Source: Streptomyces sp. WMMB303 (GTDB lineage: Bacteria; Actinomycetota; Actinomycetes; Streptomycetales; Streptomycetaceae). From it: 64,000 nt of DNA. This document shows, one piece after another, positions 1 to 64,000 of the stretch (position 1 is the stretch's first letter; every line of letters begins with the position of its first letter). The position numbers were made by a program, and so were the translations under genes. The stretch lies in contig NZ_JARKIN010000001.1 in NCBI RefSeq assembly GCF_029351045.1, forward strand, positions 310,001 through 374,000, read 5' to 3'. The notes beneath the pieces were generated by a model. It ran no database searches and was not told where the DNA came from. It saw nothing but the letters and a program-made list of their open reading frames with translations.

Positions 1-1070
1 AAAACTACTACCCGGCCCTGCTCAACCACCTGACGGCCAACAGCGGGCTGAGCGACATCCAGGCCGTCGAGGTCGACAACATCAACGAGGTCGCCGGGCT
101 GCACGCGGACAAACTCGTCGACATGGCGAAGGTCGAGGGGGTACGCAGGTCCGACTGGCTCGAGTGGAAGTGGAACCAGGCCAAGGCCGACAGCGGCCAG
201 GTCGTGGGCCTGGGCACGGACATCGGCCCGATGGGGGTCTGCTACCGCAAGGACCTGTTCGCGAAGGCCGGACTGCCCACCGACCGCAAGGAGGTGGGCA
301 AGCTGTGGCAGGGCGACTGGTCCAAGTACGTCGACGCCGGTGAGAAGTACACGAAGTCCGCACCCGAAGGCACCGCCTTCATGGACGGCGCCGCCGGCCT
401 CTACAACGGCGCGGTCTCCAGCTATCCGGTCAAGTACTACAACGCCGGCGGCAAGCTCATCTACAAGAAGAGCGAGGGCGTCCGGGAATCCTGGGACCTG
501 GCCATGCGCGCGATCAAGGGCGACATGACCGGCAAGCTCAAACAGTTCGACAAGGAGTGGGACCAGGGCTACGCCAACGGGGACTTCGCCAGCGTGGTCT
601 GCCCGCCCTGGATGCTCGGCTACATCAAGGAGAAGGCCGGGGACAAGGGCGCGGGCAAGTGGGACGTGGCCGCGGCGCCCAGGCCCGCGAACTGGGGCGG
701 CTCGTTCCTGACCGTCCCCAAGGGCGGCAAGCACCGGAAGGAGGCCGTCGAGCTGGCCACGTGGCTGACCGCACCCGAGCAGCAGGCCAAACTGTTCGAG
801 AAGCAGGCCAGCTTCCCCAGTTCGCAGGCGGCCTACGCGCTGCCCGAGGTCAAGGGCGCCGAGCACCCGTACTTCGACGACGCGCCGATCGGGCGGATCT
901 TCTCCGAGGCAGCCGAGGGCATCCCCACCACTCCGCTCGGGCCGAAGGACCAGATGATCAAGACGACCATCTCCGACATCGGCATCCTCCAGGTGGAGCA
1001 GCAGGGCAAGAAGCCCCGGGAGGGCTGGGACGCCGCGGTGAAGAAGATCGATGACGTCGTCGAGGACTGA
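1..1070 (+). CDS. cebE: Cello-oligosaccharide ABC transporter substrate-binding protein, 5'-truncated (CebE-like)
   Basis: This is the C-terminal part (about 356 residues) of an extracellular family-1 solute-binding protein. The reading frame is open from position 3, so the lipoprotein signal and N-terminus lie outside the window. Periplasmic-binding-type sequence is visible, for example GLGTDIGPMGVCYRKDLF and a Trp-rich ligand region. It should capture an oligosaccharide at the cell surface and hand it to the two permeases encoded next. Its stop overlaps the permease start by 20 nt, which indicates one operon. The assignment to cellobiose rests on context: two MalF/MalG-type permeases, a GH1 beta-glucosidase and a CebR-type operator, the order known for cebEFG-bglC. 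Substrate specificity is inferred. Confidence 0.85.
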   Translation, partial: NYYPALLNHLTANSGLSDIQAVEVDNINEVAGLHADKLVDMAKVEGVRRSDWLEWKWNQAKADSGQVVGLGTDIGPMGVCYRKDLFAKAGLPTDRKEVGKLWQGDWSKYVDAGEKYTKSAPEGTAFMDGAAGLYNGAVSSYPVKYYNAGGKLIYKKSEGVRESWDLAMRAIKGDMTGKLKQFDKEWDQGYANGDFASVVCPPWMLGYIKEKAGDKGAGKWDVAAAPRPANWGGSFLTVPKGGKHRKEAVELATWLTAPEQQAKLFEKQASFPSSQAAYALPEVKGAEHPYFDDAPIGRIFSEAAEGIPTTPLGPKDQMIKTTISDIGILQVEQQGKKPREGWDAAVKKIDDVVED

Positions 1071-2046
1071 GCCGCTCCCCCGCGTGCGGGAGGCCGGGCG
1101 CCCCGTCCCGGCGGACGGCGGCCGCGAGCGCTCCCAGGAGCGACGGGGTCGGCGGCGCCACCGGTGGGACGCCCGGTTCAGCCCCTACGCGTTCGTCGCG
1201 CCGTTCTTCGTGTTCTTCGCGGCGTTCGGCCTCTTCCCGCTCCTGTACACGGGCTGGGCCTCGCTGCACAAGGTCTCGCTGCACGACCCGACCCGGATGG
1301 AGTGGGTCGGCCTGCACAACTTCTCCAGGCTGCTGGAGGACGACTTCTTCTGGAACGCGCTGCGCAACACCCTGACCATCGGCGTCCTGTCCACCGTGCC
1401 ACAGCTCCTGATGGCCCTGGGCCTGGCCCATCTGCTCAACTACCGGCTGCGCGGGTCCACCTTCTTCCGCGTCGCGATGCTCACGCCCTACGCCACCTCG
1501 GTGGCCGCCGCCACGCTGGTGTTCACGATGCTCTTCGGCCGCGACTACGGGATGATCAACTGGGGTCTCGGGCTGGTCGGCATCGAGCACATCGACTGGG
1601 AGAACGGCACCTGGACCTCCCAACTGGCCGTCTCCTCCATCGTCGTGTGGCGGTGGACGGGCTACAACGCGCTGATCTACCTGGCCGCCATGCAGGCCGT
1701 CCCGGACGACCTGTACGAGTCCGCGGCACTGGACGGGGCCAACCGGTGGCAGCAGTTCCTGCACGTCACGATTCCCGCGCTGCGACCGACGATCCTGTTC
1801 ACAGTGGTCGTCTCCACCATCGGCGCAACCCAGCTGTTCGGGGAACCGCTGCTGTTCGGCGGCTCGCAGACCGGCGGCGGTTCGCACCAGTACCAGACGC
1901 TGGGGCTCTACCTCTACGAGCAGGGCTGGTTCGACTTCCAGCTCGGCCGGGCCTCCGCCATCGCCTGGACGATGTTCCTGCTCCTCATCGTGATCGGCCT
2001 GGTCAACTGGCTGATCGCGCGACGCCTCAACAGCACCGGCAAGTGA
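1051..2046 (+). CDS. cebF: ABC sugar transporter permease, MalF type (CebF-like)
   Basis: A 331-residue integral membrane permease with about six transmembrane segments; the first is the hydrophobic stretch around residues 45-70. The cytoplasmic EAA loop that docks the ATPase is visible as YESAALDGANRWQQF followed by a conserved IPALRPT. The start overlaps the end of the binding-protein gene and has GAAG upstream. With the next gene it forms the heterodimeric channel. No ATPase gene is present here; Streptomyces carbohydrate importers of this class usually share the distant MsiK ATPase, so its absence is expected. The name comes from the operon order. Confidence 0.87.
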   Translation: MTSSRTEPLPRVREAGRPVPADGGRERSQERRGRRRHRWDARFSPYAFVAPFFVFFAAFGLFPLLYTGWASLHKVSLHDPTRMEWVGLHNFSRLLEDDFFWNALRNTLTIGVLSTVPQLLMALGLAHLLNYRLRGSTFFRVAMLTPYATSVAAATLVFTMLFGRDYGMINWGLGLVGIEHIDWENGTWTSQLAVSSIVVWRWTGYNALIYLAAMQAVPDDLYESAALDGANRWQQFLHVTIPALRPTILFTVVVSTIGATQLFGEPLLFGGSQTGGGSHQYQTLGLYLYEQGWFDFQLGRASAIAWTMFLLLIVIGLVNWLIARRLNSTGK

Positions 2047-2056
2047 AGGGATGGAC

Positions 2057-2953
2057 ATGCTGCCGACGACGGCCCGGCGCCGCGCCCGCGGAGCGGGCAC
2101 CGGGGCGGCCCCCCGCAGGGCAGGCAGTGCCGGACGGCACCTGCACGCGGGCCGGCTGACCTACGGCATCCTGCTGCTCTTCACCGCCGGTTCGCTCTTC
2201 CCGCTGATCTGGACGGCGATCGCCGCCTCCCGGAACAACCAGCGGCTGGCCGAGACGCCGCCGCCGTTCTGGTTCGGCGGCAATCTGTTCAGCAACATGG
2301 CCACGGCCTGGCAGGACGCGAACATGGGCAAGGCGCTGCTGAACACCACCTTCGTGGCCGGCAGCATCGCCCTGAGCACGGTCGTGTTCGCCACCCTGGC
2401 CGGATACGCCTTCGCCAAGCTCCGCTTCCGCGCGAAGAACGCGCTGCTGATGGCGGTGATCGGCACGATGATGGTGCCGCCGCAGCTCAGCGTGGTGCCG
2501 CTGTTCATGGCGATCGCCGAACTGGAGTGGACCAACCAGCTCCAGGCCGTGATCCTGCCGATGATGGTCAACGCCTTCGGCGTCTTCTTCATGCGCCAGT
2601 ACCTGGTCAACGCGCTGCCGACGGAGCTGATCGAGGCCGCACGCGTGGACGGTGCGCACAGCCTGCGCGTCGTCTGGCACGTGGTCTTCCCCGTGGCCCG
2701 GCCCGCGATGGCCGTACTGGGGATGCTGACCTTCGTACTGGCCTGGAACGAGTTCTTCTGGCCCATCATCGCGCTGACCCAGGACAACCCCACCGTGCAG
2801 GTAGCGCTGACCGGCCTGGGGCGCGGATACATCCCCGACGAGTCGGTCATCATGGCCGGCGCCCTGCTGGGGACTCTGCCGCTGCTGCTCGCCTTCACCG
2901 TGTTCGGCAAGCAGATCGTCGGCGGCGTCATGCAGGGGGCGGTCAAAGGCTGA
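2057..2953 (+). CDS. cebG: ABC sugar transporter permease, MalG type (CebG-like)
   Basis: A 298-residue permease, partner of the preceding MalF-type protein, with six predicted membrane helices. It has an EAA loop ([15 protein letters not shown] followed by FPVARPAM) and the typical MalG-type C-terminus. ATG 2057 is preferred because GAAGGG at 2045-2050 lies 6 nt upstream; an in-frame ATG at 2051 leaves almost no spacing. The gene follows the upstream permease within 10 nt, so co-translation is likely. It imports cello-oligosaccharide together with CebE, CebF and an unlinked ATPase (inferred). Confidence 0.87.
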
Positions 2954-3000
2954 CCCGAGCCGTGCGCGACGGGCCGTGGGACCCGGCCGCACGGGCCGGA

Positions 3001-3039
3001 GCCGTGCGGGAGGCCGTGTGGGGCGGCCTCCCGCACGGC
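3001..3039 (+). terminator. Perfect 16-bp stem-loop between cebG and bglC
   Basis: Positions 3001-3016 and 3024-3039 are perfect inverted repeats separated by a 7-nt loop, 48 nt after the cebG stop. No T-run follows. It may terminate or stabilise the transporter mRNA, uncoupling transporter and bglC levels. Confidence 0.7.
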
Positions 3040-3098
3040 TCCCCCACCCCGAACCACCCGCATCACCACGAGTCAGGGCACAGCCGTGCCCGCAACCC

Positions 3099-3112
3099 TG
3101 GGAGCGCTCCTA
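3099..3112. promoter_or_regulatory. CebR-type operator overlapping the bglC SD and start
   Basis: TGGGAGCGCTCCTA matches the established CebR (LacI family) box TGGGAGCGCTCCCA at 13 of 14 positions. Its GGGAG doubles as the Shine-Dalgarno of bglC, and its last base is the A of the bglC ATG. A bound repressor would block elongation or initiation at the gene itself. Cellobiose-type inducers are expected to release it. Confidence 0.85.
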
Positions 3113-4554
3113 TGACATCCGTGCAGGCCGGTTCCGCACCGGACACCACCGCTCCGCTCCGCTTCCCGAGCGGCTTCCTGTGGGGCGCCGCCACCTCCGC
3201 GTACCAGATCGAAGGCGCCGTGCGGGAGGACGGGCGGACCCCGTCCATCTGGGACACCTACTCCCACACGCCCGGCAGGGTGGCCGGCGGCGACACCGGG
3301 GACGTGGCCTGCGACCACTACCACCGCTACCGGGAGGACGTGGCGCTGATGGCCGAACTGGGCCTGGGCGCCTACCGGTTCTCCGTCTCCTGGCCGCGGG
3401 TCCAGCCCACCGGGCGCGGCCCCGCCGCCCAGCGCGGGCTCGACTTCTACCGGGCGCTGGCCGACGAGCTCCTCGACGCGGGCATCACCCCGCTGCTCAC
3501 CCTCTACCACTGGGACCTGCCGCAGGAGCTGGAGGACGAGGGCGGCTGGCCGGCGCGGGAGACCGCGTACCGCTTCGCGGAGTACGCGGGCCTGGTCGCC
3601 GAGGCGCTCGGCGACCGGGTGGAGATGTGGACCACGCTCAACGAACCGTGGTGCAGCGCGTTCCTCGGCTACGGGTCCGGGGTGCACGCGCCGGGCCGCA
3701 CCGACCCGGTCGACGCGCTGCGGGCGGCGCACCACCTCAACCTCGGACACGGGCTGGCCGTCCAGGCGCTGCGTGCGGCCCTCCCCGACCGCGCCCGGGT
3801 CAGTGTGAGCCTGAACCCGGCGGCCGTGCGCCCGCGCACCGGCACCCCGGCCGACCGGGACGCGGCCCGCCGCATCGACGCGCTGGCCACCCGGGTCTTC
3901 ACCGGGCCGATGCTGCACGGCAGATACGACATGGACCTGCTGGAGGACACGGCCCGGCTCACCGACTGGTCCTTCGTCCGGGACGGCGACCCGGACCTCG
4001 CCCACCAGCCGCTCGACGGGATCTGCCTGAACTACTACACGCCGACCGTCGTCTCCGCCGCCCCGGCCGGCACCGAGCCCGAGCGCAACGACGGACACGG
4101 CGGCAGCGCGCACTCCCCCTGGCCGGGCGCCGACCGGGTCGCCTTCCACCAGCCGCCGGGCAGCCGCACGGCGATGGGCTGGAGCATCGACCCCGGCGGT
4201 CTGACCGAGCTGCTGCTCCGCTTCCACCGGGAGGCGCCCGGGACGCCGCTGTACGTGACCGAGAACGGGGCCTGTTACCCCGACGCGCCGGACGCCGACG
4301 GCCGGTTCCACGACCCGGAGCGGCTCAGCTATCTCCAGCGCCATCTGCGGGCCGTGCACCGCGCCCTGGAGGAAGGCGCCGATGTGCGCGGTTACTTCAC
4401 CTGGTCGCTGCTGGACAACTTCGAGTGGGCCTGGGGCTACGACAAGCGCTTCGGCCTGGTGCACGTCGACTACCCGACCCAACGCCGCACCCCCAGGTCC
4501 AGCGCCGCCTGGTACGCGCGGGTGGCCCGCTCGGGGGAGCTGCCGCCGGAGTGA
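3112..4554 (+). CDS. bglC: GH1 beta-glucosidase (BglC-like)
   Basis: A 480-residue glycoside hydrolase family 1 enzyme that hydrolyses cellobiose and short cello-oligosaccharides to glucose in the cytoplasm. The N-terminal [19 protein letters not shown] motif is the family signature. The acid/base glutamate is E178 in TLNEPW and the nucleophile is E384 in YVTENG. Length is normal for a GH1 (440-480). The start is ATG 3112, within a CebR-type box whose GGGAG serves as ribosome-binding site; no signal peptide is seen, consistent with an intracellular enzyme. It lies downstream of the transporter genes after a strong stem-loop. A longer in-frame upstream extension is rejected because it reads through cebG in another frame. 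Confidence 0.93.
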
Positions 4555-4588
4555 CCCCGCAGCCGGGTGGCGGCCCGCCCGGTCCCGT

Positions 4589-4627
4589 CCGCGGGGAGCG
4601 CCGGCCAGGGGCCGCCGCTCCCCGCGG
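4589..4627. terminator. Bidirectional terminator between bglC and the PI-PLC gene
   Basis: Perfect 12-bp arms at 4589-4600 and 4616-4627 with a 15-nt GC-rich loop, placed between two convergent genes. There is no T-run, as is common in Streptomyces. Confidence 0.65.
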
Positions 4628-4635
4628 GGCCGGGC

Positions 4636-5541
4636 TCAGCTCGTCGGGTTGTGCGCGAGGACGGCTTCGAGGAGCCCCGGCTCGGACTGGGGGAAGTCCA
4701 TCGGAATGATGCCGAGGCCGGCAGCCCCGGCCATTCCGGAGCCGTTGAGGAACTTTTTCACCTGCGGGTTGAGCCGGTCCGCGTTCCAGGCGGGCGGCAG
4801 GCCGGCGGCCGTGCTCGTGAAGTTGACGTACCAGGGGCCGGGTTCGGCCGCGGCCTGGCGGAACTGGTCGGTGATCCTGTCGTACTTGGCGAACGGCTCG
4901 GCCCGGTAGTCGTCCTGGACGTCGAAGAGCTCCGGGTCGGCCCAGCGGATGCCGGGCAGACCGCCGTTGTCGGCGAGGACCACGACCTTGCCGCGCGCCT
5001 CGCCCAGGGTGGGCGGCGTGCTGTCGAGCCGCAGCAGGGAGCGCCATCCCTTCTCGTCCAGGTACACCTCGAAGATCCGGCGGAACTCCTCGTCGCCGAC
5101 CGAGGAGTACTCCTGCTTCACCCGCATCAGGATCGTCTCGCCGGGGTGCGCGGCGAGGAAGTCGCGGCAGGCTATGAGCACATCACCGAACATCAGGTGC
5201 TGGTAGAACGCGCCGTGGTGGATGGCGAACACCCCGTCGATGGCCCGGCAGCGCACGTCCAGGAACCGGATACCGGCTTCCAATTGCTCGCTGATCAGCG
5301 TGTCCTGGCACTCCACCCAGGCGCCACCGTACCGCGCTCCCGAGTCGTGGCTGCCGGGGATGGTCAGTGAGCGCAGCGGGGTGGCGGCCGGCAGCGGCGC
5401 CATCCAGTCCGGCGGGGCGGCCCGCCGCCGGGAGCGCGCCCGCGCTCCGCTCTGCGCCACGGCGACGCCGCCGGCCGCGGAGGCCAGCATCCCGGCCGTC
5501 GGCAGTACGGCCGCGCTCCTGAGAAATCCCCGCCTGTCCAT
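4636..5541 (-). CDS. Secreted phosphatidylinositol-specific phospholipase C
   Basis: A 301-residue protein with a Tat-type signal (RRGFLRS followed by a hydrophobic run to about residue 29), hence exported. The PI-PLC X domain is clear: the first catalytic His lies in IPGSHDSG and the second in AIHHGAF, with conserved FLDVRCR and RVKQEYSS segments. It should cleave phosphatidylinositol or GPI-type substrates into diacylglycerol and cyclic inositol phosphate, as bacterial metal-independent PI-PLCs do. The start at 5541 is supported by a GGGGG Shine-Dalgarno 9 nt upstream. The gene is monocistronic and convergent with bglC. Confidence 0.9.
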   Translation of the reverse strand: MDRRGFLRSAAVLPTAGMLASAAGGVAVAQSGARARSRRRAAPPDWMAPLPAATPLRSLTIPGSHDSGARYGGAWVECQDTLISEQLEAGIRFLDVRCRAIDGVFAIHHGAFYQHLMFGDVLIACRDFLAAHPGETILMRVKQEYSSVGDEEFRRIFEVYLDEKGWRSLLRLDSTPPTLGEARGKVVVLADNGGLPGIRWADPELFDVQDDYRAEPFAKYDRITDQFRQAAAEPGPWYVNFTSTAAGLPPAWNADRLNPQVKKFLNGSGMAGAAGLGIIPMDFPQSEPGLLEAVLAHNPTS

Positions 5542-5816
5542 GTACGAAATCCCCCGTCGGTCCGTGTCGATCTCCTCGATATCCGCGCACATCATGGTCG
5601 AGCGCGCAGGGCGGCGGAAGGGCGCCTCGGGAGCGGTGACCGTTCACCGGCCCTTCTGTGACGGGCTCACGACATCCGGCCGGGGCGTCCGCAGCCACCC
5701 GCCCCGCCGGGCACCGCGGGGCACGGCCGGCTGCCGGGGCGCCTGACCGGGAACTGCCGCCACCCGCCGTACGATCGCCGGGACGGCAGGCGGGGACGGG
5801 AGTCGGGAGAGGGACC

Positions 5817-7427
5817 ATGGAGGCGCACCAGGACAACGCACCCGGAGCCGTCCCCTTCCGGTCGGCCACCGGCCGGTGGGTGCTCGTGGCGACCGTCCTG
5901 GGCTCGGCCATGGGCTTCCTCGACGCGACCGTCGTCAACGTGGCGCTGCCCGTGATCGGGCGGGACATCGGTGCCGGTGTGTCGGATCTCCAGTGGGTCC
6001 TCGACAGTTATCTGCTCACGCTCGCCGCGCTCATCCTGCTCGGCGGCTCGCTCGCCGACCGCTACGGGCGCAGACGGGTGTTCACCCTCGGAGTGGCCTG
6101 CTTCATGATCCCCTCCGTACTGTGCGCGCTGGCGCCGACCGCCGGGATCCTCATCCTGGCCAGGGCGTTGCAGGGCGTCGGTGCCGCGCTGCTCACCCCC
6201 GGCAGCCTGGCCATCATCCAGTCGACCTACCGCTCCGCCGACCGTCCCGCCGCGATCGGCGCCTGGTCCGCGCTCACCGGGGTGGCCTCGGCACTCGGCC
6301 CGATCGTCGGTGGCTACCTCATCGACGCCTTCTCCTGGCGGTGGATCTTCCTCATCAACGTCCCGATCGGGCTCCTCGTCATCGCCGTCACCGCCCGCCG
6401 GGTCCCGGAGAGCCGCGACCCCGCCGCGACGGGACGACTGGACGTGTCCGGCGCGGGACTGGCGACCCTGGGGCTGGGCGGGGTCACCTACGCACTGATC
6501 GAGGGGCCGCGCGGTGAGTCGCCCGGCTGGCTCACCGCCGCCGCTCTCGTCCTCGGCCTCGCCGCCCTCGCCGGGTTCGCCCACACCGAGCGCCATGCGC
6601 CCAGCCCCATGCTGCCCCCGGGCGTCTTCACGGCGCCCCAGTTCCTCAGCGCGAATGCGGTCACCTTCGTGGTGTACTCCGCGCTGGGCGGCGTCTTCTT
6701 CCTGCTCGTGGTCTTCCTGCAGACCTCCCTCGGCTACACACCGCTGTACGCGGGCGCGGCGTCCCTGCCGGTGACCCTGCTGATGCTCGCGCTCTCCTCC
6801 CGGGCCGGGGCGCTGGCCCAGCGCATCGGCCCGCGCATCCCGCTGACGGTCGGGCCGATGCTGCTGGCGGCCGGCATGCTGCTGATGCTGCGGATCGAAG
6901 TGGGCGAGACCGGCGTGAGCGGCTATTCCGCTTCGGTGCTGCCCGCCGTTCTCGTCTTCGGTCTGGGCCTGGCCACCACGGTCGCGCCGGTGACCGCGAC
7001 CGCCCTGGCAGCGGCCCCCGCGGAGCAGTCGGGCGTGGCCTCCGGCGTCAACAACGCCGTCTCCCGCGTGGCCCAACTCGCGGCCGTCGCCGCGCTGCCC
7101 GTGCTCGCCGGAATCAGCGGCAGCGACTTCCAGGACCCGCGCGCTCTCGCGGCCGGCTTCCGGAACGCCATGCTCATCACGGCGGGGCTCGCGGTGGCCG
7201 GCGGGCTCCTCGCCTTCGCAACGATCCGTCGCGACGTCCTGGCACCACCCTCGGCACCGGAAGCGGCCGCCGAGAAGCGCCCGCCGAAGCCGGCGGAGCC
7301 CTGCCCGTACGAGTGCCCGATGGCGGGCACGCCGCTCCGGCCGGCGCCGGCCCCGGCTCGGCGGAGCGATCCCCCGCCCGGCCCGGGGCCGTCGGACTCG
7401 GCACCGCCGGGCTCCGCATCGTCCTAG
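5817..7427 (+). CDS. DHA2-family MFS drug exporter (EmrB/QacA type)
   Basis: A 536-residue major facilitator with about 14 membrane helices. It carries the DHA2 signatures LDATVVNVALPVIGRDI in helix 1, the loop 2-3 motif GGSLADRYGRRR, and motif C-like GVASALGPIVGGYL. A Pro-rich cytoplasmic tail of about 50 residues follows the last helix. ATG 5817 has GGGAGAGGGACC immediately upstream; a longer in-frame reading is unlikely. Such pumps export toxic small molecules by proton antiport. It lies about 2.2 kb from the phenazine genes, so phenazine export is possible but not shown. Confidence 0.9.
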   Translation: MEAHQDNAPGAVPFRSATGRWVLVATVLGSAMGFLDATVVNVALPVIGRDIGAGVSDLQWVLDSYLLTLAALILLGGSLADRYGRRRVFTLGVACFMIPSVLCALAPTAGILILARALQGVGAALLTPGSLAIIQSTYRSADRPAAIGAWSALTGVASALGPIVGGYLIDAFSWRWIFLINVPIGLLVIAVTARRVPESRDPAATGRLDVSGAGLATLGLGGVTYALIEGPRGESPGWLTAAALVLGLAALAGFAHTERHAPSPMLPPGVFTAPQFLSANAVTFVVYSALGGVFFLLVVFLQTSLGYTPLYAGAASLPVTLLMLALSSRAGALAQRIGPRIPLTVGPMLLAAGMLLMLRIEVGETGVSGYSASVLPAVLVFGLGLATTVAPVTATALAAAPAEQSGVASGVNNAVSRVAQLAAVAALPVLAGISGSDFQDPRALAAGFRNAMLITAGLAVAGGLLAFATIRRDVLAPPSAPEAAAEKRPPKPAEPCPYECPMAGTPLRPAPAPARRSDPPPGPGPSDSAPPGSASS

Positions 7428-7710
7428 CGCATCGGGACTGCCCGGCCGTCTGCGAGGGCCAGGGTGGTCTCGGCCGGTCCGGCGGTGTCCTGGGCGCCGC
7501 CCGGCGGACGTGCGTACCCTTCCCGAGACCGGTGCCCGTGGGTACCCGGCACCCGCGGCGTTGCAGCCCTCGGAGCCACCGCACCTTGGCCTCCCCTCAG
7601 TGCACTCGGCCACACCCGGATGCCCTCCGGTGCCCGGCTGTGGAGCGCGACGCGCGTAAGTTCGTCGGCGCGGAACCGTCTCTGACAGCGGTGAGGCCGA
7701 GGAGAGCTGC

Positions 7711-9677
7711 ATGCGGGCTGCTGCCTACGCCGTCCTTCCGGCGAGTGTGCTCGTCGTACTGGCCGGGCTGCTCGGGGCCGTACCGCCCCCGGCTGCGAGC
7801 GACGGCCGGGAGGCGGGGCCGCCTCCCGGTGTCAGCAGGGGGTTCGACCGGCCGACGCGGGGATTCGCGCCTGCCGGCACCGTGCTCAGGCGGGCGGCCC
7901 CCACGCGGGTGGGACTCGGTCCCGGGCCGGTCGAGGAGTTCCTGCGCCGACTGCCGGACTGGACCGACCCCGCGAGCGGCGCGGAGTATCTGTTCCCCGG
8001 AGCCACGGCGCTGCTCGCGCACGACGGCGCGGTCGTCGCCCGGCGCGCGAGCGGCGACGCCGTCCGCTACACCGGACAGCGGGAGTTGCCGCCGCGCAGG
8101 CGGGTACCGGCCCGCACCGGCACCGTCTACGACGTCGCGTCCCTCACGAAGCTGTTCACCTCGATCGTCGCCCTGCAGCAGGTCGACGCCGGTCGCCTGC
8201 GAACGCACCCGTCGCCCGCTACCTTCCCGCGTTCGCAGCCCGGGGGAAGGGCGGCATCACCCTCCGGCAGTTGCTCACCCACACCTCGGGCCTGCCGGCC
8301 GAGCCCCGGCCACCGCTGTGGACGGTCGACGGCGGACCGCGGGCGCGCCGCCACTCGATCCTGCGGACCCGGCCGTCGGCCCGGCCGGGGGCCGCCTACC
8401 AGTACTCCGACATCAATATGATCAGCCTGCAACTGGTCCTGGAACGCGTGACCGGGCGAGGCCTGGAGGCACTCGTGCGGCGGGGCATCACCGAGCCACT
8501 GCGCATGCATGACACCGCCTACCGCCCGCCCGCGGCCCGGCGGCCGCGGATCGCCGCCACCTCGTTCAAGACCCGGCCGGCCCGGGGTCTGCTGCGGGGG
8601 TCGGTGCACGACGACAACGCCCGGTCCCTGGGGGGCGTGGCCGGGCACGCCGGACTCTTCTCCACCGTCGACGATCTGGCGGTGCTCGCCCAGACCCTGC
8701 TCAACGGCGGCACGTACCGGGGGCGGCGGATCCTCGCCCCGACCGCGGTCACGCTGCTGGGCAGGAACCACACGAGCCGCTTCCCGGGGGACGCCCATGG
8801 CCTGGGCTTCGAACTCGACCAGGCGTGGTACATGGGGGCCCTGTCCTCGCCGCGGACGCTGGGACACACCGGGTTCACCGGTACTTCGCTGGTGATCGAC
8901 CCCCTGTCGCGCTCGTTCGCGATTCTGCTCACCAACCGGGTACACCCTCGCGACGAGACCCCGTCGATCAACCCGGCGCGGCGCGCACTCGCCCGGGCGC
9001 TGTCCCGGTCGCTTCCGGTACGGGCGCCGGGCGGCGGCCCCTCGTGGTTCGCCGGGCCGCCGGACGGCCCGCGGCGCGGTCTGAGGGAAGCCGGTGGCCG
9101 GAACGGCTTCCCGGAAACCGAGAGCACCCTGACGACCGGTCCGCTGCGGCTCCCCGCTCCGGACCGGGTCACCAGGCCACCGGACGGCCCAGCCCGACCG
9201 TACGGTGGGCGGAGGCCGCTGCGCGTCCGGTACGACGCCTTCGTGGACGTCGACGAAACCGACCGGTTCGTCATGGAATACAGCACGGACGGCGGCCGCA
9301 CCTGGCGCGCCGTACCGGGCACGGCACGGTACGGGTACCACGGACGGCGCTGGCAGCGGGTGCACGCCCGGCTGCCGGCCGGCCCGTACCCCGCGGGCCT
9401 GCGGCTGCGCTGGCGGTACACCACCACCGGGGTCTCCGGCGGCCGGGGCGTGAACCTGGCGGGGGTGCGGGTGACCGACGCCACGCGCGTACTGTTCGAC
9501 GGCGACTGCCCCGCCACCCGGCCGGCCGCGCACGGCTGGCGGCCGCTGCCTCCGCCCCGGCCGCCGGCGTACGCCTCCGGACTCGTCCCGGGCGGCACGG
9601 CCCTCGGCTGTCCCCGCGAGGCGCTGCCGGGGACCATCCACCGCCCCCGGCGCGGCCCCGCGCCGTCACGGCTGTAG
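7711..9677 (+). pseudogene. Secreted serine hydrolase (beta-lactamase/EstB family), frameshifted
   Basis: The first part (7711 to about 8200) begins with a signal peptide and ends in the SxxK motif (SLTK) and VALQQVDAGRL. The same protein resumes one frame over as APVARYLPAF, LRQLLTHTSG, the YSDIN motif and a GHTG motif. The break lies at about 8195-8210 and is net minus one base (mod 3), so as written the gene is interrupted. Intact, it would give about 655 residues: a class-C/esterase-like domain, then a roughly 200-residue C-terminal region whose VDETDRFVMEYSTDGGRTW segment resembles an extracellular beta-sandwich. Start ATG 7711 has GAGGAG upstream. A sequencing error in this GC-rich stretch is possible. 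Confidence 0.8.
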
Positions 9678-10310
9678 ACGGACCGCGCTCCAGCCCTCCG
9701 CAGCGCGGTCGTAGCGCAGCCGTTCGTGCAGGCGCCGGGTGCCGTCGGCCCAGAATTCGACGGAATCGGGGGCGATTTCGAAACCGACGTACGCGGCGGG
9801 ACGCGGCTGGGGGCCCTGGCCGCCGGCTGTCTCGGCGCGGGCCCGCAGCCGCGCCACGTCCGTCAGATCGACGAGCGGCTCGCTCTGCCGGGAGGAGACG
9901 GTCATGGCGTGGGTGAACACCGGGCGGGCGGCCCACAAGGCGTCGCACTCGGGGTCGGAGAGCCTGCGGACAGGGCCCGCCAGGCTGATCTGCTGACCGG
10001 TCTCACGCCAGTACAGCAGGCCGGAGGCCCAGGGGTTGGCCCGCAGTTCGCGACCCTTGCGGCTGCCGTCGTGGGTGGCGAAGACGATGCCGGTGGCGGT
10101 CACCCGGTTCAGGACGACGGTCCGCAGCGAGGAGCGGCCCCCGGCGTCTGCGGTGGCCAGCGCCAGGGCCCGCGGCTCGCGTACGCCGTGCGCCTCCGCG
10201 GACTCCAGCCAGCCGCGCAGAAGCCCCAGCGGCTCGGCGGGCGGCGAGAGGTACTCGGGAAAGGTCACGTCGATCTCCCCGGTCAGGGTCTCCGACCTGC
10301 CAGTGGCCAT
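9666..10310 (-). CDS. phzG: FMN-dependent oxidase PhzG (pyridoxamine oxidase-like)
   Basis: A 214-residue flavoprotein of the pyridoxamine-phosphate oxidase fold. FMN-contact segments are visible as RTVVLNRVTATG, RKGRELRANPWAS and QQISLAGPVRRL. PhzG oxidises the tricyclic hexahydrophenazine intermediates made after PhzF and PhzB, giving phenazine-1-carboxylic or 1,6-dicarboxylic acid precursors. It is the last gene of the phzBDEFG unit, 73 nt after phzF. The start at 10310 was chosen for the GGGAAGAGAG upstream and because the family begins just before a TFPEYLSPP-type segment. Its 3' end overlaps the frameshifted hydrolase gene on the other strand by 12 nt. Confidence 0.92.
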   Translation of the reverse strand: MATGRSETLTGEIDVTFPEYLSPPAEPLGLLRGWLESAEAHGVREPRALALATADAGGRSSLRTVVLNRVTATGIVFATHDGSRKGRELRANPWASGLLYWRETGQQISLAGPVRRLSDPECDALWAARPVFTHAMTVSSRQSEPLVDLTDVARLRARAETAGGQGPQPRPAAYVGFEIAPDSVEFWADGTRRLHERLRYDRAAEGWSAVRLQP

Positions 10311-10383
10311 GCCGTCTCTCTTCCCTGTCCGCCGCGCGATCGTCGCGCGGATGTCATCGGAGCGGGCCTCTCCGGCGCCGCGG

Positions 10384-11271
10384 TCACACATGCAGGCTGC
10401 CCTCCGCCACCAGCACCCCGGCGCCGCCCACGTCCACCGAGGCGGGGGAGCCGGCAGCCTCCACCGTCCCCTCGGCCCGGGCCAGCATCAGCGAGGGGCG
10501 GCCCATCTCGACGCCCTGGGTGATCCGGATCTGCCGGCCGTAGGGTGCCATGCCGTGCCGGGCCAGATGGACGGCCAGCGGTCCGGCCGCGGACCCGGTG
10601 GCGGCGTCCTCGGTGACACCGTAGGCGGGCGAGAACATCCGGGTGCGCCAGGAGCTCGCGCCCTCCTCGTCCGGCGCCGGGCGCCTCGTCTCCCCGCCGG
10701 GGTCGGGGGCGAAGCAGTTGGCGGCCAGGTCCTCGAAAGCGGCCAGAGCTCGGTGGTCGGGGCGGAGGGCGGACAGCGCGGCGACGCTCTCCAGGCCGAC
10801 GAGGACGTGTCGGGGTCCGTTGTGGTAAATCTCCACGGGCAGCGTGGACTTCTGCACGCCGAGCGCGGTCAGCAGCTCTTCGGCACGCGCGAAGGGGCGC
10901 CAGGTGGGGACAGGTTGCCGCATCCGGGCGGCGACCACCCTGCCCTGCTTCCTTGTGAGGTCGAACGGGACGATGCCCATGGCCGTCTCCAGCCGTAACC
11001 GGTCCCCAGGACCGCGGGCCCCCAGCGCGATGGCCGTACCCAGCAGCGGGTGCCCGGCGAAAGGCAACTCGTTGACCGGGGTGAAGATGCGGATCCGGGC
11101 GTCACCACCGTGCCGGGGCCGGAGCACGAACGTGGTCTCCGACAGGTTCATCTCCCGGGCGATGCGCTGCATCGTGCGGGGTGACAGATCGTCGCTGCCG
11201 AAGAACACGGCCACAGGGTTGCCGAGCAGCGGCTGGTGGGCGAACGCGTCCACGACGACGTACGTGTGCAT
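10384..11271 (-). CDS. phzF: DHHA isomerase PhzF, with an in-frame TTA codon
   Basis: A 295-residue epimerase-fold isomerase. It converts trans-2,3-dihydro-3-hydroxyanthranilate (DHHA) to the aminoketone that condenses into the phenazine ring system. The catalytic glutamate is E45 in NLSETTF, and the two family loops FAGHPLLG and EDAATGSA are present. Length matches known PhzF (about 280). GGAGG lies 8 nt before ATG 11271. Codon 92 (minus-strand codon 10998-10996) is TTA, so translation should depend on the bldA tRNA, which ties phenazine production to development. Confidence 0.95.
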   Translation of the reverse strand: MHTYVVVDAFAHQPLLGNPVAVFFGSDDLSPRTMQRIAREMNLSETTFVLRPRHGGDARIRIFTPVNELPFAGHPLLGTAIALGARGPGDRLRLETAMGIVPFDLTRKQGRVVAARMRQPVPTWRPFARAEELLTALGVQKSTLPVEIYHNGPRHVLVGLESVAALSALRPDHRALAAFEDLAANCFAPDPGGETRRPAPDEEGASSWRTRMFSPAYGVTEDAATGSAAGPLAVHLARHGMAPYGRQIRITQGVEMGRPSLMLARAEGTVEAAGSPASVDVGGAGVLVAEGSLHV

Positions 11272-11353
11272 CGGGGGCCTCCGAGTGGTGGACGAAGAGG
11301 AGTGGCGCGGGCCGCGTCGCCGCGGGCTCCGGGCCGGAAGCCGAGGTGCCGGG

Positions 11354-13387
11354 TCACCGGCCGAGCGCGGCCCGCAGGGCGCGGCCCATGATGCCCGGGC
11401 CGTCCCGGGTGAGCACCGATTCGGCGTGGAACTGCATCGACGCGAACCGCGGCCCGCGCAGCGCGTGGATCTCCTGCGTCTCGGGATCCCGCGCCGCCTC
11501 CACCACGCCCACACCCTCGACATCGGTCTTGTCGTGCCGGGCGTGGGCGGCGAACGTGTTGTAGAAGCCGACCCGTTCACGGGCCCCGAACAGGTCGATC
11601 TCCCGCTGCACCCCCTGGTCCGGAGCGTCCCGGCGGACGAGCGGGAATCCGAGCCGGCGGCAGAGGGCCTGGTGGCTGAGGCAGACGGCGACGAAGGGAC
11701 GCTGCCGCTCGAGCAGGCAGCCGATCGCCGCATGCAGACGGGCCGTCCTGGGGCACGAGAGATCCCGCGGGTCGCCGGGGCCCGGCCCCATCACGACCAG
11801 ATCGTAGGCGTCGAACGCGGCCTCCTCGTCGTGGCGACGCACCCTCACCCGCAGGCCGAGAGCGCGCAACTGAAGGGCGATCATCGCCGTGAAGGTGTCT
11901 TCCATGTCGACGACCAGTACGCTCCGGCCGGCCAGCTCGGCAGCACCGTCGAAGCCGTGGGCGTCGGCGGGACCGGCGGCCGTGGACAAGCCGGGGGCGC
12001 CCACGTCGCGGGGGACGCCGCCCGCTCCCGGATGCCGCCCGGAGGGCGGCGTCCGGCAGGCTGCCGTCTCGTCCAGCCAGAAGTCCGCGAGCGGCTCGTT
12101 GCGCCGGTCCAGCGCGCCGCGCACGCTCGGATGGGCGGCGAAGGAACGGGCGGAGCCCGGTTCCAGGGCCGCGATGAGTCCTGCCGCCTTGGCACGGGTC
12201 TCGGCCGCCTCGGACGCCGGATCCGAGTGGCGGACGAGCGTGGCACCGACGCCGATGCGGACCTCCCCGGCGGCGTCGATGTCGGCGGTCCGGATGAGGA
12301 TCGCGGAGTCCAGCGTCCTGCCGCCGCGCCCGTCCCGGCCGATCAGGGCCGCGACGCCGCTGTAGTAGCCGCGGCCCTGCCGCTCGTACCGGGAGATGAC
12401 CCGGGCCGCGCTCTCCAGAGGACTCCCGGTCACGGTCGGCGCGAGCAGCGTCTCGTGCAGGATCTCGCGCACGCCCCGCGCTGTGTGCCCCTCGATGAAG
12501 TACTCGGTGTGGGCCAGTCGGGCCATCTCCTTCAGGTACGGCCCGGCAAGGCGACCGCCTTTTTCGCAGACCCGCGCCATCATCTTCAGCTCTTCGTCGA
12601 CGACCATGTACAGCTCCTCGGCCTCCTTGCGGTCGGCGAGGAAGTCCAGGACCCCGGTGAGTTCCGGGCCCCCGGCCGGATAGCGGTAGGTGCCGCTGAT
12701 CGGGTTCATCACCGCTGTGCCGTCGCGCAGGCTGATGTGCCGCTCCGGACTCGACCCCACCAGCGTGCGCTCCCCGGTGTGCACCAGGAAGGTCCAGTAG
12801 GCTCCCGACTCGCTCTCCAGGAGCCGGCGGAAGAAGGCCAGGGCGAGCTCGCCGGAGTAGTCGGTGAGGTCGGCGACGAAGTCACGCCGGATGACGAAGT
12901 TGGCTCCTTCCCCGCGCCCGATCACCTCGGTGACGACGCGGCGCACGGTGTCCGCGTACTCCGTGTCTCCGGGGACGAAGCGCTGATTGACCAGGGTGGT
13001 CGCCGTGCGCGGCAGCCGGGGCAGCGCCTCGGCGAGGGGAAGCGACTCCTGGCCGGTGACCGTCAGCGCGACGAGCGGCGTGGCGTCGTCGACGCAGGCG
13101 TAGCCGCGTTCGGCCAGCTGGCGGTACGGGATGAGCACGAGCGTCTCATGGCGGTCTCCTCCGCCCCCGGGAGCCGTGGCGGCCGCGGTGCCACCGGGCC
13201 ACCCGCTGCTGTCGGGGCGCTCCTGGCCCGGGGGCTCCGGAAGCGGTATCCGCGCCAGCGTCGGAGGCGTGGAGACCGGCCCGGCGAGGACCTCCAGGCG
13301 GTCGGCGCCGGTGCCGGGCGAGCGGTGGAGGAGAGCGAACGGCGCGGACGGGTCGTCGAGCACCCGCTCGAACAGTCCGCCGCTCAC
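11354..13387 (-). CDS. phzE: ADIC synthase PhzE (chorismate-using synthase with fused amidotransferase)
   Basis: A 677-residue bifunctional enzyme that converts chorismate and glutamine to 2-amino-2-deoxyisochorismate (ADIC), the first committed phenazine step. The N-terminal two thirds is the anthranilate-synthase-like domain ([39 protein letters not shown]). The C-terminal glutamine amidotransferase has MGPGPGDP, the nucleophile in [12 protein letters not shown] and the His in MQFHAES. The start is GTG 13387, overlapping the phzD stop in a GTGA; the frame is open far upstream but belongs to no earlier start. A linker of about 50 residues rich in Pro, Gly and Ala separates the domains. Confidence 0.95.
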
Positions 13388-14019
13388 GACGCGACCTCCG
13401 CGAGCAGCCGGTCGGCGGAGACGACCATGGCGCAGCGCTCCGCCGCGTAGGTGAGGGCCATCCGGTGCCGGTCCTGCGAGAAGTCGGCGACGGCATCGCC
13501 GACCAGAAACGTCCGGATGTCGTTCGCGTACGCCTCCATCGCCGTCGCCAGCACACCCACGTGCGCGTACACGCCGCACAGGATGAGCTGGTCGCGCCCG
13601 GCCGCGCGCATCCGCCGCAGCAGGGGCGAGCGGAAGAACGCGCTGTAGCGCCATTTGGTCAGCAGCCAGTCGCCCTCGGCGGGGGCCAGTTCCTCGGCCA
13701 CCTGACGGTCTTCGGCCGAGGCGCGCATCCCAGGGCCCCAGAAGTCCATCAGCAGACCGCGGTCCCGGGCGCTCATCGCGCCGGGTTGGGTGGAGTAGGC
13801 GACGGGCACGCCGCGGGCTGCGCAGCGGGTGCGAACCCGTTCGGCGTTGCCGAGGAGTTCCGCACGCACGGTGCCGGGGAAGGGCGCGAGGAAGTACCGC
13901 TGCATGTCGTGGACGAGCAGCACCGCCCGGTCCGGGTCCACACTCCACGCGGCAGTGTTGTCCGGCAGCTCGTGGGAGGAGGGAAGCGGGTAGGACGCGA
14001 TGGGCGGGATGCCTGCCAT
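13384..14019 (-). CDS. phzD: Isochorismatase PhzD
   Basis: A 211-residue isochorismatase-family hydrolase that splits ADIC into DHHA and pyruvate. The catalytic Asp is D38 in VHDMQRYF and the catalytic Lys is in [10 protein letters not shown]. The position of the usual nucleophilic Cys reads CGVYAHVG (Gly-Val-Tyr), a change known for PhzD, which works without a Cys nucleophile. Length matches Pseudomonas PhzD (207). It is translationally coupled to phzE by a 4-nt overlap and lies 198 nt after phzB. Confidence 0.95.
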
Positions 14020-14217
14020 GAGCGGTGCCTTTCTGTCGCGCGGTGGTACTCCCCGCGGCTGCCGGTCCCGGGCACCGGGCACCGAGGCCCGCGGTGGGCC
14101 CGGGCCGCTCGAGCCGCGCCCTGGGGGGGGGCGGGTGGAGGTGCGGGATCGCGTCGGTCCGGCGGGAGCCCCGAGGGGTTCCCGGACGGTTCGCAGGGGT
14201 CTGAGCAGGCGGGACGG
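14020..14217 (-). other. phzB-phzD intercistronic gap with a G9 tract
   Basis: This 198-nt gap is the only sizeable one inside the phz unit. It is GC-rich and contains a run of nine G at 14123-14131, read as C9 in the phz mRNA. No gene or clear hairpin terminator was found. A processing or slippage site is conceivable only. Confidence 0.5.
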
Positions 14218-14721
14218 TCAGGTGGGGATGCCGTCCCGCCGGACCGTCGGCACCGGGATGCCCAGCGCGCGCAGTTGCTCGAACGGGTTCATGAACTCCC
14301 GGTTCTGCAGGATCTTCCCCCGGTCGTCGAAGCGGAACGAGTGGAGGAAGTGGTTCTCGTAGTACCCCTCCGGATAGCCCGGGAAATTGATCTTCCCGTG
14401 CCCGTCGCACTCGACCCAGAAGAAGCGCGGGTCCTGGGTCTCGAAGACCTGGATGTTGTACCACTCCCAGTCCGGGAAGCACTTCAGCGACCAGACGGCG
14501 TGCTCGGCCAGGCGAGCGCGCCCCGTGATCTCGATGGGGGCGCCGGTGTCGTTGGTCCACAGTCCCCCGCTGCCGTTCTCGGCGAACAGCTCGTGGCGGC
14601 GCAGCCGGTTCCGGCCCTTGGTGTGTTCCAGATACTTCTCGACCGTGGCGCGGTTGGCGCGGCGCTGCTCGGCCGCGTCGGCGAAGCCCTGTGCCGCAGT
14701 GCGGGCGGATGCGTCGGCCAT
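14218..14721 (-). CDS. phzB: Phenazine biosynthesis protein PhzB (PhzA/B family)
   Basis: A 167-residue NTF2-like (SnoaL-fold) protein that promotes condensation of two PhzF products into the tricyclic hexahydrophenazine dicarboxylate. Characteristic segments are RRATVEKYLEHTKGRNRLRRH-type start (here ANRATVEKYLEHTKG), a FPDWEW core and ENHFLHSFRFDDRGKI. It is the first gene of the minus-strand unit, with a strong AAGGAGG 9 nt before ATG 14721. Only one phzA/phzB-type gene is present, as in other Streptomyces clusters; Pseudomonas has two. Confidence 0.93.
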   Translation of the reverse strand: MADASARTAAQGFADAAEQRRANRATVEKYLEHTKGRNRLRRHELFAENGSGGLWTNDTGAPIEITGRARLAEHAVWSLKCFPDWEWYNIQVFETQDPRFFWVECDGHGKINFPGYPEGYYENHFLHSFRFDDRGKILQNREFMNPFEQLRALGIPVPTVRRDGIPT

Positions 14722-15025
14722 GGAGTGCCTCCTTGCGGTACCGGTGAGGGTGGAGCGGGTACGGAGCGGCCGATCGTCCGCGAACGGACTCGGCCGAGAC
14801 TTGACGCAGACATGACGGATAGTCGACGACGCTGACGTCCGATCGGCCACGCTTCCCCTCCTGCACCCCTCGACCACCGCACGACCCTCCCTGCGCACAC
14901 TGCCCCGAACCGTGCGACAAGCGACCGTGCCGCAGCCGGGAGGACGAGCCGTCGAGACGGCGTCGCGCGAGCACGACAGCCGCGCGACCCGGGCGCGACC
15001 CGCGCGACGAGAGGGGACCCAGCTG
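14722..15025. promoter_or_regulatory. Divergent phenazine-cluster promoter region
   Basis: This 304-nt region separates phzB (minus) from the methyltransferase operon (plus) and must hold both promoters. A TTGACG at 14801-14806 has no matching -10 element 16-18 nt away, so no promoter is assigned. No regulator gene lies in the cluster. Confidence 0.6.
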
Positions 15026-16075
15026 ATGACCAGTGCCGCCCGCCCGGACCCCCAGCACGCTCCGGCGGCCGCAGCGGACCCGGCCGGCCAGTTGCTGGAG
15101 CTGTCCTTCGGCTACCTCTACTCGGCCGCCCTCCACACGGCGGCCCGCCTGGGTATCGCCGACCATCTGACCGACGGCCCGCGCACCGCGGAGCAGCTCG
15201 CGCAGTCGGCTCAGGCGCACGGTCCGCACCTGCGGCGGCTGTTGCGCTTCCTCGCGACGAAGGGCGTCTTCCGCCAGGACGAGGCCGGCCGCTTCCACCT
15301 GACCCCGCTCGCCGAACCGTTGCGCACCGGCGTCGAGGGGTCGCTGCGCGACTACGTCATGATGCGCGGAGAGGACGTCTTCTGGCTCCCGGCGGCCCGG
15401 CTGCCGGACGCGGTACGCACCGGTGGCACCGGCTTCGAGCAGGTCTACGGTCTCCCTTTCTACGACCACCTCGCCGCGCACCCCGAGGTGGGGGCGGCCT
15501 TCCACGCCAGCATGGCGGCGTTCTCGCAGACGCTGAGCGACGATGTCGCGGGCGCCTTCGACTTCTCCTCGGTGCGGAGCGTGGTCGATGTGGGCGGCGG
15601 GCGCGGCGGGCTGCTGAAGGCGATCCTGCTGCGCCACCCCGCGGTGGCGGGTGTCCTGTTCGACCGGGAGCCGGCCATCGCCTCGCACGTGCTCGACATC
15701 CCCGAACTGGCCGGGCGGTGGCAGGCGGAGGCCGGCGACTTCTTCGCCGCGGTCCCGCCCGGCGCCGACGTCTACCTGCTGAAGCACGTGCTGGCCGGCT
15801 GGCCGGACGAGGAGTGCGTGCGGATCCTGCGGGCATGCCGCCGCGCGGCTCCGGCCGGCGGCCGGCTGCTGGTCGTCAACGGTCTGATCCCGGAAGGGAA
15901 CGAGCCGCATCCCGGCAAGACCCACGACATGCTGATGATGACCGTACTCGACGGGAAGGGGCGCACGCGCCGGGAGTACGAGCAGCTCCTGGCGCGGGCA
16001 GGACTGACCGTGCGCCGGGTGGACACCCTCTCCGCGCACGCGTCGATCATCGAGGCCGTGGCCGACGGCCGTTGA
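15026..16075 (+). CDS. SAM-dependent methyltransferase, PhzM/O-methyltransferase-2 family
   Basis: A 349-residue methyltransferase with an N-terminal winged-helix dimerisation domain (about residues 15-100) and a Rossmann SAM domain (VVDVGGGRGGLLKAIL, GDFFAAVPPGADVYLLKH). This family contains PhzM, the phenazine N-methyltransferase, and many antibiotic O-methyltransferases. Divergent placement next to phzB suggests it tailors a phenazine. The usual HDW catalytic segment reads LAGWPDEE, so the His base of O-methyltransferases is replaced by Ala at about residue 257; this fits an N-methyltransferase better, but that is inference. ATG 15026 has GAGAGGGGA upstream. Confidence 0.88.
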   Translation: MTSAARPDPQHAPAAAADPAGQLLELSFGYLYSAALHTAARLGIADHLTDGPRTAEQLAQSAQAHGPHLRRLLRFLATKGVFRQDEAGRFHLTPLAEPLRTGVEGSLRDYVMMRGEDVFWLPAARLPDAVRTGGTGFEQVYGLPFYDHLAAHPEVGAAFHASMAAFSQTLSDDVAGAFDFSSVRSVVDVGGGRGGLLKAILLRHPAVAGVLFDREPAIASHVLDIPELAGRWQAEAGDFFAAVPPGADVYLLKHVLAGWPDEECVRILRACRRAAPAGGRLLVVNGLIPEGNEPHPGKTHDMLMMTVLDGKGRTRREYEQLLARAGLTVRRVDTLSAHASIIEAVADGR

Positions 16076-16139
16076 CCGGGCCGTCGGCCGACCGACACCG
16101 GAAGTCAGCAGCCGACGGACGGCCGCCGGAAAGGACGTC

Positions 16140-16994
16140 ATGACCGAGACGATGGACGCGGTGGGACGCACAGCGCTGCTGACCGCCGCCATGCGTGCGC
16201 TGGAGAGCCGACGGCCGGACCGGCTCCACACGGACCCCTACGCGCAGGAGCTGTGCGGCGACGAGGGGCCGAAGCTGCTGGACGAGATGTGGGGCGCGAC
16301 CTTCCCACCGCACCGGCGGCGCGCGATGCCCGACAGCCTCGACGTCAACGCCATCCGCACCCGCTTCTTCGACGATCTCCTGCAACGCGTCTCCCGGGGC
16401 CGGCACGCCCAGATCGTGTCCGCCGCCTCCGGGGTCGACTCCCGCCCCTACCGACTGGAGTGGGCGCCGGAGGTGCGCTACTACGAGATCGACCGCCCGT
16501 CGGTGCTGGATTACAAGCAGCGCCGGCTCACCGGAGCGCACCCCCGGGTGGCACACCGGATGATCGCGGCCGATCTGACCGCTCCCGGCTGGGAGCGCCG
16601 ACTGGAAGCGGCCGGATACGACGCGACGGCGCCCTCGGTGTGGCTCCTCGAGGGCGTGCTTCCCTACCTGCACGAGGACGAGGTGCACCGCTTGCTGCAA
16701 CGCATCCGCACCGTCACCGCCACCGGGAGTCTGGTCGCGGGGGATCTGGTCAACGCCGAGGCGCTGACCTCGGCCCAGGCACGCGGCCAGCTGGATGTCT
16801 TCGCCCGGTGGGGCTGCCCCTGGCGGTTCGGCACCGACGACCCGGAAGCCCTCTTCGAGAGACACCGCTTCACCGCCGAGGTCGTCCAGCCCGGTGACGA
16901 GAGCGCCCACTACGGCCGTTGGCGGGACCCGGTGTCCCCGCGGAGCGTGCCCGGCGTCCGCAGGATCTTCCTCGTGTGCGCCGAGCGGCGCTGA
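16140..16994 (+). CDS. SAM-dependent methyltransferase, leucine-carboxyl/TIGR00027 family
   Basis: A 284-residue class I methyltransferase of the COG3315 (TcmP/PPM1-like) family. It is recognised by AASGVDSRPYRLEW, VRYYEIDRPSVLDYKQRRL and WLLEGVLPYLHEDE. Known relatives often methylate carboxylates. It follows the PhzM-like gene by 64 nt with AAAGGAC before the ATG, so the two form an operon next to phz. A carboxyl methyltransferase here would suit methyl esterification of a phenazine carboxylic acid; this is an inference from family and context. Confidence 0.86.
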   Translation: MTETMDAVGRTALLTAAMRALESRRPDRLHTDPYAQELCGDEGPKLLDEMWGATFPPHRRRAMPDSLDVNAIRTRFFDDLLQRVSRGRHAQIVSAASGVDSRPYRLEWAPEVRYYEIDRPSVLDYKQRRLTGAHPRVAHRMIAADLTAPGWERRLEAAGYDATAPSVWLLEGVLPYLHEDEVHRLLQRIRTVTATGSLVAGDLVNAEALTSAQARGQLDVFARWGCPWRFGTDDPEALFERHRFTAEVVQPGDESAHYGRWRDPVSPRSVPGVRRIFLVCAERR

Positions 16995-17030
16995 GCCCGC
17001 GGTTCCCCGGTGCGGCAGCAGCCCGGCACC

Positions 17031-17063
17031 GCGCCGAGGCGCGGCTCTCCCGCGCCTCGGCGC
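17031..17063 (+). terminator. Terminator of the methyltransferase operon
   Basis: Perfect 14-bp stem (17031-17044 with 17050-17063) and 5-nt loop, 37 nt after the stop at 16994. Confidence 0.7.
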
Positions 17064-17100
17064 CGCCCGGGTCGGGCGGGTGCCCCCCGGGGCGGTCAGG

Positions 17101-17140
17101 CGGTCCACGCCGCCCCCGCCACGGAAGGCGGCGTGGACCG
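17101..17140 (-). terminator. Terminator of the GH64 gene
   Basis: Perfect 14-bp arms at 17101-17114 and 17127-17140 with a 12-nt loop, 30 nt past the GH64 stop on the minus strand. Confidence 0.65.
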
Positions 17141-17170
17141 GCGGCGGACGACGGACGTCCGCCGCGGCCG

Positions 17171-18346
17171 TCACCCGAAGGGCGTCAGTGTGAGCGTCAG
17201 TTCGCTCGCGGCGCCGTCCTCGATGTAGGAGGCGAAACCGCCCACGTCGTCGAAGGCGAAGCCGTACGCCTTGCCGTCCTCCGTGGCGGCGTGCATGGCC
17301 TTGGCGTAGTGGTGTGTGAGGTCGCCCTGGTAGAAGGCGGCGGGGTCGGTGGTGGGCTGGTCGGCGGCGGAGAGCAGGGTGGTGCGGTTGAAGGCGGCGC
17401 CGAGGATGGCGGCGACCGGGCCGGTGGTGCCGTCGTTGGGTGCGGCGAGCGCGCCGTCGCAGAAGAGGACGTCCTTGGTGGACGGCTTGCCGAAGGACAC
17501 CTCGGCCGGGCCGGAGAAGGACAGCCGGTCGCCGGCCACCCGGCCGGTGAACGTTCCGGCGTTGGTTGTGACCTTCAGATCCTTGCTCTGGTACGCGGCC
17601 CAGACCTGGTCGATGTACGGCGCGAAGTAGTCCTCCGCGAAACGGCCGGCACCCAGGCCGTGGCCCGGGGCTATGACGCGCTTGTCATCGATGACGAGCT
17701 GCGAGAACGCCTCGACGGAACGCACCGAGTCGAAGATCCGGTCGCGGGCGCCGGGCTTGAGCGTGCCGGTGGTCTGCTGCTTGGTGCCCTTGAGCCCGAT
17801 GGCCAGCGGCACGCTGAACATGTCGACCATGGTGGTGTTGCAGTACATCGCGCCGCCCTGGTACGTGAACTCCGCACAGTCGTGCACGACCGGGTAGTTG
17901 GGGTCGGACTCGACCCAGGCGGCGGGGTACGCCAGGGCGGCGCCGGTGTCGGCCTCGACGGCCTTGAACTTGAGCTTCTCGCCGCAGGCGACATAGATGC
18001 GGCCGGACATCTCCGGAAGCGAGACGACCGTCTCGGTGCCGGTCAGTGGGATGGCGTAGTCGGTGTAGCCGTCCGGGCCGTTGTCGGACATCTGCACCGG
18101 CTTCAGTTCGCCTTCGGGCGTGACGTGGCACTGGTTCGTGCCGTCGTTGCCCACGATGTAGAGGTGGATCGACCCGTTGTCGTAGGCGCCGCTGTTGTTG
18201 ACGATTTTCAACGACAGTCCGGCGGCGGCGGTCGGCCGGAAGAGGCTGCCCGCGGTCGCCTGCTGAGCGACGAGCCCGGCGGCGGGGACGGTGACTGCGG
18301 CGGCTGCGGCGCCGCGGAACAGCGCGCGGCGGCTGACGGGACTCAT
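17171..18346 (-). CDS. Secreted GH64 beta-1,3-glucanase (thaumatin-like)
   Basis: A 391-residue exported enzyme. Its Tat/Sec-type signal (SRRALFRGAAAAA to about residue 33) is followed directly by a GH64 domain beginning LKIVNNSGAYDNGSIHLYIVG. The NQCHVTPEG, YVACGEKLKFK and VVHDCAEFTY segments are typical of laminaripentaose-producing beta-1,3-glucanases. No carbohydrate-binding module is attached. It should attack fungal or plant beta-1,3-glucan outside the cell. ATG 18346 has GGAGG 11 nt upstream and overlaps the stop of a tiny upstream frame in ATGA. A CebR-like operator lies about 210 nt upstream. Confidence 0.9.
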   Translation of the reverse strand: MSPVSRRALFRGAAAAAVTVPAAGLVAQQATAGSLFRPTAAAGLSLKIVNNSGAYDNGSIHLYIVGNDGTNQCHVTPEGELKPVQMSDNGPDGYTDYAIPLTGTETVVSLPEMSGRIYVACGEKLKFKAVEADTGAALAYPAAWVESDPNYPVVHDCAEFTYQGGAMYCNTTMVDMFSVPLAIGLKGTKQQTTGTLKPGARDRIFDSVRSVEAFSQLVIDDKRVIAPGHGLGAGRFAEDYFAPYIDQVWAAYQSKDLKVTTNAGTFTGRVAGDRLSFSGPAEVSFGKPSTKDVLFCDGALAAPNDGTTGPVAAILGAAFNRTTLLSAADQPTTDPAAFYQGDLTHHYAKAMHAATEDGKAYGFAFDDVGGFASYIEDGAASELTLTLTPFG

Positions 18347-18528
18347 CGGACAGAACCTCCGTTGACGGCGGCGGTGGGGGGAACGGGGAGACCGACATCG
18401 TTGTCGGCCAGCGGTGCGGCGCCGTGCGCGGCACTCGTCGGCGCGGCCGGGGCGCCGGCGGGAGAGGGGTTTCGCCGACGGCTGCTTCGTGCGGAGCGGT
18501 TCCGCACAGGCGTGATCGACGGACTCAT
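18343..18528 (-). CDS. Possible 61-residue leader ORF coupled to the GH64 gene
   Basis: A small frame starting ATG 18528 with AAGGAGC 8 nt upstream and ending in a TGA that overlaps the GH64 ATG (ATGA). The peptide is Ser/Arg/Pro/Ala-rich with no recognisable domain. The good ribosome-binding site and stop-start overlap argue for translation and coupling. The composition could equally be chance in GC-rich DNA, or mark a frameshift in a longer N-terminus. Confidence 0.35.
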   Translation of the reverse strand: MSPSITPVRNRSARSSRRRNPSPAGAPAAPTSAAHGAAPLADNDVGLPVPPTAAVNGGSVR

Positions 18529-18553
18529 GATGCGCTCCTTCAGTGTGGGGGTG

Positions 18554-18567
18554 GGTGAGCGCTCTCA
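18554..18567. promoter_or_regulatory. CebR/LacI-type operator upstream of the GH64 gene
   Basis: GGTGAGCGCTCTCA carries the GAGCGCTC core and matches 11 of 14 positions of TGGGAGCGCTCCCA. The wider GTGAGCGCTCTCAC (18555-18568) is itself nearly palindromic. Position upstream of a glucanase gene suggests sugar-responsive LacI-family repression, by CebR or a paralogue. Confidence 0.6.
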
Positions 18568-18743
18568 CGTCACGGCAGAGAACGGTGCCGAAGGTATGGA
18601 CCTTCGTCAAGGGCTCGTGGAAGCCGGTCGCTCCACAGGCGTGCGGCGCTCACCACCCGGCGTGCCGAGCGGATGTGACGTCCTCACAGGTCACCACGGG
18701 AGGAGCGGGAGCCCGGTTCACGGCGGGGCCGGCCTGGAGCAGT

Positions 18744-18780
18744 TTTGCCTGTGAGGCAAAGCCTTTGCCCCACAGGCGAA
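18744..18780. promoter_or_regulatory. Two tandem palindromic operators before the XRE-cupin gene
   Basis: TTTGCCTGTGAGGCAAA (18744-18760) is a perfect 7-3-7 palindrome. TTTGCCCCACAGGCGAA (18764-18780) is a second, weaker copy 20 bp downstream, which puts both on one DNA face. Together they also form a larger inverted repeat (18747-18777, one mismatch). The second copy overlaps the predicted -35, so autorepression is likely. Confidence 0.75.
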
Positions 18781-18793
18781 GAGTGTCTTTAAT
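18765..18793 (+). promoter_or_regulatory. Predicted promoter giving a leaderless XRE mRNA
   Basis: TTGCCC (18765-18770), a 17-nt spacer, then TTTAAT (18788-18793). Transcription would start at about 18800, the A of the XRE ATG. No Shine-Dalgarno at usable spacing is present, which supports a leaderless transcript. Confidence 0.6.
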
Positions 18794-18799
18794 CAGGGT

Positions 18800-19450
18800 A
18801 TGAGTCCGAACCCTCCCCATGATGGGGCACCCGGGCCGGAGGCGGGAGAAGCGCCCGCGTTCGCGCCCCGCATGCGCCTGCTGAGGCGGCGCAGTGGGCT
18901 GAGCCTGGAGGCGTCGGCGCGCAGGGCGGGCCTCTCCCCCGCGCACCTCTCCCGGCTGGAGACCGGCAAGCGGCAGCCGTCGCTGCCGCTCCTGCTCACC
19001 CTCGCCCGCGTCTACGGCACGACCGTCGGTGAGCTGCTGGGCGAGACGACCACGGCCGCCGACGCGATCGTCCGGGGTGAGGAGACACCGACCGTCGACG
19101 CCGGGGGATGGCACTACCGGCAGGCGGGACAGGCCGGACGCGCGATGCAGGCCCTCCAGGTCCACGTGCCGCGCGGCCCACAGCGGGACCTCGTCCGCGT
19201 CCATCCGGGCGAGGAGTGGATCCATGTGCGCCGCGGCGCACTGCGGCTGACGCTCGGCCAGGTCACCGAGACGCTGGCGGCCGGGGACTCGGCGCACTTC
19301 GACTCGCTCACTCCGCACCGGCTGGAGGCCGTCTCGGCGGACGGCGCGGACCTGCTCTTCGTCCACACTCTCCTGCAGTCCCCCACCGCCGAACTGTGCG
19401 TGACCGGCTCAGCCGGTGCCACCGCGCCCGGCGGCACCCCGCGGCACTGA
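18800..19450 (+). CDS. XRE-family regulator with C-terminal cupin domain
   Basis: A 216-residue two-domain regulator. Residues about 25-80 form an XRE helix-turn-helix (MRLLRRRSGLSLEASARRAGLSPAHLSRLETGK). Residues about 120-195 form a cupin-2 barrel (VHPGEEWIHVRRGALRLTLG and GDSAHFDSLTPH) likely to bind a small effector. It probably represses itself through the tandem operators that overlap its promoter. The downstream gene encodes a small membrane protein that may belong to the same regulon. The effector is unknown. Confidence 0.88.
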   Translation: MSPNPPHDGAPGPEAGEAPAFAPRMRLLRRRSGLSLEASARRAGLSPAHLSRLETGKRQPSLPLLLTLARVYGTTVGELLGETTTAADAIVRGEETPTVDAGGWHYRQAGQAGRAMQALQVHVPRGPQRDLVRVHPGEEWIHVRRGALRLTLGQVTETLAAGDSAHFDSLTPHRLEAVSADGADLLFVHTLLQSPTAELCVTGSAGATAPGGTPRH

Positions 19451-19460
19451 GCCGCGGACC

Positions 19461-19492
19461 GTGCGCCGGCGCCACCGGTGGCGCCGGCGCAC
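19461..19492. terminator. 32-bp perfect palindrome after the XRE-cupin gene
   Basis: Positions 19461-19492 read identically on both strands with no central loop (centre ACCGGT). As RNA it would fold with a small forced loop and may terminate or attenuate transcription into the next gene. As DNA it could be a cruciform or dimer-binding site. Confidence 0.6.
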
Positions 19493-19550
19493 CAGCCACC
19501 CCGTCCCACCGCAGCCCCCCCTTTCCCGCGTGCGCACAGAAGGGCCCGCC

Positions 19551-19772
19551 ATGACCTCCCACCAGCAGGCACCGGAACCGCAGTCCCCCTCGTCCGCGCC
19601 GGCCTCCCGGCAGCCGCCTGCCCGGCGCGAGCGCCGCTACGAACCGGGCGAGGAGCGCGGCGACGGCCGCTTCCCGCGCGGTCTGGCGCTGCGGCTGTTC
19701 GTGTACGTGGTGGCCGGTCATCTGCTGGCGGGGTTCCTGTTCCTCCTCTTCGAGCTGGGCGGCGGCAAGTAG
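19551..19772 (+). CDS. Small single-pass membrane protein (DUF6126-like)
   Basis: A 73-residue protein: a Pro/Arg-rich cytoplasmic N-terminus with RRYEPGEERGDGRFPRGLALR, then one transmembrane helix (LFVYVVAGHLLAGFLFLLFEL) and a short tail. It resembles small Streptomyces proteins annotated DUF6126 that sit beside XRE-cupin regulators; this match is from memory and not checked. AGAAGGG lies 7 nt before ATG 19551. Function unknown. Confidence 0.75.
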   Translation: MTSHQQAPEPQSPSSAPASRQPPARRERRYEPGEERGDGRFPRGLALRLFVYVVAGHLLAGFLFLLFELGGGK

Positions 19773-19790
19773 CCGCCGCGTGCCGCGGTG

Positions 19791-22559
19791 TCACACCAGC
19801 GGCACCTCCGACGGTGCACCGTCCAGCGACAGTTCGGCCCAGATGGTCTTCCCCTCCGCGGTGTAGCGGGTCCCCCAGTGCTGGGCGAGCTGCGCGATCA
19901 GGAACAGCCCCCGGCCCCCCTCGTCCACGGTGGTGGCGCGCCGAAGGTGCGGTGCTGTGCTGCTGCTGTCCGAGACCTCGCAGGTCACATAGCGGTCGCA
20001 GAGGAGCCGCACGGTGACGGGAGGCGCCCCGTAGCGGATGGCGTTGGTCAGCAGCTCGCTGAGAATGAGCTCCGCGGTGAAGGCCGTCTCCTCCAGACCC
20101 CATTCGACCAGCCGGGCCGCGCACGCGGCCCGCACCGGGGCGACGGCTTCCGGGTCGCTGGGGACCTCCCAGCGGGCGATCCGGGAGGACGGCAGCAGCC
20201 GCGTCTCGGCGACGAGCAGCGCGATGTCGTCACGGTCCTCGCTGGTGCGGTCCGGCAGCATGGCCTCCAGCACGGCAGCGCACGTCTCCTCGGGCCCCTG
20301 TCCGGTGCCGGAGAGCGCGACACGCAGCATCTCCAGCCGTTCATCGAGATCGCGGCTGCGGACCTGGACCAGTCCGTTGGTGTACAGCGCCAGCCGGCTG
20401 CCTTCGGGCAACGTCAGGGTGCGGGTCTCGAACGGCGAGGCACCCAGTCCGAGCGGCAGGTTCTCGGGGGCTTCCAGGACGGCGGTGGTGCCGTCCGGAC
20501 AGGCCAGCGCGGGTGGCGGATGGCCTGCCCCCGAGAACTGGCAACGGCCGGAGGCGGGATCGTAGATGGCGTACAGCACGGTCGCTCCGGTGACCGCGGC
20601 GGTGTCCGGGCCGAGCGTGGGGTCCTGGTCGATGCGCATCACCAATTCGTCCAGGTGGGCGAGCAGTTCCTCCGGGGGAAGATCCAGGGAGGAGAAGTTG
20701 TGCACCGCGGTGCGCAGCCGGCCCATGGTGGCGGCCGCGTGCAGTCCGTGACCCACCACGTCCCCGACCACCAGCGCCACCCGGGCACCGGGCAGCGGAA
20801 TGACATCGAACCAGTCCCCGCCCACCCCCGCCCGCGCCGGCAGATAGCGGTAGGCGGCCGAGACGGCGTTCTGTTCGGGCAGTCCGCCGGGCAGCAGGCT
20901 GCGCTGGAGTGTGACGGCCAGACCGTGCTCGCGTGCGTAGCGCCGGGCGTTGTCCACGCAGACCGCGGTGCGGGTGACCAGCTCCTCGGCCGAGGCCAGG
21001 TCCTCGGCCTGGAACGCGCGCTGGTCCCGGCGCCAGAAGCAGGCCCGGCCCAGCACGGTGCCGCGGGCCCGCAGCGGCACCATGATCAACGAGTGGAAGC
21101 CCTCGCGGAGCATGCGTTCGGCGCGCTCGGGGTCGGTGGCACGCCAGTCGGTCGCGGCGGCCAGATCCGGCTCCAGGACCGACTCGGCCAGGTCTCCGGC
21201 GTCTCCGGCGTCTCCGGCGCGCCCGCCGCCTTCGCCGCCCCCGGCGGTCCCGTCCTCCCTTCCGCTTTCGCTCCCTCCCGGGCCCGAGAGGGGCGGAACC
21301 GCGGGGCTGCTGTCCACCGGTTGCAGCGGCGGGACGGCGCCGCCCTCGAAGCGCAGCGCGACCCGGCGGACGGCGGCGGTGGACGGACCGGGCAGCGGCT
21401 CCTGCCCGCCGATGACCGGTTCGAGCAGGTCGACGGTGGCCGCGTCCGCGAACCGGGGGACCGCGACCTCGGTCAGTTCCTCGGCGGTGCGCACCACGTC
21501 GAGCGTGGTGCCGATCCGCAGACCCGCGGTGTAGAGCAGTTCCAGGCGCTGGGCGGCGACCTGGGCCTGGCCGGCGACCTCCCGCAGTTCGGTGGTGTCC
21601 CGCAGCGTGGCCACGCACCCGGCCGGGCCGCCGTCGGAACCGGTGGGGCGCTGGTTGACGGCGAGCATCCGGTCGCCGACGGCATACACCTCGTCGCTGG
21701 CGGAGCGGCCGGAGGCCAGCAGCCCCGCGATGCCCGGCTCCAGCCGCAGGTCGTCGATCTGCTGCCCCTGCGCGTGGTCCGGCAGCCGCAGGAGCCGGTG
21801 CGCCTCGTCGTTGGCGAGCACCAGCCGCCCGGTACCGTCCAGGACGAGCACGCCCTCCCGCGCGGCGTGGAGCACCGCGTCGTGATGTTCGTACATGCGC
21901 GTCACCTCCGCCGGCCCCAGGCCGCGGGTCTGGCGGTTGAGCCGCCTGCTGACCAGCCCGGCGCCCAGGGTCGCGAGGAGGAGGGCGCCCGCGGCGCCCG
22001 CCCCTACCCACGGCAGTTCGCGGTCCAGCTTGGCCGAGACGGTCGCCAGGTCGACGCCCGCCGTGACCAGCCCGATCACCGTGCCGTCCGGGTCCTGCAC
22101 GGGGGCGACCGCGCGGACGGAATCCTTGGGCTGGCCTTCGAACTGCTCGGTGTAGGACTGGCCGGCCAGCGCCCGGCTGAAGTCGCCCGAGGCCCGTTTG
22201 CCGATCAGCCGCGGGAGGGGGTCGCTGAGCCGGACGCCCTGCCGGTCGAGGACCGCGACGAAGTCGATCCCGCACTCACGACCGGCCCGTACGCTCACCG
22301 GCTGCAGCTTCCCGGTCGGGCGGGGCGAGCGCAGGGCAGCGGCGGTCGAGGGAGAGAGGGCCAGCGTGGCGGCACAGGTCAGGGAGCGTTCCCGGGCGCT
22401 GCGGACGTCGGCCAGTCGGGCCTGCCAGGCCAGGCCCGCGGCGGCGGCGAGCACCAGCAGCAGCACGATCGCCAGTTGCAGTACGAAGACCTGTCCGGCA
22501 ACGCTCCGCACCGCGAGCCGGGAACCGCGCTTCGCGGCGCCAGGACGCTTTTGAGTCAT
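19791..22559 (-). CDS. Membrane sensor SpoIIE-type phosphatase with PAS, GAF, PP2C and anti-sigma-like ATPase domains
   Basis: A 922-residue signalling protein. A transmembrane helix (about residues 22-43), an extracytoplasmic Cache-like sensor and a second helix (about 180-200) are followed by PAS, GAF, a SpoIIE/PP2C domain (GGDWFDVIPLPGARVALVVGDVVGHG, SGAGHPPP) and a C-terminal RsbW-like HATPase (LSELLTNAIRYG, GGRGLFLIAQLAQHWG). It probably dephosphorylates an anti-sigma antagonist and can act as its cognate kinase. The GAF carries a Gly/Asp/Ala insertion from a 9-bp repeat. ATG 22559 was chosen; ATG 22586 is possible. Both have weak ribosome-binding sites. Confidence 0.88.
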   Translation of the reverse strand: MTQKRPGAAKRGSRLAVRSVAGQVFVLQLAIVLLLVLAAAAGLAWQARLADVRSARERSLTCAATLALSPSTAAALRSPRPTGKLQPVSVRAGRECGIDFVAVLDRQGVRLSDPLPRLIGKRASGDFSRALAGQSYTEQFEGQPKDSVRAVAPVQDPDGTVIGLVTAGVDLATVSAKLDRELPWVGAGAAGALLLATLGAGLVSRRLNRQTRGLGPAEVTRMYEHHDAVLHAAREGVLVLDGTGRLVLANDEAHRLLRLPDHAQGQQIDDLRLEPGIAGLLASGRSASDEVYAVGDRMLAVNQRPTGSDGGPAGCVATLRDTTELREVAGQAQVAAQRLELLYTAGLRIGTTLDVVRTAEELTEVAVPRFADAATVDLLEPVIGGQEPLPGPSTAAVRRVALRFEGGAVPPLQPVDSSPAVPPLSGPGGSESGREDGTAGGGEGGGRAGDAGDAGDLAESVLEPDLAAATDWRATDPERAERMLREGFHSLIMVPLRARGTVLGRACFWRRDQRAFQAEDLASAEELVTRTAVCVDNARRYAREHGLAVTLQRSLLPGGLPEQNAVSAAYRYLPARAGVGGDWFDVIPLPGARVALVVGDVVGHGLHAAATMGRLRTAVHNFSSLDLPPEELLAHLDELVMRIDQDPTLGPDTAAVTGATVLYAIYDPASGRCQFSGAGHPPPALACPDGTTAVLEAPENLPLGLGASPFETRTLTLPEGSRLALYTNGLVQVRSRDLDERLEMLRVALSGTGQGPEETCAAVLEAMLPDRTSEDRDDIALLVAETRLLPSSRIARWEVPSDPEAVAPVRAACAARLVEWGLEETAFTAELILSELLTNAIRYGAPPVTVRLLCDRYVTCEVSDSSSTAPHLRRATTVDEGGRGLFLIAQLAQHWGTRYTAEGKTIWAELSLDGAPSEVPLV
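21192..21218. repeat. Three tandem 9-bp repeats in the SpoIIE gene
   Basis: Unit GTCTCCGGC repeated three times, encoding Gly-Asp-Ala triplets in a low-complexity GAF insertion. In-frame copy changes would alter linker length only. Confidence 0.8.
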
Positions 22560-23141
22560 GCAGCATGGTCTATCGCCCTTTGCCATGAATCCCGCGGATG
22601 CACAACCCGGCCGTGCGCACGGCAACACCTGCGAGGCACCCCGTACCGGCCAAGCGCGCGGGACGGCGGGCCGTGGAGAGGCACATCAGGGCACAGCACA
22701 TCCGCCGGGAGGCACATCCCCGCCGGGCGAGGCGGCTCCGTCCGGCGGCGAGGTCACCGTGCCGCAGCCCGGGCCGCCGCTTCCCCGGGGCCGCGGCCGG
22801 GGCGGGTCCCGGTGCACGGCGGGCGGGTGACCGCACCGTCCCGAACCGGAGCACGCGCCGGGCGGCGGCGGCCCCGATCCCGCGGGCCGCACCGGCGGGA
22901 GCGGGGGCCCGGACAGCGGAGCAGAGGGGCGTTCGTCCGACTATGCGAACGGCATGTGCGTACGAAGATCAGAAAGGGCTATCCTGCGAACGGTTCTGCG
23001 AGTTGACGCCACAACGACCAGGCCGCGGCCAGAGTCCTTTCCCCGCAACGGGGTTCCGCGTACGGCGAGTCGGCAGTCGTGCCGGCTGGTGCCACGCATC
23101 GCTGGTCATGATGTCGATCTTATGCTGTTGAGAGGGTGCTG
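22560..23141. promoter_or_regulatory. Divergent region between the SpoIIE gene and the conservon
   Basis: 582 nt without a supported gene. It becomes less GC-rich towards cvnA (about 22940-23135) and holds a TTATGCT at about 23120 that could be a -10 for cvnA, but no good -35 is seen. Both divergent promoters must lie here. Confidence 0.5.
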
Positions 23142-24749
23142 ATGGTCCGTCGCGAAGTGTCGTCCGGAAGTCGAAGGCCCGCTTCCAGAACGATGTGGTG
23201 GGTGCCCACCGTCCTCGTGGTCCTGGCCACCGTGCTCGCCGCGGCACTCGTCCCGCCCTCCTCCCGCATCGCGGTGCTGGTGTGCGGCGCCGTGGCGACC
23301 GCCGTCCTCGCGGGTGTGACGGCGGAACTCGTGCGCCGCGGGGCCGAGTCGGAACGTTTCCGCGCCGAGGCCGCAGCACGCGAGGCGGATCTGCGCAGGC
23401 ACCTGGAGGAGCAGGAGGCCGCCACCGTACGGCTGGCCGAGGAGGTGCTGCCGCGCGCCGTGGCGAGGCTGGAGGAGGGCGAGTTCTCCCAGGACGTCCT
23501 GCGCTCCTACCCCGTCGACGGCGGACTCGGCCCGCGGTTCCGCGCAGCCCACGAGGCCCTGCTGCGCTCCGTCGTGGAAGCCGTGCAGTCCGAGGAGACC
23601 ATGCGCGACTCGGCGCAGCGCGGCGTCGTCAACGTCGCCCGCCGCGTCCAGGCCATCGTGCACCAGCAGGCGACCGATCTGCGCACCATGGAGGACCGGC
23701 ACGGCAACGAGCCCAAATTCTTCACCGACCTCCTCCGACTGGACCACGGCACCGCGCTCATCGGCCGCCTCGCCGACAGCATCGCCGTCCTCGGCGGGGC
23801 CCGGCCCGGCCGCCAGTGGAACCGGGCCGTCCCGCTGTACAGCGTGCTGCGCGGCGCGATGTCCCGGATCATCGAGTACCAGCGGGTGGAACTGCACTCC
23901 GTCGCGGAAGTGGCCGTCGTCGGCCCCGCCGTCGAACCGCTCATCCACGCGCTGGCCGAACTGCTGGACAACGCCACCCGCTACTCGCCCCCCAAGACCC
24001 GCGTCCATCTCACCGCCGTCGAGGTGCACATGGGCATCGCGGTCGAGATCGAGGACGGCGGGGTCGGCCTGAGCGAAGAGGCCCGCGCCCGTGCCGAGCG
24101 CATGCTCAAGGAGGCCCGGGCCGGCATCGACCTGAACGACCTGGGCGAGTCGCCGCGGCTGGGCCTGGCCGTGGTCGGCCGGCTGGCGCAGGCGTACGAC
24201 TTCCAGGTCTCGCTGCCGCCCTCCGCCTACGGGGGGGTCCGCGCGGTGCTGACCGTGCCGCAGAGCCTCATCACCACCGCCCCGGCCGAGGGCCGCGCAC
24301 ACGGCATCGGCGCCGCCTCCGGCCTGCGGCCGCTGTCCTCCGACGCCCCGCGGCCGGAGTCGGGAGAGCACCGCGGCGCGGCGGCCGATGCGGCCCGACA
24401 CCGGGAGGCCGCCCCCACTCCCGCCCCCGCCGGAACCGCCCCGGCGGCGCAGAAGCCGGACGGCGTCGCCGCCGCGCATCCGGATGGCGGGGCCGCGGCC
24501 GACGGACAGCAGGACCAGGCGCCCGAGCGGACGCCGAGCGGCCTGCCGCAGCGCAGGCGCCGCCGACCGAGCGGAGACGGGCGGCCCGCGGCAGCTCCGC
24601 GCCCGGCGCGCCCGGGCCCCGCCGCCACCGCACACGAGGAACCCGCACCCGGCGTATGGATGGCCGAACTCCACAGCGGGCTGCACGGCGACAGACCGGC
24701 GCCGGACCCGGCTCGCGCCAACAGCGACACGTCAGACAAGGATGAGTAG
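23142..24749 (+). CDS. cvnA: Conservon sensor-kinase-like protein CvnA
   Basis: A 535-residue membrane protein with two N-terminal helices (about residues 20-65), a coiled-coil segment (ERFRAEAAAREADLRRHLEEQ), and a histidine-kinase-type ATPase (ALAELLDNATRYSPPKTRV, IEIEDGGVGLSEE). A Pro/Ala-rich disordered tail of about 140 residues follows. CvnA proteins bind CvnB-D in a membrane-attached complex resembling eukaryotic G-protein signalling. ATG 23142 has GAGAGG 6 nt upstream; GTG 23136 has no spacing. It heads a tight four-gene operon. Confidence 0.92.
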   Translation: MVRREVSSGSRRPASRTMWWVPTVLVVLATVLAAALVPPSSRIAVLVCGAVATAVLAGVTAELVRRGAESERFRAEAAAREADLRRHLEEQEAATVRLAEEVLPRAVARLEEGEFSQDVLRSYPVDGGLGPRFRAAHEALLRSVVEAVQSEETMRDSAQRGVVNVARRVQAIVHQQATDLRTMEDRHGNEPKFFTDLLRLDHGTALIGRLADSIAVLGGARPGRQWNRAVPLYSVLRGAMSRIIEYQRVELHSVAEVAVVGPAVEPLIHALAELLDNATRYSPPKTRVHLTAVEVHMGIAVEIEDGGVGLSEEARARAERMLKEARAGIDLNDLGESPRLGLAVVGRLAQAYDFQVSLPPSAYGGVRAVLTVPQSLITTAPAEGRAHGIGAASGLRPLSSDAPRPESGEHRGAAADAARHREAAPTPAPAGTAPAAQKPDGVAAAHPDGGAAADGQQDQAPERTPSGLPQRRRRRPSGDGRPAAAPRPARPGPAATAHEEPAPGVWMAELHSGLHGDRPAPDPARANSDTSDKDE

Positions 24750-24752
24750 CCG

Positions 24753-25157
24753 ATGGATCACCGCGCGGACATGGACTGGATGCTTAAGGACCTCGCCGAG
24801 AGCGTCCCGCAGACCCGTCACATAGTGGTGCTGTCCTCGGACGGCCTGTGCATGGCCCGGTACGACACCGACGTCGACACCGCGGACAGGATCGCGGCGA
24901 TCGGCTCGGGTCTGCAGAGCCTCTCCGGCGCGGTGGCCGCCGAGTTCCCGCAGAGCGACGGGCGGATGCGGATGGTGGTGATCGAGGTGAGCGGCGGCTT
25001 CATGTACCTGATGGCCGCCGGCGCCGGCGCGCACCTCGCCGTGCTCGCGGACGAGGGGGTGGATGCCGGGCTGGTCGGTCAGTGCATGCGCGATCTGGTG
25101 GCCCGCATCGGTGCTCATCTGACCAGCCCGCCACGGACCGACGGGCAGGTGCCGTGA
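24753..25157 (+). CDS. cvnB: Conservon roadblock/LC7 protein CvnB
   Basis: A 134-residue roadblock/LC7-domain protein (DMDWMLKDLAESVPQTRHIVVLSSDGL, then a beta-rich core ending in ARIGAHL). Roadblock proteins regulate small GTPases; CvnB is thought to act on CvnD. It starts 3 nt after cvnA, using AAGGATGAG across the cvnA stop, and its stop overlaps the cvnC GTG. Confidence 0.93.
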   Translation: MDHRADMDWMLKDLAESVPQTRHIVVLSSDGLCMARYDTDVDTADRIAAIGSGLQSLSGAVAAEFPQSDGRMRMVVIEVSGGFMYLMAAGAGAHLAVLADEGVDAGLVGQCMRDLVARIGAHLTSPPRTDGQVP

Positions 25158-25507
25158 GCGAAAACGGCCACGGGTGGGAGGAGAGCGGCCCGGAGCGGCT
25201 GTATGTGATCACCGGGGGGCGGGAGGCGGACGCCGAGCGGGTCCGGCTCGACCTGGTGACGCTGATCGTCTCGCGGGAGGAGCCCGGGGTGGGCATGCAG
25301 CCGGAACTGGCGGCGATCCTGCGGATCTGCCGCTCGCCGCTCTCCGTCGCCGAGATCTCCGCGTATCTGGCCCTGCCCTCCAGTGCGACCGGTGTGCTGC
25401 TCGACGACTTGCTGACCGACGGGCGGGTCGAGGCACGCGAACCCGCCAGCTCTCTTCCCGACATCGCATTGATTGAGGCGGTAATCGATGGACTCCAAAA
25501 GCTCTGA
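25154..25507 (+). CDS. cvnC: Conservon DUF742 protein CvnC
   Basis: A 117-residue DUF742 protein with a winged-helix-like fold, recognised by RLYVITGGR near the N-terminus, LRICRSPLSVAEISAYLALP and a terminal DIALIEAVIDGL. GTG 25154 overlaps the cvnB stop by 4 nt, and the gene overlaps cvnD by 20 nt, so the four proteins are translationally coupled. It is a subunit of the CvnA-D complex; its biochemical role is not established. Confidence 0.93.
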   Translation: MSENGHGWEESGPERLYVITGGREADAERVRLDLVTLIVSREEPGVGMQPELAAILRICRSPLSVAEISAYLALPSSATGVLLDDLLTDGRVEAREPASSLPDIALIEAVIDGLQKL

Positions 25508-26108
25508 CACGGTCCTGGAGCCACGGGAGGCCGACCGGCTTCCCTCCTCCGCTTCGTCCGCGGTCAAGATCGTCATCGTCGGCGGATTCGGCGTCGGCAA
25601 GACGACGCTGGTCCGCTCGGTCAGCGAGATCAGGCCGCTGACCACCGAGGAGACGATGACCCGGGCCAGCACCGGCATCGACGACCTCGCCGGGGTCGAA
25701 CGCAAGTCCGAGACGACGGTGGCGATGGACTTCGGGCGGATCAGCCTCAACGAGGAACTGGTGCTCTACCTCTTCGGCACGCCCGGGCAGCAGCGCTTCT
25801 GGTTCCTGTGGAACGGACTGTTCGAAGGCGCGCTGGGAGCCGTGGTCCTGGTGGACACCCGGCGGCTGGAGGTCAGCTTCGACGTGATCGGAAGGCTGGA
25901 GGAGGCGGGGGTGCCGTTCGTCATCGCCGTCAACGCCTTTCCGGACGCGGCCAGTTATCCGACCGAGGAACTGCGGTCCGCACTCGACCTGCCGACGAGT
26001 GTGCCGATCGTGGTCTGTGACGCACGGCGCCGCGAATCCAGCCGGGATGTCCTCATCTCGCTGATGCACCACCTGCGCGACCACACCCTGACTGCGGAAC
26101 CGAGCTGA
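25488..26108 (+). CDS. cvnD: Conservon small GTPase-like protein CvnD
   Basis: A 206-residue P-loop GTPase. The Walker A motif is GGFGVGKTTLV (about residues 29-39), a switch-II-like LYLFGTPGQQRFW follows, and a guanine-specificity-type VIAVNAFPD replaces NKxD. It switches between GTP and GDP states in the conservon complex. It is the last gene of the operon; no cvnE-type P450 follows. Confidence 0.93.
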   Translation: MDSKSSDTVLEPREADRLPSSASSAVKIVIVGGFGVGKTTLVRSVSEIRPLTTEETMTRASTGIDDLAGVERKSETTVAMDFGRISLNEELVLYLFGTPGQQRFWFLWNGLFEGALGAVVLVDTRRLEVSFDVIGRLEEAGVPFVIAVNAFPDAASYPTEELRSALDLPTSVPIVVCDARRRESSRDVLISLMHHLRDHTLTAEPS

Positions 26109-26186
26109 CAGCGCAGCCGAGCCGCCGGGGCCCGCGAGCCCCGTCTCCGGGGAGCCCGTCTCCGGTGAGCCCGGCGCCGGTCGCGC

Positions 26187-26219
26187 GGCGTCCCGCGCCG
26201 ACTCCCGGCGCGGGACGCC
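26187..26219. terminator. Terminator between cvnD and the MarR gene
   Basis: Perfect 14-bp stem (26187-26200 with 26206-26219) and a 5-nt loop between convergent genes. Confidence 0.7.
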
Positions 26220-26240
26220 GACGCACCGTCGGCGGACAGA

Positions 26241-26747
26241 TCAGGCCGAGCGGTCGTCGACCTCCCGCAGCGCGGCGAGCCGGGCGAGCGGGGCCGCGCC
26301 CTCGGTCGCCTCACGGAACGCCCTGAGCCCTTCGTAGAGCACGGCGCGCGCCTTGGGCGACATCGCCTCCAATGTCACGGTCAGCGCCTCCTCGCGGTGG
26401 AGCCGCAGATCGCTGAGGTACTTCCGGCCCTGGTGGGTCAGATGCAGTTCCAGCTCCCGTCGGCTGACCTGACTGGGCAGCCGCTCCAGGAAGCCGAGCG
26501 CCTGGAGGCGGTCGCACAGCCGGCTGACCGACGAGGGAGCCGAGCCCAGCATCTCCCCCAGCATGCGCAGATTCATCCCCTCATCCCGGTCCAGACAGTA
26601 GAGGACGCGCAGCTGGGAAGCGGAGACCGGGGAGGAGGAGACCGCGTCGCGGCCGTGCTCCCACAGGACTTCCAGCAGCTCGATGACGTCCCCCACCGTC
26701 CCGGCGCCGGCCGACTCGCTGCGGCCGCCGGGAGGCTCGCCGGTCAC
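26241..26747 (-). CDS. MarR-family transcriptional regulator
   Basis: A 168-residue winged-helix repressor. The DNA-binding region is SASQLRVLYCLDRDEG, LRMLGEMLGSAPSSVSRLCDRLQALGFLERL and a beta-wing (SRRELELHLTHQGRKYL). GTG 26747 is favoured because GGAG lies just upstream; a longer reading from about 26809 is possible. It is convergent with the conservon and has no obvious divergent target except the glycosyltransferase gene 480 nt away. Ligand unknown. Confidence 0.85.
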   Translation of the reverse strand: MTGEPPGGRSESAGAGTVGDVIELLEVLWEHGRDAVSSSPVSASQLRVLYCLDRDEGMNLRMLGEMLGSAPSSVSRLCDRLQALGFLERLPSQVSRRELELHLTHQGRKYLSDLRLHREEALTVTLEAMSPKARAVLYEGLRAFREATEGAAPLARLAALREVDDRSA

Positions 26748-27225
26748 TGCTCCGCTCCGCGCCGGTACCACCGGTCTGGGGCGGGGGTCGAAGCCACGTT
26801 TCACTCCACACGATCGGCGCTTGTGCCGCCCCCGGCTCTGCGAGGCTCGCTCGCCGCCGTCCGGGTCCGGTACGAGTTTATCCCTTCGCACCCGCCCCGG
26901 ACAGGCCCGCCTCCCCCGCCCCGCGGGGTGCGGGCGCGCCGGGCCCCGCCACAGGCGGCACCGGAGCGGCACTCACAGCCGCCGCACAGGTCCAGCACAG
27001 GCGGATGACAGGGCCGTTCGCGAGGTTCGGACCCATGCTCGCCGAGAACCCGGCCGCCCGCGCCGCCGGATCCGCGGCCCGGCCCGCCGCCGACGGGACG
27101 GTGGCCTTCCGGCCGCTCGGCCCGGCGCAGGCCGAGCGGCCGTGCTTCTCGTCCCGAGCCACGCGGGCGGCAGCGACTGCACGCCCGTGGCGCCACCACG
27201 GACCTGAAAGAAAGCGGACTCCAGT
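26748..27225. other. Gap between the MarR gene and the glycosyltransferase gene
   Basis: 478 nt holding both divergent promoters. A 74-residue frame (27005-27229, plus) ends in an ATGA overlap with the next ATG but has unremarkable composition and no clear ribosome-binding site, so it is not called a gene. Confidence 0.4.
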
Positions 27226-29415
27226 ATGACCACCCTCCATCCTTCCGGCAGCGCGGCGGAGGCGCCGCGCCCCGGTCCCGGCTCCGATGCCGGGCACCGG
27301 GGCGGCCTCGGCGAGCGGATCCGGTCCCGGGCACGGCACCGACGGGCCGGACGGCCACGCTGGGAGTCCCCGGCGTTCTGGGCGCTGCTGGCGGTCTCCG
27401 CCGTGCTGTACCTGTACGGCCTCGGCTCCTCGGGCTACGCCAACTCCTTCTACTCGGCCGCCGCCCAGGCGGGTGGCACGAGTTGGAAGGCGTTCCTGTT
27501 CGGTTCGCTCGACGCGGGCAACGCCATCACCGTCGACAAGCCGCCGGCCGCACTGTGGCCGATGGGTCTCTCCGTCCGGCTCTTCGGCCTGGGGTCCTGG
27601 CAGGTCCTGGTGCCGCAGGCGCTGCTGGGCGTCGCCTCCGTCGGCGTGCTCTACTCGGCCGTGCGCCGCCGCACCGGGCCGGCCTCCGGTCTGCTCGCCG
27701 GGGCGCTGCTGGCCCTCACCCCGGTGGCGGCGCTGATGTTCCGCTTCAACAACCCGGACGCGCTGCTGTGCCTGCTGATGGTGGCGGCACTGTGGTGCAT
27801 GGGCCGGGCCGTGGAGGACGGCCGCACCAGGTGGCTGGTGCTGGCCGGAGCCTGCTTCGGAGCGGGATTCCTGGCCAAGGCCCTGCAGGCGTGGCTGATC
27901 CTGCCGGCCGTGGCGCTGGTCTACCTGGTCTGCGGACCGACCCGGCTGCGGAACCGGATCGGGCAGCTGCTGTGCGGCGGAGCGACCACCCTGGTCACCG
28001 CGGGCTGGTGGGTCGCCCTCGTGGAGCTGTGGCCCGCCGCCTCACGGCCCTACATCGGCGGCTCGCAGGAGAACAGCTTCCTGGAGCTGACCTTCGGCTA
28101 CAACGGCTTCGGCCGGCTGACCGGCGAGGAGACCGGCAGCGTCGGCGGCGGAGGCGGCCGCGGCGGCGCCTGGGGGCAGACGGGGCTGGACCGGCTGTTC
28201 ACCGGCACCGCGGGCGGTCAGATCTCGTGGCTGCTGCCGGCCGCCCTGCTGTTCCTGGTCGCGGGGCTGGTCCTGGCGGGCAGGGCGTCCCGCACGGAAC
28301 CGCTGCGGGCCGCGTTCCTGCTGTGGGGCGGCTCGCTGCTGAGCACGGCTGCGACCTTCAGCTTCATGTCCGGAATCTTCCACGACTACTACACCGTCGC
28401 GCTGGCGCCCTCTGTCGCGGCCGTGGTGGCCATGGGTGCGGCCACGCTGTGGCGGGAGCCGAGCCGGCCGCTGCGGAACGCGGTCCTGGCGGCGGCGGTC
28501 GCGGGGACGGCGGGCTGGTCGTTCGTCCTGCTGGGCCGGGCCCCGGACTGGTTCCCGTGGCTGCGCTGGGTGGTCTCGGCCGCGGGTGTCGCGGCGGCCT
28601 GCGGGCTGCTTGCGGCCGCCGTGCTGCCCCGCACCCTGGGGGGCGCGGTCGCGGCGCTGGGACTGCTCGCGGCGGTCGCCGGGCCGGTGGCCTACACGGT
28701 GAGCACCGTCGGTACCCCGCACACCGGCTCGATCGTCACGGCGGGCCCAGCGGTGAGCCGGGGCGGACCGCCCGGCATGCGGGGCGGGGGCAAGGGCATG
28801 CCGGGGCCGGGCACGAAGCGCCCCACCCCCGGAGCGGGACAGAGACAGGGCGCGGGACCGGGCCGCGGACAGACGCCCGGTGGGCAGCAGGGATCCCCGG
28901 GCGGCGGAACGGGCACGCAGCAGGGTGCCGACGCCGGACCCGGTGTGCCGCCCGGTCCCGGCGGCCCCGGGCAGCGAACCGGCCGAGGCGGCGGCACGGG
29001 CGGCGGACGGGGCGGCCCCGGCGGCGGGGGCGGGATGGGCGGGCTGCTCGACGGCAGCCGGGTCTCGGCGAAGGCGGCGGCGCTGCTGAGCGCGGACGCC
29101 GGGTCCTGCACCTGGGCGGCGGCCGCCGTCGGCTCGCAGAACGCGGCGAGCTATCAGCTCTCCACCGAGCTGCCGGTGATGGCGATCGGCGGCTTCAACG
29201 GAACCGACCCCTCGCCCACGCTCGCACAGTTCAAGAAGTACGTGGAGCAGGGGCGGATCCACTACTTCGTCGCCGGTTCCCGGGGCGGCCCCGGAGGGGA
29301 CCGTGGCACCTCCGCGCAGATCAGCTCGTGGGTGGCGGAGAAGTACCCGGAGGTGCAGGCAGGCGACGCCACCTTCTACGACCTCACCCGGCCGAAGGAG
29401 GCAGCGGCGGAGTGA
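27226..29415 (+). CDS. GT39-type polytopic membrane glycosyltransferase (ArnT/YkcB-like)
   Basis: A 729-residue membrane enzyme. After the first helix comes the GT-C catalytic loop (SSGYANSFYSAAAQAG and GNAITVDKPPAALW, with the acidic DKPP motif), then 10-12 helices to about residue 510. A Gly/Pro-rich low-complexity linker (about 515-610) leads to a C-terminal extracytoplasmic domain (SYQLSTELPVMAIGGFNGTDP). Related proteins transfer a sugar from a polyprenyl-phosphate donor to a cell-envelope or protein acceptor. The acceptor is unknown. The start has only a weak GAAAG ribosome-binding site. Confidence 0.87.
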   Translation: MTTLHPSGSAAEAPRPGPGSDAGHRGGLGERIRSRARHRRAGRPRWESPAFWALLAVSAVLYLYGLGSSGYANSFYSAAAQAGGTSWKAFLFGSLDAGNAITVDKPPAALWPMGLSVRLFGLGSWQVLVPQALLGVASVGVLYSAVRRRTGPASGLLAGALLALTPVAALMFRFNNPDALLCLLMVAALWCMGRAVEDGRTRWLVLAGACFGAGFLAKALQAWLILPAVALVYLVCGPTRLRNRIGQLLCGGATTLVTAGWWVALVELWPAASRPYIGGSQENSFLELTFGYNGFGRLTGEETGSVGGGGGRGGAWGQTGLDRLFTGTAGGQISWLLPAALLFLVAGLVLAGRASRTEPLRAAFLLWGGSLLSTAATFSFMSGIFHDYYTVALAPSVAAVVAMGAATLWREPSRPLRNAVLAAAVAGTAGWSFVLLGRAPDWFPWLRWVVSAAGVAAACGLLAAAVLPRTLGGAVAALGLLAAVAGPVAYTVSTVGTPHTGSIVTAGPAVSRGGPPGMRGGGKGMPGPGTKRPTPGAGQRQGAGPGRGQTPGGQQGSPGGGTGTQQGADAGPGVPPGPGGPGQRTGRGGGTGGGRGGPGGGGGMGGLLDGSRVSAKAAALLSADAGSCTWAAAAVGSQNAASYQLSTELPVMAIGGFNGTDPSPTLAQFKKYVEQGRIHYFVAGSRGGPGGDRGTSAQISSWVAEKYPEVQAGDATFYDLTRPKEAAAE

Positions 29416-29611
29416 CCGGGGGCCGCGGGCGGCAGGGCCGGCGTCGGAACCGACCCGCCTCCCACGGCTGTCCGGCAGTCCCCGACACCGTGGTGCCGGC
29501 ACGGCCGGCGGCAGGGCACGGAGCCCGGTCGGCTTCCCGGAACCGGGGACCGCTGTGAGGGCCGGCCCCTTGACCGGGCGGTGCGGGGGTCCTAGATTCC
29601 CCGGAACCAAC

Positions 29612-29624
29612 AGGAAACTTTCCT
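29612..29624. promoter_or_regulatory. Palindromic operator upstream of the ROK gene
   Basis: AGGAAACTTTCCT is a perfect 6-1-6 palindrome 66 nt before the ROK start in an AT-richer island. Sequences of this type precede ROK regulators and sugar genes in Streptomyces, so autoregulation is likely. Confidence 0.65.
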
Positions 29625-29689
29625 TACGGATATCGGCCGTCCACGCGGTCCGGCACCGGACGGCAGATCCGGAGAGACAGGGCATCACC

Positions 29690-30871
29690 ATGGCCGCACC
29701 GACCGTTCCGAGCGGTATCGGCACTCCGGGCGTCCCGCGCGTACTGCGCGCCATGAACGACCGCGCCGCACTCGACCTGCTCGTGGCGCACGGCCCGCTC
29801 ACCCGCACCCGGATCAGCGAACTGACCGGCCTGTCCAAACCGACCGCCTCCCAGCTCCTGAGCCGACTGGCGGAGTCCGGCCTGGTGCGCACCCGCAGCA
29901 AGGAGCGCGGCAGGCCCGGCCCCGACGCGCTGCTGTACGAGATCGACCCGACGGCCGCCCGGGTGGCCGCGCTCTCCGCGGGCCCCCGGGGTGTCTCCGC
30001 GGTGGTCGCCGACCTCGCGGGCACCGTCGTCGGCCGGGCCCGTGTGGCGGCGGACCCGGCAACCGGAGGTTCTCGCGACCGGACCGCGCGGCTGGTCGGG
30101 AAAGCCGTGGGCGCCGCGCTGCGGGAGGCCGGCTCGGAGCGGCCCCGCCCGCACACCACCGTCATCGGGACCCCCGGAGCGATCGACCCCCGCTCGGGTG
30201 AACTGCGCTACGCACCGCACCTGCCCGGCTGGCACTCCCGCGCCCTGCACACCGAGCTCACCGAGGTTCTGGGCGCCCCGGTGACCATCGAGAACGACGT
30301 GAATCTGGCGGCCGTGGCGGAACGGCACGCGGGCGCGGCCCGGGGCCACGACGACTTCGTCCTGGTATGGGTCGACGACGGCATCGGCGCCGCCGTCTTC
30401 GCCAACGGCGCCCTGCTGCGCGGGGCGACGGGCGGGGCGGGCGAGGTGGGCTACATGCCGCTGCCCGGTGCTCCGCTCGCCCGGGGCGGCCCGGGCACGT
30501 ACGCGCGAGCCGACGCGGGGGGCGGGTTCCAGAGCCTGGTCTCGGTGCCGGCGGTATGCCGCCTCGCTGGCGGCGCGCCGCTGGCCGAGGCGTTGGCCGA
30601 CCCGTGGGTGCGGACCGAGACCGCTCGCCGGCTGGCCGACGGCATCGCCGCCCTGACTGCGGTCCTCGACCCGCGTCTGGTCGTGCTGTCCGGCGCCGTA
30701 CCGCGCGCCGGAGGGGAAGAGCTGCGCGCGCTGGTGGAGCGCGAACTGACCGGGCTCGCGCTGCCCCGACCGCTGCTGCGGCTGAGCGAGCTGGAGGACG
30801 ACCCGATTCTGGGCGGGGCGCTGCTCTCCGCCCTGGCGCGGGCTCGTGACGACGTGTTCGACACCGGCTGA
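29690..30871 (+). CDS. ROK-family transcriptional regulator
   Basis: A 393-residue regulator. Residues about 20-80 form a winged helix (LTRTRISELTGLSKPTASQLLSRLAESGLV). The rest is a ROK sugar-kinase-like domain (TPGAIDPRSGELRYAPHLPGW, IENDVNLAAVAERHAGAA, VWVDDGIGAAVFANGALLRGATGGAGEVGYMPL, broken here to quote). It probably represses the GH4 and kinase genes that start 95 nt downstream and is relieved by a sugar or sugar phosphate. The zinc-binding Cys cluster typical of ROK kinases is absent, which fits a regulator. ATG 29690 has GGAGAG 13 nt upstream. Confidence 0.9.
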   Translation: MAAPTVPSGIGTPGVPRVLRAMNDRAALDLLVAHGPLTRTRISELTGLSKPTASQLLSRLAESGLVRTRSKERGRPGPDALLYEIDPTAARVAALSAGPRGVSAVVADLAGTVVGRARVAADPATGGSRDRTARLVGKAVGAALREAGSERPRPHTTVIGTPGAIDPRSGELRYAPHLPGWHSRALHTELTEVLGAPVTIENDVNLAAVAERHAGAARGHDDFVLVWVDDGIGAAVFANGALLRGATGGAGEVGYMPLPGAPLARGGPGTYARADAGGGFQSLVSVPAVCRLAGGAPLAEALADPWVRTETARRLADGIAALTAVLDPRLVVLSGAVPRAGGEELRALVERELTGLALPRPLLRLSELEDDPILGGALLSALARARDDVFDTG

Positions 30872-30966
30872 GCGCACTGCGGCCGCATCGGTCCGCCTCC
30901 CACCGCCCTCTTTCGACAGGACCTTCCCCGAGGCGTCACCCGCACCGGAGCACAGGACGGAGAGAC

Positions 30967-32232
30967 ATGAAACTGGCCGTGGTCGGCGGAGGCTCGACCT
31001 ACACGCCCGAACTCGTCGACGGCTTCGCACAGTTGCGCGAGGTGTTGCCGATCGACGAGCTGGCCCTGATCGATCCGGCGGCCGACCGGCTGAACCGCGT
31101 CGGCGGCCTGGCCCGGCGCATCTTCGCCCGGCAGGGCCACCCCGGCACCGTGACCACCACCGACGATCCGGACGCCGGTGTCGACGGCGCGGACGCCGTG
31201 CTGCTCCAACTGCGGGTGGGCGGCCAGGCCGCCAGGGAACGGGACGAGACCTGGCCGCTGGAGTGCGGCTGCGTCGGCCAGGAGACCACCGGTGCCGGAG
31301 GACTGGCCAAGGCGCTGCGTACCGTGCCGGTGGTGCTGGACATCGCCGACCGGGTACGTCGCCGCAACCCCGACGCCTGGATCATCGACTTCACCAACCC
31401 CGTCGGCATCGTCACCCGCGCGCTGCTCGACGCCGGGCACAAGGCGGTCGGGCTGTGCAACGTGGCCATCGGCTTCCAGCGGAAGTTCGCACGACTGCTG
31501 GAGACCGCACCCTCCCAGGTACATCTGGAACACGTCGGACTCAATCACCTCACCTGGGAGCTGGGCGTCCGACTCGGCGGCCCGGACGGTACCGACGTGC
31601 TGCCCGGCCTGCTGGCCGAGCACGGCGCGGCCGTCGCCGAGGACGTGCGGCTGCCCCGCGCGCTGGTCGAGCACCTGGGTGCCGTGCCGTCCTACTACCT
31701 GCGCTACTACTACGGACACGACGAGGTGGTGCGCGCCCAGCGGGAGGGGCCCACCCGGGCCGCGGAGGTGGCCGCGCTGGAGCGGGAACTGCTGGAGATG
31801 TACGCCGACCCGGCCCTGGATTCCAAGCCCGGACTGCTGGCCCGTCGCGGCGGTGCCTACTACTCGGAGGCAGCCGTCGACCTGGCCGCCTCCCTGCTGC
31901 GCGCAGGTGGCAGCGCCCACCAGGCGGTCAACACCCGCAACCGGGGGACGCTGCCCTTCCTGCCGGACGACGCGGTGATCGAGACCCAGGCCCGGATCGG
32001 CCCCGACGGCGCCCGTCCCCTGCCGGTGCCCGCGCTCGACCCGCAGTTCACCGGGCTCATCTCGCACACGGCCGCATACGAGGAACTGGCCCTGCGCGCC
32101 GCCCTGCACGGCGGCCGCGACCGGGTCTTCGCCGCGCTGCTCGCGCACCCGCTCATCGGCCAGTTCGACCGGGCCGAGCAGCTGACCGACCGGCTTCTCG
32201 CACACAACAAGGAACACCTCGCGTGGGCCTGA
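30967..32232 (+). CDS. GH4 6-phospho-beta-glucosidase-like enzyme
   Basis: A 421-residue NAD+- and metal-dependent glycosidase of family GH4. The nucleotide-binding VVGGGSTYTPELVDGF is at the N-terminus, the metal-site Cys is in GLCNVAIGFQRKF and the metal-site His in GLNHLTWE. TNPVGIVTRALL is also conserved. GH4 enzymes act by oxidation-elimination and usually need 6-phosphorylated glycosides. The overlapping downstream gene encodes a sugar kinase, which may supply them. GGAGAG precedes ATG 30967. Confidence 0.9.
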   Translation: MKLAVVGGGSTYTPELVDGFAQLREVLPIDELALIDPAADRLNRVGGLARRIFARQGHPGTVTTTDDPDAGVDGADAVLLQLRVGGQAARERDETWPLECGCVGQETTGAGGLAKALRTVPVVLDIADRVRRRNPDAWIIDFTNPVGIVTRALLDAGHKAVGLCNVAIGFQRKFARLLETAPSQVHLEHVGLNHLTWELGVRLGGPDGTDVLPGLLAEHGAAVAEDVRLPRALVEHLGAVPSYYLRYYYGHDEVVRAQREGPTRAAEVAALERELLEMYADPALDSKPGLLARRGGAYYSEAAVDLAASLLRAGGSAHQAVNTRNRGTLPFLPDDAVIETQARIGPDGARPLPVPALDPQFTGLISHTAAYEELALRAALHGGRDRVFAALLAHPLIGQFDRAEQLTDRLLAHNKEHLAWA

Positions 32233-33380
32233 TCCGAGCCCGTTCCGCGGCACCTGCCGCCGGACCGCGTCCCGCGGCGTCCGCCGCCGCGGGCACCGCC
32301 GGGTTCCCGGCCCGCGTGCCGGGCGCCGGCCCCTCCCCCGCCCTCCTGGCCGTCGACGCGGGCAACAGCAAGACCGACGTGGCGCTGCTCGGTACCGACG
32401 GCAGCGTGCTGGGCACCGCGCGCGGGGGCGGCTTCCGCCCGCCCGCCGTGGGGGTCGACGCCGCCGTGGACGTCCTCGCCGAGGCCGTCGAGCGGGCACA
32501 CGCCGCGGCCGGGCCGGGCGGCGGCACGGCTCCCGTGCATCAGGTGACGGCCTGCCTGGCCAACGCCGACCTGCCCGTCGAGGAGGAGACCCTGACCGAG
32601 GCGCTCACCGCGCGCGGCTGGGGGCGGCGGGTGGCCGTGCACAACGACACGTTCGCCGTGCTGCGCGCCGGAATCACCGCACGGGACGGCGAGGCGGCGC
32701 CCCGCGGGGTGGCCGTCGTGTGCGGCGCCGGGATCAACTGCGTCGGCGTCCGGTCCGACGGGCGCACCGCGCGCTTCCCCGCCCTCGGACGGCTCTCCGG
32801 GGACTGGGGCGGCGGCGGCGGGCTGGGCGAGGAGGCGCTGTGGCACGCGGCGCGCGCCGAGGACGGCCGGGGGGAGCCCACCCTGCTGCGTACGGCCCTG
32901 CCCGCACACTTCGGTCTGGAGTCGGTGTACGCGCTGATCGAGGCCGTGCATCTGGGGCGCATCGCCTGGGAGCGGCGGCTGGAACTGGTGCCGGTGCTCT
33001 TCGCGGCGGCCCGCAGGGGGGACGCCGTCGCGGACGGGCTGGTCGCACGAATGGCCGAGGAGGTGGCCACGATGGCGGTAGTGGCCCTGCGCGAGCTGGA
33101 CCTGCTGACGGAGGAGGTCCCGGTGCTGCTCGGCGGGGGCGTCCTCGCCGCGGGCCACGCCCTGCTGGACGACCGGGTCACCCGGCTGCTGGCGGAGCGC
33201 GCCCCGCGTGCCGTTCCCCGTGTCGTGCGGGCCCGCCCGGTACTCGGCGCCGCTCTGCTGGGCCTGGACACGCTCGGCGCATCCGTCGCGGCGCACGACC
33301 GCGCGCGCCGGTACTTCGAGCCGCCGCGGCTCTCGGACGGCGCGCCCGCAGCCCCGGGCCCCGGCGCGGCCCGGGGCTGA
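32223..33380 (+). CDS. BadF/BadG-type sugar kinase (N-acetylglucosamine kinase family)
   Basis: A 385-residue ATPase of the actin-like kinase superfamily: phosphate-1 motif LLAVDAGNSKTDVALLG, later HNDTFAVLRAG, VVCGAGINCVGV and LGRLSGDWGGGGGLGEEAL. Relatives phosphorylate GlcNAc and related sugars. The GTG 32223 start overlaps the GH4 gene by 10 nt and has AAGGAA 8 nt upstream, so the two are coupled. The first 35 residues are Ala/Pro-rich and may be dispensable. Its substrate may be what the GH4 enzyme hydrolyses (inferred). Confidence 0.87.
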   Translation: MGLIRARSAAPAAGPRPAASAAAGTAGFPARVPGAGPSPALLAVDAGNSKTDVALLGTDGSVLGTARGGGFRPPAVGVDAAVDVLAEAVERAHAAAGPGGGTAPVHQVTACLANADLPVEEETLTEALTARGWGRRVAVHNDTFAVLRAGITARDGEAAPRGVAVVCGAGINCVGVRSDGRTARFPALGRLSGDWGGGGGLGEEALWHAARAEDGRGEPTLLRTALPAHFGLESVYALIEAVHLGRIAWERRLELVPVLFAAARRGDAVADGLVARMAEEVATMAVVALRELDLLTEEVPVLLGGGVLAAGHALLDDRVTRLLAERAPRAVPRVVRARPVLGAALLGLDTLGASVAAHDRARRYFEPPRLSDGAPAAPGPGAARG

Positions 33381-33481
33381 TCGCGCCCGGCGGCGGAATA
33401 CCGGCCCCGCCGGGGAGCACGACAGCGGACCAGGGGGGAGGATGGGAGGGTACGGCCCCGTCCAGGGAGGTAGCCGGCGTC

Positions 33482-35566
33482 GTGACGAACCGCGAGGAGC
33501 CGCCCGAGGGTGACACCGGCGGGGTGCCGGGGGTCAGCCTCTCCCCGCCCGGTGGGCTCCTGGATGTGCTGGCGGTCGGCGCCGTACTGCTGGACGAGCA
33601 CGGGCGCATCGTCCTGTGGAGCCCGCAGGCCGAGGAACTGTTCGGATATTCGGCGGCGGAGGCCCTGGGCCGGTACGCGGCTCCGCTGCTGGTGCCGGAG
33701 CAGCGGACCGCGCTCGTCCTCCGCCTCTTCGACGAGGTGATCCGGGAGGGCAAGAGCTGGGCGGGCGTCTTCCCCGTCGTCTGCAAGGACGGCCGGACCC
33801 GCAAGCTGGAGTTCCGCAACATGCGGCTCCATGACGACCAGGGCGCCCGCTACGCGCTGGCGCTGGTCACGGACCGGGCCGCGCTCCGCGAGGTGGAACG
33901 CGATCTGGCCTTCTCCACACTGCTCATCCGGCAGTCCCCGATGGGCATCGCGGTCATGGACACCGATCTGCGCTATGTCTCGGTCAACCCCGCCCTCACC
34001 CGCCTCGACGGGGTCGACGAGGAGGGGCATCTGGGCAGGACGGTGCGCGACGTCCTGCCTCCGACCCACGCCAGGGAAGCGGACTCGGTGCTGCGCCGGG
34101 TCCTGGAGACGGGCGAGCCGGTCATCGACCGGGAGGTGCTGGGCAGCGAGACCCCGGGAGGCCGCGGCCACGCCTGGTCCGTCTCCGTCTACCGGCTCGA
34201 CGACTCCGGTGGGCGCCCGCTGGGCCTCTCCATCTCCGTCACCGACATCACCGCCCGGCACCAGGCCGCGCTCCAGGCCGAGCTGGCCCGGGAACGCCTC
34301 TCGCACCTGGCCGAGGCGTCCGTACGGATCGGTACCACGCTCGACCTGGAGCAGACGGCGCGCGAACTCGCCGAGATCACCGTCCCCGAACTGGCCGACA
34401 TCGCCGCCGTCGATGTGCTGGACGCGGCCGTGCGGGACCGGCCCGGGGGCCTCTCGGCGGAGGGGAGCGCCACCTTCCGCGCCCTGGCGCTGGTGGCCGG
34501 CTATCCCACGGTCGCGGTCGAGGCAGCCGACTCGCCCGGGCAGGTGGCCCGGTACGGCGCCGAGCGGCTCGTGACCCGCTGCGTCGCCACGGGGCAGCCG
34601 GTCGCCGTACCGGCCGTCCAGGACGAGGACCTGAGCAGGATCGCCCGCGACGAGCACGCCGCCGGCCTCCTCGCCCAGGCGGGCGTCCATTCCTACCTCG
34701 CGGTTCCACTGATCGCCCGCGGCGAGGTGCTGGGTGCGCTCGACCTCAAGCGCACCCGCAACCCGAAGCCCTTCGACCACGACGACACGATCCTGGCCTG
34801 CGAACTGGCCGGGCGCGCCGCCGTCTGCATCGACAACGCCCGCCTCTACCGCCAGCAGCGCAGTATCGCCCTGATGCTGCAGCGCAGTCTGCTGCCGACA
34901 CCCGCCACCGCCACCACCCGGCTGCGCATCGCCTCCCGGTACCAGCCGGCCGGAGCGCACAGCGAGATCGGGGGCGACTGGTTCGACGTCCTCGAGCTGG
35001 CGGAGGACCGCACCGCGCTGGTGGTCGGCGATGTGATGGGCAGCGGCATCAACGCCGCCGCCACCATGGGCCGGCTGCGCACCGCGACCCAGACGCTCGC
35101 CCGGCTGGCGCTGCAGCCGACCGAGGTGCTGCACCATCTCGACCAGATCACCACCGGCCTCGATCCGTACTTCGCCACCTGTCTCTACGCCGTCTACGAT
35201 CCGCGCGGGAACCGCTGCCGGATCGCCTCCGCGGGGCACCTGCCGCCCGTCCTGGTCCCGGCGCGGGGCGAACCGCGGCTGGTGGAGGTGGTGCCCGGCA
35301 CCCCGCTGGGGGTCGGCGGCGGTACTCACAGCACGGTCTCCGTCGATCTGTATCCGGGCGACCTGCTGGTGCTCTACACCGACGGTCTGATCGAGACGCG
35401 GCACGACGACATCGAGGACCGACTGGAGGTGCTGCTGGGCCTGCTGCGCCCGGTCGCCGGGGCCGACGACTCCTTGGAGCAGACCTGCGACCTGCTCCTC
35501 GAAGCGTTGCGCAGTCCCGAGAACCACGACGACGTGGCGCTGCTCCTCGTCAGTCCGACGGAGTAG
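33482..35566 (+). CDS. Soluble PAS-PAS-GAF-SpoIIE protein phosphatase
   Basis: A 694-residue cytosolic phosphatase. PAS 1 is at about residues 20-135 (DEHGRIVLWSPQAEELFGYSA), PAS 2 at 150-260, GAF at 275-440, and a SpoIIE/PP2C domain at 455-690 (GGDWFDVLELAEDRTALVVGDVMGSG, SAGHLPPVLVP, VLYTDGLIETR). Unlike the copy near 20 kb it lacks membrane helices and a C-terminal kinase domain. It likely controls an anti-sigma factor antagonist by dephosphorylation in response to small-molecule or redox input. GTG 33482 has GGGAGG upstream. It stands alone. Confidence 0.88.
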   Translation: MTNREEPPEGDTGGVPGVSLSPPGGLLDVLAVGAVLLDEHGRIVLWSPQAEELFGYSAAEALGRYAAPLLVPEQRTALVLRLFDEVIREGKSWAGVFPVVCKDGRTRKLEFRNMRLHDDQGARYALALVTDRAALREVERDLAFSTLLIRQSPMGIAVMDTDLRYVSVNPALTRLDGVDEEGHLGRTVRDVLPPTHAREADSVLRRVLETGEPVIDREVLGSETPGGRGHAWSVSVYRLDDSGGRPLGLSISVTDITARHQAALQAELARERLSHLAEASVRIGTTLDLEQTARELAEITVPELADIAAVDVLDAAVRDRPGGLSAEGSATFRALALVAGYPTVAVEAADSPGQVARYGAERLVTRCVATGQPVAVPAVQDEDLSRIARDEHAAGLLAQAGVHSYLAVPLIARGEVLGALDLKRTRNPKPFDHDDTILACELAGRAAVCIDNARLYRQQRSIALMLQRSLLPTPATATTRLRIASRYQPAGAHSEIGGDWFDVLELAEDRTALVVGDVMGSGINAAATMGRLRTATQTLARLALQPTEVLHHLDQITTGLDPYFATCLYAVYDPRGNRCRIASAGHLPPVLVPARGEPRLVEVVPGTPLGVGGGTHSTVSVDLYPGDLLVLYTDGLIETRHDDIEDRLEVLLGLLRPVAGADDSLEQTCDLLLEALRSPENHDDVALLLVSPTE

Positions 35567-35686
35567 CACGGCGGCCCCGCGGCGGCGGGCGCCAGGGCCG
35601 GAAGGGGGCGGCCGCGCCGACGGACGTAGGCTCGGAGGGGAGCAGGGCCGTGACCGGATGCGGCCCGTCATGGCTGGAAGGCGACC

Positions 35687-36826
35687 GTGACCGCGAACAC
35701 CGAGCACCCGTCCCTGCTGGATCTGCCGCCGCTGAGTGCGGAGCACTTCGCCGCCGTCGAGGACAAGGTGGCCTCGCTGCTGCGGACCCGGGGCGACATC
35801 GTGACGATGCAGGGCGAGGCGCTGCTCCCGCTGGAGGCATGTATCCGTGCGGCGGCGCCGCGCGGCAGTACGGCGCTGAACGTGGTCACCGGCCCCTACG
35901 GCGAGACGTTCGGCGGCTGGCTGCGGTCCTGCGGCGCGGAGGTCGTCACACTGACCGCGCCGTTCACCGGCGCCGTCGGGGCGGACGAGGTGGCCCGGGC
36001 GCTGCACGAGCACCCGGAGACCGGCCTGGTGAGCCTCGTCCACGCGGAGGCGGCGACCGGCAACACCAACCCGGTCGCCGAGATCGGCGCCGCTGTGCGC
36101 GAGCACGGGGCGCTGCTGATGCTGGACGCGGTCGCCTCGGTGGGGGCCGAGCCGCTGCTGACCGACGCCTGGGGCGTGGACCTGTGCGTCATCGGTGGTC
36201 AGAAGGCGCTGGCCGGTCCGGCCGGGGTGTCGGCCGTGTCGGTGAGCGCCCGTGCGTGGGACCGGATCGCCGCTAACGAGAGCGCGCCCCGCCGCTCCTA
36301 TCTGTCGCTGCTGGACTGGAAGGAACGGTGGCTGGACGGCGGCCGGAAAGCGCTGCCGCACGCTCCGGCGCAGTTGGAGATGCTGGCCCTGGAAGCAGCC
36401 GTCGACCGGGTGCTCGCGGAGGGCCTGGACTCCTCGATCGCCCGGCACCGGGCGGCGTCGGCCGCGACGCGCGCCGGGGTGCGGGAACTGCCCGCGCTGG
36501 CCGCGTATGTGACGCGGGACCAGGACGCGGCCCCGGCCGCGACGACGCTCCGGGTCCCGGCCGACGGCATGGACGCACGCGAGGTGGTCGCCGCGGCGCT
36601 CGGCGCCGCCCCGGAGGCACCGCTGCAGGCCGCGGGCGGTGCCCTGGCCGCGGAGGTGCTGCGCGTCAACCATTACGGGCGGTCGGCCGACCGCACGGTC
36701 GTGTTGGACTCGCTGGCGGCGCTGGCCGACGGCTTGGCCGCGCTCGGTGTGCCCGGCGCAGCGGATGCCGGGGCGGAGGCGCGCGAGGCTGCCGCCGCGG
36801 CGTGGGAGAGCGCGCTGCGGGCGTGA
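35687..36826 (+). CDS. PLP-dependent class V aminotransferase (alanine-glyoxylate type)
   Basis: A 379-residue fold-type I aminotransferase. The PLP lysine is in VIGGQKALAGPAG, preceded by the cofactor Asp in LMLDAVASVG and an N-terminal TGPYGETFGGW segment. Family members move the amino group of alanine or serine to glyoxylate or pyruvate. GTG 35687 has GGAAGG 5 nt upstream. The gene is isolated and convergent with the HD-domain gene, 30 nt apart. Substrates are not determined by sequence. Confidence 0.85.
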   Translation: MTANTEHPSLLDLPPLSAEHFAAVEDKVASLLRTRGDIVTMQGEALLPLEACIRAAAPRGSTALNVVTGPYGETFGGWLRSCGAEVVTLTAPFTGAVGADEVARALHEHPETGLVSLVHAEAATGNTNPVAEIGAAVREHGALLMLDAVASVGAEPLLTDAWGVDLCVIGGQKALAGPAGVSAVSVSARAWDRIAANESAPRRSYLSLLDWKERWLDGGRKALPHAPAQLEMLALEAAVDRVLAEGLDSSIARHRAASAATRAGVRELPALAAYVTRDQDAAPAATTLRVPADGMDAREVVAAALGAAPEAPLQAAGGALAAEVLRVNHYGRSADRTVVLDSLAALADGLAALGVPGAADAGAEAREAAAAAWESALRA

Positions 36827-36856
36827 TCCGCGGCAGGGGGGCGGTACAGGCCGCGC

Positions 36857-37501
36857 TCACTCCGGCCAGGGTGACTCCAGAACGGCGCGGACGAAGTCTC
36901 CGCGCCGGAAGTGCGGGTCGTAGTGGGCGAGGACGTCCGCCTTGACGTTGCCGAACGTCGTCTCCGGCTTCGGCTGCACACCGTCCGCGAACGCCCGCAG
37001 GATGCCCTGTTTGAACGCCGGGCGCGGGTGCGCGGCGACCACCTCCGCGCGGTCCGCTTCGGAGATCTCTCCGTACCCGGAGCCGAGCACGTCGTACTCC
37101 ACCCCGGCGGCCACCAGCGCCACCTCGGGTTCCATGAACTCGGGGATGCCGGGCGTGGTGTGCAGGGCGACGGCGGTCCACACCCGCCGGATGCGGTCCT
37201 CCGGGATTTGGCGGGCCGTCAGGAAGCGGCGGGCTTCCTGGGCTCCGTCCACCTCGAAGCGCCGTCCGCTGCCGTGGAAGGTCTCGCCGAGACCGACGTC
37301 GTGGAAGAGCGCCGCGATGTAGAGCAGTTCCGCGTCGTGGCCGATCCCGCGCGCGCCTCCCAGGAGGCTGCCGAAGAAGTACACCCGCAGCGAGTGGTCG
37401 TAGATCAGGTCACTGCTGGTGTCGCGCACCAGTTCGGTGGCCTCCGCGGCCAGGCGGGAGTCCGGCACGCGTACGCCTGCCGGGCTGTGCTGTTCACCCA
37501 T
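36857..37501 (-). CDS. HD-domain metal hydrolase (cyanamide-hydratase-like)
   Basis: A 214-residue HD-superfamily protein. The metal ligands are visible as IYDHSLRVYFFG, AALFHDVGLGETFHG and a later VALHTTPGIPE. The overall pattern resembles the cyanamide hydratase/Ddi2-like branch rather than nucleotide phosphohydrolases. Substrate unknown. It is 55 nt downstream of, and co-directional with, the deazaflavin reductase gene, so the two may be co-transcribed. Confidence 0.82.
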   Translation of the reverse strand: MGEQHSPAGVRVPDSRLAAEATELVRDTSSDLIYDHSLRVYFFGSLLGGARGIGHDAELLYIAALFHDVGLGETFHGSGRRFEVDGAQEARRFLTARQIPEDRIRRVWTAVALHTTPGIPEFMEPEVALVAAGVEYDVLGSGYGEISEADRAEVVAAHPRPAFKQGILRAFADGVQPKPETTFGNVKADVLAHYDPHFRRGDFVRAVLESPWPE

Positions 37502-37555
37502 GGCCTCCTGGCCTCCTTCTCCGCCCCGGCGTGGTCCGCCGGGTGTGCGGCGGGG

Positions 37556-38002
37556 TCAGTGACCTTCGGGGGCGGGTTCCAGGACGAGGACCGGGATCTC
37601 CCGGTCGGTCCTGCGCTGGTAGTCGGCGTAGTCGGGGTACGCCTCCACGGCACGCTCCCACCACACGGCCTTCTCCTCGCCGGTGACCTCACGGGCCGTC
37701 ATGTCCTGTCGCACCGGACCGTCCTGGAGTTCGACCCGGGGATCGGCGAGCACGTTGCGGTACCAGACCGGGTGCGAGGGTGCCCCGCCCAGCGACGCCA
37801 CCGCCGCGTACCGCCCGTCGTGCTCCACCCGCATCAGCGGCGTCTTGCGGACCTTGCCGCTCTTGGCCCCCTTGGTGGTGAGGACGATGACGGGCATGCC
37901 CCGCATCGTGGTGCCCTCCCGGCCGCCGGAGCGCTCGTAGAGGTCGACCTGGTCGCGCACCCACTGCTCGGGGCTCGGCGCGTACTCGCCCTCGACAGGC
38001 AT
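37556..38002 (-). CDS. F420-dependent nitroreductase/quinone reductase family (Ddn-like)
   Basis: A 148-residue split-barrel protein of the Ddn family. Motifs are [28 protein letters not shown] and [21 protein letters not shown]. Relatives use reduced coenzyme F420 to reduce quinones or nitro compounds. ATG 38002 has AAAGGGCGG upstream. It appears to be transcribed together with the HD-domain gene. Confidence 0.88.
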
Positions 38003-38220
38003 GGTGTGTCCGCCCTTTCGTCGTCTGGTCCGGGTCCGTCCCGGAACCGCGCGGCCGTCGGCCCGCGGCCCTCTCGGCTTACCACGGGCAGCGGGGGCGT
38101 ACACGTACCCGGGTGCGGAGCAAGGGGCGGCCGAGGCGCGTGCGCACGGCGGGGATAGCGTGGCGGGGCACGTGCCGACGGGCACGTGGTCGGTACATTC
38201 ATGCGGAGGTAGGGGCTGTC

Positions 38221-38436
38221 GTGGCCGGTATAGAGGACGCACGCAAGACCTTTGACAAGTTCGACCGGAACGGCGACGGGTACGTCACCCCGGTCGAGTT
38301 CCAGCAGGCCATGGTGGAGCTGGGGGACCTGCACTACACCGTGGGCCTCGCGGAGGCCATCGTCAGCACCCGGGACGCCAACGGCGACGGCGTCCTCACC
38401 TTCGAGGAGTTCTTCGACAAGGCCAAGAACCTCTGA
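38221..38436 (+). CDS. Two-EF-hand calcium-binding protein
   Basis: A 71-residue calmodulin-like protein with two canonical EF-hand loops, [12 protein letters not shown] and [12 protein letters not shown], separated by about 24 residues. It should bind two Ca2+ ions in the cytoplasm. Small Streptomyces EF-hand proteins are linked to calcium buffering in development. GTG 38221 has GAGGTAGGGG upstream; no in-frame ATG fits. A strong terminator follows. Confidence 0.92.
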
Positions 38437-38497
38437 GGGACGAGGCCCAGGCCCCCGACGGCGGATCGTCCCCCGCGGGCTCCGCCTCGCGCGCACC

Positions 38498-38525
38498 AGG
38501 CGGCCGCCCGAGCGGGCGGCCGCCT
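38498..38525 (+). terminator. Terminator of the EF-hand gene
   Basis: 13-bp perfect stem (38498-38510 with 38513-38525) and a 2-nt apex, 62 nt after the stop. The rest of the 345-nt gap (38437-38781) shows nothing else clear. Confidence 0.7.
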
Positions 38526-38781
38526 TGCGGCATCCGGTCGGCAGGCCGGGAAGGTGACCGGGGCGCGGCGCCGGGCCCGAGCGGGCGGCGCGCCGCCCGT
38601 CCGGGCCGGGCAGCACCCGCCCGCCATGGCAACCAGGCCTGCGCGCACGGCGGTTGTCGGCCGGGACCGGCCGCGCGGAGCCGACCTCGCCGCCCCGGGC
38701 GCCCGGGGGTCGGTCGTAGAGTGTCACCCACGAGATCGTTGCCCCGGCAGACCACCGGGGCGGAATGTCTGGGGCGCACCA

Positions 38782-39597
38782 ATGACGGAAACCGGGGACG
38801 GGCAGCGGCCGCTCAACACAGGTACGGCACACTCGGCACGGGTCTACGACTACATTCTGGGCGGCAAGAACCATTACGAGGCCGATGTGGCCGCCGGTGA
38901 GGCCATGATCGAGGTCTGGCCCGCGCTGCCGGTGCACATGCGGGCCAACCGGGCGTTCATGCTCCGGGCGAGCCGCTACCTGGCGCGCGAGTGCGGGATC
39001 CGGCAGTTCCTGGACATCGGCACCGGGCTGCCCACCTCGCCCAACCTGCACGAGGTCGTCCAAGCCGTCGAGCCGGGCGCCCGGGTCGTCTACGTCGACA
39101 ACGACCCGATCGTGCTGAACTACGCGCAGGCGCTGCTCGCCAGCACCCCGGAGGGCCGCACCACCTACGTCCACGCGGACATGCGGGACCCGGACGCGAT
39201 CCTCGGCTCGCCCGGGTTCCGCGCGACGCTGGACCTCGACGAGCCGATCGCACTGCTGGTCATCGGGATGCTGCACTTCATCCACCCCTCCGACGACGAC
39301 CACGGGCTGCTGCGCAGGCTGCTGGACCCGCTGCCGCCCGGCAGCTACCTGGCCGCGACCATCGGCACCGCGGACTTCGCGCCGCAGGAGGTGGGCCGGG
39401 TCGCGGAGCAGTACGCGTCGGAGGGGATGCCGATGGCACTGCGCACCCATGAGGAGGCGGCCGCCTTCTTCACCGGGCTCGACCTCGTGGACCCCGGTGT
39501 GGTGCAGGTCCACAAGTGGCGGCCCGACGCGGGGGACGAACAGGTCCGGGACGCGGACATCGCCATGTACGGCGCCTTGGCCCGCAAGCCCCGCTGA
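38782..39597 (+). CDS. SAM-dependent methyltransferase, SAV2177/DUF574 family
   Basis: A 271-residue protein of the actinomycete SAV2177-type family. Signatures are SARVYDYILGGKNHYEAD at the N-terminus, QFLDIGTGLPTSPNLHEV (SAM-binding) and VVYVDNDPIVLNYAQALL. Crystal structures of the family show a methyltransferase fold, but substrates are unknown. ATG 38782 lacks a strong Shine-Dalgarno. Streptomyces genomes carry many paralogues. Confidence 0.9.
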   Translation: MTETGDGQRPLNTGTAHSARVYDYILGGKNHYEADVAAGEAMIEVWPALPVHMRANRAFMLRASRYLARECGIRQFLDIGTGLPTSPNLHEVVQAVEPGARVVYVDNDPIVLNYAQALLASTPEGRTTYVHADMRDPDAILGSPGFRATLDLDEPIALLVIGMLHFIHPSDDDHGLLRRLLDPLPPGSYLAATIGTADFAPQEVGRVAEQYASEGMPMALRTHEEAAAFFTGLDLVDPGVVQVHKWRPDAGDEQVRDADIAMYGALARKPR

Positions 39598-39630
39598 CGC
39601 CTCCGCCGACCCCCGCGCCGGGCGCTCCGC

Positions 39631-40005
39631 TCACTGGTCGGAGTACCGCAGCTCCCCCACCGTCCAGGCGCTCACGTCCCGGATGGCGATCCGGTACATT
39701 CCGCCCGTCTCGGGAATGCCCACCGAGCCCTGCAGGATCCGGGCGACATGGAAATGCAGGTAGGAGGGCGCCTCGGCCTCGGGGGTCGCGGCGTCCTCCA
39801 GAACCGGGACGAAGGAGCCCGCGAACGGGCCGAGCCGGTCGGAGTCCCGCAGGACCTCGGCAACTCGCTGCCTCCACACCGACTCGGGAGCCAGCCGCCC
39901 GGTGATGACGGCTCCGTGGACCACGACGGTGAGGGACATCTGGTTGGTCTGCTCCGACTCCACCGTGGCGGCGATGTCGACGAGCAGCGCGTCAGCGTTC
40001 GGCAT
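39631..40005 (-). CDS. Small protein, possibly GvpU-like
   Basis: A 124-residue acidic protein with SLTVVVHGAVITGRLAPESVW, a pattern like gas-vesicle accessory GvpU. No other gas-vesicle gene lies in the window, so the name is tentative. There are no membrane segments or signal. It converges with the SAV2177-type gene and diverges from the AraC gene. Confidence 0.65.
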   Translation of the reverse strand: MPNADALLVDIAATVESEQTNQMSLTVVVHGAVITGRLAPESVWRQRVAEVLRDSDRLGPFAGSFVPVLEDAATPEAEAPSYLHFHVARILQGSVGIPETGGMYRIAIRDVSAWTVGELRYSDQ

Positions 40006-40137
40006 GGCTGGTGATGCTATAGGGCCGGGCCGCACGTCCGCGACAGGCCGGGGTGTCCCGCGTTCCGCCGCCGTCCGCGGTCGCTCGCGCCGCCGGGCAC
40101 ACCGGGCCGCGGCAGCCCCCGGCGTACCATCACCCGT

Positions 40138-40623
40138 GTGGCGAACAGAACGATCTCGGCGCAGCAGCTGCGCGACCTGGCACGGCTGCGCCGGGTGCGC
40201 GACCGGATCGACCGGGAGTACGCGCAGCCGCTGGACGTCGAAGCCCTCGCTCGTGGCGTGAACATGTCGGCCGGGCACCTCAGTCGCCAGTTCCGGCAGG
40301 CCTACGGCGAGTCCCCGTACTCCTACCTGATGACACGGCGTATCGAACGCGCGATGGCACTGCTGCGCCGCGGGGACCTCAGCGTGACCGAGGTCTGCTT
40401 CGCCGTCGGCTGCTCGTCGCTGGGCACCTTCAGCACCCGCTTCACCGAACTGGTCGGTATGCCGCCCAGCACCTACCGCAGGCGCACGGCGGACGATCCG
40501 GCGGGGCTGCCACCGTGCGTCGCCAAGCAGGTGACGAGGCCGGTCAGGAACCAGCCGGAGGGCCGTCCGGCCGGGAACCAACAGGTCAGGAATCGAGAAG
40601 CACCCCCGGCCGGCCGCGGCTAG
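40138..40623 (+). CDS. AraC-family regulator lacking a sensor domain
   Basis: A 161-residue protein made almost only of the double helix-turn-helix AraC domain (DVEALARGVNMSAGHLSRQFRQAYG and VTEVCFAVGCSSLGTFSTRFTELVGMPPSTYRR). A basic tail of about 40 residues follows. No ligand domain is present, so regulation may be by level. The next gene, a VOC protein, starts about 11 nt after it and is probably co-transcribed. Start GTG 40138. Confidence 0.87.
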   Translation: MANRTISAQQLRDLARLRRVRDRIDREYAQPLDVEALARGVNMSAGHLSRQFRQAYGESPYSYLMTRRIERAMALLRRGDLSVTEVCFAVGCSSLGTFSTRFTELVGMPPSTYRRRTADDPAGLPPCVAKQVTRPVRNQPEGRPAGNQQVRNREAPPAGRG

Positions 40624-40633
40624 CGTGAGCCAC

Positions 40634-41044
40634 ATGGACATCAGCATTCACACCACTGTTCTCCCGCACGACGACCCGGACGCCTCGCTGGCCTTCTACC
40701 GCGACACCCTCGGCTTCGAGGTCCGCACCGACGTGGGTTCCGGGACGATGCGCTGGATCACCGTCGGCCCCGCCGACCAGCCGGGTACCTCCATCCTCCT
40801 GGCGCCCCCGGCCGCCGACCCCGGGATCACCGACGACGAGCGTCAGACGATCGCCGAGATGATGGCCAAGGGCACCTACGGCTGGATCCTGCTGGCCACC
40901 CGGGACCTGGACAGCACCTTCCAGAAGCTGCAGGAAGGCGACGCCGAGGTCGTCCAGGAGCCGACCGAGCAGCCCTACGGCGTCCGCGACTGCGCCTTCC
41001 GCGACCCGGCGGGCAACCTGATCCGGATCAGGGAACTGCGCTGA
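40634..41044 (+). CDS. VOC-superfamily (glyoxalase-like) protein
   Basis: A 136-residue vicinal-oxygen-chelate protein with two beta-alpha-beta-beta-beta modules (DASLAFYRDTLGFEVRTDV and a C-terminal FRDPAGNLIRIREL). Family members are metal-dependent lyases, dioxygenases or drug-binding resistance proteins; the substrate cannot be told. It pairs with the upstream AraC gene, a common arrangement. ATG 40634 was chosen; an in-frame GTG lies at 40625. Confidence 0.87.
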   Translation: MDISIHTTVLPHDDPDASLAFYRDTLGFEVRTDVGSGTMRWITVGPADQPGTSILLAPPAADPGITDDERQTIAEMMAKGTYGWILLATRDLDSTFQKLQEGDAEVVQEPTEQPYGVRDCAFRDPAGNLIRIRELR

Positions 41045-41181
41045 GCCGTGCGCCGGCCGCGCGACACCCGGCCGGCACGAGGGGCGGCACCGGACCGGCC
41101 GGGGCGTCACCACGCCGGTCCGACCGCACCGGGCGAGGAATCCGCGGGCCGCACGGCACCGCAGGAAGAAGGGGAGACAGG

Positions 41182-43593
<2,412 letters not shown>

Positions 43594-43607
43594 GCGGAGC
43601 GCGCCCG

Positions 43608-45887
43608 TCAGCCGGCCGCCGGGCCGCTTCCGGCGGACGAGGGCACGAGGGTGCGGCCCTCCTCGCGCAGTGCCTCGGCGGTGGCGGTGCCGGTGATCCC
43701 GGCGACCGGCCCCTGGTACAGGAGCCGCCCCCCGTGCCGCCCGGGGCCGGGACCGAGGTCGATCAGCCAGTCGGCACTCCGTACGACATCGAGATTGTGC
43801 TCGATCAGTACGACGGTGTGCCCCTGGTCCACCAGGCCGTCGAGGAGGGCCAGCAGAGTGTCGATGTCCTGCAGGTGCAGGCCGGTGGTGGGTTCGTCGA
43901 GGACATAGAGGGCCGGTCCGGCGGCGTCCCGGAGTTCCTTGGCGATCTTCACCCGCTGGCACTCACCGCCCGAGAGGGTCGTCAGCGGCTGGCCGAGCCG
44001 CAGATACCCCAGCCCGACATCGTCGAGGTGGCGCAGGGCGCGGACGATCGCGCGGTCCGGGAGCCGTTCAATGGCCTCGTGGACGGTGAGAGCACCGATG
44101 TCGGCGATGGTCAGCCCGTCGACCGTGTACGCCAGCGCCTCGGACGTGAACCTGCGTCCCCCGCAGCTCTCGCAGACCGTCTCCTGGTCCTCCAGGAACG
44201 CGAGGTCGCTGGAGACGGTCCCCAGCCCGTTGCAGCCCGGGCAGCCGCCCCGGGAGTTGGAGCTGAACAGCCCTGCGTCGACGCGATTGCGGCGGGCGAA
44301 GAGCCTGCGGACGGCGCCCGCGATTCCCGTATAGGTGAGAGGCGTGGAGCGCCGGTTGCCGACGACCGGCCGCTGGTCGATCACGACGGCGTCGTGCTGG
44401 GCGACGAGTTCGTCGGCGAAGCTGGTCTTGCCAGAGCCCGCCACGCCGGTGAGCACGGTCAGCACCACGGTGGGGATGTCCGCGGTCACATGGCGGAGGT
44501 TGTTGCGCGCGGCGCCGGACACGGTGAGGTGCCCGCGCGGCGTCCGCGGAGCGTCCTTGACCGGCCGGCGCCGGGCCAGGGCGGCCGCCGTCGCGGTACC
44601 GGCCCGGCGCAACTCCTCGAAGCCGCCCTGGTGGACGAGTGCGCCGCCCTGCTCCCCCGCACCCGGGCCGATCTCGACGACCTGGTCGGCGACGGCCATG
44701 ACCGCGGGGTCGTGCTCGACGACCAGGACGCAGTTGCCCTTGTCCCGCAGCCGCAGCAGCAGCCCGGTCATGGCGGAGACATCGTGGGGGTGCAGCCCGA
44801 CGGTGGGCTCGTCGAAGACGTAGATCATCTCGGTGAGGCTGCTGCCCAGGTGCCTGAGAGTCTTGATCCGCTGTGCCTCGCCCCCGGAGAGCGTCGCGGT
44901 GCCGCGGCCGAGGTGCAGATAGCCGAGCCCGATGGCGACCATCGCCCGGAGCCGTTCGGTGAGGGCCGAGACGACCGGTGCCACCCGCGCCTCGGTCACC
45001 TCCCCCACCAGATCGGCGAGTTCGGCGACCTCCATCCGGGACATCTCCCCGATGGTGCGGCCGAGCACCGTGGCCGACCGGCTCGCCTCGCACAGCCGGT
45101 CCCCGCGGCAGTCCGGGCACACCTCGGAGCGGGTGAACCGGGCAATCGTCTGCTTCTTGCGCTCGGACATCTCCTCGGAGCCGCGCAGATGGATCCGCTC
45201 GAAGCGCTGCACCACGCCCTCGTAGCCCTCGGGCAGCCGGTCAGCGGGCGAGCCCGCAGCCGCCGTCCCGTACAGCAGCGCGTTCCGCTGGTTCGTGTCC
45301 CAGTGGCGCAGCGGCGTGCCGAGGGGGAACACCCCGATGTCGGCGAAGTGGGAGTACCAGTATCCACCGGGGGCGAATCCGGGCAGCAGCACGGCACCCT
45401 CGCGCAGCGACCGGTCCGGATCCACGAACCGGTCGACGGCGCCGGCCACGACCTCTCCCAGGCCGGAGCAGGTGGGGCACATCCCGGCCGGGTCGTTGAA
45501 GGAGAAGGCGGAGGCCTCGCCGGCGTGCGGGGTGCTCGTCCGGGAGAACAGCAGGCGCAGAAAGGTCCAGACGTCGGTGACCGTGCCCACCGTGGAGCGG
45601 ACACTCCCGCCCAGCCGCCGCTGGTCGATCACCACGACGGGCGACAGCCCGTCGATGTGTGCGACCTCGGGACGGTTCCACTTCGGCAGGCGGCTGCGGG
45701 TGTAGGGCGGGTAGGTCTCGTTGAGCTGGTATCCGGCCTCGGCCGCGAGGGTGTCGAACACCAGCGACGACTTGCCCGAACCCGACACCCCCGCGAAGAC
45801 CACGAGCTGCCCGCGGGGCACATCGATGTCGAGGTGCCGCAGGTTGTGGGTACGGGCTCCCCTGATCCGGATGGCGTGCTGCGTCAT
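43608..45887 (-). CDS. UvrA-like ABC ATPase, minus-strand paralogue
   Basis: A 759-residue UvrA-type protein: Walker A GVSGSGKSS and GVAGSGKTS, signatures LSGGEAQRIK and LSGGECQRVK, Cys pairs CPTCSG, CPDCRG, CPGCNG, CESCGG. It differs clearly in sequence from its tail-to-tail neighbour, so it is not a recent duplicate. Same short UvrA2-like class. ATG 45887 is the start of the conserved domain. It diverges from a WYL regulator across 62 nt with a palindrome, suggesting induced expression. Confidence 0.9.
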   Translation of the reverse strand: MTQHAIRIRGARTHNLRHLDIDVPRGQLVVFAGVSGSGKSSLVFDTLAAEAGYQLNETYPPYTRSRLPKWNRPEVAHIDGLSPVVVIDQRRLGGSVRSTVGTVTDVWTFLRLLFSRTSTPHAGEASAFSFNDPAGMCPTCSGLGEVVAGAVDRFVDPDRSLREGAVLLPGFAPGGYWYSHFADIGVFPLGTPLRHWDTNQRNALLYGTAAAGSPADRLPEGYEGVVQRFERIHLRGSEEMSERKKQTIARFTRSEVCPDCRGDRLCEASRSATVLGRTIGEMSRMEVAELADLVGEVTEARVAPVVSALTERLRAMVAIGLGYLHLGRGTATLSGGEAQRIKTLRHLGSSLTEMIYVFDEPTVGLHPHDVSAMTGLLLRLRDKGNCVLVVEHDPAVMAVADQVVEIGPGAGEQGGALVHQGGFEELRRAGTATAAALARRRPVKDAPRTPRGHLTVSGAARNNLRHVTADIPTVVLTVLTGVAGSGKTSFADELVAQHDAVVIDQRPVVGNRRSTPLTYTGIAGAVRRLFARRNRVDAGLFSSNSRGGCPGCNGLGTVSSDLAFLEDQETVCESCGGRRFTSEALAYTVDGLTIADIGALTVHEAIERLPDRAIVRALRHLDDVGLGYLRLGQPLTTLSGGECQRVKIAKELRDAAGPALYVLDEPTTGLHLQDIDTLLALLDGLVDQGHTVVLIEHNLDVVRSADWLIDLGPGPGRHGGRLLYQGPVAGITGTATAEALREEGRTLVPSSAGSGPAAG

Positions 45888-45909
45888 GAGCGGGACCCTA
45901 GGCCAGGAT

Positions 45910-45928
45910 GCGGCCGGAATCCGGCCGC
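45910..45928. promoter_or_regulatory. Palindrome between the UvrA-like and WYL genes
   Basis: GCGGCCGGA-A-TCCGGCCGC, a perfect 9-1-9 palindrome inside the 62-nt divergent gap. It is a good candidate operator for the WYL regulator controlling both genes. Confidence 0.65.
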
Positions 45929-45949
45929 AAATTCTGCGAGACTGCCGCC

Positions 45950-46912
45950 GTGGCCGACGTGATGCAACGGGTTCTCGCACTGCTCGCGGTCCTGCAGTCG
46001 GGCAGGAGCTTCAGCGGTGCGGAACTGGCGGCGCGGCTGGACGTCCCTCCGCGCACCCTGCGGCGCGATATCGGCCGCCTCCGCGGCTACGGGTACCCGG
46101 TCGAGACCCGGCCGGGGCCGGGCGGCCACTACCGGCTCGCAGCCGGGCGGGCCATGCCTCCGTTGCTGCTCGACGACGACGAGGCCGTCGCCACCCTGCT
46201 GGGCCTGGCGGCCCTCGGCTCGACCGGCAGCGCGAGCGAGGGCAGCCTCGACGAGGCCGCGGTCCGCGCCTACGGGAAGGTGGACCAGTACCTGCCCAAG
46301 CGGCTGCGCCCGCGGGCGGCGGCGCTGCGCGCGAGCCTGGAGACCGCACCCACTCCCGCACCGAGCACCAGCGCGGCGGCGGTGAGCACGATCGCCGAGG
46401 CGATCGCGCAGGAGCACACGGTCACGTTCCACTACGTGGGAGCGGCCGGAGCGGCCACCACGCGCCTGGTCGAGCCGCACCGCCACCTCCACCTGCACCA
46501 GCGCTGGTATCTGCTGGGGTGGGACGTCGACAAGCGGGACTGGCGGACCTTCCGCCTCGATCGGCTGGCCGAACTCCGGGTGACCGGCCGGACGTTCGCC
46601 CCCCGACCGCTGCCGGCCGGGACGGGCATCGACCAGCTCCGTGCGGGCATCAACCGGCATCGGCGCCGCGTGGTGCTGACTCTCGACGCTCCGGTACCGG
46701 CAGTGGCCGACGCGTTCCACCGCCAGGACGTCGTCCTCAGCACGGTCGCCGGGGGTGCCACCCGGGCCGAACTCGCCCTCGACTCCTGGCAGTGGCTGCT
46801 GCCCGCCCTCGCCTTCCTCGGCGCCGACTTCACCGTCGAGGAACCCGAGGACTTCCGCACCGCGCTGCGGGGCTTCGCCGCCCGCCTCGGCCGCGGCGCC
46901 GCACCCGCGTAG
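45950..46912 (+). CDS. WYL-domain transcriptional regulator
   Basis: A 320-residue DeoR-like helix-turn-helix protein (MQRVLALLAVLQSGRSFSGAELAARLDVPPRTLRRDIGRLRGYG, continuous there). A WYL ligand-sensing domain follows (VTFHYVG, LHQRWYLLGWDVDKRDWRTFRLDRL) and then a C-terminal WCX extension. WYL regulators often respond to DNA damage or nucleic-acid ligands. Divergence from a UvrA-like gene fits that. GTG 45950 is the chosen start; ATG 45962 is in frame. Confidence 0.87.
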   Translation: MADVMQRVLALLAVLQSGRSFSGAELAARLDVPPRTLRRDIGRLRGYGYPVETRPGPGGHYRLAAGRAMPPLLLDDDEAVATLLGLAALGSTGSASEGSLDEAAVRAYGKVDQYLPKRLRPRAAALRASLETAPTPAPSTSAAAVSTIAEAIAQEHTVTFHYVGAAGAATTRLVEPHRHLHLHQRWYLLGWDVDKRDWRTFRLDRLAELRVTGRTFAPRPLPAGTGIDQLRAGINRHRRRVVLTLDAPVPAVADAFHRQDVVLSTVAGGATRAELALDSWQWLLPALAFLGADFTVEEPEDFRTALRGFAARLGRGAAPA

Positions 46913-47331
46913 TGGGTGTCCTCGCCGGATTCCGGCGGGAGGGGCGTCGCAGGGGGGCGTGGCCCCGGCCCGGCGGGCGGAGGAGTTCGCGTGCGGTCGC
47001 CTCCCGCGGTCCGTCGGCCCGGGTGACGTTCGGCTGGCGTATCCGTCCGATCGGAAGGAATGCTGTTCGCTGCTGTGCGCGCGGCATCGCGTCCTCATTC
47101 TGCACGGAATTCCGGAGGCCCCGGCTCTTCCCGCATGCCGCTGACCGGGCGGTGCCAGGAGGAAGGACCGGGAATGTCCCCACTGCGCACCGCCGGGCGC
47201 CTTCCGGCGCGCGCCAGAATTCAGAGAGGCGATTCCGGGGTGATTCCGCCCCGGACGCCATTGTTGCCGAACGGAATGCGCGACGGATCGCCCCGCGCGG
47301 CTCGGCGTCCTGCGCCGCGCCTTCCGGCAGC
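46913..47331. other. Non-coding stretch between the WYL and MscS genes
   Basis: The first 419 nt of a 555-nt gap, with AT-richer islands at about 47040-47110 and 47215-47280. Good Shine-Dalgarno-like sites precede ATGs at 47060 and 47174, but the reading frames that follow have no coding bias. No function assigned. Confidence 0.4.
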
Positions 47332-47380
47332 ACGCGGGCGGGGCCGGAGCACGTCGGACGTGCTCCGGCCCCGCCCGCGT
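47332..47380 (-). terminator. 23-bp perfect stem-loop downstream of mscS
   Basis: 47332-47354 pairs without mismatch with 47358-47380 around a CGG triloop. It is the strongest hairpin in the window and lies 88 nt beyond the MscS stop on the minus strand. Confidence 0.75.
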
Positions 47381-47467
47381 CGGAGGCCGACGATGCCGGG
47401 ATCCGGGCTGTGGGACACCGCCCGTGCCGGGAGCCGCCGCAGGCGCCGGCCGCCGGACCGGCGTGGT

Positions 47468-48502
47468 TCAGCGAGGAGCGGGCACCGAAGCGGACTCGGG
47501 ACTGCCGTCGTTGTCGCCGCGCACCCACACGGTCCGCTGCGGGAAGGGGATGTCGACCCCGGCGGCCTCGAGCGCCTCCTTGACGCGGCGGCGCAGCTCG
47601 CGGGCGACTCCCCACTGCTTGAGCGGAGCCGTCTTGACGGCGATGCGGACCAGCACACCGTCGGCGTCCAGGGACTGCACACCCCAGACCGCGGGGTCCT
47701 CCAGAAGCATGCCCTCGAAACGGGGGTCCTCGCGCATCTTGCGACCGGCGGTCTCCAGGACGCTGCAGACGGTGTCGAGGTTGGACTCGTAGGCCACGGA
47801 GACGTCGAGGACCGCGCGGGCCCACTCCTGGCTGTCGTTGCGGACCCGCAGGATCTCGCCGTTGCGGATGTGCCACAGGCCGCCGTTGAGGTCGCGGATC
47901 TGGGTGAGCCGCAGGCCGACGTGCTCGACTTCGCCGATGGCCTCGCCCAAGTCCACCGAGTCGCCCACTCCGTACTGGTCCTCCAGCATGATCAGCATGC
48001 CGGACAGGTAGTCGGCCACCAGGCTCTGCGCGCCGAAACCGATCGCCAGACCCACCACACCGGCACTGGCCAGCAGCGGGCCGAGCGCGATGCCGACCTG
48101 GTCGAGCACCATCGCCGCGCCCATGACCCCGACGACGACGGTGACGATGCTGCTCAGTACCGACCCGATCGTCCTGGCCCGCTGCTCGCGCCGCTCCTGG
48201 GCCCGGGACCGGTCCCGGGCCAGCACCGCGGGACCCCGGCCGGACGGGCGCCCTCCGGCCTCCCGCTCCTCGGACGGCTCCAGGATGCGCTTCACCACGT
48301 GCTTGATGCCCTTCTTGGCCAGCACGCGGACTATTGCCATGGCGACGACGATGAGCAGGATGCGCAACGGCACGCCGATGAGCGTGTCCACGTTGTCGCG
48401 CAGCCAATCCGGGGCGGTCATGGCCTGTTGCATGTCACCACTGAGCAGGTAGGACGCCGACGGGTCGGGAAGTGACACGGGAAGGACTGCTCCACTCTTC
48501 AT
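47468..48502 (-). CDS. MscS-type mechanosensitive channel
   Basis: A 344-residue channel: an N-terminal helix (GVPLRILLIVVAMAIVRVL), two more helices (IGSVLSSIVTVVVGVMGAAMVL and the pore-lining ASAGVVGLAIGFGAQSLVADYLSG, long but intact), then the beta domain (YGVGDSVDLGEAIGEVEHVGLRLTQIRDLNGGLWHIRNGEI). It releases solutes on hypo-osmotic shock. A Lys/Arg-rich cytosolic insert (about 75-115) follows the first helix. The start at 48502 is uncertain; MTAPDWL at about 48421 is an alternative. Ribosome-binding sites are weak. Confidence 0.87.
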   Translation of the reverse strand: MKSGAVLPVSLPDPSASYLLSGDMQQAMTAPDWLRDNVDTLIGVPLRILLIVVAMAIVRVLAKKGIKHVVKRILEPSEEREAGGRPSGRGPAVLARDRSRAQERREQRARTIGSVLSSIVTVVVGVMGAAMVLDQVGIALGPLLASAGVVGLAIGFGAQSLVADYLSGMLIMLEDQYGVGDSVDLGEAIGEVEHVGLRLTQIRDLNGGLWHIRNGEILRVRNDSQEWARAVLDVSVAYESNLDTVCSVLETAGRKMREDPRFEGMLLEDPAVWGVQSLDADGVLVRIAVKTAPLKQWGVARELRRRVKEALEAAGVDIPFPQRTVWVRGDNDGSPESASVPAPR

Positions 48503-48855
48503 CGACAGCTGTATTTCCGCCGTCGACCGTATCCGGGATTCGACGACCGGGTCAAAACCGTGAAGACCGGACGCGAGCGACGTGAACGTGATGCGCGGAG
48601 CCAAGAATCCCGATCGAACTCGGGACCGGCGCACGGAAATGCACCTTCCCGCCCGGCCCGAAGCGCCGCTCCGGTTCTCCCGCATTCTGCTCCGCGCTTC
48701 TCCCTCGGCAGTCTTTTCTCCGGCCGTCACTCCGACGGATCCATGTCCCGCGAGGGCACCGCCCTCGAAGACCCGATGGTGTTCACCGCACCCGCGCGCC
48801 ACTGCGTCGTCGAACAGGGATGCCCCGGCCGGCGCGGCAACCGCATACTCGGCAC
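48503..48855. other. Divergent gap between mscS and the zinc-ribbon gene
   Basis: 353 nt containing both upstream regions. No gene, hairpin or operator was recognised. Confidence 0.4.
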
Positions 48856-49356
48856 ATGGACTTGCTCTCCGACCGGTTCCGGGACCCGCTCAGCACCGAG
48901 TACGACTTCATCGGTTCGATCGTCGTGCGATGCCCCGGCTGCACGAAGGCCGCCCGTGTCGTTCCAGCACCCGGGGCCGGCGACTCCGGGGAGCGGATGC
49001 TGTTCAGGCGGCGGCGGCTGGTCTGCCGCGGCTGCGGACTGTCACGGGAGTGGAGTGGCCGCCTGCTCGCCCTCCCCCGCGGCACGGCCGAGCCCGTGAC
49101 GGATCCCTACTTCGGTCTGCCGCTGTGGCTCCAGGCGGAGACCCGGCACGGCTGGTTGTGGGCGTACGACCTGGAGCATCTCGACCTGATCCGCCGGTTC
49201 GTGCAGGCGTCGCTGCGGGAGCGGGCGCCCTGGTACGAGACCGGGCCGCGGTTGACCCTGGTGGCCCGTCTCCCGGCATGGATCAAGAGGGCGAAGAACC
49301 GGGACGAGATCCTGCGTGCCGTCAGCCGGATACACGCCTCACCGCTCGCCGCTTGA
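48856..49356 (+). CDS. Zinc-ribbon protein of unknown function
   Basis: A 166-residue protein with two CxxC pairs (VVRCPGCTKAARV and LVCRGCGLSREW) about 30 residues apart, forming a TFIIB-like zinc ribbon. A conserved LPLWLQAETRHGWLWAYDLEHLDLIRRFV region follows. Similar Streptomyces proteins are known but have no assigned role. No Shine-Dalgarno precedes ATG 48856; CATACT at 48844-48849 could be a -10 giving a leaderless mRNA. Confidence 0.8.
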   Translation: MDLLSDRFRDPLSTEYDFIGSIVVRCPGCTKAARVVPAPGAGDSGERMLFRRRRLVCRGCGLSREWSGRLLALPRGTAEPVTDPYFGLPLWLQAETRHGWLWAYDLEHLDLIRRFVQASLRERAPWYETGPRLTLVARLPAWIKRAKNRDEILRAVSRIHASPLAA

Positions 49357-49481
49357 CCTCGAACGGCATGGGGTGTCCGAACCGCACGTCCGGTCCGGCC
49401 GTCCGCATCCGCGCTCCGGTTGCGCGGTGAGCCGGGCGGGGTCCCGCCGGACGTGCGCGTCACGGCACCGGCCCCTCGCAG

Positions 49482-50342
49482 CTATGCGCTCCAGGCATGC
49501 TCCAGCAGAGTGCGGAAGGAGGCGGGCTCTCGGCCGATCAGACCGGCCAGCGTCGGGTCGACTGCGGTGAACTCGTCGTTCCGTGCCGCCACGAAGACGC
49601 TCAGCATCAGGTCGGCGACCGGCGCGGGGACACCGTGCGCCAGTGACTGCTCGCGGAAGGCGCTGTCGGAAGCGGCGGTCCGGGTGAAGGCCCGTCCGGT
49701 GATCCGGGACGCGATCTCGCCGAGGGCGGCGAAGTCCAGAGCCGCCGGGCCGGTGAGCGGTGGGGTGGGCCCCTCGAAGCGGCCCTCGTCGGAGAGGATC
49801 TCCGCGGTGGCCTCGGCGAGGTCGTCGTGGCCGGTCCAGGCGACGGGTCCGTCGGCGGGCAGGGCGATGTCCCCGGTGTGCCGGGCGGGTTCGAGGAACT
49901 GCAGGGCGCCGGCGGCGTAGAAGCCGTTGCGCAGTGCGGTCCAGGGCAGGCCGGTGGCCCGCAGGAGGTCCTCCGTCCGGGCGTGGTCGCGGCAGGGCTG
50001 GAAGAGGGAGTCGTGGGCGGCGCCCATCTGGCTGGTGTAGAGGATCCGGCCGACGCCGGCCCGCACGGCGGCGTCGACGGCGGCACGGTGGCCGGCGACG
50101 CACTCCTCGCCCGCGCGGTCGAGAGAGACGAGGAGCAGCTGCTCGGCTCCCTCGAAGGCGTGCGCGAGCGAGGCGGGGTCGTCGAAGTCGCCCTGTCGGA
50201 CGCGGACGCCCCGTTCGGCGAGGTCATGGACCTTGCGCGGGTCGCGGACGCGGACGCCGACACGGTCGGCGGGGACGCGCTCCAGGAGGTGCTCGACGGT
50301 GCGGCGGCCGAGCTTTCCGGTGGCTCCGGTCACGATGATCAC
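49482..50342 (-). CDS. NmrA-like NAD(P)-binding protein
   Basis: A 286-residue atypical short-chain dehydrogenase/NmrA-family protein. The N-terminal VTGATGKLGRRTVEHLLERV is the dinucleotide motif; RQGDFDDPASLAHAFEG and GRILYTSQMGA follow, as in quinone oxidoreductase QorB-type proteins. GTG 50342 was chosen for GAGGGGA 8-9 nt upstream; GTG 50378 has no ribosome-binding site. It diverges from a TetR gene and is probably repressed by it. Confidence 0.87.
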   Translation of the reverse strand: MIIVTGATGKLGRRTVEHLLERVPADRVGVRVRDPRKVHDLAERGVRVRQGDFDDPASLAHAFEGAEQLLLVSLDRAGEECVAGHRAAVDAAVRAGVGRILYTSQMGAAHDSLFQPCRDHARTEDLLRATGLPWTALRNGFYAAGALQFLEPARHTGDIALPADGPVAWTGHDDLAEATAEILSDEGRFEGPTPPLTGPAALDFAALGEIASRITGRAFTRTAASDSAFREQSLAHGVPAPVADLMLSVFVAARNDEFTAVDPTLAGLIGREPASFRTLLEHAWSA

Positions 50343-50389
50343 GAGTGGGGTCCCCTCAGGTGTTTCCGGTGGAATCACTAGAACGATAA

Positions 50390-50406
50390 CGCTGAAACTA
50401 ACAGCG
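50390..50406. promoter_or_regulatory. Candidate TetR operator in the divergent gap
   Basis: CGCTG-7-CAGCG inverted repeat inside an AT-rich gap of 91 nt between the NmrA-like and TetR genes. TAACG and CGTTA flank it as a second, outer inverted pair. Likely shared operator. Confidence 0.5.
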
Positions 50407-50433
50407 GAAGCGATTTCTCGTTAGCATCGATTC

Positions 50434-51159
50434 ATGCGCCACGACACCTCCGCCGACCCCCGCCGCCGCATCGTCGAAGCGGCCGTCGAACTGCTGGAGA
50501 GCGGCGGGCCCGAAGCGGTGAGCACCCGTGCGGTCGCCACCGCGGCCGGGATGCAGCCCCCGGCGATCTATCGCCTCTTCGGCGACAAGGAGGGCCTGCT
50601 GGAGGCGGTCGCCGAACACGGCTACACGCAGTTTCTGGAGAACAAGCGCGCGCAGCTCGACCCCGCCCCGGAGGACCCGGTGGAGGAACTGCGCCGCGGC
50701 TGGGACGTGGTGGTGGAGTTCGGCGTCTCGCGCCCCGAGCTGTTCGCGGTGATGAACAGGGCCACCAGCCGGGGGTCGGACGCGGCCCATCACGCGGGCC
50801 TGGAGATCCTCCGTGGGCGGGTGCGCAGGCTGGCGGCCGGAGGGTGGCTGCGAGTCGACGAGGAGCTCGCCGCACAGATCATCCAGGCGACCGGTCAGGG
50901 CGCGGTCACCACCTGGAACTCCACCCCCGCGGAGCGCCGCACCCCGGCCCTGTTGGCTGTCCTGCGCGAATCCATGGTCGCCGCCGTCACTCGCGCCGAA
51001 CCGGCCCTCCCGGCCGGGGAGTCCGGCCCCGCCCCGGCAGCCCGCGCGCTGCGCGCCGCGCTTCCCGACGGCACCGGCCTCCTGAGCGACGCCGAACAGC
51101 GGCTGCTGTACGAGTGGCTCACCCGGCTGGCGTCGGACGGCGGCACGCCACATGCCTGA
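50434..51159 (+). CDS. TetR-family transcriptional regulator
   Basis: A 241-residue repressor with an N-terminal TetR DNA-binding domain (RRRIVEAAVELLESGGPEAVSTRAVATAAGMQPPAIYRLFGDKEGLLEAV, intact across residues 10-58). The C-terminal ligand domain is unclassified. Divergence from the NmrA-like oxidoreductase gene suggests that gene is its target. No obvious ribosome-binding site lies before ATG 50434. Confidence 0.9.
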   Translation: MRHDTSADPRRRIVEAAVELLESGGPEAVSTRAVATAAGMQPPAIYRLFGDKEGLLEAVAEHGYTQFLENKRAQLDPAPEDPVEELRRGWDVVVEFGVSRPELFAVMNRATSRGSDAAHHAGLEILRGRVRRLAAGGWLRVDEELAAQIIQATGQGAVTTWNSTPAERRTPALLAVLRESMVAAVTRAEPALPAGESGPAPAARALRAALPDGTGLLSDAEQRLLYEWLTRLASDGGTPHA

Positions 51160-51613
51160 CCGCCGGAGGGCAGGGCGCGGGCGACACCGCCGCACGGGGC
51201 GGAGAGCCTGCCTCACACGGGGTCGGGTCGATGCGGCAGACGCCGCGATACGGGTTCGCTTCTGCGGGTGGCTCCTGAAGCACTCCGGTCGGCCGCTGCC
51301 CGGCGCATCCGGCGCGCCACAGAAATCACCTGGCCGCCCCGAGGCATCACGGACCCCGGGCATCACGACCGCATCAGGTACGTGACGACCCGCGATCAAC
51401 GCGAGAGACTGTCCGGGATGAACGATACCGATCAGAGGTTCGACTGATACGTCCTCACGAGCCTCGTCAGCAACTCGGCGCCGGCCCCGGAAGTCCCCGC
51501 GGCGCCGGCGCCTCGAAGCGCCGGGACCAGGCCCCCCGGTTCCCCCACAACCCGCTGTCACCAGCAACGAAGCCCGCACAAGCGATAGCTGCCGATCTCG
51601 CGTGGAGGTACAC
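51160..51613. other. Upstream region of the dha operon
   Basis: 454 nt without a supported gene. The distal part (51340-51450) is less GC-rich and is the likely promoter area for dhaK. No operator was recognised. Confidence 0.45.
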
Positions 51614-52606
51614 ATGAGGATGCTCATCAACGTTCCCGAGTCCGTGGTTCCCGACGCGTTGCGCGGGATGGCCGCCGCCCACCCCGAGCTGGCCGTGGAC
51701 GTGGACCGTCGGGTGGTCGTGCGGCGGGACGCACCCGTGGCGGGGAAGGTCGCGCTGGTCTCCGGTGGCGGTTCGGGACACGAACCGCTGCACGGCGGAT
51801 TCGTGGGGCCCGGGATGCTGGATGCCGCATGCCCGGGCGAGATCTTCACCTCTCCCGTCCCCGACCAGATGGTCGCCGCGGCCGCGGCCGTGGACAGCGG
51901 GGAGGGCGTGCTGTTCGTCGTCAAGAACTACACCGGCGACGTGCTGAACTTCGACATGGCCGCCGAACTCGCCGAGGACGAAGGGGTCCGCATCGGGAAG
52001 GTACTGGTCGAGGACGACGTGGCGGTGACCGACAGTACGCACACGGCCGGACGCCGGGGTACGGGCGCCACGCTGTTCGTGGAGAAGATCGCGGGTGCGC
52101 TGGCCGCCGAGGGGGCGCCGCTGGAGCGGGTGGAGGCGGTCGCACGCCAGGTGGCCGACTCCTCGCGGAGCTTCGGAGTGGCACTCAGCCCGTGCAGCAC
52201 CCCGTCCAAGGGCGGTCCCATGTTCGAGCTGCCCGCAGGCGAACTGGAGCTGGGGATCGGCATCCACGGGGAACCGGGCCGGGAGCGGCGCCCGATGATG
52301 ACCTCCGGGGAGATCGCGGACTTCGCCGTCGACGCGGTGCTGGAGGATCTGCGCCCCGAGGAGCCGGTGCTCGCGCTGGTCAACGGCATGGGAGCGACGC
52401 CGCTGCTGGAACTCTACGGGTTCTGCGGCGAGGTGCACCGGGTCCTGGGCGAGCGGCGGATCCCGGTCGCCCGTACCCTCGTCGGCAACTATGTGACCTC
52501 GCTGGACATGGCGGGCGCCTCCGTGACGCTGTGCCGGGCCGACGAGGAGCTGCTGCGGCTGTGGGACGCGCCCGTGCAGACCGCCGGACTGCGGTGGGGC
52601 GCCTGA
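51614..52606 (+). CDS. dhaK: Dihydroxyacetone kinase subunit DhaK
   Basis: A 330-residue substrate-binding subunit of PTS-dependent dihydroxyacetone kinase. The substrate is held covalently by a His, here H218 in GIGIHGEPG; VSGGGSGHEPLHGGFVGPGML is the conserved N-terminal region. Acting with DhaL and DhaM it makes dihydroxyacetone phosphate. ATG 51614 follows GGAGG by 5 nt. It heads the dhaKLM operon. Confidence 0.94.
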   Translation: MRMLINVPESVVPDALRGMAAAHPELAVDVDRRVVVRRDAPVAGKVALVSGGGSGHEPLHGGFVGPGMLDAACPGEIFTSPVPDQMVAAAAAVDSGEGVLFVVKNYTGDVLNFDMAAELAEDEGVRIGKVLVEDDVAVTDSTHTAGRRGTGATLFVEKIAGALAAEGAPLERVEAVARQVADSSRSFGVALSPCSTPSKGGPMFELPAGELELGIGIHGEPGRERRPMMTSGEIADFAVDAVLEDLRPEEPVLALVNGMGATPLLELYGFCGEVHRVLGERRIPVARTLVGNYVTSLDMAGASVTLCRADEELLRLWDAPVQTAGLRWGA

Positions 52607-52767
52607 GGACCCACCGAACGGTGGCACGAGGGTGGCGGGACGGCCTCGCGACCGCGCAGCGGTGCGGCACGCACGACGGTGCCGCACGTCTCGCACGGCG
52701 GTGACGTACGCGGTGGTCCTGCCGGAGCGGGCAGCACCACGACCGGGACAGCGGTGAAGGAGCAGGA

Positions 52768-53487
52768 GTGAGCGGCAAGGTGACGAACGAGACCGGCGAG
52801 TCCGGCGGAGGCGGGACAGGCGTCCGGGAGCTGGACGCCGCCTTCTTCGCCCGGTGGATGACGGCTTCCGCCGACGCGGTGGCCCGGGAGGAGAGCCGGC
52901 TGACGGAACTGGATTCGGCGATCGGCGACGCCGACCACGGCGGAAACATGCGCCGGGGATTCGAGGCGGTGCGCGGGGAGCTGGCCGAGGACGTCCCCGC
53001 GACGCCGGGAGCCGTGCTGATGACGGCGGGCAGGAAGCTGGTCTCCACGGTGGGCGGTGCCTCGGGCCCGCTGTACGGAACACTGCTGCGCCGTACGGGC
53101 AAGGCGCTCGGCGGCGCGGAGCGCGTCAGCGGCGCGGAGCTGGCGGACGCGCTGCGCGCCGGTATCGACGCGGTGGCGCAATTGGGCGGTGCCGCCACGG
53201 GTGACAAGACGATGCTCGACGCGCTCCTCCCGGCCGCTGAGGCACTGGCGGACAGCGGCGGTGAGGACTTCGGCGCGGCGCGCGACGCGGCCGAGCGGGG
53301 TGCGGAGGAGACCGTGCCGCTCCAGGCCCGCAAGGGCCGGGCCAGCTATCTGGGAGAGCGCAGCATCGGGCACCGGGACCCCGGTGCGACCTCGGCGGCG
53401 CTGCTGGTGGCGGCGCTGGCGGAGGCCGGCGGCGCCGAAGGCGGGACGGCAGGGTCCCAGGAGAGCGACAGCGGTGGGGGTGAGTGA
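52768..53487 (+). CDS. dhaL: Dihydroxyacetone kinase ADP-binding subunit DhaL
   Basis: A 239-residue DhaL protein holding tightly bound ADP, which is rephosphorylated by DhaM. Metal-binding Asp residues are in DSAIGDADHGGNMRRGF; STVGGASGPLYGT and GDKTMLDAL are conserved. GTG 52768 has AGGAG upstream. There is a 161-nt gap after dhaK and a 1-nt gap before dhaM. N- and C-terminal Gly-rich tails are extra. Confidence 0.94.
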   Translation: MSGKVTNETGESGGGGTGVRELDAAFFARWMTASADAVAREESRLTELDSAIGDADHGGNMRRGFEAVRGELAEDVPATPGAVLMTAGRKLVSTVGGASGPLYGTLLRRTGKALGGAERVSGAELADALRAGIDAVAQLGGAATGDKTMLDALLPAAEALADSGGEDFGAARDAAERGAEETVPLQARKGRASYLGERSIGHRDPGATSAALLVAALAEAGGAEGGTAGSQESDSGGGE

Positions 53488-53488
53488 C

Positions 53489-53905
53489 ATGGCGGAGGCC
53501 GACGGCGGCAAGCGGGTAGGGATCGTCCTGGTCTCGCACAGCAAGGAGGTCGCCGACTCGGTCGCCCGGCTGGCCGCGGGGCTCGCGGGAGTGCCGGACG
53601 CCCGGGTCGCCGGTGCCGGCGGGCTGCCCGACGGCGGGCTCGGTACCAGCGAGGAACTGATCGTCGAGGCCGCGCACCGGATGGACGAGGGCGCGGGTGT
53701 CGCGCTCCTCGTCGACCTGGGCAGCGCGGTGCTGACGGTCAAGACGCTGCTGGCCGAGGGCGACGAGCTGCCGGAGCCGGCCCGGTTGGTGGACGCGCCC
53801 CTGGTGGAGGGTGCGGTCGCCGCCGTCGTGACGGCTGCGGGCGGCGGCGACCTGGCTGCGGTGGCCTCGGCTGCCGAGGAGGCCTACACCTACCGCAAGC
53901 TCTGA
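53489..53905 (+). CDS. dhaM: PTS phosphotransfer subunit DhaM, single-domain form
   Basis: A 138-residue EIIA-mannose-type protein; the phospho-acceptor His is in IVLVSHSKEVADSV. It passes phosphate from HPr to DhaL-ADP. Enterobacterial DhaM carries extra HPr and EI-like domains; this one has only the EIIA part, as in Gram-positive bacteria. ATG 53489 has a G-rich site upstream; GTG 53480 is possible. Its end overlaps the convergent HTH gene by 16 nt. Confidence 0.9.
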   Translation: MAEADGGKRVGIVLVSHSKEVADSVARLAAGLAGVPDARVAGAGGLPDGGLGTSEELIVEAAHRMDEGAGVALLVDLGSAVLTVKTLLAEGDELPEPARLVDAPLVEGAVAAVVTAAGGGDLAAVASAAEEAYTYRKL

Positions 53906-54450
53906 GTGGCAGTCAGATATGGGCGCGGCGGGCCGCTGTCCGCGTCCGTTCCGGACCCGGCTGCGGCCGGTGCCACCGGTCCCGCCGGTGGCACCGGCCT
54001 GGTCGGAGCCCCGGCCTCGGCCGGACCCCCGAGTGCGGCCGGGCCGGCTCTTCGGCGGAAGTCCCGTCCGTTTCCGGGCTCCGGTCCCGGTCCGGGGCCG
54101 CGGTCGAGACCGCGGCCGGGAAGCGGTTCGGCGCGCCGGTCCGGGTCGGCGGAGGCCGCGGCGTGCCGCCATCGGCTCTCGGCGGCACGCCGGGTAGCGA
54201 CCGCCGCCCGGGCGCGATGCGCGGTGGCGTCGGCCACCGCGCGGGCCGCTGTTCCGGCCAGCGCGTATCTCCCGTAGCCGGTGCGGTGCACCAGACCGTG
54301 CTCCGCGGCCTGCGCGAGAAGCTTGTTCGCCTGGGAGGCGCTGAGACCGGCGCGCCGGGCTATCACCCCCAGCCGGAGCGGCGAGCCGGGGTTCTCCCGC
54401 TCCAGCGCCGTCATGGCCGCCAGTAACGCGAACCCGGTGGCGGCGCTCAC
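53890..54450 (-). CDS. Winged-helix regulator with a TTA codon
   Basis: A 186-residue protein. Residues about 5-75 form an IclR/MarR-like winged helix (SPLRLGVIARRAGLSASQANKLLAQAAEHGLVHRT, residues 22-57). The remainder is Arg/Ala/Pro-rich and disordered. Leu9 is encoded by TTA (minus-strand 54426-54424), so synthesis should need bldA tRNA. It diverges from the MRYIY/P450 locus across 556 nt and is the only regulator near it. GTG 54450 lacks a clear ribosome-binding site, so the start is uncertain. Confidence 0.72.
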   Translation of the reverse strand: MSAATGFALLAAMTALERENPGSPLRLGVIARRAGLSASQANKLLAQAAEHGLVHRTGYGRYALAGTAARAVADATAHRARAAVATRRAAESRWRHAAASADPDRRAEPLPGRGLDRGPGPGPEPGNGRDFRRRAGPAALGGPAEAGAPTRPVPPAGPVAPAAAGSGTDADSGPPRPYLTATQSLR

Positions 54451-54508
54451 CGGGCGCGCCCGGAACGAAGAGTGCTCCGGTACCGGGTACCGGCGCGGTA
54501 CCGCGCCG
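54450..54508. promoter_or_regulatory. Three stacked palindromes at the HTH gene start
   Basis: CCGGGCGCGCCCGG (54450-54463), CCGGTACCGGGTACCGG (54477-54493) and CGGCGCGGTACCGCGCCG (54491-54508). The last is a perfect 18-bp palindrome. They cover the 5' end and upstream region of the regulator gene and may be its own binding sites. Confidence 0.6.
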
Positions 54509-55006
54509 GGAAGCAGGTCGACGATTTCATCATTGGTTTACACCTTCGAAGTCGTTTGATTCGCCGGATTCTGCACGGCCGGAAACTCCCACCGCCCGCC
54601 GTCTTTCCGGATGCCCCGCTCGGGTCGTCCGCATTCGCGGGCCCGCCGCGGAACGTGGCATACCGCACCGGAATGTGACGCCCACTTTTCCGCCGGTGGA
54701 AAAGTAGCCGTTCCCAACCCGCCACCCTCTTGCGCTGGGCGCACCGGCTGTCGGAAGGTGACCACGGCCGACTTCAGGCCCTCCGGAGCGCGACAGGGAA
54801 GGTGGGACGTGGGTATTCCTTTCGCATCCATGACACCGGCCCGCCCCTCGCGTTCGATTTACAGGAGGGCAACCCTCCGTATCCGCCGTCGGGGCGACCG
54901 TCCGACCGCCCTTTCCGAGGCCGGATTTCACACCGGCCGCACCCCAAGATCGCCGTCGGCACGCTGTGACGGCGGACCCCGGGAACCACACAGAAGGGAG
55001 AACGCC
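54509..55006. promoter_or_regulatory. Upstream region of the MRYIY gene
   Basis: About 500 nt with mixed GC content. It includes an AT-rich island (54520-54570), a perfect inverted repeat ACTTTTCC-6-GGAAAAGT (54684-54705), and a GGAGGG-3-CCCTCC hairpin (54864-54878). The frames here lack coding bias. The promoter for the RiPP locus should lie here. Confidence 0.55.
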
Positions 55007-55024
55007 ATGCGTTACATCTACTGA
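55007..55024 (+). CDS. Pentapeptide RiPP precursor MRYIY (biarylitide BytA-like)
   Basis: ATG CGT TAC ATC TAC TGA encodes Met-Arg-Tyr-Ile-Tyr. GAAGGGAG ends 6 nt before the ATG, an excellent ribosome-binding site. A P450 gene begins 98 nt downstream. Known biarylitide loci have exactly this design: an 18-bp gene for MRYxH followed by one P450 that cross-links the first Tyr to the last aromatic residue. Here the last residue is Tyr instead of His, and the Tyr-Ile-Tyr core equals the first three residues of cittilin (YIYY). A Tyr3-Tyr5 biaryl or aryl-ether link is therefore expected. That the pentapeptide is the true precursor is inferred from ribosome-binding site, sequence and context. Confidence 0.85.
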   Translation: MRYIY

Positions 55025-55038
55025 TGAGTTCACGGTTG

Positions 55039-55087
55039 TCGCGGCCACGCGTATTGCCGCGTGGCCGCGAACGGTGCGATCTTTTTT
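55039..55087 (+). promoter_or_regulatory. Hairpin plus T6 between the pentapeptide and P450 genes
   Basis: A perfect 13-bp stem (55039-55051 with 55058-55070, loop TATTGC) is followed 11 nt later by TTTTTT (55082-55087). T6 is rare in such GC-rich DNA. It probably attenuates or processes the transcript so that more precursor than P450 is made. Confidence 0.65.
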
Positions 55088-55122
55088 CCCTCACCCCACC
55101 CGGATCCGAAGAAAGGACGGCC

Positions 55123-56322
55123 ATGACGGGAGCGGCGGCGCAAACACGGCGGGATCCCCTCTACGACCCCCTGGCTCCTGAGGTCATCGCCGCTCCGCAC
55201 GCGGCCTACCGGCGGCTGCGCGAACACCGCAGGGTGTACTGGCACGCGCAGCTCGACTCCTGGGTGCTCACCGGATACGCCGAGTGCCGCAAAGTGCTCG
55301 GGGACACGGCCGCCTTCGGCTCCGACTTCCGCAGGGCGGGCGAGGAGGTTCCCGAAGCCCAGCTGAGCGTGCAGTCGCTGGACCAGCCCGAGCACTCCGC
55401 GATCCGCCACCTGCTCGTCTCCGCACTGCACGTGCGCTCGCACACGGCCATGACGGATACCGCGGCGCGGCTGGCCGCCGGGCGCCTGGACGCGCTGCGC
55501 GGCGCCGGCCCCGTCGACCTGGTCAGCGGATTCGCCCGCCCGCTCGCACTGCACACGATGTGCGACTTCCTGGGCGTCACACCGCCCGACGGCCCCTGGT
55601 TCGAGGAGATGTCCAACGCGATCGTGCGCGGCATGGACGCGGGGCTGGACCCCTCGCGTGCCGAACCGGGCATCCGTGCCAGGGAGGAGCTGAGCCGAAT
55701 GGTGGGCGGGTGGCTGGAGACCGCCGGTGAGGACGGCTTCCTCGGTGCCGCCCGCGCCGCCCGCGCACAGGCCCCGGAGGTCTCCGATGCGGTGTTGGCC
55801 AACTCGCTGCGGGGAGTGCTGCACGCGGGGTACGAGTCGGTCAGCCGACTGATGGGCAACGCACTCGCCCGGCTGGTGGACGACCCCGCGCTGCTCGGAC
55901 GCGCCATGGCGCAGAACGCGCTGGATCCGCTGGTGGACGAGCTGCTCCGGCTCGACGGGCCGGTGCAGGGCGACGCGCGGGTGTGCGTGGCCGACAGCGA
56001 ACTGGGCGGCCGGCGGATCCGGCGCGGCGAGATCGTCGTTCTGCTGCTGGGCGCGGCCGACCGGGATCCGGAGGTCTTCACCGATCCGGACGCCGTGGAC
56101 CTGACCCGGCGCAAGGGAGCGCATCTGGCGTTCGGCCGGGGCGCGCACGCCTGTCTGGGTGCGGGGCTGGCCACCCTGCAGTTGCGTGCGGTGCTCTCGG
56201 CACTGCACACGGCCGGGATCGGCTTCCGTCCCCAGGGGCCCGCAGAGTACGAACGCACCGCGACACTGCGCGGATTGCGCGCGCTGCCGGTCGTGGTGAG
56301 CGAAGCCGCTGTCGCCCGCTGA
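55123..56322 (+). CDS. Cytochrome P450, candidate peptide cross-linking enzyme (BytO-like)
   Basis: A 399-residue soluble bacterial P450. The heme ligand is C344 in FGRGAHACLG, the K-helix ExxR is E273-x-x-R276, and the I-helix reads HAGYESVS with Glu238-Ser239 in place of the usual acid-Thr pair. It lies behind the MRYIY gene as in biarylitide clusters, so it should couple the two Tyr side chains of the pentapeptide using ferredoxin-supplied electrons. No ferredoxin gene is near. ATG 55123 has AAAGGAC upstream; the in-frame extension to 55024 is non-coding leader containing the hairpin. Confidence 0.88.
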   Translation: MTGAAAQTRRDPLYDPLAPEVIAAPHAAYRRLREHRRVYWHAQLDSWVLTGYAECRKVLGDTAAFGSDFRRAGEEVPEAQLSVQSLDQPEHSAIRHLLVSALHVRSHTAMTDTAARLAAGRLDALRGAGPVDLVSGFARPLALHTMCDFLGVTPPDGPWFEEMSNAIVRGMDAGLDPSRAEPGIRAREELSRMVGGWLETAGEDGFLGAARAARAQAPEVSDAVLANSLRGVLHAGYESVSRLMGNALARLVDDPALLGRAMAQNALDPLVDELLRLDGPVQGDARVCVADSELGGRRIRRGEIVVLLLGAADRDPEVFTDPDAVDLTRRKGAHLAFGRGAHACLGAGLATLQLRAVLSALHTAGIGFRPQGPAEYERTATLRGLRALPVVVSEAAVAR

Positions 56323-56388
56323 ACGCCGGGCCGCAGCTCCGTCCCGGCTCCGCGGAACACCCCCGACCACCGTGCGAAGGGAGAGCCC

Positions 56389-57921
56389 GTGCCCGTCTTC
56401 GACCGTCCGCTCCGCCACACCCTGAGACTCGCCGCCGCGGCGGCGCTGTCGCTGGCCTGCCTGTCGGCGCAGCAGGTCGGTGCCGCGCCACTGCCCTCCT
56501 CCGCACCGGCCGGGACCGCCGCAACCGACCGGGCCGACCGGGCCGATGGGGCCGATGGGGCCGATGGGGCCACGCTCTCCCCCGAGCAACTGGCCGAGCG
56601 GGTGCGGGGCCGGGACGTGACCCGCCATCTGCGGGCCTTCCAGCGGATCGCCGATGCCAGCGGCGGCAACCGGGGCTACAACCAGCCCGGATTCACCCGC
56701 TCGGTACGGTACGTGGCCGGAAAGCTGGCGGCGGCCGGATACCAGGTCGAGCGGCAGCGGGTGCCCTATACCGACTTCGCCATCGCCGAGGAGCGGCTCT
56801 CGGTGCGGACGAGGAGCGGCGCCGGCCGGCATGTGCCCGTCCTGATGACCCGCTTCACTCCCTCTACCTCCGCGGCCGGTCTCGACGCACGAGTGGTCGC
56901 GCCGCCCCGCGGGAAGACAGGCTGCGCGGTGTCCGACTACGACGGCGTGGCCGCGCGCGGGGCGGTCGTCGTGCTGGCCCGCGACGCCTGCGGATTCGGA
57001 CATCAACAGCAGGTGGCCGCGCAGGTGGGCGCGCGGGCGGTGGTGATGTACTACCCGACACCGTCGCCCCGGAACAACTACCGCCTGATAGGCCTCCCCC
57101 GGGGGAGCTTCGTGCTCCCCATGGGGATGGTCTCCCAGGCCGACGGCGAACGGCTGGTACGGCAGGCCGCCTCACGTGCGGGCGCCCGGGTGCATCTGAC
57201 GCTGCGCGGCCACGACGTCCGGCGCACCACGGTGAACCTCATCGCCGAGACCAGGGGCGGCGACCCGGACGACGTGGTGGTGATGGGCGGCCACCTCGAC
57301 AGCGTGCCGGAGGCGCCGGGCGTCGACGACAACGGTTCCACCGCCGCCACCGTGCTGCAGACGGCGCTGGAGCTGGCACCGCACCAGGACCGGGTGCGCA
57401 ACAAGGTGCGGTTCATGTGGTGGGGCGCCGAGGAGCTCATCGACGTCGGCTCCGGCTACTACGTCGACCACCTCTCGCCCGCCGAGCGCGGCAGGATCGC
57501 CGCCGTCCTGAACGCGGAGCTGCTCGCCCCGTCCAACTACGGCCGCTTCGTGTGGGATCCGGGAACCGGCGGCAGCCACCGGATCGCCGAGCTGTTCGCC
57601 GGGTACTTCGAGCGGCACGGACTGCCCTACGAGCGGCAGGACCCGGGCGCGATCGGCTCCGACCACCTGGTGTTCCAGGCAGCGGGCATCCCGGTCGGCG
57701 GGCTGGACGGGGGCAACCTGCAGGTGAAGACCCCCGAGCAGCAGGCCCGCTTCGGCGGCACGGCCGGGCAGATGTTCGACCCCTGTTATCACCAGCCGTG
57801 CGACCGGCTGAAGGCCATCGACCGGACGGCGCTGGACACCAACGCCCGCGCGCTGGCCTGGGTCCTGGGCGAACTGGCGCTGAAGGACGGTGCCGTACGC
57901 GGGATTCGGGCCGCCGGGTAG
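56389..57921 (+). CDS. Secreted M28-family zinc metallopeptidase
   Basis: A 510-residue exported aminopeptidase-like enzyme. A Sec signal (about residues 1-32) precedes a DRA/DGA repeat linker, a PA-like insert (about 170-260) and an M28 catalytic domain. Its zinc ligands are visible as H302 in GGHLDSV, the Asp in GVDDNGS, the Glu pair in WWGAEE and the His in GSDHLVF. GTG 56389 has GAAGGGAG upstream, matching the ribosome-binding site of the pentapeptide gene. It follows the P450 by 66 nt in the same direction and may trim Met-Arg from the cross-linked peptide after export (inference). It could instead be an unrelated secreted peptidase. Confidence 0.9.
   Translation: MPVFDRPLRHTLRLAAAAALSLACLSAQQVGAAPLPSSAPAGTAATDRADRADGADGADGATLSPEQLAERVRGRDVTRHLRAFQRIADASGGNRGYNQPGFTRSVRYVAGKLAAAGYQVERQRVPYTDFAIAEERLSVRTRSGAGRHVPVLMTRFTPSTSAAGLDARVVAPPRGKTGCAVSDYDGVAARGAVVVLARDACGFGHQQQVAAQVGARAVVMYYPTPSPRNNYRLIGLPRGSFVLPMGMVSQADGERLVRQAASRAGARVHLTLRGHDVRRTTVNLIAETRGGDPDDVVVMGGHLDSVPEAPGVDDNGSTAATVLQTALELAPHQDRVRNKVRFMWWGAEELIDVGSGYYVDHLSPAERGRIAAVLNAELLAPSNYGRFVWDPGTGGSHRIAELFAGYFERHGLPYERQDPGAIGSDHLVFQAAGIPVGGLDGGNLQVKTPEQQARFGGTAGQMFDPCYHQPCDRLKAIDRTALDTNARALAWVLGELALKDGAVRGIRAAG
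56527..56571. repeat. Five tandem 9-bp repeats in the M28 gene
   Basis: GACCGGGCC twice then GATGGGGCC three times, encoding Asp-Arg-Ala and Asp-Gly-Ala triplets between the signal peptide and the mature domain. Copy number may vary between strains without changing the frame. Confidence 0.85.
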
Positions 57922-57978
57922 CCCGGCGACCACCTGCGGCCGGGCCCGGCGACTGCCGGCCCGGCCGCCGCCCCGTCG

Positions 57979-58476
57979 TCAGCCGGCCGCCTCGGGGGAG
58001 GCCGTGAACGAGGCCGGGCCCTCCTGGGAAGCCTGCTTGATGCGGAAGTGCGCGTACTCCTTCATCGGCGGCAGCTCGTCGAGGCCGAACCAGCCGACCT
58101 CCAGCGACTCCTCGTCGTTGACCCGTACGGCGCTCGCCGCCCGCGCGGTGGCCCGGCAGCGGAAGACGATGTCCATGAACTGGCAGATGTCCCCGTTGGG
58201 GTAGGTGACGGGCTTCTCCAGCGCGTACACCCCGACCAGGCGCTCCGCCACACACCGGACGTTGGTCTCCTCCCGCACCTCGCGCACCGCGCAGTCGGCC
58301 GGCTGCTCGCCGGGCTCCGGGATGCCGCCGATCACCGCCCACCGGCCGGTGTCGGCACGCCGTCCCAGGAGCACCCGCCCCCGGTCGTCGAAGACGATGA
58401 CGCTGACGCCGGGCAGGTGGAGGAGCTGGTGGCCGGCGGAGCGCCGCAGATCGCGGATGTAGTCGGGAGTCGCCAT
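57979..58476 (-). CDS. Nudix hydrolase
   Basis: A 165-residue Nudix protein. The Nudix box is GGIPEPGEQPADCAVREVREET, with GX5EX7REUXEE intact at about residues 50-71. Substrate class (nucleoside diphosphate derivative) cannot be told; the VFDDRGRVLLGRRADTGRW start is common in ADP-ribose or mutT-like branches. It is convergent with the M28 gene. Confidence 0.9.
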   Translation of the reverse strand: MATPDYIRDLRRSAGHQLLHLPGVSVIVFDDRGRVLLGRRADTGRWAVIGGIPEPGEQPADCAVREVREETNVRCVAERLVGVYALEKPVTYPNGDICQFMDIVFRCRATARAASAVRVNDEESLEVGWFGLDELPPMKEYAHFRIKQASQEGPASFTASPEAAG

Positions 58477-58540
58477 GTTCCGACCCTAAGCCGGGCCGGG
58501 TCCGCGCGCCGAGCGAGGCGGGCGCGGGCGGCCCGCGGAG

Positions 58541-59158
58541 TCAGGCCGCCCGCAGCGCGTGCAGCCGGGTGCGGATGTGGTGGACCGCCGCCTCCGCGTC
58601 GTCCACCGTGACGGTGAACAGCCGGCCGTCTCCCAGCCGCAGCACCAGCCCCTCCCCCCGCCGGATGACGACGGCGGTGCCCTTCTCGGGCCGCCAGCGG
58701 TAGCCCCAGCCGCCCCAGTGCCGCGGGGTGACGCGGGGGGCGTGCTCGGCGTGTACCACGTCGCGCAGGTGGATGCGACGGCGCGGGACACCGGCGTGGC
58801 CGCACCGCACCTCCAGCGTGTCGTTCTCCACCTTCACCTCGACGTGGACGAAGGCGAGGGTGCCGAAGAGGACGAGCAGGCCGACGGCGACACAGCCGAC
58901 GACGGACATGATCCGCGGCACGGCCCCACCGGGCCAGGTCATGTCCACGGCGAGATCGATGCCCAGCGCCAGACATCCGGCACCGACGGCGGCCAGGCAC
59001 CATTGCAGCCGGCTGCTGGCCCGCCCGGTCCACACCTGCGTACCCGGCGGCGGGACGACGTGCCGCAGAGGCGCGGGGGCGGCGCTGCGGGCGGCTTCGC
59101 CGCGGGGCCCGGCGCCGCCCTGGGCGGATGCGGCGCCGTCACGGGGACGGTCACTCAT
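58541..59158 (-). CDS. Two-helix membrane protein with a PH-like C-terminal domain
   Basis: A 205-residue protein. A charged N-terminus (residues 1-50) is followed by two adjacent membrane helices (about 58-75 and 85-110) and a cytosolic beta-rich domain (LEVRCGHAGVPRRRIHLRDVVHAEH, quoted in part, and VVIRRGEGLVLRLGDGRLFTVTV). The pattern resembles bacterial PH-domain membrane proteins. Function unknown. It sits 64 nt upstream of, and co-directional with, the Nudix gene. Confidence 0.75.
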   Translation of the reverse strand: MSDRPRDGAASAQGGAGPRGEAARSAAPAPLRHVVPPPGTQVWTGRASSRLQWCLAAVGAGCLALGIDLAVDMTWPGGAVPRIMSVVGCVAVGLLVLFGTLAFVHVEVKVENDTLEVRCGHAGVPRRRIHLRDVVHAEHAPRVTPRHWGGWGYRWRPEKGTAVVIRRGEGLVLRLGDGRLFTVTVDDAEAAVHHIRTRLHALRAA

Positions 59159-59296
59159 GTCGGCAGCGTACTCGCGAGTCCTCGCACCGGCAGCCGGAGC
59201 GGGCCGTGTCAGACACCCGGAATCGGGCCGCCGCCTCCCGCCCACGGGTACCGGGCCCCGCCCGGCCCTCGGCCGCCGGGGGCCCGGGCCGGACGG

Positions 59297-60106
59297 TCAG
59301 GCCCGCGTGGCGGGGGTCGCGCTCGCCTCGGCCAGCAGCCTGCCCTCGGCGTAGCTGAAGGCCGCCTCCGGCAGTGCGGCCGCCCTGCCGCTGTGCAGCA
59401 CGGTGAGCTCTCCGGTGGGTGCCGCGTCCGGCTCCGGTCGGGCGCCGGCGCGGCGCAGTGCCTGGGCGCAGACGGCGGCGGCCGAGCCGTACAGCGCCGG
59501 GCCCTCGGCGCGGGTGCCGCGCAGCGCTTCCCGGATCCTGCTGCCGACCAGCTCGTAGTGGGTGCAGCCGAGCACGACCGTCGCCACATCCGCGGGGGTA
59601 CGCGCGGCGGCCGCCCGCACGGCGTCGGCGATCAGGGTTTCGGAGCCGCTCTCCACGGCGTCCGCGAGTCCGTGGCAGGGCACTCCGGTGATGTCGGCGC
59701 CGTTGCCGAACTCCTCGATCAGCCGTCGCTGGTAGGGGCTGCCGGTGGTGGCCGGGGTGGCCCAGATGGCGATCCGCCCTCCGGTGCGGACGGCGGCCGC
59801 CGCCGCGGGCTTGACGGCCGGGACGGTGCCGATGACGGGCAGGCCGGGTTCCAGTTCGCCGCGGAGCGCGGGCAGCGCGTGCACCGAGGCCGTGTTGCAG
59901 GCGACGATCAAGGCGGCCGGTCGGTGCTCGGCGGCGGCGCGGGCGCAGTCCAGAGCACGCGCGGCGATGTCCGCGCCGTCGCGGGGCCCCCACGGCAGGC
60001 CGTCCGGGTCGGAGGAGAGCACGAGGTCCGCGTCGGGGCGTGCGCGGCGTACCGCCGCGGCCGCGGCCAGCAGGCCGATACCGGAGTCCATCAGCGCGAT
60101 CTTCAC
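59297..60106 (-). CDS. Aspartate/glutamate racemase family protein (MurI-like)
   Basis: A 269-residue racemase with the two catalytic cysteines in IVACNTASV and VLGCTHYEL. The N-terminal motif is MDSGIGLL, whereas MurI usually has DSGxGG. It may make D-glutamate, but the changed motif suggests a paralogue rather than the housekeeping MurI. GTG 60106 is the chosen start, with no strong ribosome-binding site. Divergent from the GT2 gene. Confidence 0.82.
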   Translation of the reverse strand: MKIALMDSGIGLLAAAAAVRRARPDADLVLSSDPDGLPWGPRDGADIAARALDCARAAAEHRPAALIVACNTASVHALPALRGELEPGLPVIGTVPAVKPAAAAAVRTGGRIAIWATPATTGSPYQRRLIEEFGNGADITGVPCHGLADAVESGSETLIADAVRAAAARTPADVATVVLGCTHYELVGSRIREALRGTRAEGPALYGSAAAVCAQALRRAGARPEPDAAPTGELTVLHSGRAAALPEAAFSYAEGRLLAEASATPATRA

Positions 60107-60230
60107 GTGACGGAACTGTACTTCACCCGCGCGGGCCGCCCTCCTGCGACCACTGCCGTGGCGGCCGGTGCGCCTGGTCGCGCGCGCGGCGGAGCGCCGC
60201 CGTGGGCCGGTGTACGGCAGACTCCGCACG

Positions 60231-61379
60231 ATGAGCACGCTCGCCTGGACCTCGGCCGTTCCGCTCGCCTCGCTGGCCGCGTGGGCGTGGCTCCTGCTGG
60301 GGCAGGGCTTCTTCTGGCGGACCGACGTCCGGCTGCCGCCCCCCATCGGTCCGGAACCGGTCCGCTGGCCCACCGTGTGCGTCGTGGTTCCCGCCCGGGA
60401 CGAGGCCGGGGTACTGCCGGTGACCCTGCCGACGCTGCTGGCCCAGGACTATCCGGGGCCGACGACGATCGTGCTGGTGGACGACGGGTCCCGGGACGGC
60501 ACCGGCGCCGTCGCCCGGAAGCTGGCGGCGCGGGCGCCGGAGGGGCCGCCGCTGACGGTGCTCTGGCCCGGTGAGCCCGCGCCGGGCTGGACGGGGAAGC
60601 TGTGGGCGGTGCGGCAGGGCATCGCGCACGCCCGCCGTGACCCGGTGGAGCCGGAGTTCCTGCTGTTGACCGACGCGGACATCGCGCATGAGCCGGACTC
60701 GCTGCGCCACCTGGTGCACGCCGCGCTCGGCGGCCGGTTCGACCTGGTCTCGCAGATGGCGCGGCTGCGGGTGCGCACGGGGTGGGAGCGGCTGATCGTG
60801 CCGGCCTTCGTGTACTTCTTCGCGCAGCTCTATCCGTTCCGCCGGGTCAACAGGCCGGGCACCCGCACCGCGGCCGCGGCGGGCGGCTGCGCGCTGCTGC
60901 GGACCGTGGCCGCGGTCCGCGCCGAGGTGCCGGACAGCATCCGGGACGCGGTCATCGACGACGTGTCGCTGGGCCGCGCCGTCAAGCGCTCCGGCGGCCG
61001 GATCTGGCTGGGCCTCGGCGACCGGGTGCGCAGTGTGCGCCCGTACACGGGGCTGGAGCCGCTGTGGCGGATGGTGTCCCGCAGCGCCTACGCGCAACTG
61101 CGCAACAGCCCGCCGGTGCTCGCGGCCACCGTGCTGGGGCTCGTGCTGGTCTACCTGGTGCCGCCGGTGTGGGCCTGCGCGGGCTCCCCGGTGGCCGGAG
61201 CCGGGTGGCTGGCCATGTCCCTCTCGTACGCGCCGATCCTGCGCTACTACCGGCAGCCGCTGTGGCTGGCACCGTTGCTGCCGGTGACGGCGGCGCTGTA
61301 TCTGGCCATGACCGTCGACTCGGCGGTACAGCACCACCGGGGCCGGGGAGCCGCGTGGAAGGGCCGCACCTATTCCTGA
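60231..61379 (+). CDS. GT2 membrane glycosyltransferase (HpnB-like)
   Basis: A 382-residue GT-A enzyme. One N-terminal helix (residues 8-28) precedes a GT2 domain: VCVVVPARDEAGVLPVTLPTLL, VLVDDGSRDGTG, LLTDADIAHEPDSL and the catalytic-type DDVSLGRAVKRSGG. Two or three helices and WKGRTYS end the protein. The layout and ending resemble hopene-associated glycosyltransferase HpnB; no hopanoid genes are nearby, so the role is uncertain. ATG 60231 has weak ribosome-binding support. Confidence 0.82.
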   Translation: MSTLAWTSAVPLASLAAWAWLLLGQGFFWRTDVRLPPPIGPEPVRWPTVCVVVPARDEAGVLPVTLPTLLAQDYPGPTTIVLVDDGSRDGTGAVARKLAARAPEGPPLTVLWPGEPAPGWTGKLWAVRQGIAHARRDPVEPEFLLLTDADIAHEPDSLRHLVHAALGGRFDLVSQMARLRVRTGWERLIVPAFVYFFAQLYPFRRVNRPGTRTAAAAGGCALLRTVAAVRAEVPDSIRDAVIDDVSLGRAVKRSGGRIWLGLGDRVRSVRPYTGLEPLWRMVSRSAYAQLRNSPPVLAATVLGLVLVYLVPPVWACAGSPVAGAGWLAMSLSYAPILRYYRQPLWLAPLLPVTAALYLAMTVDSAVQHHRGRGAAWKGRTYS

Positions 61380-61425
61380 GGGCACGGCCGGATCAGCGGG
61401 CCGCAGGTGAGCGGCCCCGGGCCCG

Positions 61426-62805
61426 TCACTTGCGGCCCGGTGTCCACTGCATGCCCCAGCCGTACTCCTCGTCCACGGTGCGCTGCGGGCTGACGCCGCG
61501 CCGTGGGACGAGGTAGCGGGCCTCCCGGCGCACCATCAGCTCGCCCCGCTCATTGCTGATCAGGGCGAGGGCGCAGACGGTGGAGGGGACGGTGCACTCG
61601 TCGAGGGAGAAGTCGACGGGGGCGCCGTGCTGCGGCTGCAGGGTGACGGTCGCGTGCAGCCCGGCGAAGCTGCGGGCCCCCTCGTAGATGGTGACGAAGA
61701 TGAGGATGCGGCGGAGTTCGGCGGCGTGGTCCAGGTTGATGGTGAGGTTCTCGCCGGTCTCCACGGCGCCGGTCCGGTCGTCGCCGTCCAGATGGATGTA
61801 GGGCGGCCGGTTCAGGGAGCCGAAGGAGTTGCCGAGCGCCTGGACGACGCCCTTGCGTCCGTCGGTGAGCTCGTAGAGGGCGCACAGGTCCAGGTCGGGG
61901 CCGGTGAGGGCGCCCATGGCCCGGGTCAGCCGGCCGGCCAGGCCCTTGGGCGGCTGAGCCTGGGTGGTCCAGTTGAGGTTGACCCGCATGGCGCCCGAGG
62001 TGCCGCCCTGCTTGGTGAGCGAGACCGAGGGCGCCTCCTTGGTGAGCGTCACCTTGGTCAGCCGTACCGGTTCGGGTCCGCCGGCCGCGGACGCCGTGGG
62101 AGGCGCGCTCGGCGCCGCGGCGGGGGCCGGAGCGGCGGGTGCGGAGACCTGTGGTACCTGCGGCGCCCGGACGCCGGGCGGTGCGGGGACGTGCGGCGTC
62201 GGAGCGCTGTTCGGGTGCGGCGGGGTACCGGTGCCGGCCGCGGTGGGTGTGCTGCCGGCGGGCGAGTCGTCGACGCTGATGCCGAAGTCGGTGGCCAGTC
62301 CGGCCAGCCCGTTCTCGTATCCCTGGCCGACGGCGCGGAACTTCCAGGCGCCCTGCCGGCGGTAGAGCTCCCCGAGCAGGTACGCGGTCTCCCCCGCCGC
62401 GTCGGTGGGGTCGAAGCGAGCGATCTCCTGGCCGGACGACGGTCCGCCGACGGTCGCGTCCAGCAGCCGCACGTACAGGCCGGGGACCTGCCCGAAGCTG
62501 CCGCCGTCCGCCGAGGCGGCGACGACGATGCGGGTGATGTCCGGTTCGACACTGTTCAGTTCGACGGTCAGTTCGTCGGTGCAGGCGGCGCCTATCGGGT
62601 TCTTCCCCTCGTGCCGGACGGCGGAGGAGGAGTGCCGCGGCTGGTTGTAGAAGACGAAGTCGTCGTCGGAGCGGACCTTGCCCTGCTCGGTGAGCAGCAG
62701 GGCCGAGACGTCGACGTCCGGCACCAGGGGGCCGGACGACCAGCCGAGTTCGACCCGCACCGCCGTGGCGGGTACGGGGACGTTCGTCCCCTTGCGCATC
62801 GTCAT
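61426..62805 (-). CDS. Double TerD-domain protein
   Basis: A 459-residue protein with an N-terminal TerD domain (residues 1-180: [37 protein letters not shown]), a Pro/Ala-rich linker (about 185-255) and a second TerD-like domain (about 265-459: [41 protein letters not shown]). The conserved Asp clusters are calcium ligands in TerD proteins, which belong to stress and tellurite-resistance systems. AGGGGGAG lies 7 nt before ATG 62805. Confidence 0.92.
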
Positions 62806-63201
62806 GGCCACTCCCCCTGGGTTCGGTTCCTGCCTACCGCTCCCCAACCTATTGCACCGCGCCACCGCTGCCGAAGCCCCCTCACCCCGACTCCTGGGAG
62901 TCGAACATCTGGCAGGGGCATGGGCGTTCTATGTCCTAGCCGGTGGGCTTATGCTTCTGTCAGCTTCCCCTCCCGCGCGCCCGCAACAGGGACAGGCGGG
63001 AACAAGCCATGCCCCTGTGCCTGATCAGCCGTCATCGTGGTCGGCATGGGGGGTATTCGCCCTGTTCGGGCTCTCCCGCGCGCGCCTCGGGCGCGGCTGC
63101 CTCCGATGGGGCGAAAACCGGCTCCTGCCTGCACCGACAGGGAAGGCGCAGGCGTTCCTTCCGCACCTCTCTAGTGCCGATGCTGATTATGGGCTTAACT
63201 T
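62806..63201. other. Divergent gap between the TerD and DUF6643-type genes
   Basis: 396 nt, clearly less GC-biased than the genes around it. It should contain two promoters. TTAACT/TTATGA sequence near 63194-63203 lies too close to the next ATG to be a normal leader. No gene was recognised. Confidence 0.45.
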
Positions 63202-63870
63202 ATGAGTATGACCTCCCCCCGCAGCTCTTATAGCGGCGGCTACTACGCTGCACCGTCCTACCCCGAGACGCCGATCTACGACAGTCTCGTCGCCGAGCGG
63301 GGCACGCCGCAGATCGCTCCCATCCGGGTGCCGTCGGCCTATGACACGGGAGGCACAGGCAGCGCCCTCGCGGCGCTGCCTCCCGCCCTGCCCTCCGGCC
63401 CCGCAGCACCCCAGCAGCCCGGCCCCCTGCAGTACTCCGCGCCGGCGCCGTCCTACGGCTACCCGTCGGCCGCCGCGCCCCAGCCGCAGATGCCGCAGCC
63501 CGCACCGCAGCAGGCGGCGCCGATGCGCCAGCAGCCGATGCGGCAGGCGCCCGCCGCGCTGCCCCCCGGGGGCGGCGCCGGCCAGGGCGGACCCGTGCCG
63601 TTGCAGCACACTCCGGCACCGCACATCCCGCAGCAGGCCCAGCGCGGCTACGGCTACCCGGGGCCGGGGGGCCCGGCGCAGCCTCAGCAGCCCATGCAGC
63701 AGCAGCCGCAGCCGCAGGTCCAGGTGCAGCAGTACCAGCAGCAGGCGGTGCACAACCAGGCCACGCAGTACATGCGTCCGGTGGCGCCGCGGCCGGCGAC
63801 GCCCCGCCCGATGCCCGGGCAGTACGAGGAGCCCTACGACGGCTACCAGTACCCCGGCCGCGGCTACTGA
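63202..63870 (+). CDS. Gln/Pro-rich protein, DUF6643-like
   Basis: A 222-residue protein. A conserved N-terminus (YYAAPSYPETPIYDSLVAE, then RGTPQIAPIRVPSAYD) is followed by a low-complexity tail rich in Gln, Pro and Ala with YGYP and YPGRGY motifs. It resembles the Streptomyces DUF6643 family by memory of the N-terminus; function is unknown. ATG 63202 or 63208; neither has a strong Shine-Dalgarno. A perfect terminator follows. Confidence 0.8.
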   Translation: MSMTSPRSSYSGGYYAAPSYPETPIYDSLVAERGTPQIAPIRVPSAYDTGGTGSALAALPPALPSGPAAPQQPGPLQYSAPAPSYGYPSAAAPQPQMPQPAPQQAAPMRQQPMRQAPAALPPGGGAGQGGPVPLQHTPAPHIPQQAQRGYGYPGPGGPAQPQQPMQQQPQPQVQVQQYQQQAVHNQATQYMRPVAPRPATPRPMPGQYEEPYDGYQYPGRGY

Positions 63871-63899
63871 GCGGTCCGCACACCGCACCGGTGCCGCAG

Positions 63900-63934
63900 G
63901 CGTGCACCGCCGTTGGGGAGACGGCGGTGCACGC
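63900..63934. terminator. Bidirectional terminator at the window end
   Basis: Perfect 14-bp arms 63900-63913 and 63921-63934 with a 7-nt loop, between convergent genes. Confidence 0.8.
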
Positions 63935-63949
63935 GGACGGCCACCGGGC

Positions 63950-64000
63950 TCAGTCCTCCAGCAGCCGGGACCTGATCAGGAAGCGCACTCCCTCGGGGGC
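63950..64000 (-). CDS. C-terminal end of a truncated gene
   Basis: The last 16 codons of a minus-strand gene (APEGVRFLIRSRLLED then TGA). The frame is open to the window edge and the terminator at 63900-63934 sits just beyond its stop. The family cannot be identified from this fragment. Confidence 0.6.
   Translation of the reverse strand, partial: APEGVRFLIRSRLLED

Follow-up and report, generated by a model that had tools for sequence, protein, structure and literature searches.

We found that the window, the whole 64,000-nucleotide stretch of DNA from Streptomyces sp. WMMB303 that was analysed, contains what its sequence shows to be a locus for biarylitides, an already known family of RiPPs; the assignment is based on a P450Blt-like cytochrome P450 and on the presence of an 18-bp gene before the P450 in 9/9 close loci. 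The locus is probably an operon in which a minute gene encodes the pentapeptide MRYIY, the P450 links Tyr3 to Tyr5, and an M28 aminopeptidase is predicted to remove Met1 and Arg2, leaving a cyclic Tyr-Ile-Tyr (Table 1). At its centre, the original prediction was supported: the locus is of the biarylitide RiPP type, and its P450 is expected to couple Tyr3 with Tyr5. The replacement of His5 by Tyr5 within a lineage of P450Blt type, together with the linked M28 class, makes the locus worth testing as a variant.

Table 1. Features of the biarylitide locus and its surroundings in the window.
Feature	Position	Strand	Basis
Small HTH protein encoded divergently; may be a regulator, membership uncertain	53890..54450	-	Weak, below-cutoff HTH_IclR/MarR_2 matches
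Ribosome-binding site GAAGGGAG of precursor gene	54993..55000	+	Sequence; 6 nt upstream of start
bytA-type precursor gene for MRYIY, 18 bp	55007..55024	+	Sequence; sole genome match of its pattern; relatives' counterparts
Inverted repeat between precursor and P450, 13-pair stem, 6-nt loop; predicted RNA hairpin	55039..55070	+	Stem search, folding
AAAGGA, likely ribosome-binding site of P450	55112..55117	+	Sequence
Cytochrome P450, 399 aa, biarylitide cross-linker family	55123..56322	+	P450Blt 64% identical; PDB 8u2m E 2.7e-152; Pfam PF00067
Codon of Gly231, I-helix (Ala in MRYIH relatives)	55813..55815	+	Alignment
Codon of haem-ligand Cys344	56152..56154	+	Sequence; invariant in 40 proteins
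GAAGGGAG, likely ribosome-binding site of peptidase	56376..56383	+	Sequence
M28 aminopeptidase (510 aa, GTG start) that includes a PA domain	56389..57921	+	Pfam PF04389, PF02225; beside P450 in 7/9 loci

The precursor gene reads ATG CGT TAC ATC TAC TGA and encodes a five-residue peptide whose third and fifth residues are aromatic; a passage of PMC13417212 defines biarylitide precursors as MxYxY/H. The sequence confirmed the five-codon gene and the motif 6 nt upstream of it as originally predicted, its 18 bp do lie below the size that gene callers accept, and the masses proposed for the product (456.213, and 498.223 if N-acetylated) agreed with our recalculation. In 7 aligned loci, the precursor ribosome-binding site was either GAAGGGAG or GAAAGGAG. 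The pattern ATG-(Arg/Ser)-Tyr-x-Tyr-(TAA/TGA) had one match in the 7.1 Mb genome, namely this locus, and both a reversed control of this pattern and its Tyr-x-His counterpart gave 0 matches in the same 7.1 Mb. The single match, the empty reversed control and the 18-bp gene in 9/9 close loci place the MRYIY gene beyond chance. A 137-codon open reading frame that ends in the same MRYIY was rejected as a gene because its frame is not conserved: upstream it stays open over 149 codons in the window but over just 13 to 90 in seven relatives.

An 18-bp gene for M-x-Tyr-x-His/Tyr was present shortly upstream of the P450 in 9/9 distinct loci with P450 identities of at least 61%. The peptides were MRYIY in the window, MRYIH in S. 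qinglanensis (L002), Streptomyces sp. AA1529 (L003) and G911 (L102), MRYVH in S. albus (L004), S. diacarni (L005) and G1065 (L107), MRYFY in G983 (L101), and MSYRH in G877 (L103); L083 and L104, which repeat L003, and L084, an apparent repeat of L004, were left out of this count. P450 homologues that lack an upstream pentapeptide had been named in advance as the finding that would speak against the locus, and all nine close homologues proved to have one. The precursor was closely coupled to the P450 gene in all nine, with 116 nt from start to start in the window and precursor-to-P450 offsets of 116, 139, 111, 117, 124, 138 and 138 in 7 relatives. In distant P450 homologues (40-48% identical), the precursor lay after the P450 or none was found. 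In particular, L085-L088, L090-L092 and L094 (P450 45-48% identical) carried an 18-bp MKYWH gene 3' of the P450, and no precursor was seen within the stretch available for L089 or on the scanned upstream side of L093, L095 and L096; L097 had MRYLH 1.3 kb upstream of its P450. A further scan, which covered L006-L011 and L039 (P450 32-37% identical) and left out the remainder of L012-L081, found no precursor in the 600 nt upstream.

The P450 belongs to the BytO/P450Blt family, being 64% identical to P450Blt and grouping with it in a tree of its own homologues. The predicted intact heme motif was found as FGRGAHACLG, and its C344 did not vary among 40 aligned proteins; Gln84 and, in the I-helix, His234, Glu238 and Ser239 were retained. 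The frame is open as far as 56322, and its start is likely ATG 55123; a start at 55024 was rejected, since the intervening frame is conserved in L003 alone of the 7 relatives measured. Passages of PMC12186263 give the RufO contact positions as Phe69, Met172, Arg188, Arg231, His235 and Glu239, which would correspond to F69, M171, R187, R230, H234 and E238 in the window, with a shift by one that was inferred and not taken from a RufO alignment. A search of the plasmid collection returned no match at E 1e-60.

Between the precursor stop and the P450, each of the 8 loci measured, L107 not among them, had an uninterrupted stem of 12-16 pairs, with G-U counted as a pair; the stem begins 11-31 nt past the stop. 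As background, 3.1% of 3926 100-nt stretches from the same loci, hairpins included, reached 12 pairs. The folding z-scores of the gap ranged from -2.4 to -5.6 in the 8 loci, and shuffled sequences folded as well in 2 of 200 cases in L002 and 5 of 200 in L103. In L102 and L103 the stem has another sequence than in the other loci, so it is the pairing that is conserved. An intrinsic terminator between the two genes was considered and rejected, as a consensus scan of 54500-58500 found none; a T-run starts about 11 nt past the hairpin. The hairpin is not a new feature, since a predicted structure of the precursor-P450 gap, beside a terminator hairpin, is presented for myxarylin in a passage of PMC8708641. 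We also observed a stem of 11-14 pairs after the precursor stop in the 7 MKYWH loci folded, one of them L105 (the same genome stretch as L085); it extends to the limit of the 100 nt analysed 3' of that stop.

The tyrosine at the last position had been put forward as new, and this part of the original prediction did not hold. Passages of PMC13417212, which describes 277 biarylitide clusters, report the precursors MRYWY and MRYAY with their P450s, AciB and SlyP, each of which forms a single Tyr3-Tyr5 C-C link; Tyr5 was thus already known, and the existence of a Tyr-Tyr biarylitide is not news. MRYIY itself was not met in the text of the literature searched, Table S1 of PMC13417212 with its 277 clusters lying outside that search. 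The expectation that MRYxY would be conserved among P450 homologues also failed, as 7/9 loci carry His5. Tyr5 is thus unusual within the group, the 7 other loci besides the window and G983 all being His5. Among relatives with readable loci, the nearest (P450 91% identical) have MRYIH, from which the window differs by one C-to-T change, CAC to TAC, in codon 5. By this comparison, Tyr5 in the window is derived from His5, although a lone C-to-T change could reflect either an error in sequencing or a recent neutral mutation. MRYFY in G983 is a second, separate case. In a P450 tree (n=23), the window paired with NPDC006784 (98/96), and the two fell within a five-member group (100/99) that includes the MRYIH species; G983, 8N114 and CA-250714 made up a group of their own (100/99). 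Given the precursors that are known, two gains of Tyr5 would be the simplest account. The MRYIH, MRYIY and MRYFY set, with P450s 77-94% identical to that of the window, therefore offers a natural experiment on the choice of the P450 between Tyr-His and Tyr-Tyr.

Passages of PMC10929621 name A231, H234 and E238 as the three I-helix positions key to P450Blt specificity. At residue 231, the window has Gly and G983 has Ser; six His5 loci carry Ala there and L107 carries Thr. His234 and Glu238 were conserved in both Tyr5 loci. Gly or Ser at 231 occurred in 2/2 Tyr5 loci versus 0/7 His5 loci (Fisher 0.028), a comparison of 2 with 7 loci for a pattern that was noticed before being tested. The change from Ala231 to Gly may make room for the second tyrosine. 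A rule by which any residue other than Ala at 231 implies Tyr5 was rejected on account of L107, which combines Thr231 with MRYVH. Window-only P450 changes near the contact residues (6/15, p 0.02) were not used, as the distance was chosen afterwards. Gly or Ser at 231 was also observed in the P450s P0004, P0007, P0037 and P0038, the precursors of which are predicted to be MRYxY. By strain, Gly231 was seen in 8N114, NPDC059740 and NPDC006925 and Ser231 in CA-250714; NPDC006784, the nearest relative, has Ala231 and is predicted to encode MRYxH.

The locus had been described as minimal, which was not borne out: the next gene, 66 nt 3' of the P450, encodes an M28 aminopeptidase whose domain exceeds the curated cut-off (PF04389, 135 bits versus 21.3). 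This gene directly follows the P450 in 7/9 loci (window, L002, L003, L004, L005, L102 and L103). Larger stretches around L102 and L103 (L110 and L111) contained no homologue of the dha, Nudix, racemase and glycosyltransferase neighbours, so inherited wider gene order does not explain the pairing. No M28 gene was found beside the P450 in L109 (around the G983 locus) or L108 (around the G1065 locus); the enzyme is thus not required everywhere, G983 being the other Tyr5 strain. The best M28 protein of G983 was 42% identical and encoded on another contig, and G1065 had none at E 1e-40. In G983, the Nudix gene directly follows the P450 without an intervening M28 gene (L109, 10291-10426), with the dha genes still upstream and the neighbourhood otherwise similar. 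Among 81 genomes of the genus, including that of the window, 43 had an M28 match at E 1e-60 or better, and those other than the gene of the window were at most 44% identical.

Linkage was compared using two protein searches, with the best 120 of 299 P450 matches and the best 120 of 280 M28 matches. After P0028, P0059, P0060, P0083 and P0117-P0120 had been left out (no contig size, fragments, or remote), 112 P450s were set against 120 M28 proteins, and at least 25 contigs of exactly equal size in bases were shared among the matches listed. Equal contig size served here as a proxy for the same contig, with the DNA-level check confined to the named loci. Small contigs of 2,944, 5,372, 6,526, 6,974, 8,054 and 8,646 bases were included, and Streptomyces, Micromonospora, Amycolatopsis and Cryptosporangium were among the names. 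Among the matches listed, 22/57 P450s at least 55% identical had an M28 protein on an equal-sized contig; conversely, a P450 accompanied 23/46 M28 proteins at 54% identity or more, 2/35 at 44-53% and 0/39 below. These counts are likely lower bounds, because each cluster lists only its longest contig.

The M28 proteins linked to the byt genes, at least 54% identical to that of the window, formed a class set apart from the S. griseus aminopeptidase and keratinase KP1 (M28; PDB 1cp7 and 8ac9). By sequence they share the fold family and the aligned His, Asp, Glu and His as usual, and the window has NAEL where the two enzymes have NFDM. The protein has Glu where most others carry Asp, at a position that we take to be a zinc-binding residue. 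Among the matches listed, Glu was found at this site in 46/46 proteins at least 54% identical, and Asp in 32/39 remote ones; likewise, Gly or Ala in 45/46 faced Phe in 27/39, and His of the SDH motif in 46/46 faced Tyr in 32/39. Judged by eye, the N-terminus of the M28 protein looks like a secretion signal. In the tier 44-53% identical (P0167-P0198, several from Actinomadura), Glu was present in 35/35 and the SDH His in 27/35 among the matches listed. The two pairs of this tier on equal-sized contigs were P0097/P0174 and P0109/P0192, with P450s about 44% identical. Other P450-peptide systems may use this M28 class.

In the predicted order of events, the 18-base gene would be translated first, and the hairpin after it could keep precursor transcript more abundant than that of the P450 or protect the short message. 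In the next step, the whole pentapeptide would be bound by the P450, which would form an aryl ether from a Tyr3 carbon to the Tyr5 oxygen (OF4949-type), a mixture, or a C-C bond, the first two together being slightly favoured. Finally, the M28 aminopeptidase would trim stepwise and stop at the ring-tied tyrosine. We propose it as a candidate leader peptidase for Met1 and Arg2 because it is kept by the P450 in several neighbourhoods and because RufB, an aminopeptidase, acts on a pentapeptide in rufomycin biosynthesis according to passages of PMC12186263. The step of the pathway at which a peptidase frees the tripeptide becomes testable through this distinct M28 class, found after the P450 in several actinobacterial genera. 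A bolder proposal is that the His5-to-Tyr5 and Ala231Gly changes converted a Tyr-His biarylitide into a natural bacterial counterpart, of ribosomal origin, of the peptidase inhibitors OF4949 and K-13, with an aryl ether in Tyr-Ile-Tyr formed by a His234-type P450 and with the byt-travelling M28 enzyme as a dedicated leader peptidase. This is doubtful as a whole; if true, the M28 enzyme would supply the leader peptidase that characterised biarylitide clusters were said to lack. In cyclic isodityrosines of the OF4949/K-13 type, an aryl ether joins two tyrosines that lie one residue apart; the window has a Tyr-Ile-Tyr core. The same core had been likened to the start of YIYY, the precursor core of cittilin, which has its own cittilin P450.

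The chemistry is best weighed against P450Blt, the nearest characterised relative. According to passages of PMC10929621, its native substrate is MRYLH, the wild type cross-links MRYLY with 29% conversion to 65% Tyr3-carbon to Tyr5-oxygen ether and 35% C-C product, the H234L-E238N mutant gives more than 90% ether at 85% conversion, and A231V-H234L forms all three links. We lean slightly to an ether or a mixture in the window because P450Blt makes mostly ether from MRYLY, and a C-C link is nearly as likely. The same operon with a P450 that makes only the Tyr3-Tyr5 C-C biaryl, like AciB and SlyP, is accordingly a close contender that falls somewhat short of an even chance: the passages of PMC13417212 report C-C coupling for both native Tyr-x-Tyr enzymes that have been characterised, and part of the wild-type P450Blt product is C-C, whereas the predominance of ether in that product argues the other way. 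The window P450 also keeps His234, where passages of PMC12951456 place Leu in SlyP and Val in the YYH and YFH C-C enzymes. His234 is said in PMC10929621 to hinder Tyr-x-Tyr binding in P450Blt; its retention is by itself no argument for an ether, since the mutant without it yields more ether, and this weakens the aryl-ether reading of the OF4949/K-13 type. It is very improbable that the P450 instead nitrates Tyr3 like RufO, the peptide being a mere source of nitrotyrosine. Passages of PMC12186263 do describe the same kind of 18-bp pentapeptide gene for RufO and the release of nitrotyrosine by RufB; however, RufO is only 41.6% identical to P450Blt, as opposed to 64% for the window P450, and a Pfam scan of the 11 ORFs between 50434 and 61379 found no nitric oxide synthase domain.

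It is rather unlikely, in our estimation, that the M28 protein is not the leader peptidase and instead serves as a protected target or in self-protection, or is the product of a passenger gene. Passages of PMC13192836 state that OF4949 inhibits aminopeptidase B and K-13 inhibits ACE, so a cyclic Tyr-x-Tyr could be an inhibitor and the adjoining aminopeptidase its target; absence from 2/9 loci and the non-canonical Glu at a conserved site point the same way, and the predicted secretion, set against a cytoplasmic P450, counts against leader removal. No exporter was identified. A target of the Tyr-Tyr product is harder to reconcile with the M28 gene at His5 loci, where it does not follow that product, and a passenger with its persistence beside the P450 across different neighbourhoods. 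Biarylitide and M28 were not met together in the literature searched; where biarylitide papers mention an aminopeptidase, the passages concern RufB (PMC12186263) and OF4949 (PMC13192836), and none was seen in the parts of PMC10929621 consulted. More improbable is that Tyr5 arose recently, or through an erroneous base call, in what is a Tyr-His system, with a P450 that handles the Tyr peptide poorly and a locus losing function. The single C-to-T change and the His5 of all 7 other loci, including the two nearest with readable loci, fit such decay, as do the P450 changes, 15 found only in the window versus 5 only in its sister (p 0.04), some of which hit positions that 39 homologues otherwise keep unchanged (Pro88 to Gln). 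That excess was not used as a sign of P450 acceleration after the Tyr5 switch, because neighbouring genes (60168 and 58541) show a similar one. Intact P450 and peptidase genes, silent over replacement changes on the window P450 branch (25 to 17), and a second Tyr5 locus in G983, also with a small non-Ala residue at 231, speak against such decay.

Compared with named systems, the locus most resembles that of P450Blt from Micromonospora sp. MW-13 (MRYLH; PDB 8U2M) in its 18-bp precursor type, P450 sequence and His234, Glu238, Ser239 and Gln84, and differs in Tyr instead of His at position 5 and Gly instead of Ala at 231. SlyP (MRYAY) and AciB (MRYWY) share Tyr3 and Tyr5 in a five-residue precursor and the expected Tyr-Tyr link; the passages of PMC13417212 describe no M28 gene for either, and in the MRYWY clade the precursor lies far from the P450, about 1,400 bp in S. 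nassauensis. Myxarylin shares the pentapeptide gene and the hairpin in the gap before the P450 (passages of PMC12951456 and PMC8708641), and its leader is removed after cross-linking, as proposed for the window. In contrast, those passages give it a Tyr-His C-N link and an N-methyltransferase and describe no M28 gene; a prolyl oligopeptidase removes the leader in vitro, is the likely enzyme of the pathway, and adjoins several biarylitide-like clusters. The rufomycin RufO/RufB system resembles the window in having a pentapeptide gene, a P450 and an aminopeptidase, and differs in nitration with a nitric oxide synthase (passages of PMC12186263).

Homologues of the small HTH protein were found upstream of the precursor in 6/8 stretches (L002, L003, L004, L005, L109 and L111) and not in L108 or L110. 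Further upstream of the biarylitide locus, the forward strand (51602-53905) carries dhaK and dhaL, which encode dihydroxyacetone kinase, followed by another reading frame.
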